A stretch of 39,248 nucleotides of DNA from Acidimicrobiia bacterium. Lineage in GTDB: Bacteria > Actinomycetota > Acidimicrobiia > Acidimicrobiales > Aldehydirespiratoraceae. Made by a program: the position numbers and the translations under genes. The DNA is taken from contig JAHQYN010000021.1 in assembly GCA_024421085.1 (NCBI GenBank), positions 1-39,248 of the forward strand, in the 5' to 3' direction. The first letter of the stretch is position 1. Every line of letters starts with the position of its first letter. Positions 1-39,248 of the stretch are shown piece by piece. The notes below the pieces were generated by a model that ran no database searches, had not been told where the DNA came from, and saw nothing but the letters and a program-made list of their open reading frames with translations.

Positions 1-1431
1 TCAGGGATCGAACACAAGTGCGTTGAACTCGTCTAGCAGGTGGTCGAGCAGGAACTCTTCGTGGACGATGAGGCGGCGGCGATTGAAGGCATCTCGTAGC
101 TTCGGGTCCCAAGGCGTGGATCCGCATTCGCGCGGCTCGCGTTCAAGCTCCACATTGGACTGCGCGGCCTTCTCGACTGCGGCTTCGTAGTCGGAGGCGG
201 CCATCATCGTTGGCCGGCAGCCGCCCTGCTGCATGCGGCGGCAGATGTCGAGCCCGGCTGTGTCGAAGTCGCCGTGGTAGAGCAGACGGGTGCCGCAACC
301 CAGCAACTGCTCGACAAGGATCCACACTGCTGCTGTGGGGTTGCCGTTGGTGGCGACAACGCTGCCCGGCAGGGTGCGCTCGGCAGCCGCCTCGACTAGC
401 CGCGGGTTCTCGACGACCAAGACGAGCGTGCCCGCGGGCACGCTGACCGGATGCCTGCGCAGCGCCATCAGGGTGAGGTGGACGGGGATCGCCCCGGCGC
501 CAGCCGCGCGTATCAGCTCCCCCAGCGGGGAGGCGCCGGTTGCAGGAAGCGCCCAGGTGAGCACGGGCGCGGAGACCAGGTCGGTCTGGACCCCTGCCGT
601 CTCCCACAATTCCCGACCCCTGAGCCCCGGCGCGTCGATGCGGAACCGAAGCGCCGCCTCGGTCGCTGTGGCGAGCTTGTGGCCGCGGTCCAGGGCATGC
701 GCAGACCCGAACAGTGCGGCGGCCGCCTCGGTGCGGCCCACGCCCGTTTCCGAAGCGGCCTCGAGGTGGTCGATCAAACGTCTCACATCCGCGACGAGGC
801 GGGTGACCGCAACGCCGTCGAGTCCCGCAATGATCCCCGAGCGCCGCACCTCTGCAGCCCAGTCTGTCGCCCAAGGCTCCCTCCAGGATTCAGTGGCCTC
901 GCGCAGCGCGTCGCGTGCCGCGCGGGTACGGGCCCGGGCCTCGCGCCGTTCGGCAGCGTCCACCGACGGAGGATGGCCGAGACGGCTGATGGCGTCGCAC
1001 AGGTCGCGGCCGATGCTGCGATCCAACAGGGCTGCTTCCAGTTCGTTCAGGTCGAGCCTGCGCGGCGGCCTGCGGCCGATCAGTGAGGCGATGCTCAGGC
1101 CGGCTGCCCGGTCGAGGTCGGGGAGGCTGACAGTGCCGCGCCAAGCAGGGCCGTTGCGGTCGAGCCTGTGGCGGACTGTTGCCCACAGAGCGTCGAGCCC
1201 AGCAAGCAGCAGCGACTCGGGAACATCCGGTCCGGCTATGTCGGGTTGGGTCGTGTCGGGTCTGGCCATGTCGGGTCTGGCCATGTCGGGTCTGGCCATG
1301 TCGGGTCTGGCCATGTCGGGTTGGGTCGTGTCGGGGTGGGGCATGTCGGGGGTGGGCCTGTCGGGCTTGCGGCGCCCGGTGGGGGGCGGGCGCGGGGCCG
1401 TTGCGGCTTGGGTGATGGCGGGTCTGGCCAT
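1..1431 (-). CDS. jetD: Wadjet subunit JetD (TIGR02679/DUF2399, Toprim-like nuclease)
   Basis: Last gene of a Wadjet operon. In type I Wadjet, JetD is the nuclease that cleaves circular plasmid DNA after JetABC loop extrusion (family knowledge). The 476-residue product has the two-part family layout: an N-terminal DUF3323-like region and a C-terminal Toprim-like region with the glutamate in VENP (about E341) and the acidic pair in HGDFDTAG (D388, D390). The stop is in the first three bases, so the gene is complete. The start is uncertain: an in-frame TAG lies just upstream of 1431, and the first ~70 residues are proline-rich low complexity with a repeated DMARP pentapeptide in which every unit carries a possible ATG. 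The conserved part begins near VPESLLLAGLDALW. It lies 80 bp after jetB and is probably co-transcribed. Confidence 0.9.
   Translation of the reverse strand: MARPAITQAATAPRPPPTGRRKPDRPTPDMPHPDTTQPDMARPDMARPDMARPDMARPDTTQPDIAGPDVPESLLLAGLDALWATVRHRLDRNGPAWRGTVSLPDLDRAAGLSIASLIGRRPPRRLDLNELEAALLDRSIGRDLCDAISRLGHPPSVDAAERREARARTRAARDALREATESWREPWATDWAAEVRRSGIIAGLDGVAVTRLVADVRRLIDHLEAASETGVGRTEAAAALFGSAHALDRGHKLATATEAALRFRIDAPGLRGRELWETAGVQTDLVSAPVLTWALPATGASPLGELIRAAGAGAIPVHLTLMALRRHPVSVPAGTLVLVVENPRLVEAAAERTLPGSVVATNGNPTAAVWILVEQLLGCGTRLLYHGDFDTAGLDICRRMQQGGCRPTMMAASDYEAAVEKAAQSNVELEREPRECGSTPWDPKLRDAFNRRRLIVHEEFLLDHLLDEFNALVFDP
1240..1359 (-). repeat. 15-bp tandem repeat, 8 units, in the 5' end of jetD
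   Basis: Eight 15-bp units run without gaps; four central copies (1255-1314) are identical and encode DMARP, while flanking copies encode DTTQP and variants. The array is in frame, lies before the conserved part of JetD, and supplies several alternative ATG codons. Confidence 0.9.
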
Positions 1432-1511
1432 GTCGGGCTAGCGGCTCTCGTTGGGTGCCGGCCGCTGGTCTGTTGCGAACGGGACGTCGCGGAACGCGGG
1501 CGGGTGTGCGG

Positions 1512-2660
1512 TCAAAACAGGTGCTCCTGTCTGAGACCGCCTTCGGAATCCGGGTCGGCAACGTAGACGGCGGCCTGGTAGCGCCAAGCAGCGGGGAGGA
1601 GGCGGAACGTGCCGTTGCTGACCTCGGCGAGCCGGTGGTCCTCGAGCAGGTCGAGTATCTCCCTGGCGAGGGTTTCAGGGTTGTCGGCGAGTTGCGACCA
1701 GTAGCGTCTGCGTTCGCTGGCCAGCGCGGCCACCTCGGCTGTGAACTCCGCTTCGGGCATGACCGTGCGCTCCGCTCTGGTGAGCCTGCCGAGGAGCAGC
1801 AGCGCGGCGTGCCCCTTGGTGCCGGTCCTGGGGAAGCGGCTGTCGGTCAGTTCGTCGTCGGGGTCGATCACGGCGACACCCTCGGCGCGCGCCTCGAGGC
1901 TGGCCCCGAACATCTCCTCGAAGACCTCCGACTCTTCGCCGAGGCGGCGGCGCAGCTCGCTCCATTCATCGTCGCTCAAGTCGGCGCGGTACAGCACCGG
2001 CTCCTCAAGCAGCGTCGCACGGAGCCACCGGCGTGTCGCGGTCGACCTCTCTGTGCGCTCCTGCAACTCTTGAGCGGTGTCGGCTCGTGCCAGCGCCGGC
2101 AACGGCAGCAGCGCTGCGCGATCGGGTCGGACCGCGAGAACGGCGTCAGCCTCGGCATCGGTGGAGTAGCGTTCGACTCGGTCGTGCAGTTCCGCGGCGA
2201 TGCCGTGGGCGATCAGCCAGCGCAGCGCCGTCACCAGGGCGCGGCGGTCTGCGGCCTCGCCGTTGATCGCCACCTCAGCATCGGTCGCCGCGGACCTGAC
2301 GTCTTGCAGCAGGTCGCGCAGGCTGACGACGGCAGGCCCTGAGGAGATCGCCGCGAGCAGCAGAGCCAGCATGGTGTATTCGCGGATCGAGAGCGGGCGC
2401 GGTTGGGCGGTGGCGGTGCGCAGGGGTCGTCGGTCGGCGACGGTGGTGGTCTTGTAGAGGCGCACCGTGTCGGCGCTGAGCTGCAGCCGGTAACCGAATC
2501 GTTGGGTGAACCAGCGGTCGAGTTGCTGCTCGTGCCGTCGGATCATCCCGAACGCGTCGGGATCGTCCTCCGCGGCCAGCAGCGGTTGGGCCGCGAGCAT
2601 CCGGGCGGCGCTTCGGAGCTCAGCCGCGCGGCGCGCCTCGGCAGCGTTGCGGACGCTCAC
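1512..2660 (-). CDS. jetB: Wadjet subunit JetB (TIGR02678, KITE-like)
   Basis: 382-residue TIGR02678-family protein. JetB is the KITE/MukE-like subunit that binds the kleisin JetA in the Wadjet condensin complex (family knowledge). The N-terminal block AARMLAAQPLLAAEDDPDAF, followed by a winged-helix-like region, is typical of the family. The GTG start overlaps the jetA stop (GTGA, 2657-2660), indicating translational coupling. Length and frame are intact. The C-terminal region is rich in Arg, Glu and Leu helices. Confidence 0.88.
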   Translation of the reverse strand: MSVRNAAEARRAAELRSAARMLAAQPLLAAEDDPDAFGMIRRHEQQLDRWFTQRFGYRLQLSADTVRLYKTTTVADRRPLRTATAQPRPLSIREYTMLALLLAAISSGPAVVSLRDLLQDVRSAATDAEVAINGEAADRRALVTALRWLIAHGIAAELHDRVERYSTDAEADAVLAVRPDRAALLPLPALARADTAQELQERTERSTATRRWLRATLLEEPVLYRADLSDDEWSELRRRLGEESEVFEEMFGASLEARAEGVAVIDPDDELTDSRFPRTGTKGHAALLLLGRLTRAERTVMPEAEFTAEVAALASERRRYWSQLADNPETLAREILDLLEDHRLAEVSNGTFRLLPAAWRYQAAVYVADPDSEGGLRQEHLF

Positions 2661-4444
2661 AGCGGGGTTCCCAGTCCTGCGGCATCGGGCCCCTGATCTG
2701 CCGCCGTCGCGCCTGCCGCGGTTTCTGCTGCCACGGTGCTCGCTGCGGCGGTACTCGCCGCGGTGGTTGCTGCCGGGGTGCCTGCCGTCGTGCCTGCCGC
2801 GGTTTCTGCTGCCACGGTGTTTGCAGCCGGGGTCACGATTACTTCAAGGCCGTGCAGGGTGAGTCTGCCCTCGGAGCACTCAACGACGGTCGGCCCCTCG
2901 CCGGTTCGGCGCACTTCGCAGCGGACCCCGTCGGCTTCAGTTGAGCGGACGCGTTCGCCGGGGGAGGATTGTTGCCAACTGCGGCTCAGCAGGTCGCGCA
3001 GCATGGCGAAGGATGGGTCGGGAAGCTGCGCTCCGTCGAGCCGACCGGTCTCGTCGGCGCGGGCCAGAAGTTCGGCGGCCACGGCCTCTCTGGCCACGCG
3101 GTCCCGCTCTCGTCGCCGCCTGATCCGCTCCCGCTCGCTGCGGCGGTCCCGCAGCGGTGTGGCAGCGCCCCTCTGGATGCGTTCGCCGCGCTCTTGCAGC
3201 GAGACCGGGACGACGGCGCGGGGCGCGTCCTGCCATGGGGCGGTCGTCGGGGCGGGGTCGTCGGCGTCGGCGGACAGCGCGCCGATGCAGCGACAGGCGC
3301 CGAGCCCGAACGCGGCATCGGCGATCCGGTGGGCTTCGCGGGAGCTGGCGGCCCGGTCGAAGAAACCGGCCAGTTTCACGAAATCGGAACGCCGCGATGC
3401 CGTGCCCAGTCCGACACGCGAGAGGCGGGTCACGTTCGTGGTCAGCGTCCGCGCTGCCGCCACGGCCTGCCGGGTTAGCTGGTCGAGCCGGGAGGGGAGC
3501 CCCGGAGGCGGGCGGAACCAAGCGGCCAGATGGTCCCAGTCCTCGCGGTCGGCGCCCTTGTGGCGGCGGACGGCGGCGCTTCGGGCCAGGCCGGCGTCGC
3601 CCACGCGGGCTGCGAGCCCGGTCTGCAGCTCGGGGATCAAAACGTCGATCTGCGCCAGCACCTCGTCGAGGCTGCGGGCGATCGGGTGGGTCATGTTCTC
3701 GATCTCGCCGAGCTTCTCGGAGATGTAGCCGACGAGCACCGTGGCGAAGAGCTGGATCTCCTCGGCATCGAGGTCGTAGCGGTTCTGCCACGAGTTGAGC
3801 TGCACGAAGAATTGGGTCAGCTCGCTGGTGAACCGCTCATGGAGGTCGAACACATGGCGCACCCGGTCGGCCAGATCGACGCGGTCGGGACCGGCGCTGA
3901 TCTGTTGGGCCAGCTCCCGCAGCGAGCGGTGGAGGTCGCGGAGCCGGCCAGTCTGCACGTCGCCGATCTCCTCAGCGGTCGCCAGCACATCTTCGACCAG
4001 CTCATGGACCTGCTGGCCAGCGCGAGTGATCAGGTAGCGGTTGTGTCGGCGGTAGTAGTCCTCCACGCTCGACGGCGCCCCGACGTCGGCGGACACCGTC
4101 AGGTTGCCCCAGCGGCGCAGGCTCTCGAGCCGGTTTGCAACCGCCCCCGGATCGATTCTGGCGGCGGCGACGGCCGGGTGCGCGGCCACATCCTCGGCGG
4201 TGAACTCAGCGAAGAAGGTGCCGGCGAAGACGACTAGAATCGTGCGGTAGTCCTGCCATTCCGGGCTTGTGAGATAGCTGAACAACTGTCGGACCCGGCC
4301 CGGTCCGTCGTCTCCGTCGCTGCTCGCCGGGTACGCGCCCTCGGCGGTCTTCGGCCCGTCTCGGGCAGGTTGCGCGCCGGTCCCCGCGCCGGTCCCCGCG
4401 TCCGTCACCGCGTCCGTCACCGCGTCGGTCACCGCGCCGGTCAC
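2657..4444 (-). CDS. jetA: Wadjet subunit JetA (TIGR02677, kleisin-like)
   Basis: 595-residue protein of the TIGR02677 family, the kleisin-like (MukF/MksF-type) subunit that bridges the JetC ATPase dimer. The family block QLFSYLTSPEWQDYRTILVV starts near residue 52 and is followed by long helical segments. Both ends are low complexity: residues 1-25 are VTDA/GTGA tetrapeptides and the last ~60 are Ala/Thr-rich with a duplicated STVAAETAAG-like stretch. Neither end resembles the core, so they look like later additions from repeat expansion. The GTG start at 4444 overlaps the jetC stop by four bases, so jetC, jetA and jetB form one tightly coupled operon. A downstream start nearer the conserved block is possible. 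Confidence 0.87.
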   Translation of the reverse strand: MTGAVTDAVTDAVTDAGTGAGTGAQPARDGPKTAEGAYPASSDGDDGPGRVRQLFSYLTSPEWQDYRTILVVFAGTFFAEFTAEDVAAHPAVAAARIDPGAVANRLESLRRWGNLTVSADVGAPSSVEDYYRRHNRYLITRAGQQVHELVEDVLATAEEIGDVQTGRLRDLHRSLRELAQQISAGPDRVDLADRVRHVFDLHERFTSELTQFFVQLNSWQNRYDLDAEEIQLFATVLVGYISEKLGEIENMTHPIARSLDEVLAQIDVLIPELQTGLAARVGDAGLARSAAVRRHKGADREDWDHLAAWFRPPPGLPSRLDQLTRQAVAAARTLTTNVTRLSRVGLGTASRRSDFVKLAGFFDRAASSREAHRIADAAFGLGACRCIGALSADADDPAPTTAPWQDAPRAVVPVSLQERGERIQRGAATPLRDRRSERERIRRRRERDRVAREAVAAELLARADETGRLDGAQLPDPSFAMLRDLLSRSWQQSSPGERVRSTEADGVRCEVRRTGEGPTVVECSEGRLTLHGLEVIVTPAANTVAAETAAGTTAGTPAATTAASTAAASTVAAETAAGATAADQGPDAAGLGTPL

Positions 4445-4451
4445 CGCGTCG
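4380..4451 (-). repeat. 12-bp tandem repeat, 6 units, spanning the jetC/jetA junction
   Basis: Six 12-bp units related to gtcaccgcgtcc on the plus strand. They encode the VTDA/GTGA repeats at the JetA N-terminus and run into the jetC stop/jetA start overlap. Confidence 0.85.
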
Positions 4452-7400
4452 TCCGTCGTGACAGTGCGGTGCCGTCCCAGTTGTAATGCTCCAGCAGGAT
4501 GGTCTTGAGGTCGGCATCTCGGACGACTTCGGTTATGGCCAGTTGCGGGACGGTCCCGTGGGTGCCCCAGAGCCGTTCGCTGGTGGCGATCAGGTCGAGG
4601 TCGAGGGCGACGATAAGGCCGAAGAGGTCGGCGTGGTTGTCCTCAGACACCTTCGCGAAAGCGTCGTCGAGAAGCACGAATCTGGCGATGCCTGAACGGT
4701 CCGGGTCGCTGCCGGGCCGCTGAGCGTCCAGCGCGTCGTGCGAGGCGGCGACTGCGGCGAACAGCGTCAGGTAGGTGACGATCTTCTTCTCTCCCTCCGA
4801 CAGCGGTGTTCTGCGTCCGAGGCGCGTCTCATTGCCGCCGCCGCGCCGCACCATCACCGCCATCTCATACCACTGCTTGTAGTTGAGCGTCTCGGCGATC
4901 AGTTGCCGGTAGGAGCCGTCGGGATCCTGCGCTCGGGCTTCGGCGAGCCGCTCTGAGAGGAGGGTGCGCAGTTCGCGCTGGTCATCGGGCAGACGGAGGT
5001 CGGGCCGTTTGGCGAGCAGGTCGACCATGCGCGCCGTTGACGGGTCGAGTTCCGGGGAGAGCCGCCAGCGCAGCCGGACGCCCACATCGTGAGCGGTTGC
5101 GACGCTGGAGAGCCTCTCGTTCATCGACTCGACGAGACTCTCGGCCCCGTGCGCCTTCTCGGCGATCTCGGCGGCGATCAGGCCCTGCAGCAGCTCGCGC
5201 AGAGCGTCGGACTGCTTCTGGTCGAGCAACCCGGCGAGTTGTCGGTGCTGCTCAGACACCGTCCCTGCCGCCCGGGCCAGGGTCGCCCTGCCCGCCGGAC
5301 CGGCGACCTCCACGACGAGCGGCAGCAGGGGGTCGATGTAGCGGGGCGCGGGGTCCCCGCCGGCCGGGCGCCCTCCAGGCGGGGCGGAAGCGGGGGTTCG
5401 ATGTAGCGGCCCTGGGCACCCCAGCCGCTGCCGAGGGAGTCGCGCCGCTGCCGCAGCGATGCAAGCACGCTGTTGACATCGGCCGGTCCGGCCGCGGAGT
5501 CGGCGCCGGCGGCGGTTGCGCCGTGCCCGTGCCCGGTGCCAAGCAGCCGCTCGATCTCGCCGATCAGTTCCTTGAGTCCCTCGCTGCCGCCGTGTGCTGT
5601 GCAGACAGGTTCGACCGTGGTTGAGCCGACCGGCGACACCACGGCTTCGAGCACGCCGGGAGTCGCGACAGCCTCGGCCAGCGAGTGGCGCATCTCCTCG
5701 CATTCGCGTTCAGCACGCTCCCGGCTCGCAGCGGCGAGTCCAGCGTCGGCCCGAGACTTCGCGAGCCGCTCGAATGCGGTCTCGCGGTCGCCGCGAACCG
5801 CGGGCAGGCGAGTCTCTGCTGCTGTCAGCTCGGCTCTCCGTTCGTCCCGCTCGGCGACGACATTCTGGTAGTCGTCGCCGATGCTGCGCCTGATGGTGGC
5901 GAGCCTCTGGCTCTGCCTTGCGTGCTGGTCGGTGATCCGCTCGTGTTCCTGCTGCTCGGCACGGAGGTCTGCGGCTGCGGTTCGCCAGCGCTTGGCGGCG
6001 GCGGCCCAGGCCTCAGCCGACCTGGCTGTGACGGCGCTGTGGGAGCGGCAGCGCTCCAGGGTCTCACCCAACTCGCGCAGGTCCGCCCGAAACGACGCCA
6101 GGCCGTCGGCATCGCTGGGCAGGCTCAGGGTGAACGCACGGCGTTGCAGATCGTCGGCCGCCGCGACGGCTGCGCGCTCGGCCTCGGCGGCCCGTTCGGC
6201 AGCCTCTGAACTGGCCGTTCGGGCCTCGCCGGCTGCGGCATCGGCATCGTTGAGGGCGCCTGTCGCCTCCTCTATCGCCGAGGTGCCCGGAACTTCGGCC
6301 TGCAGCCGGCGGGCGGCGCCGAGCGATTCTGCCAGCGCAGAGAGTTCGGTCTCGGTGGCGTCGGCCGCGGCTCTGGCCTGCCGCAGGGCCTCGGCGGCGG
6401 TGCTCCGTTCGCGGTCGAGCGCCTCGCGGCGGGCGGTCGCGCCGATGAACTCGGCGCGTTCTTTGAGGTGGCGGCCTTCGAGCCCGCCGACGCGGAAGGC
6501 CCCGTCGACACCCGCGGCGGTGGCAGTGCGAGCAGAGGAGTCCGCGGAGATCGAGTCGAGCAACTCGGCGACCTGGCCAGCGTCCACCACCCCGGCCAAG
6601 CGGTCTGGAATTGTCACGCGCAACAGGTCGCTCAGCGGGCTCTCGACACGGCCGGCGGAGACGGCGACGAGTTCACCGTTGACCAACTCGGCACCACCGT
6701 TGTCGGCGAGGCGGGCCGCGAGCAGTCCGGAGGCCTCGAGCGCGGCCTCGAGGCCGGCCCTGCTGCTGTCATTCAGGCGCGGGTCAAAATCGATCAGGTC
6801 GGCGATGCAGTGGTCGGCAACGGCCTGCCACTCGAAGTGGGGCGGATCGGGCTCGGTCTGCGCGGCGAGTCTGTCCACGAGTGCCTGCGCGTCGTCTTGC
6901 GCGGTCCGCTCGGCTGCCAGCCGGTGCTCGCAGGCGGCGACGGCGTCGACCCAATGGGCGACGAGGGCGGCAGCAGCTGCGCGCAGTTGCGCTGCGAGGT
7001 CCTGTGGAGCGGTGCCGACCGCGGTTGTCTCGGCGCCAGCGAGGGTCTCGACGACGGTCGACTCGACCGCCGTGGCCGACAGCAGCGGCAGGGCTCTCGA
7101 CGCCCAGAGCCCGGCCTGCTCCTGCCACGCCCGCTTTGCTGCGGCCAGTGCCCGGGTCCGTTGAGCGAGCCTTTCGCCGGCACTGCGGGCGGCGGCTTCG
7201 GCGGCTTCGAGCACCGTGTCGGCGCGGCGCTGCAACTCGACTGCTTCGTCGAGTTGGCGACGGGCGTCGTCCACCTCGGCGAGGTCGCCGCGGCGCCGGC
7301 TGAGCGCTCCATGGGAGTCGTCGAGGCCGCAGTCGACCGCGGTGGAGTCGAAGGGCGCGGCCGGTTCGTTCGCGGCGAGGCTGTCGAGGGCCGCCTCAGA

Positions 7401-8645
7401 TATCTGTGCGGGGCCCAACGGGCCGGCGGCCAGCCCGCATCTTGTTGCGAGCTGTGCCGCGCCTGCCAGAGCCTGGTTCAGTTGGTCCAAGTCGCCTCTG
7501 CTGCGCACCTGTGCAGCCTTGACCTGGGTTCCTTGGTCGTCGGCCCGCCCGGTGCAGTCCGCGACGCGTGCTCTGGCTCTTGCGCTCTGCCGGTCGAGAT
7601 CATGCACGAGTTCTTCCAAGGTGGCGAGCTCCTGGCCCGACTTGTAGGCCTGGGACTCCTCAAGCGCGGTGATCTGGCTTCCCAGAAGCTTGATCTCACG
7701 GTCGAGACGGGCGATCTCCCCGTCCAGCCGTTCAACCTCGGCCTCAGCGTCCCTGACAGCCCCTTGAGCCTGCTTCTCGTCGCGGGCTCGGCGGCGCAGC
7801 GCGTTGAGCCGGTCGGCCCCCTCGTCGGTCCGCCGGCGCAGGTCGCCGACACAGTAGGAGCGGTAGACGGCGAGCAGGCCGTCGACAGCAGCCACAGTCC
7901 TTTCGAGTGCGGTGACGTTGCGGCGGTGCTCCTCGAGGTCGTCGAGGGGCTGTGCGGCTTCGGCAAGGGCCTGCTCGGAGAGCCGGGGAAGCACGTCTAC
8001 GAGTCGTTGCGGGAGATCGACGTCTATCCGGTCGCCGACACGGGGATCGCGCACCAGGTGGATCAGGCCGATGTGCTCGTCGATCGACGCGCCGCCGAAC
8101 AGCCGGCGCTCGATCTCGCGCCGGTAGTCGCGGCGCTGCCGTGCGGGGTACACAGTGCCTTCGTCGAGCACCGCCCGCAGGGCGTCAGCGCTAAGCGGGA
8201 CTTGGCCCCTGACCAGCCCGAAGTCAATACCGACCCGCTTGGGAGAAACGAACCACCAGGTGGTGACATTGTCTGAGGCCCGATTGGCCTTGATGCCGCA
8301 ACCGCAGGTGAAATGCTCGCCGCCGCGTTCGAACTCGACCCACAGATAGCCGACCGGTTGGGGATCGTCGCGCCCGTCGAGCATCCACGACTTGAGGATG
8401 CCGACCTGCTCGCCTGCGGCGTCGATCCCCCGCTGCCGGGCGGTCAGCAGGAACGGCAGCAGCATGTTCATCGCCGTGGACTTTCCCGAACCGTTGACGC
8501 CCCGCAGCAGCAACCGCCCCCCGGCGAAATGCAGCACCTCGTTCTCGTACTGGTAGACGTTGACGATGCCCGCACGGCACAGCTGCCACCGGTCGGGCCC
8601 CTCCCCGGATGCACTCAGCGCGTCTTTCGCGTCCAGCAGAACCAT
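4441..8645 (-). pseudogene. jetC: Wadjet subunit JetC (TIGR02680, SMC-like ATPase), frameshifted
   Basis: SMC-like motor ATPase of Wadjet, which would extrude DNA loops. The first frame (from ATG 8645) has Walker A GVNGSGKST at residues 49-57 and then long Ala/Glu/Arg-rich coiled coils. The signature LSEGEKK and Walker B FVLLDDAF lie in a second frame that ends at 4441. The frames meet near 5343-5408, inside two diverged copies of the same segment 65 bp apart. Removing one 65-bp unit joins the frames exactly and gives about 1379 residues, a plausible family length. As written, the first frame ends at 5178 with about 1155 residues and lacks the distal ATPase half, so Wadjet should be inactive unless this is an assembly or sequencing error. 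No canonical -1 slippery heptamer was found. Upstream TTG 8654 is an alternative start; a TACCGT box lies just ahead. Confidence 0.85.
5290..5408 (-). repeat. Diverged 65-bp tandem duplication at the jetC frameshift
   Basis: The 54-bp segments 5355-5408 and 5290-5343 align without gaps at 43 of 54 positions by my count, with a 65-bp period. They encode RYIEPPLPPRLEGARPAG and RYIDPLLPLVVEVAGPAG. Since 65 is not a multiple of three, the second copy is read in another frame. Confidence 0.8.
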
Positions 8646-8810
8646 CGGCAACACGGTACATGAGGCACCGACAACCGCGCAGTGCCTGACTACCGGGTGC
8701 AGTGGTGCAGGCGAGGTCGCCGCCGGCAGAACTCGTGCCGACCGCCGCGTGAGGCCTGACTACAGGATGCCGTCGGTCGTGGTCCGTTCCGGCGACGGCA
8801 GGTCGGCGTC
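8646..8810. other. Intergenic region upstream of the Wadjet operon
   Basis: No gene seen. It must hold the jetC promoter and the end of the RCCR-operon transcript. A partial direct repeat (gcctgactac core, near 8692 and 8754) is the only other structure noticed. Confidence 0.5.
8653..8658 (-). promoter_or_regulatory. Possible -10 box (TACCGT) for a near-leaderless jetC transcript
   Basis: TANNNT box on the minus strand whose last base is 8 nt from ATG 8645. The predicted transcription start is within a base of the start codon. No Shine-Dalgarno sequence is evident. Confidence 0.4.
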
Positions 8811-9749
8811 TCAGTCAGACGACCAGTCGAGGGGGCCGAACACGATGTCGGTCATGCGGTCGCCGCAGTAGAGCTTCCAGGCCACGGCCATCGTGTGGCT
8901 GCGGTCGAGGATGAACTCCCGCCCCTTGACCTTGAACGCCTCGCTCGCATGGTGCTGCGATGTGTACAGCGCCCGACCGTAGGCGATGGCGTTGCCCCAC
9001 AGGTCGGGGCCGTCGTAGGTGTAGCGGTTGCCGCCGGAGCGGGTCCGGATGTAGCTCACGGAACGGTCGACCGCCCCCGACATCTCCAGAGTGCAGTCGG
9101 CTCGCACCAGGTCGATGGGGTCGTTGCGCAGGCGCACATCCACTGTGCCCCGGCGCTGCTGGTCGGCCCCGAACACCTCGCATTGGCCGGTCCATTCGCC
9201 GCCGACCCGGTCCGGCACGGTGTGCGGCCACGAGGCCAGCTCCCGTTCGGCCTCGATATGGCCGTCGATCCATTCTCTGGTCTCGGCGTTGGTGTCGTAG
9301 TCGTGGGCGTTGAGGTACACCCCGTTGAACACCGCGAACAGGGTCGGCCCCTCATACAGCAGCGACGAATAGACTTGGGTCACGCCGTCGGGCAGTATCT
9401 GGTTCATCGTGTTCAGATCGGCCCGCCATCCCGGCGAGTAGTAGTGCGAGTCCACCAGCGACCCGTAGGGATGGCCCGCCCCGTAGAAATCGGGCCCCTG
9501 GTAGATGCGGTCGTTGCCCTGATCGTCCACGCTGAACTCGAAGTCGCGGATCTCGAAACGGTTGCGCAGCGGGCCGGTGTTCATGAAGTTGCACTGCATC
9601 CAGTAGGTGACGTTGCCGTCGGCGAACACGCTGGCCCGGCTGACCTTGTTGAACCCGGTGTGGCTTCCGTCGGCATCGAAGACCGACGGCAGGCCGTACC
9701 ACTCACCGGTGATGCGCTGCTGCCATTCAGAGGCTTCGGTCTCGCTCAT
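8811..9749 (-). CDS. Two-domain lipocalin/DUF3598-like protein
   Basis: 312-residue protein, last of the RCCR-like/Rieske operon. Two similar-sized halves (about 1-150 and 185-312) each open with a GEW-x-G motif (ITGEWYG, GGEWTGQ) and consist of short beta-rich segments, resembling tandem lipocalin-type barrels such as DUF3598 or the phycobilin lyase fold. I do not recognise a characterised homologue, so the fold call is tentative. If correct, it could bind or carry a hydrophobic or tetrapyrrole ligand for the neighbouring enzymes (inference). No signal peptide. I chose the ATG at 9749 (MSETEASEWQQ) because the upstream in-frame extension is low-complexity tcggtcgg repeat. A decayed relative of its C-terminal part lies at 29455-29513. 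Confidence 0.7.
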   Translation of the reverse strand: MSETEASEWQQRITGEWYGLPSVFDADGSHTGFNKVSRASVFADGNVTYWMQCNFMNTGPLRNRFEIRDFEFSVDDQGNDRIYQGPDFYGAGHPYGSLVDSHYYSPGWRADLNTMNQILPDGVTQVYSSLLYEGPTLFAVFNGVYLNAHDYDTNAETREWIDGHIEAERELASWPHTVPDRVGGEWTGQCEVFGADQQRRGTVDVRLRNDPIDLVRADCTLEMSGAVDRSVSYIRTRSGGNRYTYDGPDLWGNAIAYGRALYTSQHHASEAFKVKGREFILDRSHTMAVAWKLYCGDRMTDIVFGPLDWSSD

Positions 9750-9814
9750 TGGTGGTCTCCGTTCTCGTTGCGGTCGGTCGGTCGGTTGCGGTCGGGCGGT
9801 TGGTCGGGTCGTTC

Positions 9815-10534
9815 TCAGGTGCGGGCGGCGGATTTCAGGCTTGTGCGGATCGAGGCGCTCGTCGCCGGGCCGAGCAGCTGATCCACGCGGGCCCAAACGG
9901 GATCGACCTCGGGGCTGAAGACGGCTTCACGGTTGCGGAGGTCGCGCCTGTCCAAGTCCTTCGCGGTGGCGCCACCGAGGGCATTGCCGGGCACACCTTC
10001 GGCCACCAGGTCGAGCCAGTGGTCGCGGTAGTCGGCCACCGCGTCGAACACGCCCGCGAAACCGTCCTCGTCGGCGCGATGGGCCAGCATCCAGGCCGAC
10101 ATCAGCTGCCATTGCCGCGGCGATAGATGTGCGGGTGCCAACCCCTCCATCTCCACGACCGCGTCGTGGGTCTCGGTGAGCGGGCCGTAGCAGTGGTCGA
10201 TGTAGGCCAGGTTCGCGCCCGGGTCGAGGCGGGGGATCAGATCAAGGTGAAACGCGTAGTGGGGACCGGCCAACACCGAGTCCACCGTGAAATGGGGGAC
10301 CGGGCTGTGGGGCGGCGTGAACGCGAAGCACATGTGGCTGTCGAGACCGAACGCTTCGACGGTCATGCCCACATAGACCAACTCGGCCACGCCGTCGCGT
10401 GACAGCACCCGATGAACGCCGACCGGCGAACCGTCCAGCACCGAGACCAGCGGTGTGTTCACGGTCTCGGCCAGACCCAGGCGAGTCTCGATCGCCTCGA
10501 CGGTCCCGAGGCACAAATCAGCCGACAGACTCAT
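9815..10534 (-). CDS. Ferredoxin-dependent bilin reductase/RCCR superfamily protein
   Basis: 239-residue protein resembling the ferredoxin-dependent bilin reductase (FDBR) superfamily, which includes PcyA, PebA/B, HY2 and plant red chlorophyll catabolite reductase. These are cofactor-free reductases that take electrons from ferredoxin. Family-like blocks are PHFTVDS (80-86), HLDLIPRLDPG (96-106) and a YxPLT-like YGPLT. Starts at MSLSADLCLG, 55 bp after the Rieske gene, same strand. The product is soluble. It may reduce the opened macrocycle made by the Rieske enzyme, or partner with the second RCCR-like protein at 11768-12580 (inference). Recognition is from memory of the family pattern. Confidence 0.65.
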   Translation of the reverse strand: MSLSADLCLGTVEAIETRLGLAETVNTPLVSVLDGSPVGVHRVLSRDGVAELVYVGMTVEAFGLDSHMCFAFTPPHSPVPHFTVDSVLAGPHYAFHLDLIPRLDPGANLAYIDHCYGPLTETHDAVVEMEGLAPAHLSPRQWQLMSAWMLAHRADEDGFAGVFDAVADYRDHWLDLVAEGVPGNALGGATAKDLDRRDLRNREAVFSPEVDPVWARVDQLLGPATSASIRTSLKSAART

Positions 10535-10589
10535 CGCTCGGTTCCCACCTGACCGGCACTGGTTCGGTCGGCTCGCGCCTGGGCGGGCC

Positions 10590-11756
10590 TCATTGGGGGG
10601 ACCCGGTGCCGGTTTGCGATGACGCGGCCTCGGCGACGGTCGGGAAGACCCAAGCGTTGGCCAACTCGGGGTCACTGGCGCGGGCCGGGGAGGGAATGAC
10701 CGCAGCGGCCCGCATAGCCGTCTCATCAGGCAGCACTTCAAGGCCCCAGCCCCGGTTGATCTGCTCAGAGCGCCAGCGCCGGTAGGCCAACTGGATCGAG
10801 TCGGACTTGACATGAAGCTCGGCCGACAGGTCGAAGGGCAACAACTCGGGACGCTGCCCCTCCACGGTCGGCTGGTCCTCCCGGAAGATCTTGATCGTGC
10901 GCTGCATGGAGTTCTTGTCGGCCCAACCGCCTGTGAAGAACGTGCGCAGCATGGCGAACTTCGAGACCGTGACATGCTCGCTGCGGGGGACCGCCGCGGT
11001 GAAGATGCGTATCTCACCCATCGGCAGACGCACGATCAGCAGCGACACGTTGGGCGGATAGAAGCCGGTGGTGGTGCTGACCGGGGGGCGCTCCTTGGAG
11101 GAGATGAACTTCCACAGCCCAGACGGACGGGGAGGCTCAAGGTCGACCGTGGCAGTCACCGAGGCCAGGAAACCGTCCTTGCGTTCCTCTTGCAGATCGA
11201 ACTCCTCGATCTCGGGCTGCTCGGCGTTGCCGAACGAACCGGAGTGCACGAAGGGCGTGTGGGCGATGTCCACAGCGTTCTCCAACACCCGGTCGTAGTT
11301 GGCATTCCAGGTGAACTCCCCGAATATCGCCCGGTAACCCGCCGCTTTGGCCTCGGTGTGCTCCTCGAGCCCGTCGAGCACAGGCAGCGGCGGACGCTGC
11401 TCGGCAGCAAGGTCGCCTAGGAAGACCCACACGAAGCCGTAGCGCTCGACACAGGGGTAGGTGTCGATCCGGGCCTTGCGGGGGATCGGCAGACCATGGC
11501 GGTTCGCCGGGATCTCCACGCACGCACCGTCGGCACCGTAGCGCCATCCGTGGTAGGGGCATTGCACACAGTTGCCAACAACCTTGCCCCCGGCCAGCGA
11601 ACCGCCGCGGTGCACGCACAGGTCGGACTGGGCATTGACCGTGCCGTCGTGGCTGCGCCACAGCACCAGGTCGTGGCCGTGCACTCGGGCGAGCACCGGT
11701 TCGGCAGCGACCTCTGAACCGAACTCGACTGCGTACCAGTGGTTCTTTATGAACAT
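10590..11756 (-). CDS. Rieske non-heme iron oxygenase, PaO/Tic55-like
   Basis: 388-residue oxygenase. The Rieske [2Fe-2S] ligands are C47-x-H49 and C66-x2-H69 (CVHRGG, CPYHGW). The mononuclear iron site is N160/D163-x2-H166-x4-H171 in ENAVDIAHTPFVH, the DxxHxxxxH pattern of pheophorbide a oxygenase and related single-component oxygenases. The product is a cytosolic monooxygenase needing an external reductase; no ferredoxin or reductase gene is adjacent. The start at 11756 is supported by a strong AAGGAGG five bases upstream. It lies 11 bp after an RCCR-like gene, which favours a tetrapyrrole substrate. Other aromatic ring-hydroxylating or O-demethylating oxygenases share the same motifs, so the substrate is not settled by sequence alone. 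Confidence 0.88.
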   Translation of the reverse strand: MFIKNHWYAVEFGSEVAAEPVLARVHGHDLVLWRSHDGTVNAQSDLCVHRGGSLAGGKVVGNCVQCPYHGWRYGADGACVEIPANRHGLPIPRKARIDTYPCVERYGFVWVFLGDLAAEQRPPLPVLDGLEEHTEAKAAGYRAIFGEFTWNANYDRVLENAVDIAHTPFVHSGSFGNAEQPEIEEFDLQEERKDGFLASVTATVDLEPPRPSGLWKFISSKERPPVSTTTGFYPPNVSLLIVRLPMGEIRIFTAAVPRSEHVTVSKFAMLRTFFTGGWADKNSMQRTIKIFREDQPTVEGQRPELLPFDLSAELHVKSDSIQLAYRRWRSEQINRGWGLEVLPDETAMRAAAVIPSPARASDPELANAWVFPTVAEAASSQTGTGSPQ

Positions 11757-11767
11757 GGAATCCTCCT

Positions 11768-12580
11768 TCAGGCAGGTCTCGGCAGGTGTCGGTCGCCGCC
11801 CCACAGGGCCCGCACCAGGCGATCGGTCAGCTCCTGGCCGAAGAACCGTACCGCCATCACATTGGCCGGGTCCCGTTGGGCGATGGTGCGCCGCCGGGCC
11901 AGGTCGTCCGCGGCAAGCTGTGCCCGACGCCGCTGCGGCACGGGTTCGGCCTCGTCGACCCACCGCAGCCACTGGTCGACACGGCGGTGAGCGAGTTCGC
12001 TCACCTGGTCGAGCCGCGCCTCGTCGTGGGTGCGGTTGGGGGTGGTGAAGCAGACGGCCACGTCGCTGAGCGCCGCGCGGATGTACAGGGCCCTCGAGGT
12101 GAACGGTGCCAGCCCCTCGTCGGCTCGCAGCGCCAGGAACTCCTCGTTGAGCGGTTCGTAGTATTTGTCGAGCGCCTCGGTGTCGAGCATCAGGTCGGAC
12201 CGGCGGTTGTAGTCAATGTAGAACCACAGGTCGGGCAGGGTCCCCCAAGCGATGCCGAGATGGGGCACGTCGATATGGGGGCCGAGCCAGGCGGTCACAT
12301 GCATGTTGGTGAAACCGATGGGCGGGTTGCCGATCCAGGAGTGGATCAGCCAGTCCATCTCGGGTCCGCTGTAGGCGGCGAGCCGGCCAGCGGGGTACTC
12401 CGTGCTGCCCCGATACGACTCCAGGTCGGTGGTGCTCGGGTCTCGGGTCAGCTCGAACCGGGCTTCAATCTTAGCCATGACCTCGCAGGTGATCGACCAG
12501 AGCCGGTCGAAGGTTGCCTTAGCGTCTGTCGGGACTCGCTCGTCGAAGATGTCTTGGACGCCCTGCAACGTCTCGCGCAT
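11768..12580 (-). CDS. Red chlorophyll catabolite reductase (RCCR)-like protein
   Basis: 270 residues, close to the mature plant RCCR. Plant RCCR reduces the opened macrocycle released by pheophorbide a oxygenase. Blocks that recall plant RCCR are SWIGNPPIGFTNMHVTAW (81-98), LGPHIDVPHLG (99-109), RRSDLMLDTEALDKYYE and SRALYIRAALSD (162-173), in the same order and spacing as in the plant family from memory. The start at 12580 (MRETLQGVQD) has GGAG five bases upstream and places the inverted repeat at 12607-12629 in the promoter; an extension to 12646 would run through it. First gene of the operon RCCR-like, Rieske, FDBR-like, lipocalin-like. A profile search would settle the family. Confidence 0.72.
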   Translation of the reverse strand: MRETLQGVQDIFDERVPTDAKATFDRLWSITCEVMAKIEARFELTRDPSTTDLESYRGSTEYPAGRLAAYSGPEMDWLIHSWIGNPPIGFTNMHVTAWLGPHIDVPHLGIAWGTLPDLWFYIDYNRRSDLMLDTEALDKYYEPLNEEFLALRADEGLAPFTSRALYIRAALSDVAVCFTTPNRTHDEARLDQVSELAHRRVDQWLRWVDEAEPVPQRRRAQLAADDLARRRTIAQRDPANVMAVRFFGQELTDRLVRALWGGDRHLPRPA

Positions 12581-12606
12581 AGGTTCTCCAGGATCGTCAG
12601 AGTAAG

Positions 12607-12629
12607 GGTGTTCCGTCAAGCGGAACACC
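12607..12629. promoter_or_regulatory. Perfect 9-bp inverted repeat, likely operator of the RCCR/Rieske operon
   Basis: ggtgttccg - tcaag - cggaacacc: perfect 9-bp arms and a 5-bp spacer, 27 bp upstream of ATG 12580. Size and symmetry fit an IclR-type operator. Related gttccg half-sites recur at 18551-18680. Confidence 0.7.
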
Positions 12630-12711
12630 GTTTCGTTCTGCCCCACAGTAGGGCTGAGCAGCGACGAGCGTCAACAAACCACCGTCGCCGCAACATGGGA
12701 ACCTCAAGAGT

Positions 12712-12803
12712 TGCGCCAAATCGGCATCGGAACCTGCGCGATTTCGGCATCGGAACCTGCGCCAAAACGGCATCAACATATGCGCAAAACCGACATCGTA
12801 GTG
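12712..12803. repeat. 23-bp tandem repeat, 4 degenerate units
   Basis: Units at 12712, 12735, 12758 and 12781 share the pattern tgcgc-caaa-cggcatcgg-aacc, diverging in the last two copies. The array fills the space between two divergent genes just upstream of the ATPase promoter. It could be an operator array or neutral minisatellite. Confidence 0.8.
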
Positions 12804-12814
12804 TTGCCGCAGGG

Positions 12815-12820
12815 TACGCT
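12815..12820 (+). promoter_or_regulatory. -10 box (TACGCT) for a leaderless transcript
   Basis: TANNNT box whose last T is 7 nt before GTG 12827, placing the transcription start on the start codon. No Shine-Dalgarno sequence precedes the gene. Confidence 0.5.
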
Positions 12821-12826
12821 GCCCCC

Positions 12827-14041
12827 GTGGAGTACCTCATCCGCTTGGTGGATCCCTGGCTCAGAGAAGTGCTGACCGCCGCTCCCGCGGTGATGATCAC
12901 CGGCGCGCGGGCCTCTGGGAAAACCACTACCGCGATGCGACACGCCTCCAGTGTGGTCCGTTTGGACAAGCCGCCCGAGGCCTACCCGTTCGAGGCCGAC
13001 CCCGATGCCGCGTTGCGTGGCCGCGCCGAGCCTGTTCTGCTCGACGAGTGGCAGGCATGCCCGGGCGTGCTTGGTGCGGTCAAGCGGGCCGTTGATGCTG
13101 AGCGCCGGCCCGGCCGGTTCATTCTGACGGGATCGGTCCGGTCCGAGAACGATCCGGTCCTTTGGCCCGGGACGGGACGATTGATCAGGGTTGCCATGCA
13201 CCCGCTCGCAGTGCGCGAGCAACTCGCAAGACCGCCAGGTTTCTTCGTCAGCCGCCATCTGAGCGGAAAGTCCTTTGTCTTGCCGGAAAATCCTCCCGAT
13301 CTGCGCGACTACGCCAAGATTGCCTTGGTGGGAGGTTTCCCGGAGTCAATCGCCCTGGCAGGCAGTGTCCGCGACGACTGGATGCGGAGCTACATCGAAC
13401 AGATGCTCGCCCATGACGTACCCGGCGATCAGTCCCATACGAAACTCGCGGAGTTCTTTCAAGCCTATGCTCTGAACTCGGCAGGCATCTTCAACGAGAA
13501 TACGCTGTACCAAGCAGTTGGCATCGATCGGCGCACCGCACGCTCGCACACCAAACTGCTGACCGACATCGGGGTCATCGCCGAACTTCCGGCATGGAGC
13601 AGCAACCGTCTGAAACGACTGGCCCGGTCCCCCAAACGCTTCGTCGCCGACACCGGGCTCTGGGGCGCGTCCGTTCGCGCCGACTTGGATCTGGTAATGA
13701 ACGACGGCACCCTGCTCGGCCGCCTCATCGACACTTTCGTCACGAACCAGCTACGCGCCGAGGCAGTGTTGGATCCGCTCCGACCTCAGCTCTATCACCT
13801 ACGCGATCGCGACGGCAGGCACGAGGTCAACCTGATCGCTGATCTAGGTGCCCGCGGGGTAGTCGGATTGGAGATCAAGGCACACAGCGCGCCCAGACTG
13901 CGTGATGCCCGCCACCTGATATGGCTGCGCGATCAACTGGGCGACCGATTCAAGGCAGGAGTCCTGCTCCACACCGGGCCCGCCCAATTCACGCTTGACG
14001 ACGGAATCGAAGCGGTCCCCATCTGCGCGCTCTGGAGCTAG
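12827..14041 (+). CDS. AAA ATPase with DUF4143 domain
   Basis: 404-residue protein of the AAA_14/DUF4143 family, common in bacterial accessory regions and without a settled function. Walker A is GARASGKTT (26-34), Walker B is PVLLDEWQ, and a sensor-like ILTGSV follows. The C-terminal half contains a winged-helix-like segment and the DUF4143 nuclease-like fold, with EVNLIADLGARGVVGLEIKA recalling the D-(D/E)-x-K restriction-like core. GTG 12827 was chosen because it opens the family-conserved MEYLIR-like start and sits 7 nt after a TANNNT box. It is transcribed divergently from the RCCR operon, with a four-copy 23-bp repeat between them. Probably not part of the catabolic system. Confidence 0.85.
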   Translation: MEYLIRLVDPWLREVLTAAPAVMITGARASGKTTTAMRHASSVVRLDKPPEAYPFEADPDAALRGRAEPVLLDEWQACPGVLGAVKRAVDAERRPGRFILTGSVRSENDPVLWPGTGRLIRVAMHPLAVREQLARPPGFFVSRHLSGKSFVLPENPPDLRDYAKIALVGGFPESIALAGSVRDDWMRSYIEQMLAHDVPGDQSHTKLAEFFQAYALNSAGIFNENTLYQAVGIDRRTARSHTKLLTDIGVIAELPAWSSNRLKRLARSPKRFVADTGLWGASVRADLDLVMNDGTLLGRLIDTFVTNQLRAEAVLDPLRPQLYHLRDRDGRHEVNLIADLGARGVVGLEIKAHSAPRLRDARHLIWLRDQLGDRFKAGVLLHTGPAQFTLDDGIEAVPICALWS

Positions 14042-14071
14042 CGGAAGGCGACGGCGCGGTCGCAACGCTGC

Positions 14072-14113
14072 GCTACAGTCTGAGATCGGACAGCTACAGT
14101 CTGAGATCTGGCA
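14072..14113. repeat. 21-bp direct repeat, 2 units
   Basis: Two adjacent 21-bp copies beginning gctacagtctgagatc, differing by two bases, in the gap between the ATPase and the CitE-like gene. Confidence 0.8.
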
Positions 14114-14124
14114 GCAGCAACGAG

Positions 14125-14952
14125 ATGCCCCAAACCATGACTCGCACCACGCTCTATGTCCCGGGCGACCGGGCCGACCGCTTCGCCAAGGCGCTCGCCT
14201 CGGGAGCCGATGCCATCATCTGCGACCTCGAGGACGCGGTCGCGGAATCAGCCAAGGCAACGGCCCGTGAAGCAGTCTCGGCGTGGCTGGGGGCCAACTC
14301 CGGCGCAGCGGCTTGGGTGCGGGTCAACAACCGCCCCGACCTGCTCGACGACGATGCGGCCATGGTGCGTTCACTGGTTGCCGACGGGGTGGACTTCGCG
14401 GGGGTGGTGGTTCCCAAGGCCGACACCTCGGCCTGCGCCGCCGATTTTGGCGGCAGCCCGGTGATGGCCCTCATCGAGTCGGCGATCGGCGTTAGAGACA
14501 TCTATGAGATCGCGGCGATCCCCGCGGTGGTGCGCCTGGCTCTGGGAGAGGCCGACTTAGCTGCCGACATGTGCATGGAACCGTCCGCGGATGCCCTGGA
14601 GATGTGGCCGGTCCGAACCCGAGTGGTGGTCGCGTCGGTCGGTTGCGGACTCCTGTCCCCCTGCGGACCGGTGCCCACCGACCTCAACGACCACGACGCT
14701 CTGGTCACCACCAGCGAATCGCTGCGCCGCCACGGATTCGGTGGTCGCTCGGTGATCCACCCCGCCCAGGTGGATGCGGTCAACGCTGCATTCACTCCAA
14801 CAGCGGATGCTGTCGCCCAGGCGGACGCGGTTGTGGCCGCGTACGAAGCCGCGGTCGCCGAGGGCCGAGCAGCGCTGATCGTGGACGGCAAGTTCATCGA
14901 CGCCGCGGTCGTGCGTCAAGCCCGAGCAGTGCTGGCCAGGGCACCGCGTTGA
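14125..14952 (+). CDS. HpcH/HpaI-type CoA-ester lyase (CitE-like)
   Basis: 275-residue TIM-barrel lyase of the citrate lyase beta-subunit-like family, which includes citramalyl-CoA and malyl-CoA lyases cleaving hydroxyacyl-CoA esters. Family features are LYVPGDRADRF, the acidic DLEDAV motif near residue 33, the arginine region WVRVNN, ALIESA, LALGEADLAADM and the C-terminal GRSVIHPAQVDAVN. CoA-ester cleavage fits the two CoA-transferases further along. ATG 14125 and the second ATG four codons later are both possible; the Shine-Dalgarno signal is weak. It is separated from the IclR-controlled genes by the toxin-antitoxin pair, so co-regulation is not shown. Confidence 0.85.
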   Translation: MPQTMTRTTLYVPGDRADRFAKALASGADAIICDLEDAVAESAKATAREAVSAWLGANSGAAAWVRVNNRPDLLDDDAAMVRSLVADGVDFAGVVVPKADTSACAADFGGSPVMALIESAIGVRDIYEIAAIPAVVRLALGEADLAADMCMEPSADALEMWPVRTRVVVASVGCGLLSPCGPVPTDLNDHDALVTTSESLRRHGFGGRSVIHPAQVDAVNAAFTPTADAVAQADAVVAAYEAAVAEGRAALIVDGKFIDAAVVRQARAVLARAPR

Positions 14953-15056
14953 GTGTCTGCCGTAGATTGGCAGGGGGCGTTCGCAGGGATGATTTCTGAA
15001 GGCCCAATCCGTACAGTCTGCGGCTGCTGGCCGCAACATAATGGCAACATATATGG

Positions 15057-15062
15057 TACTAT
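15057..15062 (+). promoter_or_regulatory. -10 box (TACTAT) for the toxin-antitoxin operon
   Basis: TANNNT whose last T is 7 nt before ATG 15069, in a short AT-rich patch. An overlapping TATAAT at 15060-15065 is less well placed. Confidence 0.45.
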
Positions 15063-15068
15063 AATTGG

Positions 15069-15398
15069 ATGTACAGAGTCTCAGAGTGCGTTGACGGTCG
15101 GGGGCACAGTCCGTTCGGCCGATAGTTCGACGGACTCGATTCAACCACAGCCGCAAAAGTCAGGACAGTGGTCGCCAGGATGGAGGCGGGGAACCTGTCA
15201 GATGTCAGGACCCTCGGAGGGGGGCTTCTGGAACGTCGCGTACACATCGGCCCGGGATACAGGATTTATTTCGGCCGGGATGGCGACACCTTGATCATCT
15301 TGCTTGGGGGAGGCACCAAGGCACGTCAACAGCGACAGATCAAGCAAGCTCGTGAACTATGGAGAGAATACAAACAACGCAAAGCCAAGGAGGAATGA
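15069..15398 (+). pseudogene. RelE/HigB-type (Gp49-like) toxin with in-frame amber stop
   Basis: In one frame from ATG 15069 the translation is MYRVSECVDGRGHSPFGR, a TAG at 15123-15125, then FDGLDSTTAAKVRTVVAR and on through GPGYRIYF and ILLGGGTKARQQ to the stop at 15398. This is the whole ~110-residue phage-derived Gp49-like/HigB toxin family, an mRNA interferase in known relatives. Family members usually have Trp before the Phe, so one TGG to TAG change would explain the stop. Re-initiation at GTG 15168 would give a 76-residue product lacking the N-terminal part. The intact antitoxin follows with overlapping stop and start. Either the toxin is dead or a shortened product is tolerated. Confidence 0.8.
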
Positions 15399-15400
15399 AT

Positions 15401-15823
15401 ATGCCGCTCACAACTGAGTTCAAGAACACCGTGCAAGCCCGAGCACGGATCGATCAGAGCTTCCGGGTAGCACTAATGAAAGAAGGCATCGAGTGCCTAC
15501 TCGCTGGAGATGTCGACACCGGAAAGATCATCCTGCGTGACTACATCAACGCCACCATCGGATTCGACCAACTCGCCAGCCTGACCGACAAGCCCCCCAA
15601 GAGCCTTATGCGCATGTTCGGCCCGTCAGGCAATCCCCATGCGCGCAACCTCTTTGAGGCCCTCGCGCACATCCAGAGACACGAAGGTGTCCAACTTGCG
15701 GTGACTGCCGTTCAGAGAGCGCAGGAAACCGATCCCAGTGCTAAGCCAGTCGAGAGTGTGTGTGCCATCCTTGGGAGCAGCGAGAGCGGCGACGACTACA
15801 TCGAGGAGATCCGAGGACGGTGA
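15401..15823 (+). CDS. HigA-like antitoxin (DNA-binding addiction-module antidote)
   Basis: 140-residue protein matching the antitoxin that pairs with Gp49-like toxins. Conserved stretches are ALMKEGIECLLAGDVDTGK, LRDYINATIGFDQLA and PPKSLMRMFGPSGNPHARNL, an HTH-type region that binds its own promoter in relatives. AAGGAGG at 15387-15393 is spaced for ATG 15401; an ATG at 15395 overlaps the toxin stop. The C-terminus has an unusual ~45-residue extension after the usual HIQRHEGVQ end, and its last 28 bp overlap the 3' end of the convergent nitrilase gene. The frame is intact although its toxin is interrupted. Confidence 0.88.
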   Translation: MPLTTEFKNTVQARARIDQSFRVALMKEGIECLLAGDVDTGKIILRDYINATIGFDQLASLTDKPPKSLMRMFGPSGNPHARNLFEALAHIQRHEGVQLAVTAVQRAQETDPSAKPVESVCAILGSSESGDDYIEEIRGR

Positions 15824-17565
15824 GGTTGTGGTGGCGTTTTGGATGGTGCCGCGCTGAGCACGACGGATGCTTGCCAGGGGCGTCCGGCGACCAGATCGGT
15901 GTTTTTGGAGACCTCTCGATGCAGTGCTCGACCGGGGTGCAAGGTTGAAATCGACATCCCGTCGCCGGGCTTTGCGCGGATGGTCTCGGGAGTGTTGATT
16001 GTGCCGTCGTAGGCGCTGGATCGATGTGGATTCCAGAGCGAATCAGCGGGCGGGTCGAGCAGCAGCGCGGCACCGGGCGAACCCGCCGGACCGCATGCCG
16101 CGAGGCTCACTCGGTTCTCGGCTGCCCGCTCCAGCAGAGCCAGGTCGCACTCCCAAGCGTGTTCAGGCTGCCAACACACCACAACGATGTGGGCACCGGC
16201 CACCGCAGCCAGTCGCATCGCTTCGGGGTAGCGGTGGTCATCGGCGATGAGCACCGCCAGATCGCCGAACGGAGTCCGATACAAACCGACCGAATCACCG
16301 AGGTCGGTGACTTGGGGGTAACGGTTGCTGCGGTGAATCTGTAGTTGTTCGTGAACGAGTCCCTGTGCAGACCAGACCTGGCCCCTGTGTTGGGCGGGGC
16401 TGTGTTGGGGGGGGCTGTGTTGGTCGGGGCTGTGTTGGGCGGGGTTGTGTTGGGCGGGGCTGTGTTGGGCGGGGCTGTGTTGGGCGGGGCTGTGTTGGGC
16501 GGGGCTGTGTTGATATTCTCCTGAGACGGTGGTCACCACCAGGATGCCCTCGGGGATTACGGGCGGCACCGGTGTCAGCTCCGGCAAGACCACCAGCGAC
16601 GCCCCCGAAGCGAAGGCCTCGTCGATGAGTCCCGGATTGGCTCGGGCTCCAGGTACGCAGGCGACCACAACCTCGGAGGCCAACCCGGAGGCCGGCTGGA
16701 CCGTATCGGCCTGCGCCAGTGGGGCGTACACCTTCGGGCGGCGCCCTGAGAGCCGGCCAGGATCAACCGCTGAAAGGTCGACGTCGGCGATGACCACGGC
16801 TTCACCGGTCAGCGGCGCGATGGCCAACACCGTGCCGTCGGGACCGACGATCTGACTCTCCCCGGCGCCGTTGAGAGTCTCGGGCGGTACGCCGAGCGCC
16901 TCGCTGAAAGCACCCACTCGGTCTGCGGGCAACAGCGGGCCGACCTTGTTGGCAGCCACCACGAACACGCCGTTCTCGGCGGCCCGCACCGGAACGTGCA
17001 GTGAGGCTTCGTCGCGGGCGAACGAGTTGAGGTTGTTCATCAACAGTCGGGCACCCCGCACCGCCAGTGTGCGCGGTATCTCAAAGGTCACGCCGTCCAT
17101 GCAGGAATACAGGCCGACGGGTCCGAAGCGGGTGTCGGCCACCGGGTGCGCCCCAGCGCCGGCGCTCAGGAAGGCCCGTTCGTTGCCCATCAGCATCTGC
17201 TTGTCGGCACTGGCCAGCAGTTCCCCGTCGGGGTCGAAGAGCAGGCCGGTAACGGTCACCCTCCCGTCGGGCCGGGGGATCGTCACGGCCATTGCTGCGT
17301 AGACGCCGTGCTCGGCGACCCGTCGGGAAAAAGCGCGCAGCCAGGGGCCGTCCAGTGCCACCGCGACGGCCTGGCAGTGCGCGGCATCGTCGTAGACCGA
17401 GATGTGGTTGCAGAACTCGGGCAGCACCACCAGATCGGCCCCTTGCGCGACGGCAGCGTCGAGCATTCGCAGGCAAGTGGCAAGGTTCTCGTCGAGGTCG
17501 CTGCCGGTGGCGAATTGCGCCGCCGCAACTCGCAAGCGGTCGCTCAACGGGGTCAGTTCAGGCAT
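15796..17565 (-). CDS. Tandem nitrilase-superfamily (CN-hydrolase) protein
   Basis: 589 residues containing two CN-hydrolase domains. Domain 1 (about 10-280) keeps the catalytic Glu-Lys-Cys: E50 in VVLPEF, K122 in ADKQ and C155 in YSCMDG. Domain 2 (about 300-560) keeps LPEL but reads IADDHRYPE where the nucleophilic Cys is expected, so it is probably non-catalytic. The domains are joined by a QHSPA pentapeptide repeat. The family hydrolyses amides, carbamoyl compounds or nitriles in the cytosol. Next to hydantoinase and other amidohydrolases, an amidase role on an opened ring is likely (inference). It is downstream of and co-directional with the iclR gene, with 193 bp of decayed repeats between. 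The last ~40 residues look non-conserved. Confidence 0.85.
   Translation of the reverse strand: MPELTPLSDRLRVAAAQFATGSDLDENLATCLRMLDAAVAQGADLVVLPEFCNHISVYDDAAHCQAVAVALDGPWLRAFSRRVAEHGVYAAMAVTIPRPDGRVTVTGLLFDPDGELLASADKQMLMGNERAFLSAGAGAHPVADTRFGPVGLYSCMDGVTFEIPRTLAVRGARLLMNNLNSFARDEASLHVPVRAAENGVFVVAANKVGPLLPADRVGAFSEALGVPPETLNGAGESQIVGPDGTVLAIAPLTGEAVVIADVDLSAVDPGRLSGRRPKVYAPLAQADTVQPASGLASEVVVACVPGARANPGLIDEAFASGASLVVLPELTPVPPVIPEGILVVTTVSGEYQHSPAQHSPAQHSPAQHSPAQHNPAQHSPDQHSPPQHSPAQHRGQVWSAQGLVHEQLQIHRSNRYPQVTDLGDSVGLYRTPFGDLAVLIADDHRYPEAMRLAAVAGAHIVVVCWQPEHAWECDLALLERAAENRVSLAACGPAGSPGAALLLDPPADSLWNPHRSSAYDGTINTPETIRAKPGDGMSISTLHPGRALHREVSKNTDLVAGRPWQASVVLSAAPSKTPPQPHRPRISSM
16385..16504 (-). 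repeat. 15-bp tandem repeat, 8 units, inside the nitrilase gene
   Basis: Eight units of ctgtgttgggcgggg (plus strand) with few substitutions, encoding QHSPA repeats inserted in domain 2, between its N-terminal strand region and the QLQIHRSNRYP block. In frame. Confidence 0.9.
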
Positions 17566-17595
17566 CGGCGCGTGTTTGGAGGTGTAGTCGTCAGG

Positions 17596-17743
17596 GCACG
17601 GGCGACCTCAACCACGTTCACTGCCGCCGCTCTCAAGGCGTCTTCCGGCTGGATCATTTCAAACATCGCCGCGGGTCTCCGGTGTCGTCGTTGGCGCACC
17701 GGTGGCCTCGGCCACACTCACTGCCCCCGCTCTCGAGCGGTCT
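17596..17743. repeat. Two diverged 48-bp copies, 100 bp apart, downstream of iclR
   Basis: 17596-17643 and 17696-17743 match at 37 of 48 positions by my count. On the minus strand, copy 1 can be read as ALRAAAVNVVEVARAL, resembling the IclR C-terminal AAAVVEVTRALS. They may be decayed duplicates of the iclR 3' end. No gene is seen in 17566-17758. Confidence 0.55.
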
Positions 17744-17758
17744 GCCACCGGGGGAGGT

Positions 17759-18541
17759 TCAGCCACTGGGGCGGGCTCCGAGTTTCGTCGACAGCGCTCG
17801 GGTGACTTCCACCACCGCAGCCGCTGAGCTGGCGATCTCGTCGCGGAATCGCTCGATCGGCCCGCTGACGCTGATCACCGCGACAGGTGCCTGGTTGTGG
17901 TCGAGTATCGGCGCGGCGACCGAGCCCGCGTCGTGCTGACGCTCACCGAGCGACACTGCAAAGCCCTGCTGGCGCACACGTCCCAGTTCGGCGCGCAGTT
18001 CGTCAACGGTGACGATGGTGGCCTCAGTCATGGCGTCGAGTGAGTTCTCGGCCAGATAGAGGTCGATCTCGCCTTCGCTGAGCCAAGCCAAGAACGCTTT
18101 GGACGAAGCACCGGCATGCAGCGGGAACGACCCGCCGATCGGCACGGTCATCTTGACCTCACGGGGAGGAGTGATCTGGGCGACGTAGACGCGCCGGTTG
18201 CCGTGGCGCACCGACAGAGTCGCGGTCTCCTCGGTGGCGGCGCTGAGACTGCGCATCTCGTCGAGGGCCAGGGTCCGGATGTCGAGCCGGTCGCGGTATG
18301 CGGTCGCCAGCTCGAGCACTGCGGGTCCGAGTGCGTAGCGCCGGGTCTCGGGGTCGGTGGTCAGGAGGTCGCGTTCACGCAGCGAGGTGAGGATCCGATG
18401 CACTACGGCCTTCGACACGCCGAGCTCCTTGGAGATCTCGGTGACACCGAGGCTGCTCGGTGATCTGGCGAACAGGAACAGCACATCAGCGGCCCGCTCA
18501 ATAGCGGCGACGCTGCGGCTGGTGCCCGTGACTGAGTCCAT
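17759..18541 (-). CDS. IclR-family transcriptional regulator
   Basis: 260-residue regulator with an N-terminal winged helix (about 20-75; VTEISKELGVSKAVVHRILTSL) and a C-terminal IclR effector domain (FPLHAGASSKAFLAW, SLGERQHDAGSVAAPI). IclR proteins bind small acids or aromatic effectors and usually control the adjacent divergent operon. It is transcribed away from the CoA-transferase operon at 18682, with inverted gttccg half-sites between. ATG 18541 (MDSVTGTSRS) was chosen because the longer frame to 18625 runs across those sites and has no family similarity. Likely local regulator of 18682-23690, and possibly of the RCCR operon through the similar operator at 12607. Confidence 0.92.
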   Translation of the reverse strand: MDSVTGTSRSVAAIERAADVLFLFARSPSSLGVTEISKELGVSKAVVHRILTSLRERDLLTTDPETRRYALGPAVLELATAYRDRLDIRTLALDEMRSLSAATEETATLSVRHGNRRVYVAQITPPREVKMTVPIGGSFPLHAGASSKAFLAWLSEGEIDLYLAENSLDAMTEATIVTVDELRAELGRVRQQGFAVSLGERQHDAGSVAAPILDHNQAPVAVISVSGPIERFRDEIASSAAAVVEVTRALSTKLGARPSG

Positions 18542-18550
18542 TGATTCTGC

Positions 18551-18680
18551 TGTTCCGCTCAGGGGAATGAGGTTAGCGGATGTTCGCTGGTGAGGGCTGT
18601 GTCCGCTGGGAAAGGTTGCCAACATACACGACTTTGCGGAACACTAGAGCCGATGTTCCCCTGGGAGAAACAACGTTCCG
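18551..18680. promoter_or_regulatory. iclR/CoA-transferase intergenic operator region with GTTCCG half-sites
   Basis: Half-sites: tgttccgc 18551-18558; gcggaaca 18636-18643 facing tgttcc 18654-18659 (6-bp arms, 10-bp gap); gttccgc 18675-18681, next to ATG 18682. A second small inverted repeat, agcg/cgct, spans 18575-18588. The same half-site forms the perfect palindrome at 12607-12629. Confidence 0.6.
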
Positions 18681-18681
18681 C

Positions 18682-19872
18682 ATGAGCGGGCCTCTGTCCG
18701 ACCTGCGTGTCCTCGATGCCTCCACCGTCATCGCCGGGCCGATGATAGGCCAGATCATGGCCGACTTCGGCGCGGACGTGGTCAAGATAGAGCACCCCCA
18801 GACAGGCGACAGCATGCGGGGACACGGCACCCACAAGGACGGTCACGGCCTCTGGTGGAAGATCGTGGCGCGCAACAAGCGTTGCCTGGGGCTGAACCTG
18901 AACCACCCTGACGGTGCCGAGGTGTTCTTGAACCTGGCAGCCGACGCCGATGTGGTCATCGAGAACTTCAGGCCCGGCACCCTGGAGCGCTGGGGCCTGG
19001 GCCCCGAAGTGCTGTCGGCGCGCAACCCTGGGCTGATTGTTTGCCGAGTCACTGGATTCGGGCAGACCGGCCCGTATGCCGCACGGCCTGCGTTCGGGAC
19101 CTTGATCGAGGCCATGAGCGGGTTCGCCCACATGACCGGCGAGTCCGACCGGCCCCCCACGCTGCCCCCCTTCGGACTCGCCGACAGCTTCGCGGGTGTC
19201 AGTGGAGTCGCCGCGGTGCTGATGGCGCTGCACCACCGCCACGCCACCGGGGAGGGACAGACCGTCGACCTGTCGATCCTTGAACCGCTCGTCGCCGCGC
19301 TCGGACCCCACATCATCGCCTGGGACCAGACCGGCGAGGTCGCGCGGCGCAGCGGCAACCGCTCGCTGAACAACGCGCCCCGCAACACCTACCTCACTGC
19401 CGACGGCCGCTGGGTGGCAGTGTCGAGCAGCACCGACGCAGTCGCCCGGCGAACAATCGAGCTGGTGGGCCGGGGCGATCTGGCAGGTGAGGGATGGTTC
19501 GCCACCGGTGCCGGCCGGGCCGCCCACACCGACGAGATCGACGACGCCGTGGCCGCATGGATCGGTCGACGCCCTCTCGAAGAAGTCGTTGAAGCATTCG
19601 CCGGCGCCGACGTGGCGCTCGCACCGGTGTACGACGTGGAGCAGTACGTCGCTGATCCGCAGGTGCAGGCACGCGAAGCCGTGGTCACCGTCGATGACCC
19701 CGACCTGGGTCCGCTGCGGATGCAGAACGTCCTGTTCGGTCTGTCCGCCACACCCGGCGAGATCCGCCATCCTGGACGGACCTTGGGCGCAGACACCGAC
19801 GAGGTGTTGGCCGCTGCCGGGGTCAGCGCCGAGCAACTAGCGGATCTGCGGGATCGGGGAGTGATCACATGA
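18682..19872 (+). CDS. CaiB/BaiF-family CoA-transferase (1)
   Basis: 396-residue class III CoA-transferase, moving CoA between carboxylic acids. It has the family's N-terminal ADFGADVVKIEHP and VIENFRPGT, and the catalytic aspartate is probably D168 in GLADSFAG. GFGQTGPYA and the C-terminal GADTDEVL are also typical. First gene of the operon on the plus strand; its stop overlaps the next start (ATGA). The start at 18682 follows from the first conserved residues; the Shine-Dalgarno sequence is weak. The acyl substrate cannot be read from sequence. Confidence 0.92.
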   Translation: MSGPLSDLRVLDASTVIAGPMIGQIMADFGADVVKIEHPQTGDSMRGHGTHKDGHGLWWKIVARNKRCLGLNLNHPDGAEVFLNLAADADVVIENFRPGTLERWGLGPEVLSARNPGLIVCRVTGFGQTGPYAARPAFGTLIEAMSGFAHMTGESDRPPTLPPFGLADSFAGVSGVAAVLMALHHRHATGEGQTVDLSILEPLVAALGPHIIAWDQTGEVARRSGNRSLNNAPRNTYLTADGRWVAVSSSTDAVARRTIELVGRGDLAGEGWFATGAGRAAHTDEIDDAVAAWIGRRPLEEVVEAFAGADVALAPVYDVEQYVADPQVQAREAVVTVDDPDLGPLRMQNVLFGLSATPGEIRHPGRTLGADTDEVLAAAGVSAEQLADLRDRGVIT

Positions 19873-20798
19873 GCAGGCAGGACCCGGTGCCAGTCGCCGC
19901 TGGTTCGGTTCCGGCCGTCGAAGACTCGGTGCCAGTCGGCGAAGACTCAGTGCCAGTCGCCGCTGGTTCGGTGCCAGTCGCCGAAGACTCAGTGCCAGTC
20001 GCCGCTCTATTGGGGATGCTCGCCGAAGCCGACGTGTACGACCTCGGGCGCCCGATGCGAAACGGTATGGCCCAGTCACCGAACCACCCGATGTTCCGCC
20101 ACTGCCTCGACCGGCGCCACGGCGAACGAGTGCGCGCAGACGGTTCTTCGGCGGCCGCCGACCTGCTGACGACCGGCTGCCACGTCGGCACACATGTGGA
20201 CGCGCTGGCCCATGTCAGCCACCAGGGCCTGCTGCACGGCGGCGTGGACGCGCACCAAGCCCAGGAGGGCGGGAACTTCGAGGTGCTGGGGATCCAGGAA
20301 CTGCAGCCGTTCGTGGGCCGCGGTGTGATGCTGGACATCGCCGGGCTGTGCGAGGAGGAGGTTTGCAACGGCGGCCACGAGATCAGCGTGACCGAACTCG
20401 AGGCCGCGGCGACGCGTCAAGGCACGCCTCTGTACCCCGGTGACGCGGTGCTTATACGCAGCGGCTGGGGTGCCTACTTCGACGACCCCGACCGTTACCG
20501 CGGCACCGACAGCGGAGTGCCGGGAGTCGGTGAGAGCGGCGCGCAATGGTTGGCTGAGCAGGGAGCAGCCCTCGTCGGGGCCGACACTCTGGCCTTCGAA
20601 TGCATCCCCGCTGGACAGGGCCATGCTCTGCTTCCGGCTCACCGCGTCCTGCTGGTGGAGCAGGGCATCAACATCATCGAGGCTCTGGAACTGGACGGGC
20701 TGGCCGACGCCGGAGTCTACGAGTTCGTGTTCGTGCTCTCCCATCTCAACATCCACGGCGCCACCGGCGCCCCGGCCCGCCCGCTGGCCATCGCATGA
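19869..20798 (+). CDS. Cyclase-family metal-dependent amidohydrolase (kynurenine formamidase-like)
   Basis: 309-residue protein of the cyclase (PF04199) family with the metal-binding motif HVGTHVDALAH. Relatives include kynurenine formamidase and isatin hydrolase, which open amide bonds in formamides or cyclic amides. The catalytic domain starts near residue 47 (LLGMLAEADVYDLGRPM). Ahead of it is a low-complexity repeat alternating SVPVAAG and SVPVAED that no family member needs. The ATGA overlap with the CoA-transferase stop shows coupling. Beside a hydantoinase, it probably opens or deformylates a nitrogen ring or amide (inference). Confidence 0.88.
   Translation: MSRQDPVPVAAGSVPAVEDSVPVGEDSVPVAAGSVPVAEDSVPVAALLGMLAEADVYDLGRPMRNGMAQSPNHPMFRHCLDRRHGERVRADGSSAAADLLTTGCHVGTHVDALAHVSHQGLLHGGVDAHQAQEGGNFEVLGIQELQPFVGRGVMLDIAGLCEEEVCNGGHEISVTELEAAATRQGTPLYPGDAVLIRSGWGAYFDDPDRYRGTDSGVPGVGESGAQWLAEQGAALVGADTLAFECIPAGQGHALLPAHRVLLVEQGINIIEALELDGLADAGVYEFVFVLSHLNIHGATGAPARPLAIA
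19881..20006 (+). repeat. 21-bp tandem repeat, 6 units, at the 5' end of the cyclase gene
   Basis: Six 21-bp units from 19881 with consensus gactcggtgccagtcgccgaa, encoding alternating heptapeptides SVPVAAG/SVPVAED. In frame. Confidence 0.88.
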
Positions 20799-20808
20799 GG
20801 TCGCGCGC

Positions 20809-22221
20809 ATGAGCACGGTCGTCTCGCAACTGGCGGGGCTGGCGGACGGCCCGGTGCCCGAAAAGGTACGAGCCGGCATCTGCTCGCGCATCATCGACAT
20901 CGTGGGCATCGCCGGGCGGGCCTCGACGCTGGAGACCTCCCAAGCTGTGATCGGGTTCGCCGTTGATCAGGGCACGGCCCCCCAGGCCACCGCCATCGGT
21001 GCTCCACGGGCCGTCTCAGCAGCCGAGGCCGCCTTCGTCAACGGCGTGCTGGCCCACTCACTGGACTACGACGACACACACCTGCCGTCGATCCTGCACC
21101 CCAGCGCACCGGTGGTGCCCGCGGCGCTGGCGGTGGCCGAGTGGCAGTCGGCATCAGGGGCGGCCCTGCTTGATGCTGTGGCGGTGGGCCTGGAGACGAC
21201 CGTGCGCCTCGGCATGGGCGGATACGACCCGCAGGCCCGCCAGTCGGTGTACTTCGAGAGAGGTCAACACGCCACCTCCATCTGCGGCGCGGTGGGATCG
21301 GCGGCCGCCGCCGGCCGTCTGCTGCAACTGGGCCGCGACGGGATCGCCCACGCCATGGGAATCGCCTGCAGCATGGCCAGCGGGATCATCGAAGCCAACC
21401 GGGCTGGCGGGACCGTGAAACGGCTCCACTGCGGCTGGGCCGCCCGGGCCGGGGTCACCGCGGCCCAGCTCGCGGCGCGGGGCATCACCGCACCGCCGAC
21501 CGCTATCGAAGGCCGGTTCGGGCTGTTCCAGGCGTTCCTGGGCGACCAGTCCAACCTCGACGCGGTCACCGCCGCGCTGTCAGACCGCTGGCATTGCGAT
21601 GAGATCTTCTACAAGCCGTATCCAGCGAACCACTTCACCCACACGGGTATCGACGCCGCCATGGCCCTGCGCCGCCGGGGAGTGTGTGCCTCAGATGTCG
21701 TATGCGCCACGCTGGAAGTGGCACCGCCGACGGTGCGGACGATCGGCGAGCCGATCGAGGCCAAGCGGAAGCCCGAATCCGGGTATCAAGCCCAGTTCAG
21801 CGGCCCCTACACGGTGGTTGCCGGGTTGCTGGGCGGCGCCGGGCTGGGCGTTGGCCTGGACGATTTCAGCGATGCGCTGGCAGCTGACCCGCTTCGTCGT
21901 GAACTGATGGCACGGGTCGATGTCGCCGGTGACCCCCGGCTGATGGAGATATACCCGAACCAACTCCCTGCCCGGTTGAGCGTCACGACCACGTCGGCCG
22001 AGACATTGGTGGAGGAGGTTCTCGCCAACCGGGGCGGACCAAACCGGCCCCTGTCAACGTCGGAGCTGGCAGCCAAGTACACCAACAACACCGCGGGCCT
22101 GTTGCCGAGCGAGGTCGCGGCCAGAATCCACGAGAGGTTGTCGGGCCTCTCCGACATCGACTCCGTCGACGGACTGCTGGATCCTCTGCAACGAACCCGC
22201 CTGCCGGAGGTGCGCCCATGA
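20809..22221 (+). CDS. MmgE/PrpD-family protein
   Basis: 470-residue MmgE/PrpD protein; the family holds 2-methylcitrate dehydratase, cis-aconitate decarboxylase and iminodisuccinate epimerase, acting on di- and tricarboxylates. Diagnostic stretches are HSLDYDDTHLPSILHPSAPVVPAALA, SMASGIIEANRAGGTVKRLHCGWAARAG and YKPYPANHFTH. It starts 10 bp after the cyclase stop with GAGG at 20797-20800, and its stop overlaps the hydantoinase start (ATGA). In this operon it may dehydrate, isomerise or decarboxylate the acid made by ring opening (inference). Confidence 0.9.
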   Translation: MSTVVSQLAGLADGPVPEKVRAGICSRIIDIVGIAGRASTLETSQAVIGFAVDQGTAPQATAIGAPRAVSAAEAAFVNGVLAHSLDYDDTHLPSILHPSAPVVPAALAVAEWQSASGAALLDAVAVGLETTVRLGMGGYDPQARQSVYFERGQHATSICGAVGSAAAAGRLLQLGRDGIAHAMGIACSMASGIIEANRAGGTVKRLHCGWAARAGVTAAQLAARGITAPPTAIEGRFGLFQAFLGDQSNLDAVTAALSDRWHCDEIFYKPYPANHFTHTGIDAAMALRRRGVCASDVVCATLEVAPPTVRTIGEPIEAKRKPESGYQAQFSGPYTVVAGLLGGAGLGVGLDDFSDALAADPLRRELMARVDVAGDPRLMEIYPNQLPARLSVTTTSAETLVEEVLANRGGPNRPLSTSELAAKYTNNTAGLLPSEVAARIHERLSGLSDIDSVDGLLDPLQRTRLPEVRP

Positions 22222-23690
22222 CCGACCTGATCATCACCGGCGCCACCGTGGTCCGACCAGACGTCGGCACAGTCGACCAGACAGACATAGCGATCAGCGG
22301 CGGGAGGGTCAGCGCTCTGGGCATGGGGCTCGCCGCCGCCGCGCCCGCCGCGCCCGCCTCGACCGAGGTGTTCGACGCATCGGGACTCATCGCCTTTCCC
22401 GGGTCGGTCGATGCCCACACGCACATGGGCATCTACAACCCGCTGCCGGTCGATTCCGCAAGCGAGAGCCGGGCCGCCGCCCAGGGTGGCACGACCACGG
22501 TGATCAACTACATGAGGACCGGTCAGTACTACCTCAACCGGGGCGGCCCCTACGCCGAGTTCTTCCCTGAGGTGCTGCGACAGATCCAAGGCAACAGCCA
22601 TGTGGACTATGCCTTCCACCTGGCCCCCATGCAGGCGAGCCACATAGACGAGATCCCCATGCTGGCAACAGAGCACGGGGTGACCTCGTTCAAGATCTTC
22701 ATGTTCTACGGCGGTCACGGCCTGCACGGCGCCAGCGACGACCAGTCCGAGTTCTTGATGACTCCGCCCGGCGAACGCTACGACTACGCCCACTTCGAGT
22801 TCATCATGCGGGGCATCGCCGAGGCTCGCCGCAACCACCCGGAACTCGCCGATGCGCTGTCGCTGTCACTGCACTGCGAAACCGCTGAGATCATGACTGC
22901 CTACACCAGGATGGTCGAGGAGGCGGGGGAGCTGACCGGGCTCGCCGCGTACTCGGATTCGAGACCTGCGCACTCCGAGGGGCTGGCGGTCACCATCGCC
23001 TCGTATCTGGCCCATGAGACCGAGGTTGTCAACATCAACCTGCTGCACCTGTCGTCGGCCAAGGCCGTGGACGCGGCCCTGCGAATGCAGCGGTGCTTCG
23101 AGAACGTCGATTTCCGCCACGAGGTCACCATCGGGCATCTGCTGGTGGACATCGAGACCTCCGGCGACCCGTGGGGGAAGGTCAACCCACCGATCCGGCC
23201 CCGAGCGGATGTGGAGGCGCTCTGGGAGCATGTCCTCGCCGGTGAACTGGACTGGGTTGTGAGCGACCACGCGTGCTGTCGCACCGAGGCCAAGGTGTCC
23301 GCTGAGAATCCGGATGACATCTGGCTTGCCAAGAGCGGTTTCGGAGGAACCGAGTATCTGCTCAACGGGCTCTATTCGGAGGGGACCAGACGGGGCTTGG
23401 GTCTGGTCGACATGGCCCGCATGCTGGCCTGGAACCCGGCCCGGCGGTTCGGGCTCGGCACCAAGGGAACCATCGGCGTCGGTTTCGACGCCGACATCGC
23501 CCTGTTGGACCCGTCGGTGAGCCATGTGGTGTCGGCCGCCGAGTCGGAGTCGAGCCAGGGCTACACGCCGTTCGAGGGCCAGGAGCTCAACGGCCAGGTG
23601 CGTCATGTCTGGTTGCGAGGCCAACGAATCCTCGCTGACGGGCTGGTGGTCGGCGACCCGACCGGCGAGTACCAAAAGAGACCGACGTGA
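22218..23690 (+). CDS. Dihydropyrimidinase/hydantoinase-family amidohydrolase
   Basis: 490-residue binuclear-metal amidohydrolase of the dihydropyrimidinase/hydantoinase/allantoinase group, which hydrolyse cyclic amides and imides. Metal-site residues visible are DAHTHMG, the likely carbamylated lysine in SFKIFMFYGG, the His in SLHCE, the His in LLHLSS, and the Asp in VVSDHACC. The C-terminal NGQVRHVWLRGQRIL closes the small beta domain. Last gene of the coupled operon. It could act on hydantoins, dihydropyrimidines or cyclic imides such as succinimides; the sequence does not decide. It ends facing the HMG-CoA-lyase-like gene across a repeat-filled gap. Confidence 0.92.
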   Translation: MTDLIITGATVVRPDVGTVDQTDIAISGGRVSALGMGLAAAAPAAPASTEVFDASGLIAFPGSVDAHTHMGIYNPLPVDSASESRAAAQGGTTTVINYMRTGQYYLNRGGPYAEFFPEVLRQIQGNSHVDYAFHLAPMQASHIDEIPMLATEHGVTSFKIFMFYGGHGLHGASDDQSEFLMTPPGERYDYAHFEFIMRGIAEARRNHPELADALSLSLHCETAEIMTAYTRMVEEAGELTGLAAYSDSRPAHSEGLAVTIASYLAHETEVVNINLLHLSSAKAVDAALRMQRCFENVDFRHEVTIGHLLVDIETSGDPWGKVNPPIRPRADVEALWEHVLAGELDWVVSDHACCRTEAKVSAENPDDIWLAKSGFGGTEYLLNGLYSEGTRRGLGLVDMARMLAWNPARRFGLGTKGTIGVGFDADIALLDPSVSHVVSAAESESSQGYTPFEGQELNGQVRHVWLRGQRILADGLVVGDPTGEYQKRPT

Positions 23691-23702
23691 AGTGCATCAA
23701 CG

Positions 23703-23831
23703 GTGTGGACGGCATTGACCGGGTGGTTGGATCGGACCTTGTGGACGGCACTGACCGGGTGGGCAGTGCGATCGGCGTGAATAGAACCGACCGGGTGGTT
23801 GGATCGGACCGTGTGGACGGCATTGACCGGG
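23703..23831. repeat. Degenerate tandem repeat between convergent genes
   Basis: The segment gtgtggacggcattgaccgg and its continuation gtggttggatcggacc occur at 23703-23738, in part at 23739-23762 and 23785-23810, and again at 23811-23831. Non-coding, between two convergent stops. It may fold as repeat hairpins or simply be minisatellite. Confidence 0.8.
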
Positions 23832-23866
23832 CAGGCCGTGCGGTCTGGCGCGCGCGGTTGGCGAGA

Positions 23867-24781
23867 TCAGCGAGGCTGGGGGAAACCGCCGGCCTTGGCG
23901 ACCAGGCTGGGCACTCCATGGCCGAGTTGGGTTTCGAGCCAGGTGCTGGCGTCGATCAGGGCGTCGAGGTCCAGGCCGGTGTCATAGCCCATCTCATGCA
24001 GCAGGTACACAACGTCTTCGGTGGCCACGTTGCCGGTGGCTCTTGGTGCGAACGGGCACCCGCCGACTCCGCCGAGGCTCGAGTCGAAGATTCGCACTCC
24101 AACGTCGATCGCCGCGGCGACGTTGGCCAACGCAGTGTTGCGGGTGTTGTGGAAATGCCCCCGCAAAGCGACTCCCGGAGCCCGCTGCGCCGCACCGGCG
24201 AACAAAGCTCCGACCTGTGTCGGCACGCCCGCGCCGATCGTGTCGGCGAGGGCCAGTTCGTCAGGCTGCGTGTCGGCCAGCTCAGATACTATGTCGAGCA
24301 CCCTGCCGGGGTCGACCCGTCCCTCATAGGGGCATCCGCACACCGCCGAGACCGTCACCACGGTCTTGGTCCCAGCCGCACGGGCAGTGTCGCTGATGGT
24401 GCGCCAGCGCTGTATCGACTCGGCGATCGTGGCCCGTTGGTTGGCTTGGGAGAACGTCTCGGTGGCGACGACCACGCCGCAGACCTCGTCTACACCAGCG
24501 GCGACTGCCCGCTGCACGCCTCGCTCATTGAGCGCCAGGGCGCTGTAACTCACGCCGCTGTTCCTCGGCGCCGCGGCCATGACCGCATCTCCGTCGGCCA
24601 TTTTCGGCACTGCTGCGGGGTTGACGAAGCTGGCAGCCTCGATGCGGCTGTGGCCTGCGGCAATCAGCCGTTCGATGAGTTCGACTTTCTGTGCCGTGCT
24701 GAGATCGGCGGGGTCGGCCTGCAAGCCGTCTCGGGGCGCAACCTCGACGATCTGGATGCACTCGGTCACACCGCCGAGCAT
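23867..24781 (-). CDS. Hydroxymethylglutaryl-CoA lyase-like (DRE-TIM) protein
   Basis: 304-residue HMG-CoA-lyase-like enzyme. It has the DRE-TIM motif VAPRDGLQ (14-21), SFVNPAAVPKMAD, the metal-binding HFHNTR, and the loop Cys in GGVGGCPFAP. Full family length. It cleaves 3-hydroxy-3-methylglutaryl-CoA or a related branched hydroxyacyl-CoA to a smaller acyl-CoA and a keto acid. Divergent from the second CoA-transferase, with only 11 bp between the start codons, so the two are probably co-regulated and the promoters must overlap coding DNA. CoA activation followed by retro-aldol cleavage fits the pair. Confidence 0.9.
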   Translation of the reverse strand: MLGGVTECIQIVEVAPRDGLQADPADLSTAQKVELIERLIAAGHSRIEAASFVNPAAVPKMADGDAVMAAAPRNSGVSYSALALNERGVQRAVAAGVDEVCGVVVATETFSQANQRATIAESIQRWRTISDTARAAGTKTVVTVSAVCGCPYEGRVDPGRVLDIVSELADTQPDELALADTIGAGVPTQVGALFAGAAQRAPGVALRGHFHNTRNTALANVAAAIDVGVRIFDSSLGGVGGCPFAPRATGNVATEDVVYLLHEMGYDTGLDLDALIDASTWLETQLGHGVPSLVAKAGGFPQPR

Positions 24782-24792
24782 ACTGGTAGCCC

Positions 24793-25989
24793 ATGACTGG
24801 GGCGCTTTCCGATATCCGTGTGATCGAGATGGGCACGCTGCTGGCCGGGCCGTTCTGCGGCCAACAACTGGCCGACCACGGTGCCGAGGTCATCAAGATC
24901 GAGCCTCCCGCAACGGGTGACCCGATGCGCGCCTGGGGCCAGGAGAAAGCCGACGGCAAGTCGCTGTGGTGGCCGGTGGTCGGTCGGGGCAAGAAGTCCG
25001 TCACGATCAACCTCCGTGAAGCGGCAGGGCAGGACCTGGTGCGCCGGTTGGTGGCCGACGCCGATGTACTGGTGGAGAACTTTCGGCCGGGCACGCTCGA
25101 GAAATGGGGCCTTGCTCCCGAAGCCCTGCAGGCTCTCAACCCGCGACTGATCGTGACTCGTGTGTCGGGTTACGGCCAGACCGGGCCGTACTCGACCCAG
25201 CCGGGTTTCGGGGCAATCGGCGAGGCGCTGGGAGGGATCCGCTACACCACTGGCGACCCGGATTCGATGCCCAGCCGAACCGGCATCAGCATCGGCGACA
25301 CGCTCACCGCCATGTTCGCCACGATCGGCACCCTCAACGCGATCCATGCCCGCGAGCGCACCGGCAAGGGCCAGATCGTCGACGCCGCGCTCTATGAGTC
25401 GGTGCTGGCAGTGATGGAGTCGCTGCTGACCGAATACCACGTTGCCGGGTTCATCCGGGAGCGCACCGGTTCGATGATTCCCAACATCGCACCGGCCAAC
25501 GCGTATCCGACCCGCGACGACAAGATCCACCTGATCTCCGGCAACCAGGACACTGTGTGGCGACGGCTGGCGCAGGCCATGGGCCGCCCCGAATTGGGTG
25601 ACGATCCTCGTTTCGCCACTCACGTCGCCCGAGGAGACAACCAGCTCGAACTCGACGAACTGATTGCTGAGTGGACGGCCACTGTCGACGCCGAGGAGCT
25701 GCACCGACTGCTCAACGAACACAGCGTCCCCAACGGTCAGATCTACCGCGCCCCGGAGATGCTGGCCGACGATCATTTCGCTGCCCGCGAGGCGATCGTC
25801 TGGGTCGACACCGATGATTTCGGTGAGGTGCCGATGCAGAACGTGGTGCCGAAGATGTCGGACACTCCGGGGTCTGTCGATTGGTCGGGCCCGGCCCTGG
25901 GAGAGCACAACGACGAGGTCTTCGGCGGTGTCTTGGGGCTCAGCACCGAGTCTCTGGCTCAGTTGCGTGCCACTGGGATCATCGGCTGA
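24793..25989 (+). CDS. CaiB/BaiF-family CoA-transferase (2)
   Basis: 398-residue class III CoA-transferase, clearly related to but different from the copy at 18682. Features: LADHGAEVIKIEPP, VENFRPGTLEKWGL, GYGQTGPYSTQPGFGAI and the probable catalytic Asp169 in SIGDTLTAMFA. Full length. It pairs with the divergent HMG-CoA-lyase-like gene and is followed after 16 bp by the isochorismatase-like gene. It probably activates the carboxylic acid later cleaved by the lyase (inference). Confidence 0.92.
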   Translation: MTGALSDIRVIEMGTLLAGPFCGQQLADHGAEVIKIEPPATGDPMRAWGQEKADGKSLWWPVVGRGKKSVTINLREAAGQDLVRRLVADADVLVENFRPGTLEKWGLAPEALQALNPRLIVTRVSGYGQTGPYSTQPGFGAIGEALGGIRYTTGDPDSMPSRTGISIGDTLTAMFATIGTLNAIHARERTGKGQIVDAALYESVLAVMESLLTEYHVAGFIRERTGSMIPNIAPANAYPTRDDKIHLISGNQDTVWRRLAQAMGRPELGDDPRFATHVARGDNQLELDELIAEWTATVDAEELHRLLNEHSVPNGQIYRAPEMLADDHFAAREAIVWVDTDDFGEVPMQNVVPKMSDTPGSVDWSGPALGEHNDEVFGGVLGLSTESLAQLRATGIIG

Positions 25990-26005
25990 TGCAGATCATG
26001 ACCCC

Positions 26006-26833
26006 ATGACCGACGCTGTGACCGGTGAGGGCGTGACTGGCGACGCTGTGACCGGCGGGGGGATGGTTGGCGACGGGGTGACCGGCGAGGGCGTGACTGG
26101 CGACGCTGTGACCGGCGGGGGCATGGTTGGCGACGGGGTGACCGGCGAGGGCGTGACTGGCGACGCTGTGACCGGCGGGGGCATGGTTGGCGACGGGGTG
26201 ACCGGCGACGGGTTGCTCGACGACTATCGCCGTGCCGGGTTCAACAACCGGCTGGGATTCGGGGAACGGCCCGCGCTCGTGGTGATCGACTTCTGCCGGG
26301 CGTACCTCGATGAGGCATCGCCGCTGCATGCTGGCGTGGAGGACGCCCGCGCCTCGTGTGTGCGAGTGTTGAACGCTGCCCGAACCGCCCAGATCCCGGT
26401 GCTGCACACCCGGGTGGAGTTCCAGCCCGGCGGGGCCGACGGCGGGATCTTCTTCCGCAAGGTCGGCGCCCTCGAATGCTTCGTGAGAGGCAACCCGCTC
26501 GGCAAGTACGGGGCCGGCCTCGAACCCTCCGACAGTGAAGTGGTCGTGGTGAAGCAGTACGCCTCTGGATTCTTCGGCACTTCGCTGGCTTCCACTCTCA
26601 CCTCCATGGGTGTCGACACTCTGATCTGCACCGGGGTCTCCACCAGCGGTTGCGTCAGGGCCACGGCGCTCGATGCCTGCCAGCACGGGTTCGTGCCGAT
26701 CGTGGTGCGCGATGCCTGCGGAGACCGAGACGCGGCGGTGCATGAATCCAACCTGTTCGACCTCGACGCCAAATACGCCGATGTCGTGTCCGAACACGAA
26801 GTGCTCGCCTACCTGGCGACACTGACCGCCTGA
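26006..26833 (+). CDS. Isochorismatase-family amidohydrolase with N-terminal repeat
   Basis: 275-residue cysteine hydrolase. The catalytic Asp is in LVVIDFCRAY, the Lys in VVVKQYASGFFGT and the Cys in TGVSTSGCVRATA, the triad seen in N-carbamoylsarcosine amidase, maleamate amidase and nicotinamidase. The catalytic domain begins near DDYRRAGFNNRLGFGERPALV. The first ~67 residues are a Gly/Val/Thr repeat (units like VTGEG, VTGDA, VTGGG, MVGDG) from a 60-bp DNA repeat. The ATG at 26006 is the only clear start before it. Resemblance to maleamate- and carbamoyl-type amidases fits release of ammonia after imide or hydantoin opening (inference). The stop lies within the 66-bp repeat at 26823. Confidence 0.9.
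   Translation: MTDAVTGEGVTGDAVTGGGMVGDGVTGEGVTGDAVTGGGMVGDGVTGEGVTGDAVTGGGMVGDGVTGDGLLDDYRRAGFNNRLGFGERPALVVIDFCRAYLDEASPLHAGVEDARASCVRVLNAARTAQIPVLHTRVEFQPGGADGGIFFRKVGALECFVRGNPLGKYGAGLEPSDSEVVVVKQYASGFFGTSLASTLTSMGVDTLICTGVSTSGCVRATALDACQHGFVPIVVRDACGDRDAAVHESNLFDLDAKYADVVSEHEVLAYLATLTA
26018..26197 (+). repeat. 60-bp tandem repeat, 3 near-identical units, in the isochorismatase gene
   Basis: Units at 26018, 26078 and 26138, differing by only a few bases; each encodes 20 residues and is itself built of four 15-bp subunits. The very high identity implies recent expansion. In frame. Confidence 0.93.
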
Positions 26834-26888
26834 GCCACAGGCGGGTTACTGGTAGGAGACGAACAGGGGGGTGGGGGTGAGCGCCAGG
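26823..26888. repeat. Left 66-bp direct repeat bounding the 2.6-kb insert
   Basis: 65 of 66 bases match 29511-29576 by my count. It holds the isochorismatase stop, a hairpin, and a copy of the last 14 codons of the lipoprotein gene that is complete at 29534. Confidence 0.92.
26826..26844. terminator. Hairpin after isochorismatase (possible terminator)
   Basis: 7-bp perfect stem ccgcctg/caggcgg with a 5-nt loop, overlapping the stop codon. There is no T-run, so intrinsic termination is uncertain. Confidence 0.45.
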
Positions 26889-26944
26889 CACAACCAAACC
26901 ACCCACCAACCCGGACCCGCCCAATCCCTCACCGCCTACGATCA

Positions 26945-27369
26945 CTAGTCGTGTGTCGTAGTATTGTCTAGGGCGGTTCGGGCTCGTTTGACTTTGGTGA
27001 TGATCTGTTCGGCGGTTTTGGTCCATTTGAGGGGTTGGGGGTCATGGTTCGGGTGCGCGGCCCAGTGCTCGATGGTGTTTTGAGTTCGGCGACGGAGTTG
27101 AAGGGCCGGGGTTTGAGGGCTTTGCGGGTGAGGATCGAAAACCAGCCTTAGACGAGGTTGGCCCCCCTTGAGCTGGTGGGGGTGAAGTGAAGGTCCCAGC
27201 GCTCGCGGCGGGGGTGGGCGAGCCATTTGCCTACGGGTTGGGACTTGTGCGCCGAGAGGTTGTCCAAGACGACGTGGATGTCGAGATGGGTCGGGGTGTG
27301 AAGGTCGATCCATTTGCACAACGCCAACACGTCAGCTAGGGGCGCAGCCCCCGCACACGCCCCAACCAA
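26945..27369 (-). pseudogene. IS630-family transposase remnant
   Basis: C-terminal part of an IS630-type DDE transposase. Reading on the minus strand: ALCKWIDLHTP, VVLDNLSAHKSQPVGKWLAHP and WDLHFTPTSS, then NLV followed by a TAA where family members have Glu before GWFSILTRKAL. A frameshift follows near the run of As in the ELK codons, then NTIEHWAAHPNHDPQPLKWTKTAEQIITKV. The N-terminal two thirds and both terminal inverted repeats are missing or unrecognised. It is inactive and sits inside the segment bounded by the 66-bp repeats. Confidence 0.85.
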
Positions 27370-27522
27370 ATAACCGACGAACCACTAGGGCCAGACCGGA
27401 ACACGTGGTGCAGACACTGGACACCTTCGATGGACATCTAAAGCAATCGAGACAGTGATCTGAGGGACGGGGCGGGTATGGGGTCCACGGGGTGGGACGT
27501 CCTTCGTCACGCCGTACGGCTA

Positions 27523-27528
27523 TAGCCT
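27523..27528 (+). promoter_or_regulatory. -10 box (TAGCCT) for the HipA-like/DUF3037 pair
   Basis: TANNNT ending 7 nt before ATG 27535, consistent with a leaderless transcript. The 153 bp upstream (27370-27522) holds no gene that I can see. Confidence 0.45.
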
Positions 27529-27534
27529 TGCTGT

Positions 27535-28326
27535 ATGGCTGTGGACTTCGACAAATGGGAGGGGAATCTGGCTGGGCGCGATGACCCTCTCAACCCGGCG
27601 GTCATCAAGGTCCCGATCAAGCCGAGTCCGAGGGGCGGATCTGGGACCTTCCTCGCTGCTGACGGTGATGGCGAACAATGGTGGGTCAAGCCTTTGAACA
27701 ACAAGCAGGATGAACGCGTCACGGTTACAGAGGCCATCGTCGCTGCGGTTGGAGCGCTCATTGACGCCCCGGTCTGCGATTCGGCCATCGTTTTCCTGCC
27801 CCCCGAGATCGAGGGGTGGGAGTTCCGGCCCGGCTCCAAGATCGAAAGGGGATACGCCCATGCGTCGCGAGCAGTTACGGACGCCGTTGAGGATCGGTCG
27901 CTGCGGCATCGAGAACGAGATGACAATGCCCAACGGCATGTTGGAGCATTTGCCATCTACGATTGGTGTTGGGGTGGTGACGAGCAGTGGCTCTATGCCG
28001 AGCCAGAGGACCGCAAGCTGTACAGCCATGACCACGGCTGGTACCTGCCCGAGACAGGCCCGACTTGGGACGTTGAGGCGTTGGTCAACCGAGTAGGCGA
28101 GCCCCACAAGGCGAGTTGGTCACCAAAGGGCCTCGACTCGGCAGAGATCGCGGCGTGTGCCGAGCGACTCCAGACGCCCAAACACGACGAACTTGTCGCT
28201 ACTCTCAGCGGAATTCCCAAGTCGTGGCCGGTGAGCGACTTGGAGTTAGAGAGAGTCGGCTGGTTTCTTGAGAGCAGAGCCCCTGAGGTTGCTGCCAGAC
28301 TAGAATCAATGGGAGGAGCGCCGTGA
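27535..28326 (+). CDS. HipA-like kinase family protein
   Basis: 263-residue protein resembling the HipA_2-type kinases that are usually paired with DUF3037. Visible are a nucleotide-binding-like WWVKPLNNK (lysine), a HVGAFAIYDWCWGGDEQWL segment where HipA-type kinases carry the catalytic Asp, and SHDHGWYLP where a metal-binding Asp is expected. These assignments are by position, not alignment. Its stop overlaps the GTG of the DUF3037 gene (GTGA), so the two are coupled. Function is not established; stress, toxin-antitoxin or defence roles are plausible. It is carried on the 2.6-kb segment bounded by 66-bp direct repeats. GC is lower than that of the flanking catabolic genes, suggesting transfer. 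Confidence 0.75.
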   Translation: MAVDFDKWEGNLAGRDDPLNPAVIKVPIKPSPRGGSGTFLAADGDGEQWWVKPLNNKQDERVTVTEAIVAAVGALIDAPVCDSAIVFLPPEIEGWEFRPGSKIERGYAHASRAVTDAVEDRSLRHRERDDNAQRHVGAFAIYDWCWGGDEQWLYAEPEDRKLYSHDHGWYLPETGPTWDVEALVNRVGEPHKASWSPKGLDSAEIAACAERLQTPKHDELVATLSGIPKSWPVSDLELERVGWFLESRAPEVAARLESMGGAP

Positions 28327-29195
28327 GGTACATCTATTCGCTTATCCGTTTCGTGCCGGACCCGGCGCGGGGCGAGTTTGTGAACGTCGGAGCGATCGTC
28401 GGCAGTGAGGAGTCATCGGAGTGGCAAGTGCGACAAATCGAGAACCCCAAGCGTGCGCGCGCGATCGATGAGAACGCCTCGCTCGATGCGGTTTGGTCGT
28501 TCATCGATCGTGTTGGAATTGAGATCGACAACTTCGAAGCAGCAACGCAGTCCTTGTTGGGGCCCGATGTTGAGTTAACGGAGGACTGGCTCTGGCGTCT
28601 TCACGCTGATCACCAGAACATCGTTCAGCTGAGCGCACCGGTACCGATGGTCGCTGAGTCGGCCGACGAGGCTTTGGAGAGCGTCTTCGACCTGATGGTG
28701 CTCGATCCTGCAGTTCGCAAGTACTCCTTCACGAAGAAGCACACAGCTCTTGCTGCGTTGCGTCGCGCCTACGACAAGTTTGAGATCGCCAAAGGAAGGG
28801 AACGTCGGGAGCGTGTGACCTTGAGGACTCCTCATCACGCAGCACTCTTCGACTTTGCCGTCACTAACGGCCAGGTCGTTCAACTAACGCAGGCCTGGTC
28901 CTTCCAGGTTCCTGACCAAGCTACGCTCGCCGAGCAGGTGAAGGCATGGGGATGGACCGTGCAAGAGGCGCTCCACACCGGAGGTCGCGTTTGCACTCCT
29001 GTGGGGGAGTTCGATGCGGGAACGGATGTGGCTGTCGAAGTAGTCTACGTGCCCGCGCTCCCTACGCGTCCCGCGCCAGCGTTTGTAGACGCTGAGCACG
29101 TATTTGATGAGTTAGGCGTTCGGGCTGTTTCTCACGATCAAGCGGGCGATGTCGCGCGGCGGGCACGAGAATTGCTCGGGCCGCTGCCGAAGTAG
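28323..29195 (+). CDS. DUF3037-family protein
   Basis: 290-residue protein with the DUF3037 opening YIYSLIRFVPDPARGEFVNVGAIVG. It is the usual partner of the HipA-like kinase just upstream, from which it starts with a GTGA overlap. The remainder is mixed alpha/beta without recognisable catalytic residues or membrane segments. Function unknown; it may be the substrate, antitoxin or adaptor of the kinase (inference). Base composition matches the upstream gene and differs from the very GC-rich flanks. Confidence 0.82.
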   Translation: MRYIYSLIRFVPDPARGEFVNVGAIVGSEESSEWQVRQIENPKRARAIDENASLDAVWSFIDRVGIEIDNFEAATQSLLGPDVELTEDWLWRLHADHQNIVQLSAPVPMVAESADEALESVFDLMVLDPAVRKYSFTKKHTALAALRRAYDKFEIAKGRERRERVTLRTPHHAALFDFAVTNGQVVQLTQAWSFQVPDQATLAEQVKAWGWTVQEALHTGGRVCTPVGEFDAGTDVAVEVVYVPALPTRPAPAFVDAEHVFDELGVRAVSHDQAGDVARRARELLGPLPK

Positions 29196-29454
29196 CTACT
29201 CGGGTGGTTGGCGCTGCGGTTCCTAGCCGCTGTCGAGGCCGGTGCCTATGGGCGAGTCGGGTTGCCCCATCTCCACCACCAACCGTCGCAATGGATCCAA
29301 ACCGAGATCGACGAGGCTCGAGGGAAGTTTCGCGAACGCTACCGGGGGTGCGATGCTTCGCGGCGATGCGGGCCGAAAAGCTGGCGGGAGAATGCGCTCG
29401 CACTGTCTCCCTTTTGGCTCATAGAGGGGCTCGCTCCCTTGTCGACGCTGGAGC
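29196..29454. other. Intergenic stretch without a supported gene
   Basis: An open frame from TTG 29208 (beginning ALRFLAAVEAGAYGRVGLPH) could be part of a lost gene, but I recognise no family and it runs into the decayed segment at 29455. Confidence 0.4.
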
Positions 29455-29513
29455 ACAGCTTCCCGGCCACGGCCATCATGCATCTGCGGTCGACGATGAA
29501 CTCCCGCCCTTGA
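29455..29513 (-). pseudogene. Fragment related to the lipocalin-like gene at 8811
   Basis: Matches 8873-8931 with about seven differences including a 1-bp deletion. On the minus strand it reads GREFIVDRRCMMAVAGKL against GREFILDRSHTMAVAWKL of the intact gene. It abuts the right 66-bp repeat. Confidence 0.6.
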
Positions 29514-29576
29514 CCGCCTGAGCCACAGGCGGGTTACTGGTAGGAGACGAACAGGGGGGTGGGGGTGAGCGCTAGG
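29511..29576. repeat. Right 66-bp direct repeat bounding the 2.6-kb insert
   Basis: Near-identical to 26823-26888. It includes the hairpin and the real 3' end of the lipoprotein gene on the minus strand. Confidence 0.92.
29514..29532. terminator. Hairpin after the lipoprotein gene (possible terminator)
   Basis: Second copy of the ccgcctg/caggcgg hairpin, 1 bp beyond the lipoprotein stop on the minus strand. No T-run. Confidence 0.4.
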
Positions 29577-31192
29577 ACCTCGGCGGGCGTGGCGGTCGGA
29601 GAGTCCTCGTCGTAGAAGTTCTTCCAACCCCAGTAGAACTGGCCGGCGTCAGGCAGGCCGGTCAGGGCGTTCCAGGTGCTGTACTTGGTCGGGAGGGGAC
29701 CCTGACCGTCCATGTGGATCAGAACCGCAAGTTCGGGGGGCGTCTGCACGAGTTGGCGGTTCGTGATCATGGAGAACCTGAACTGGTGGAGCACCAGCAG
29801 TTTCTGTGGAAGGGACTCTTCACGGACGATCCCGGCCAGCCACCGCACAACCTCGTTGATCTCAGCCGCGTCCACGGTGCCGATCTGGCGCAGATGACGT
29901 TGACCCGGCTTGAGCCTCCACTCAGGGTCGAGCGCAAGACCCACATGGGGGAACCGCAGGAACTCCTCGTAGAGCTTCGCCTGCGACAGATAGTCGGACA
30001 GTCCCGGCTGGAGGTCCAAGACCACGTAGATGCCGTTGGCCGCAGCGACCTCGATCCAGGGCCTGATCACATCCAGAGCAGTCTCATTGGAGAAGTCGCC
30101 GCCGTAGCCGGCGTCGCCCGCAGCAACGGTGGCGATGATCTCGAACGTGGGCAGCACCGCGATGCCGTCCGCGTCGTAGCCCTGAGCAATGGAACGGAGG
30201 CGTTCGACGGCCTCGTGCGGACCCTGCTCCCCGAGAACTCCAAGACTCGAGGTCTGAGGATGGCCGTAGACGGCCACCATGCGACGGCGGGGTTCGGAGT
30301 CGAACAGCAGACCACCACCGTCAGGTGCCTCGTCGCCGCGGCGGATCAGATCGAGGTACCGGGTTGCGCCCTCGCCGAAGTCTGAGAGGAGTACCACCTC
30401 AGATGCCGCGGCGATCATCTCGCGCGCCTCAGCAGAGGCCCCTCCGATGTCGTTGGGCACCGTGATCACCGGCACCCCGATCTGGTGAGCGATCGCCGCC
30501 ATGGGCACGGCCAGCGCAAAGTTGTCGAACAACCACACGCGCTCGCCGGACAGACCGTCGCGCGACAGTCTCGCCTGGGGATCGATGGTCACAGACTCGG
30601 TGGCGTAGTCGCCGAACGTGACGCGGAGAATCCGCCTCGGGATTCCCGCAGTGAGTACCCGTTCGGGCCCCAGACGCTCGAGCTCAACCAACAGCGGGTC
30701 GTCGATCCAGCGTCCTATCAGCAGCAACGGCCCCTGAATCTCACGGGACTGGAGCGTGACCACCGAGGCTGGATCGTCGGCATAGGCAAGCCCGACCTCG
30801 TTGGCGCATCCGTACAGAACCTTGGATATCTCGATGCTTGCCGGCGCTGGGTCGAGACCGGCCAGACGCGTCCCAAGATCGGACAGGACCGCGTCGTCGG
30901 GCTCATGAGGTGGACAATCGTCCCCTGACCTGGCTGTCCCGGGCGATTCGGCCCCGTCGGTGCTGTCGGGATCGCGGGATCCGTTTACCGTCGGGTCATC
31001 GGTGGTTATGGACTCCCCCGTCTCGGAGAGTTCACCGGTGCCGTCCGAGGTGCCCGTATCCGCGTTTCGGTCTTCGTTGTCTACAAAAGCACAGGACGCC
31101 AGTACCAACAGGGCCACCATGAACAGATACCGGCACCTGGGACGCGCAGGGATTCGGCTGGGTTTTGGCCACAGAGCATCCAGCAAACCCAA
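29534..31192 (-). CDS. Predicted lipoprotein with TIM-barrel-like C-terminal domain
   Basis: 552-residue protein. A basic N-region (RPRCRYLF) is followed by MVALLVLASC, a lipobox with the acylated Cys near residue 34, so it should be membrane-anchored outside the cell. Residues ~37-95 are an acidic Ser/Thr/Asp/Gly-rich linker. The middle contains Rossmann-like strands (PERVLTAGIPRRILRV, VPVITVPNDIGG). The C-terminal ~250 residues (DGIAVLPTFEIIATVAAGDA, IYVVLDLQPGLSDYL, VGLALDPEW, LVLHQF, LAVLIHMDG) look like a glycoside-hydrolase-type TIM barrel. I do not recognise a named family. The TTG start at 31192 is uncertain, but the signal peptide requires a start at or near it. Its last codons are duplicated at 26845-26888. 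Confidence 0.75.
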   Translation of the reverse strand: MGLLDALWPKPSRIPARPRCRYLFMVALLVLASCAFVDNEDRNADTGTSDGTGELSETGESITTDDPTVNGSRDPDSTDGAESPGTARSGDDCPPHEPDDAVLSDLGTRLAGLDPAPASIEISKVLYGCANEVGLAYADDPASVVTLQSREIQGPLLLIGRWIDDPLLVELERLGPERVLTAGIPRRILRVTFGDYATESVTIDPQARLSRDGLSGERVWLFDNFALAVPMAAIAHQIGVPVITVPNDIGGASAEAREMIAAASEVVLLSDFGEGATRYLDLIRRGDEAPDGGGLLFDSEPRRRMVAVYGHPQTSSLGVLGEQGPHEAVERLRSIAQGYDADGIAVLPTFEIIATVAAGDAGYGGDFSNETALDVIRPWIEVAAANGIYVVLDLQPGLSDYLSQAKLYEEFLRFPHVGLALDPEWRLKPGQRHLRQIGTVDAAEINEVVRWLAGIVREESLPQKLLVLHQFRFSMITNRQLVQTPPELAVLIHMDGQGPLPTKYSTWNALTGLPDAGQFYWGWKNFYDEDSPTATPAEVLALTPTPLFVSYQ

Positions 31193-31252
31193 TTCGACCT
31201 CCCGGTGTCATGCAAGTCGCAGACTAACCCACCAACAACACATTGTTGCGTC

Positions 31253-31696
31253 TCAACCAAGCCGATTGGTAGGGGACAAGCCATGGCCGCAGACGACTCT
31301 GAGAAGAGCAAGCCGACAGCAATGCGGAGGAGCTTCACTCCCCGCTACATAGTCGAGTTCTAGTTCCGCGGAGCACTCAAGGATTCGGGCTCCGGCTTCG
31401 ATCAGCGGTAGAGGTCCTTCCTGGTGTCTGAGGACTGGCTCGCCCGCCCCGACGCCAAGGGCCATGAGGCTCGCAGCCAGCGGCGCTCCGCTGCTGTTGA
31501 AGGCGACGCAGGAGCGGCTGCCGACCAGCCGGGCGAAGGCCGTCTCCAACTCCGCCACGTCGAGTTCGCCGACCTCGGTCTCGCCGCAGCGGAACAGCCG
31601 CCCCGACACCAGAAGTTCGTTCACCCGCTCGATCCCCGAACCTGGAACCGGCGGCGGCGACGTGAAGTCAAGCCCGATCGTGGGAAGCCCTGTCAT
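31253..31696 (-). pseudogene. N-terminal fragment of a DegT/DnrJ/EryC1-type aminotransferase
   Basis: 147-codon frame whose first ~110 residues match sugar aminotransferases: SGRLFRCGE, VAELETAFARLVGSRSCVAFNSSGAPLAASLMALGVGAGEPVL, then LIEAGARILECSAELELDY. The usual protein is about 380-400 residues. The PLP-binding lysine and everything after the first quarter are missing, and the tail (PHCCRLALLRVVCGHGLS) is unrelated. It is probably a decayed remnant. Confidence 0.7.
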
Positions 31697-32363
31697 CAGT
31701 CCTATACCAGCGCGCTGAAACCGCCGTACGTGCGGGAGTCAGGGCGCTCGGCCGGTTTCGGGTGCGTTCGGGATGTCGAGCTGACGATCTTGTCGGACAC
31801 GCCGATTCGCTCGGGGAAATGCCTATGGTCGTGTAGCCGTTCGGTTACTGAAGGTGTGTGTAACTGTTCGATCGCATCTTGCCGTGTAACTGATCGGCGA
31901 TATCCTTTCTGGATGTACTCGGGCGCTGGATCAGCAAGCAGCCTCTCACGAGTGCCGCTCGTTCGCCCCCTCGAGGTGGGCTGCGCCATCTGAGCGATCC
32001 GCACCGAGCGCGACTTGACCCAAGCAGAGCTCGCCGCCGCCGCAGGAATCGGGTCTCGTCGGTCTCGCAGAAAAGCTGCGACGCTCCCGCTCGGAAATCT
32101 GTGAACGCGTCATTGAACTCGCAAACGGGCTGCCTGCAGCGATGGACGCCACAGTTGACAGGCCCCCAGGTGTCGCCGTCAACCCTCAACGCATCGAAAG
32201 CCACGTCGAAGAACTCCGCGGGTGAGCGCAGAAGTGCGAACGCTTGGCCCAGACGACATTGCGGGCACGACCTTGAGATCAGCTCTAGGCGGTTCCCCAC
32301 TCCGAGCTTCACCGGCCCGGCTCGGCAACTAGCCTCTGGTCGACGGCATACGAGGAGGGCCGG
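31697..32363. other. Gene-poor stretch with short remnants
   Basis: No intact gene. On the minus strand near 31860-31970 one frame reads GTRERLLADPAPEYIQKGY, recalling a TetR N-terminus. At 31855-31910 the motif gtgtaactg occurs twice. Remnants of a helix-turn-helix gene follow at 31997. Confidence 0.4.
31997..32225 (+). pseudogene. Frameshifted helix-turn-helix gene remnant
   Basis: The first frame reads IRTERDLTQAELAAAAGI, typical of an XRE-type helix-turn-helix. After a +1 shift near 32064 a second frame reads LAEKLRRSRSEICERVIELA and ends at a TGA (32223-32225) after VNPQRIESHVEELRG. The start is missing. I do not recognise the second part. Confidence 0.4.
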
Positions 32364-33575
32364 GTGAAGGTTGACGCATTTGAGACGTTCGTGGTCGCAA
32401 ACCCGCCGCCCTCGTTCGGTGGGCGGTACTTCATCTTCGTGAAGCTCGTCGCCGACGACGGAACGGTCGGCTACGGAGAGGTCTACACCGCCACCTTCCA
32501 CCCGCATGTCGTTGCCGCCATGATCGAAGACGTCTGCGAGCGCTGTCTCATCGGCCACGACCCCTTCCACATCGAGGCCCTGTGGCGCAACGTCTACGGA
32601 CGGGGCTACACGGCCCGGCCCGATGTCTCGCTCATCAGCGTCCTCAGCGGAATCGAGATCGCCTGCTGGGACCTCATCGGCAAAGCAGTCGACAAACCCG
32701 TCTACGAACTGCTCGGCGGCCAGGTCCACCGCCAGCTCCGCAGCTACACATACCTGTACCCCTCCGCGTCCGACGGCACCGACCCCTACACCGAGAACCG
32801 CGTCTACAACGACCCCGAACTCGCAGCCCAACGAGCCTCAGAAGAAGTCGAACGAGGGTTCACCGCAGTGAAATTCGACCCCGCCGGGCCCTACACCGTC
32901 TACGACGGCCACATGCCCAGCCTCGAAGACATCGAACGCAGCCGAGCCTTCGTCGCCGCCATCCGAGAAGCGGTGGGAACCAGAGCCGACCTGCTCTTCG
33001 GCACCCACGGCCAGTTCACCGCAGCAGGCGCCATCCGCCTCGCCCGAGCCCTCGAACCCTACGACCCGATGTGGTTCGAAGAACCCGTACCACCCGACAA
33101 CATCGAAGAGATGGCCAGAGTCGCCCGCCAGACCTCGATCCCGATCGCCACCGGCGAGCGCCTCACCACCAAGTACGAGTTCGCCCGAGTAGTCGAAGCC
33201 CAGGCCGCCGCCATCGTTCAACCCGCCCTCGGCCGGTCCGGGGGAATCCTGGAGACCAAGAAGATCGCCTCGATAGCCGAGACCCACCATGTGCAGATCG
33301 CCCCGCACCTCTACTGCGGCCCGATCGAAGCGCTCGCCAACATCGCCCTGGCCGCCTGCACCCCCAACTTCCTGATCCTCGAGGTGATCCAGACCTTCGC
33401 TGGCTTCTACGCCGACCTCCTCACCACCCCCATCGACTGGCACCACGGCTACGTCATCCCGCCGCAGGCACCCGGCCTCGGTGCCGACCTCAACGAAGAC
33501 CTGGCCCGAGCCAACCCCTACAACGACCCTCACCTGCACCTGGAACCCCAAAACCACCCCCACCCCTCCCAGTAG
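32364..33575 (+). CDS. Mandelate racemase/muconate lactonizing enzyme-family (sugar-acid dehydratase-like)
   Basis: 403-residue enolase-superfamily protein: an N-terminal capping domain (1-125) and a TIM barrel. Likely active-site segments are AVKFDPAG (base Lys), LLFGTHGQF, FEEPVPPDN (metal Glu), ATGERLTT (metal Glu) and PHLYCGPIE (His), resembling galactonate dehydratase/galactarolactone cycloisomerase-type members. GTG 32364 has GAGGAGGG at 32352-32359. It stands alone, without sugar-acid transport or kinase genes nearby. The last ~15 residues are His/Pro-rich. The exact substrate cannot be assigned. Confidence 0.88.
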   Translation: MKVDAFETFVVANPPPSFGGRYFIFVKLVADDGTVGYGEVYTATFHPHVVAAMIEDVCERCLIGHDPFHIEALWRNVYGRGYTARPDVSLISVLSGIEIACWDLIGKAVDKPVYELLGGQVHRQLRSYTYLYPSASDGTDPYTENRVYNDPELAAQRASEEVERGFTAVKFDPAGPYTVYDGHMPSLEDIERSRAFVAAIREAVGTRADLLFGTHGQFTAAGAIRLARALEPYDPMWFEEPVPPDNIEEMARVARQTSIPIATGERLTTKYEFARVVEAQAAAIVQPALGRSGGILETKKIASIAETHHVQIAPHLYCGPIEALANIALAACTPNFLILEVIQTFAGFYADLLTTPIDWHHGYVIPPQAPGLGADLNEDLARANPYNDPHLHLEPQNHPHPSQ

Positions 33576-33585
33576 CGACGTTTAG

Positions 33586-33655
33586 TACATCCGTTATGTA
33601 CTATTCGAAAACGGTAGAGAAAACTTTGAATTTTATACATAAAGTTCATAACTTA
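33586..33655. repeat. Left 70-bp AT-rich direct repeat flanking the AlbA_2 gene
   Basis: Matches 35357-35426 at 56 of 70 positions without gaps (my count). Shared core: ttatgtactatt and tacataaagttcataact. The ends have partial inverted symmetry (gttatgta/tacataa). Far more AT-rich than the surrounding DNA. Confidence 0.9.
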
Positions 33656-33682
33656 GTGACCGCCTCGCGGTGGCTCAGGGCG

Positions 33683-35344
33683 TCAGGAGTGCTTCGGGCG
33701 TGCTGTGTATCTGGCTGTGCGCCGTTCCCCGGTCATCGCGAGTTCGCCGCTGTCGCGCAACTGCCGCAGGAGATGTCCAGCCTGGAGTGGAGCGATCTGG
33801 CACAACTCAGCGGCTTCGCCTCGGCTGATCGAACCGTGCCGCTCCACAAAGGTGAGCACCATCTCCCGCTGCTGAATCTTCTCAAACCCCTTGGTACGAA
33901 CATACTCTGCCAGCTCGCCGAGTTGCCGGTACAGGGCCGCGGACATGTGATAGGTACGTGCCCTGCTCTCGCCGCGGGACTCGAGCAACCCCCGTTCAAC
34001 GAGCGCATTGAGCTCGGCCCGAGCTGAAGACGTGTCGATTTGAAACAACTCGGCGGCCCGAGCGGTGGTGATCCTGCGTTCGGCCCGAATCTCGTGCAGT
34101 GTGAGCAGATCCCGCAGGTCCAACTCCTCTCCCGAGCGGCGGAATTGGGCGATATAGCCTGCGAGGTCAGAATCGGCGGGCCCGGATCGAACGCGAACGA
34201 TCACCGAGTCGGTCGTGCTGCCGCTGTAGTCCGGCGGTGGTCTGCCGAGTGACAACTGTTGCTCGAACACCCGACTGATCCCGCGTCCGACACGGTCGAC
34301 GAGACCGGCCCGTTTGAAGGCTTCGGCGAGAGCGGGATTACGAGGGCGAGGCATTACCGACATCAAGTTGCTCGTGTTGACCCCAGGTGGGAACCCTCCC
34401 GGGTTCGAGACCGTCAGCGAGCCCCCGTTCATCCGGACCAGTGTCGGCCCCAGCTTGGTGTAGTCGCGATGCACCAGTGAATTGGCGATCAACTCCCGAA
34501 TCGTGGACTCCGCATATTGAGGCAAGGGAATACGGAACAGCCCGACCTCAACGTCTTCCTCGGTGTTTCGAGCATCCACACGCTCGACCAGCTGAGCCAT
34601 GGCACGCAGCAGTGGGTTGTGGCTGATTTCATTCGCCCGTATCTCAGTGCCGTCGAGTTCTTGAAAGCCGATCTCGTGGGCCGGAACGTGCCGACGGATG
34701 GCTTCGGCCGTCCCGAACAGTAGAACGGCGCCGACCGTCAGCCGGTCGTCACGATCCACCAGGCTGAGCGCTCGCAGAAGTTCAGTGTCCGACAATGAAC
34801 TGAGTGCATTGTCACCATCGCCTTGGCGGGCGAGTCCGCGCATTCGGTTCAGTTCGTTCCCGTCAAGGTCCTCCAACAAGATCCCATCAAGCACTCGCTG
34901 AGAGAAATCCGTCTCGCCCGCCGCAGCCGCCAATACCTCATGCGGACGCATCGGCAGGCATTGCGGGCTGCCTTTGACATCCACAGTTCGGCGAACGTAG
35001 CGGCCCCTGCTTGTGGCGTGAACCGAATCTGAGGCGGGCACCTCAATGACAGCAACGAGTTCGTTCTCGACCGTGACCGTTTCGACAGCGACCGTGATTG
35101 GCGGTTCTGTACGGGTCGAGATTGTTGCGGCGAGCCGCTGAGGATCGGCATATTCCTTCTTGTCTGGGTTGATCCCGTTGATCGCGCCGTTGTCGGTCAC
35201 TCCGAGCAGCAATCGGCCTCCGTCGGCGTTGGCCAGGCACACGACGGCTTCTGCGAGGTCGTCTTGGCCGACCCCGCCTCCCTTGAACTCGACGGTGAGC
35301 GTTTCGCCGACGCTAGCAAGTTCGGCTACTTCGTCCGGATCCAC
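33683..35344 (-). CDS. AlbA_2 (Schlafen-like) / HATPase-type putative regulator
   Basis: 553-residue protein. An N-terminal AlbA_2 domain (about 1-125: TLTVEFKGGG, AVVCLANADGGRLLLGVTDNG) is followed by a central HATPase_c_4-type region (IRELIANSLVHRDYT, LTVSNPGGFPPGV, RNPALAEAFKRAGLVDRVGRGI). The C-terminal ~190 residues contain two winged-helix-like segments (TTARAAELFQIDTSSARAELNAL, ISRGEAAELCQIAPLQAGHLL). This architecture is widespread in accessory regions as a predicted DNA-binding ATP-dependent regulator; the role is not established. GTG 35344 is placed exactly 7 nt after a TATAAT box; TTG 35350 is an alternative. The 70-bp repeats on both sides may be its operators or its insertion boundaries. 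Confidence 0.87.
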   Translation of the reverse strand: MDPDEVAELASVGETLTVEFKGGGVGQDDLAEAVVCLANADGGRLLLGVTDNGAINGINPDKKEYADPQRLAATISTRTEPPITVAVETVTVENELVAVIEVPASDSVHATSRGRYVRRTVDVKGSPQCLPMRPHEVLAAAAGETDFSQRVLDGILLEDLDGNELNRMRGLARQGDGDNALSSLSDTELLRALSLVDRDDRLTVGAVLLFGTAEAIRRHVPAHEIGFQELDGTEIRANEISHNPLLRAMAQLVERVDARNTEEDVEVGLFRIPLPQYAESTIRELIANSLVHRDYTKLGPTLVRMNGGSLTVSNPGGFPPGVNTSNLMSVMPRPRNPALAEAFKRAGLVDRVGRGISRVFEQQLSLGRPPPDYSGSTTDSVIVRVRSGPADSDLAGYIAQFRRSGEELDLRDLLTLHEIRAERRITTARAAELFQIDTSSARAELNALVERGLLESRGESRARTYHMSAALYRQLGELAEYVRTKGFEKIQQREMVLTFVERHGSISRGEAAELCQIAPLQAGHLLRQLRDSGELAMTGERRTARYTARPKHS

Positions 35345-35350
35345 CCACAA

Positions 35351-35356
35351 ATTATA
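35351..35356 (-). promoter_or_regulatory. -10 box (TATAAT) for a leaderless transcript
   Basis: Perfect consensus on the minus strand with its last T 7 nt from GTG 35344. The adjoining upstream DNA is the 70-bp repeat, which would contain the -35 region and any operator. Confidence 0.55.
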
Positions 35357-35426
35357 TACATGAATTATGTACTATTTGAAATCGGTAGTACAAACTTTAA
35401 GAATTGTACATAAAGTTCATAACTGA
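35357..35426. repeat. Right 70-bp AT-rich direct repeat flanking the AlbA_2 gene
   Basis: Partner of 33586-33655, same orientation. It lies immediately upstream of the gene's -10 box, so any binding site in it could control the promoter. No gene lies between it and the yaaA stop at 35496. Confidence 0.9.
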
Positions 35427-35495
35427 AGTGCAGCAGCCGAAGATCCCATTGAATCCCACGGTCTTCGGCACTGAGCAGGGGGGCTAGGAGCGGGT

Positions 35496-36266
35496 TTAGC
35501 GGACGAAGACGGGGCGGTCGGCGTTGGAACGGTCGGGATCGTATTCGTAACCGTCCTCGGCGAACTCCGTCAGGGCCTTCGGTGACCGAACCCGATTGCG
35601 GATGATCCAACCGGCCATCGACCCGCGTGCCCGCTTGGCGAAGAAGCTCACGATCCTCGGCTCAGCACCGTTCTTGGAGTCGAGGAACACCGGACTCACC
35701 AGCCGGGCCTGAAGCTGGCCGGGGTTGACCGCGCCGAAATACTCGTTCGAGGCCAGGTTGATCAGCGCACGCGCACCCGGGCTCGCCTCGATATCAGCAT
35801 TCAGCAGATCAGTGATCGAATCGCCCCAGAACCCGTACAGGTCTCTGCCACGGGCAGTAGCCACCCGGCTCCCCATCTCCAACCGGTACGGCTGCATAAG
35901 GTCCAGCGGCCGCAGCACCCCGTAGAGGCCCGACAGGATCCGCAACGTCTTCTGCGCATGCGTGAAGTCGCGTTCGCTGAACCTCTGCGGCGCCATCCCC
36001 AGGTAGACGTCGCCGTTGAAGGCCAACACCGCAGGCCGAGCATTCTCGGCAGTGAACGAGACCTGGAAATCCCCGAATCGTTCGTGGTTGAGCTCGGCCA
36101 GCGTCGGCGAGATCGACATCAGCTCACTGAGTTCTGACGGTGGCTTCTGCGCCATCACCTCGACCAGCTCCCGGCTGCGGTCCAAAAGCCGCGGCTCACT
36201 GCGCTTCTTCGTGACCAGCTTCGACTCGTAGTCCAGCGACTTAGCCGGGGAAACAACGATCAGCAC
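35496..36266 (-). CDS. yaaA: Peroxide stress protein YaaA (DUF328)
   Basis: 256-residue YaaA family protein. In Escherichia coli YaaA lowers free iron under peroxide stress and the fold binds DNA. Hallmarks: LIVVSPAKSLDYES at the start, FNGDVYLGM, LRILSGLYGVLRPLDLMQPYRLEMG, NLASNEYF and FFAKRARGSMAGWIIRNRV. GTG 36266 aligns with the family N-terminus. It follows the DmdA-like gene on the same strand after 46 bp, so the two may be co-transcribed. Complete. Confidence 0.95.
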   Translation of the reverse strand: MLIVVSPAKSLDYESKLVTKKRSEPRLLDRSRELVEVMAQKPPSELSELMSISPTLAELNHERFGDFQVSFTAENARPAVLAFNGDVYLGMAPQRFSERDFTHAQKTLRILSGLYGVLRPLDLMQPYRLEMGSRVATARGRDLYGFWGDSITDLLNADIEASPGARALINLASNEYFGAVNPGQLQARLVSPVFLDSKNGAEPRIVSFFAKRARGSMAGWIIRNRVRSPKALTEFAEDGYEYDPDRSNADRPVFVR

Positions 36267-36312
36267 ACCATTGTTTCTACCCGAAAACCCAACCGATTCC
36301 CACCGCCGAGCC

Positions 36313-37464
36313 TCAGCTTGGGGGGATCGGGCGGCGGGGGGTGCCGAACGGTTCGGGGGCGACCACCACCGAGAATGAGTCACCATCGATCTCGACCACC
36401 AGGCAGGTGCCGGGAACCGCGGCGGCGACGGCCACCAAGGCGATACCGATACCGTGTCCCAGCCGCGGAGACCAGACAGCATTGCGAAGCTCACCAACGA
36501 CTTGCCCGTCCAACCGCGCCGAACGGGGATGTTCCAAGGGCAGGACACCGGCCAGGCGCGAACCGTCGGCATCGACGAACGAGACGTTGACCAGACTGCG
36601 CTCCACACCGCGCTCCAAGAGCCGCCGCAAAGCCGCCTTGCCGATGAAGTCGTGTTCACCGTCAAGGTCCACCCACCTCCCGAGCCCCGCCTCGAACGGG
36701 TTCGTCGTCGAATCGTTGTCCGACCCATACGACAGCAGCCCGCTCTCGACCCGTTCAGCCGGATTGGGCGCACCCGGCCCGATCCCGAAACGGGCCCCGG
36801 CTGCCATCACCGTGTCCCAGAGCTCCGCTCCCCGAGAGCCGTCGGTCAAGAACAGTTCAAAACCGCTCTGCTTGCTCCAACCAGACCTGCACAGAACCAG
36901 TTCGATCCCGTCGAGGTCTGTGCCGACATGGTGAAAGAAGCCCAACGCACCGACAACCTCGGCACCGAACAGGTCAACGGCAAGGTCTTCAGCGCGAGGC
37001 CCCTGAATCGCCAACGGCGAGACGTCCGGCTCGAAGACACGCACATCGGCACCCCGTTCCGCGGCCACCGCCTTGGCCCAGAGCCCCAAGTCGCTGTCGG
37101 CGATCGAGAGCCAGAACCGGTCATCGTCGAGACACAGCGCCACCGGATCGTTGATCAGGTTGCCTTCGTGGTCACAGATCGGCGCGTAGCGAGCCCGACC
37201 AGGTTTCAGGCCCCCGAGGCTGCGGGCAGACAGGTACTGGGTGAATGCCGCGGCGTCACCGCCGACAATCTCAATCTGGCGTTGGGCGGCCACATCCCAC
37301 AGTGCCACCCGCTCAGTCAGACGGCGATACTCCTCAGCCGGATCACCGAAAGAGATCGGCATGTACATGTGGTTGTAGACCGTGAAGGCGCTGACGCCCG
37401 CCGCCACCGTCGCCTCGTGGTACGGGGACTTCCGGACCCGAGGCCCGAACATGATCTCAGGCAT
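36313..37464 (-). CDS. GcvT-family demethylase/aminomethyltransferase, DmdA-like
   Basis: 383-residue tetrahydrofolate-dependent GcvT/DmdA-family protein. Blocks that recall DMSP demethylase DmdA are AGVSAFTVYNHMYMPISF, LWDVAAQRQIEIVGGDA, NLINDPVALCLDDDRFWLSIADSDLGLWA, FEPDVSPLAIQGPRAEDL and RSGWSKQSGFELFL. Relatives demethylate dimethylsulfoniopropionate or methylamines, passing the methyl group to tetrahydrofolate in the cytosol. ATG 37464 (MPEIMFGPRVRKSPYHE) was chosen as the first conserved methionine. DmdA has close GcvT relatives with other substrates, so DMSP is only one possibility; no other DMSP gene is in the window. Confidence 0.85.
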   Translation of the reverse strand: MPEIMFGPRVRKSPYHEATVAAGVSAFTVYNHMYMPISFGDPAEEYRRLTERVALWDVAAQRQIEIVGGDAAAFTQYLSARSLGGLKPGRARYAPICDHEGNLINDPVALCLDDDRFWLSIADSDLGLWAKAVAAERGADVRVFEPDVSPLAIQGPRAEDLAVDLFGAEVVGALGFFHHVGTDLDGIELVLCRSGWSKQSGFELFLTDGSRGAELWDTVMAAGARFGIGPGAPNPAERVESGLLSYGSDNDSTTNPFEAGLGRWVDLDGEHDFIGKAALRRLLERGVERSLVNVSFVDADGSRLAGVLPLEHPRSARLDGQVVGELRNAVWSPRLGHGIGIALVAVAAAVPGTCLVVEIDGDSFSVVVAPEPFGTPRRPIPPS

Positions 37465-37754
37465 CCCGAAGCATAGAAGCAACAGTTACCCAAAGGCTAA
37501 CCGCTGAACTCAAATTGCTTGGTTGAGCAACGCGATCATTCGGTTCCGCGCCGGCCCCGCAACTGGGCGGGGGTGCCCCGCTGCGCTGCTCCCCGCCTGA
37601 CCAGACACGGCCTCTCAGCATGGTCGACGAGCCGGTCGAAGGAATCGACATCAAGGATCGCGGCGGACCCGACGGCCGCGCCGAGTCGCCATGACCTGCT
37701 CGGCAGACCGGCGTAGGCATGGCGTTTTGCGGGTCGTGGTGAAAGAATACGGCT
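37465..37754. other. Intergenic region between divergent genes
   Basis: 290 bp. No supported gene; a minus-strand frame reads SRSWRLGAAVGSAAILDVD, possibly a remnant. An AAGAAT close to TANNNT ends 7 nt before GTG 37755. Confidence 0.4.
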
Positions 37755-39008
37755 GTGGACGTTGACGAGCTTCGGATCAACGTTGACCGGCTCATGGCCA
37801 GGATCGACGAACTCGCCCAGATCGGCGCGATCGAGAACACTGACGGCTGCGCACGTCTGGCGCTGACCGACGAGGACAAGGCGGGCCGGGATCTGGTCGT
37901 CACCTGGATGCGCGACCTCGGCATGGAGATCACCATCGACGGGATCGGCAACGTCACCGCGGTGTGGGCGGGCCCAGACACTGACACCTCGCTCGATCCG
38001 GTGATGACGGGATCGCACATCGACACTGTCCGCACCGGCGGAAGATACGACGGCAACCTCGGAGTGCTGGCCGGCCTCGAAGTGGTCGAGACGATCGCCG
38101 AGGCCGGGCTGTCCACCCGCCGGCCGCTCGCGGTGGGGTTCTTCAGCGACGAGGAGGGCTCGAGGTTCCCGCCCGACATGCTGGGCAGCCTCGTCTATGT
38201 GGGCGGAATGAGCCTTGAGGAGGGTCTCGACACCGTCGGCATCGACGGGGCGGTGCTCGGCGAGGAGCTCGAGCGGATCGGTTACCGGGGCGGAGCACCC
38301 TGTCCGGCGGCCGCACCCCACGCCTTCGTGGAACTGCACATCGAACAGGGGCCGGTGCTGGAAGCCGAAGGAGTCACGATCGGGGCTGTGGAGAGCGTCC
38401 AAGGCATCAGCTGGACCGAGATCACCGTCAAGGGCCAATCGAACCATGCGGGCACCACACCCATGAACCTGAGGCGCGATCCCGGATATGTGGCGGCGCG
38501 AATCGCCACGTATGTGCGTGAACTGGCCCTTGAACTTGGGGGTCGCCAGGTGGCGACGGTCGGGCAGATCAAGCTGCACCCCAACCTGGTGAACGTGGTG
38601 GCCGCGAACGCCACACTCACAGTGGATCTCCGCAATACTGATGAGATGACCTTGCAGCAGGCAGAGAAACAGCTCGCCCGGTTCTGCGATGAGCTGGCCG
38701 AGAGTGAACAGGTCACGATCACCTCGCGGTCGCTGGCCCGTTTCGAACCGGTCGTCTTCGACCCTAGAGTTGTCGACCGGGTTGCCTGCACCGCCGAAGC
38801 GCTCGGGCATTCGGTCAAGCGCATGCCTTCAGGTGCCGGGCACGACGCGCAGATGCTTGCCCGGGTCTGTCCGACCGCCATGATCTTCACCCCGAGCTGG
38901 ATGGGCCTATCGCACAACCCGTTCGAGTTCACCGAACCAGGCGACATCGCGGCCGGAACCAACGTATTGTTGCATGTACTGCGAGGCCTAGCCGACGAGG
39001 AAAGCTGA
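37755..39008 (+). CDS. M20-family Zn-dependent N-carbamoyl-amidohydrolase (allantoate/ureidopropionate type)
   Basis: 417-residue hydrolase of the hydantoinase/carbamoylase M20 group (L-N-carbamoylase, allantoate amidohydrolase, beta-ureidopropionase), which releases ammonia and CO2 from N-carbamoyl compounds. Metal and active-site segments are GSHIDTVRTGGRYDGNLGVLAGLE, FFSDEEGSRF, ELHIEQGPVLE, GQSNHAGTTPM, PSGAGHDAQML and the C-terminal LSHNPFEFTEPGD. The GTG start matches the conserved N-terminus. It is followed by a molybdenum-hydroxylase subunit gene, suggesting a purine or hydantoin degradation unit continuing past the window. It would also be the natural second step after the hydantoinase at 22218, though the two are 14 kb apart. 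Confidence 0.92.
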   Translation: MDVDELRINVDRLMARIDELAQIGAIENTDGCARLALTDEDKAGRDLVVTWMRDLGMEITIDGIGNVTAVWAGPDTDTSLDPVMTGSHIDTVRTGGRYDGNLGVLAGLEVVETIAEAGLSTRRPLAVGFFSDEEGSRFPPDMLGSLVYVGGMSLEEGLDTVGIDGAVLGEELERIGYRGGAPCPAAAPHAFVELHIEQGPVLEAEGVTIGAVESVQGISWTEITVKGQSNHAGTTPMNLRRDPGYVAARIATYVRELALELGGRQVATVGQIKLHPNLVNVVAANATLTVDLRNTDEMTLQQAEKQLARFCDELAESEQVTITSRSLARFEPVVFDPRVVDRVACTAEALGHSVKRMPSGAGHDAQMLARVCPTAMIFTPSWMGLSHNPFEFTEPGDIAAGTNVLLHVLRGLADEES

Positions 39009-39018
39009 CCCCAACCGC

Positions 39019-39069
39019 CGAAACTCCCCAACTATCGAAACGCCCCACCCGCCGAAACGCCCCACCCGC
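39019..39069. repeat. 17-bp tandem repeat, 3 units
   Basis: Units at 39019, 39036 and 39053; the last two are identical (cgaaacgccccacccgc). Between the M20 stop and the next start. Confidence 0.88.
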
Positions 39070-39085
39070 CGAGACGAGCAGCGCC

Positions 39086-39248
39086 ATGACAACCTTTGAA
39101 TTGAACGGAACCCCGGTCACGATCCGGGGCAACCATCCGCACCTGCTGAGCGCCCTGCGCGAGGAACTGGATGTCACCTCACCCAAAGACGGCTGCTCTC
39201 CCACCGGACAGTGCGGTTGCTGCACCGTGCTGATCGACGGCAAGGCTC
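39086..39248 (+). CDS. Xanthine dehydrogenase-type [2Fe-2S] subunit (partial, cut by window end)
   Basis: 54 codons visible. ATG 39086 begins TTFELNGTPVTIRGNH and reaches DGCSPTGQCGCCTVLIDGKA, the plant-type [2Fe-2S] cluster motif (Cys at the CxxxxxCxxC positions) of the small subunit, or N-terminal domain, of molybdenum hydroxylases such as xanthine or nicotinate dehydrogenase and CO-dehydrogenase-like enzymes. The 3' end lies outside the window, so a fusion to larger domains cannot be excluded. Confidence 0.88.
   Translation, partial: MTTFELNGTPVTIRGNHPHLLSALREELDVTSPKDGCSPTGQCGCCTVLIDGKA

Follow-up and report, generated by a model that had tools for sequence, protein, structure and literature searches.

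The window, the whole 39,248-nucleotide stretch of Acidimicrobiia DNA analysed here, has a G+C content of 66% and contains one pair of direct repeats, recovered by repeat search as two 68-nt copies that are 81% identical and enclose a single minus-strand gene. A preliminary description of the sequence had given two direct repeats of 70 bp at about 80% identity, the first 27 bp past the stop codon; the identity agrees, although the measured length is 68 bp and 29 bp (33654-33682) separate the repeat from the stop codon. The features of the locus are as follows.

32364-33575, plus strand: left neighbour, a mandelate racemase/enolase-type (MR_MLE) gene, flank of the locus
33586-33653, no strand assigned: downstream AT-rich repeat copy, operator-like, without a -10 box (profile match 33580-33654)
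33683-35344, minus strand: gene for a protein with Schlafen AlbA_2, HATPase_c_4 and two winged-helix domains, 553 aa from GTG (555 aa from TTG 35350)
35351-35356, minus strand: -10 box TATAAT, 6 bp ahead of the GTG start, read from the sequence
35357-35424, no strand assigned: upstream repeat copy, over the -35 region, with the best dyad (profile match 35351-35425)
35496-36230, minus strand: yaaA (peroxide stress protein), the right-hand neighbour and flank

As first described, the repeats are far more AT-rich than their surroundings, with AT fractions of 0.72 and 0.75, whereas the gene has 0.38 and the window 0.34; of all 68-mers in the window, 0.12% have an AT fraction of at least 0.70. With up to three mismatches allowed, the window contains a 17-nt part of the repeat twice, against none expected (100 shuffles). 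The internal symmetry noticed earlier is also present; it is strongest in the upstream copy, as a 12-nt arm pair with one mismatch (TTATGTACTATT / AATTGTACATAA), and takes the form of a 10-nt arm pair with one mismatch in the downstream copy. The predicted protein target in both copies is TTATGTAC...GTACATAA. The upstream copy spans the -35 region and, as had been reported, directly adjoins the -10 box, and the -10 sequence ATTATATACAT is found in all three upstream copies (those of the window's own genome, G000, and of its relatives G001 and G002) and is missing from the downstream copies. The identity between the two copies within a genome (0.78, 0.65 and 0.76) is about the same as that between like copies across genomes, so the repeat pair probably predates the split of these three species.

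The start codon is likely GTG 35344 rather than TTG 35350 because of the starts of homologues, and since the -10 box lies only 6 bp before it, the transcript is probably leaderless. The protein matches SLFN_AlbA_2 (PF04326; E 1.3e-18, 68.1 bits against a cut-off of 25.3) and HATPase_c_4 (PF13749; E 1.7e-13), a minimal histidine-kinase or GHKL-type ATPase, and shows a weak HTH_39-type match (PF14090) at 20.3, just under the cut-off of 21.3. An AlphaFold2 model (mean pLDDT 77.5, pTM 0.47, such that relative domain positions are unreliable) displays an AlbA_2 domain at the N-terminus and, at residues 410-467 and 489-548 of the C-terminal part, two winged-helix units, each with a helix-helix-helix-strand-strand order. 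The closest solved structure, 3lmm (DIP2311), is related over most of the length (sequence E 2.7e-34, Foldseek 4e-30) at 21-24% identity, and its title states no function. No function fitting the whole protein was returned by PHROGs, NCBIfam or PADLOC. Among 82 homologues (80 loci from a genome scan and two viral contigs, with L058, L059 and L060 being G001, G002 and G009), E14 and E19 are kept in 79 and D51 in 76, and the ATPase residues E284 and N288 are kept in all 82. These acidic residues match in kind the E205/E210/D248 triad given for SLFN13 in the accessible part of PMC5862951, E14-E19 also in spacing; with the triad kept, the window protein is predicted to be an RNase.

The preliminary description held that AlbA_2 proteins of this layout have no settled role, a statement that is now outdated: the accessible part of PMC12839542 (Nucleic Acids Res 2026) lists Schlafen proteins with histidine-kinase-like and winged-helix domains as BREX-linked RNases, with a domain order equal to that of the window protein. 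Among our homologues, L111 lies between brxC and pglX in a neighbourhood of BrxA, BrxB, BrxC and PglX, L126 sits with type I methyltransferase, specificity and restriction subunits, L103 is next to DrmMI, and L087 neighbours a type I methyltransferase and restriction enzyme (all PADLOC models). The window gene belongs to a known defence-linked family, of which it is a stand-alone representative. It differs from the BREX-linked RNases in that it sits by itself, flanked by an enolase-type gene and yaaA, under a promoter of its own and with candidate operators at both ends; neither operators nor direct repeats are mentioned for the BREX-linked proteins in the part of PMC12839542 available.

The search for further copies and the comparison with empty loci that had been proposed were carried out with a repeat profile at E<=0.1 over 14 whole genomes, including records of the same genus, which are Acidimicrobiaceae/Acidimicrobiia metagenome genomes (to judge from the isolate names of such genomes, the host probably lives in sponges). 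The profile gives eight matches, two each in G000, G001 and G002 and one each in G003 and G004; as it was built from these same eight copies, only the absence of matches elsewhere is new information. There were no copies in G005 or in eight genomes of the family's other genera, none outside the listed sites in the 14 genomes, and no more than two in the window's own genome. A blastn-type search of 298 relatives missed the single copies in G003 and G004 and thus understates diverged copies.

Presence of the gene follows the same pattern. It is found in G000, G001 and G002, at the same locus in G000 and G001, and is absent from G003, G004 and G005 (E<=1e-40). In the latter three the MR_MLE and YaaA neighbours occur without it, and the gap between them holds one, one and no repeat, respectively. 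This tie between the repeats and the presence of the gene is directly observed, and a copy number of two, one or none that tracks gene presence or absence at one locus supports the earlier suggestion of cassette boundaries; judged from these comparisons, the gene and both sites behave as a removable unit. Compared with G001, the G003 copy is downstream-like at nearly all left diagnostic sites and upstream-like at four right sites, and looks like a joint of a downstream left part and an upstream right part, although the pattern is unclear when G000 or G002 serves as the reference. The G004 copy is a mosaic with no clean joint. Identities of the flanking genes group G000 with G005, and G001 with G003 and G004, of which the last two are closest; these are pairwise identities and not a tree. 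The simplest history would be that the ancestor had the gene, that the line of G003 and G004 lost it while keeping one copy, and that G005 lost it without trace, although separate gains may have occurred instead.

G002 carries the gene in other surroundings, with DNA similarity to the window stopping at 33579 and 35423. As evidence of mobility, exact relocation in G002 is weakened by two findings: neither the MR_MLE gene nor yaaA was matched in that genome, and its left flank agrees with the G000 flank at some C/A-rich letters (19 of 30). An empty counterpart of the G002 site, sought through its Fic neighbour, yielded only paralogues at 47-48%. The nearest homologue outside these genomes, in G009 (68% identical), is at a tRNA-Ser locus, with its YaaA on another contig, and its site aligns with that of the window (0 of 500 shuffles).

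Similar sites are also observed directly beside more distant relatives. The words AGTTATG and CATAACT are abundant upstream of homologous genes, and in a held-out test on 65 non-redundant upstream regions, with 7-mers picked on one half, the chosen words occurred in 8.65 of 33 regions (26%; mean of 20 splits) compared with 2.2% of AT-matched background. At least three of AGTTAT, ATAACT, GTTATG and CATAAC were present in 11 of 82 upstream regions (205 bp) and 7 of 82 downstream regions (300 bp), whereas in the rest of these loci none of 1693 background windows (300 bp each) had as many, although these four words overlap and derive from the same data, so that the held-out split is the fair test. 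In G041 the upstream and downstream sites are alike (0 of 1000 shuffles over the region; 1 of 500 with 90-bp pieces). For homologues within BREX and restriction-modification operons the upstream region is coding sequence. A gene remnant in G046 with an AT-rich stretch downstream was not counted, its likeness to the window site being weak (4 of 500 shuffles). We note that arrays of GTTATG phased at about 10 bp lie right after the Schlafen gene in L126 (Malikia spinosa, 6641-6720) and in the viral contig L138 (6638-6700), one of two contigs with relatives among 60 candidate viral stretches. The order in L126 is hsdM, hsdS, Schlafen gene, array and hsdR, and the position of the array before hsdR could mean that the Schlafen protein is a controller of restriction.

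Beyond the genus we asked how often homologues are bracketed by repeats, defined as blastn matches at E<1e-6 with neither copy more than 700 bp from the gene. This was the case for 8 of 78 homologues compared with 1 of 229 shifted control intervals at the same loci, and for 7 of 17 compared with 3 of 52 controls in a second genome-search set, which overlaps the first in that three of its seven (L009, L010 and L051) are first-set loci. Against the expectation that homologues elsewhere would carry such repeats, 70 of the 78 have none at this threshold. As most of the distant homologues lack flanking repeats, the paired copies are, on the loci compared, a trait of the near clade and not of the family. 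The bracketing sequence also varies: it is the candidate operator itself in G000, G001 and G002, operator plus a tRNA-Ser 3' end in G009 (242 bp), operator-like sequence in L083 (200 bp), a tRNA-Ser 3' end in G237 (56 bp), and the 3' end of the upstream gene in L100 (enoyl-CoA hydratase; 133 bp, 100% identity), L103 (DISARM drmMI) and L087 (type I hsdM). Further repeats bracket L070, L049 and L050. L050 is a second full homologue (51%) in the window's own genome, on contig C62, where its repeat is 91 bp long with 82% identity, and a third, partial homologue (L056) lies at the end of contig C98. A tRNA-Ser gene is present in 8 of the 15 homologue stretches L043-L057 (3.7 to 17 kb; anticodons gct, tga, cga and gga), an uncontrolled count, and in 3 of 60 in a wider set. 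SLFN13 is known to cleave tRNAs; tRNA cleavage by the Schlafen type and an integration hot spot would explain this proximity equally well.

The reading that we favour, at a probability of roughly 0.55, is that the Schlafen-type protein uses the 68-bp copies on either side of its own gene as its operator. As the upstream copy overlaps the promoter, the protein would most likely keep its own leaderless gene repressed through the two C-terminal winged-helix domains for as long as the ATPase part senses no invader; the position over the -35 region and next to the -10 box, taken with the AGTTATG/CATAACT arrays by homologues, makes this copy most likely the protein's own operator. The downstream copy would provide further binding for the protein and delimit the one-gene unit on its other side. 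With both copies in direct orientation, recombination between the two would delete the gene and leave one copy. The preliminary description had proposed either the boundaries of a cassette or a pair of operators; there is evidence for each and one does not preclude the other, although most of the distant homologues lack paired flanking copies. The paired-operator part draws on the inverted AT-rich word arrays and on the confinement of the site to this one locus in the genome. The copyless G005 is counter-evidence, since it needs a second, different loss or an originally empty state.

The differing contexts and the excess of flanking repeats over the family suggest that the gene moves as a unit; for the window itself, transposition is only a possibility, because G002, the sole near relative with other flanks, is without both neighbours. 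It is conceivable, although less likely than the favoured reading, that mobility has no part at all, in that an old resident gene had its operator duplicated once at the 3' side and was later removed by ordinary deletions, sometimes by chance between the repeats. The flank identities fit ancestral presence with two losses, the gene is 0.80 identical at the nucleotide level between G000 and G001, like its neighbours at 0.86 and 0.82, and the G002 context may stem from loss of the flanks, both neighbour genes being missing. The tRNA-Ser location in G009 speaks against it, as do several distant homologues bracketed by recent duplications of neighbouring sequence of up to 133 bp at 100% identity. 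We regard as improbable a site-specific recombinase supplied in trans, with the repeats as its attachment sites and the gene as cargo of a minimal integrative element. The homologues in G009 and G237 are bracketed by tRNA-Ser 3' end copies, and the G237 tRNA island, which is not strictly a one-gene unit, has an integrase ORF at its far end; however, the 39-kb window has no integrase (PF00589) match, its repeat is not tRNA-derived, and the repeat sequence is a promoter-proximal dyad that also occurs by relatives without a second copy.

Insertion with long target duplication, in which the repeat is a target sequence doubled when the gene inserted, has been described for restriction-modification genes (Nobusato et al. 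2000, as described in the accessible part of PMC1643837), where long direct repeats likewise bracket the gene and some empty sites hold one copy. The duplicated ends of upstream genes around L100, L103 and L087 and the single copy at two of the three empty loci are in line with it, and long direct repeats do surround the window gene. In the known case, however, the repeat is the target, whereas here the same repeat is found at other flanks in G002 and its upstream copy is the promoter region of the gene, so that it belongs to the insert; for the window we give this explanation very little credence. Equally slight are the prospects of a protein that binds and pairs its own ends and aids its own excision or insertion, an immune nuclease doubling as a mobility handler. 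Several mobile-element classes were rejected: an integron cassette (no PF00589 match in the window; single-strand folds of attC type unremarkable, z -0.9 to -1.9), a tyrosine-recombinase integrative element (one gene only between the repeats, and again no PF00589), an IS or transposon (the repeats are direct and not inverted, and the protein has no transposase-type domain), an IS or MITE (two copies only in the genome), and a tRNA-derived window repeat (neither the window nor the stretches from G001 and G002 contain a tRNA).

There is a parallel to BrxR, which, in the accessible parts of PMC9122589 and PMC9122601, is an autoregulated DNA-binding protein acting on a defence locus, as the window protein would act on its own promoter. 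BrxR has a WYL domain, whereas the window protein itself carries the likely effector nuclease. The protein type is already in print and the bracketing candidate operators are the new part; no paper listed in the open-access literature searched dealt with operators of such Schlafen genes or with repeats around them. The site offers a testable candidate binding site for a large bacterial Schlafen family, and one pair of DNA sites would tie control of a defence gene to its loss. The counts against control intervals also extend insertion with long direct repeats, known for restriction-modification genes, to Schlafen genes.

Two other features of the window are recorded here. A Wadjet type II operon, jetA, jetB, jetC and jetD by PADLOC models, occupies 1-8654 on the minus strand, in which jetC is apparently divided between two frames that overlap (5178-8654 and 4441-5703), perhaps through a frameshift or an error of assembly. 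Judged from the ORF list alone, otherwise ordinary ORFs carry short peptide repeats in frame (DMARP, QHSPA and VTGEGVTGDAVTGGGMVGDG), near their starts or inside them, at about 1100-1400, 16400-16520 and 25990-26250.
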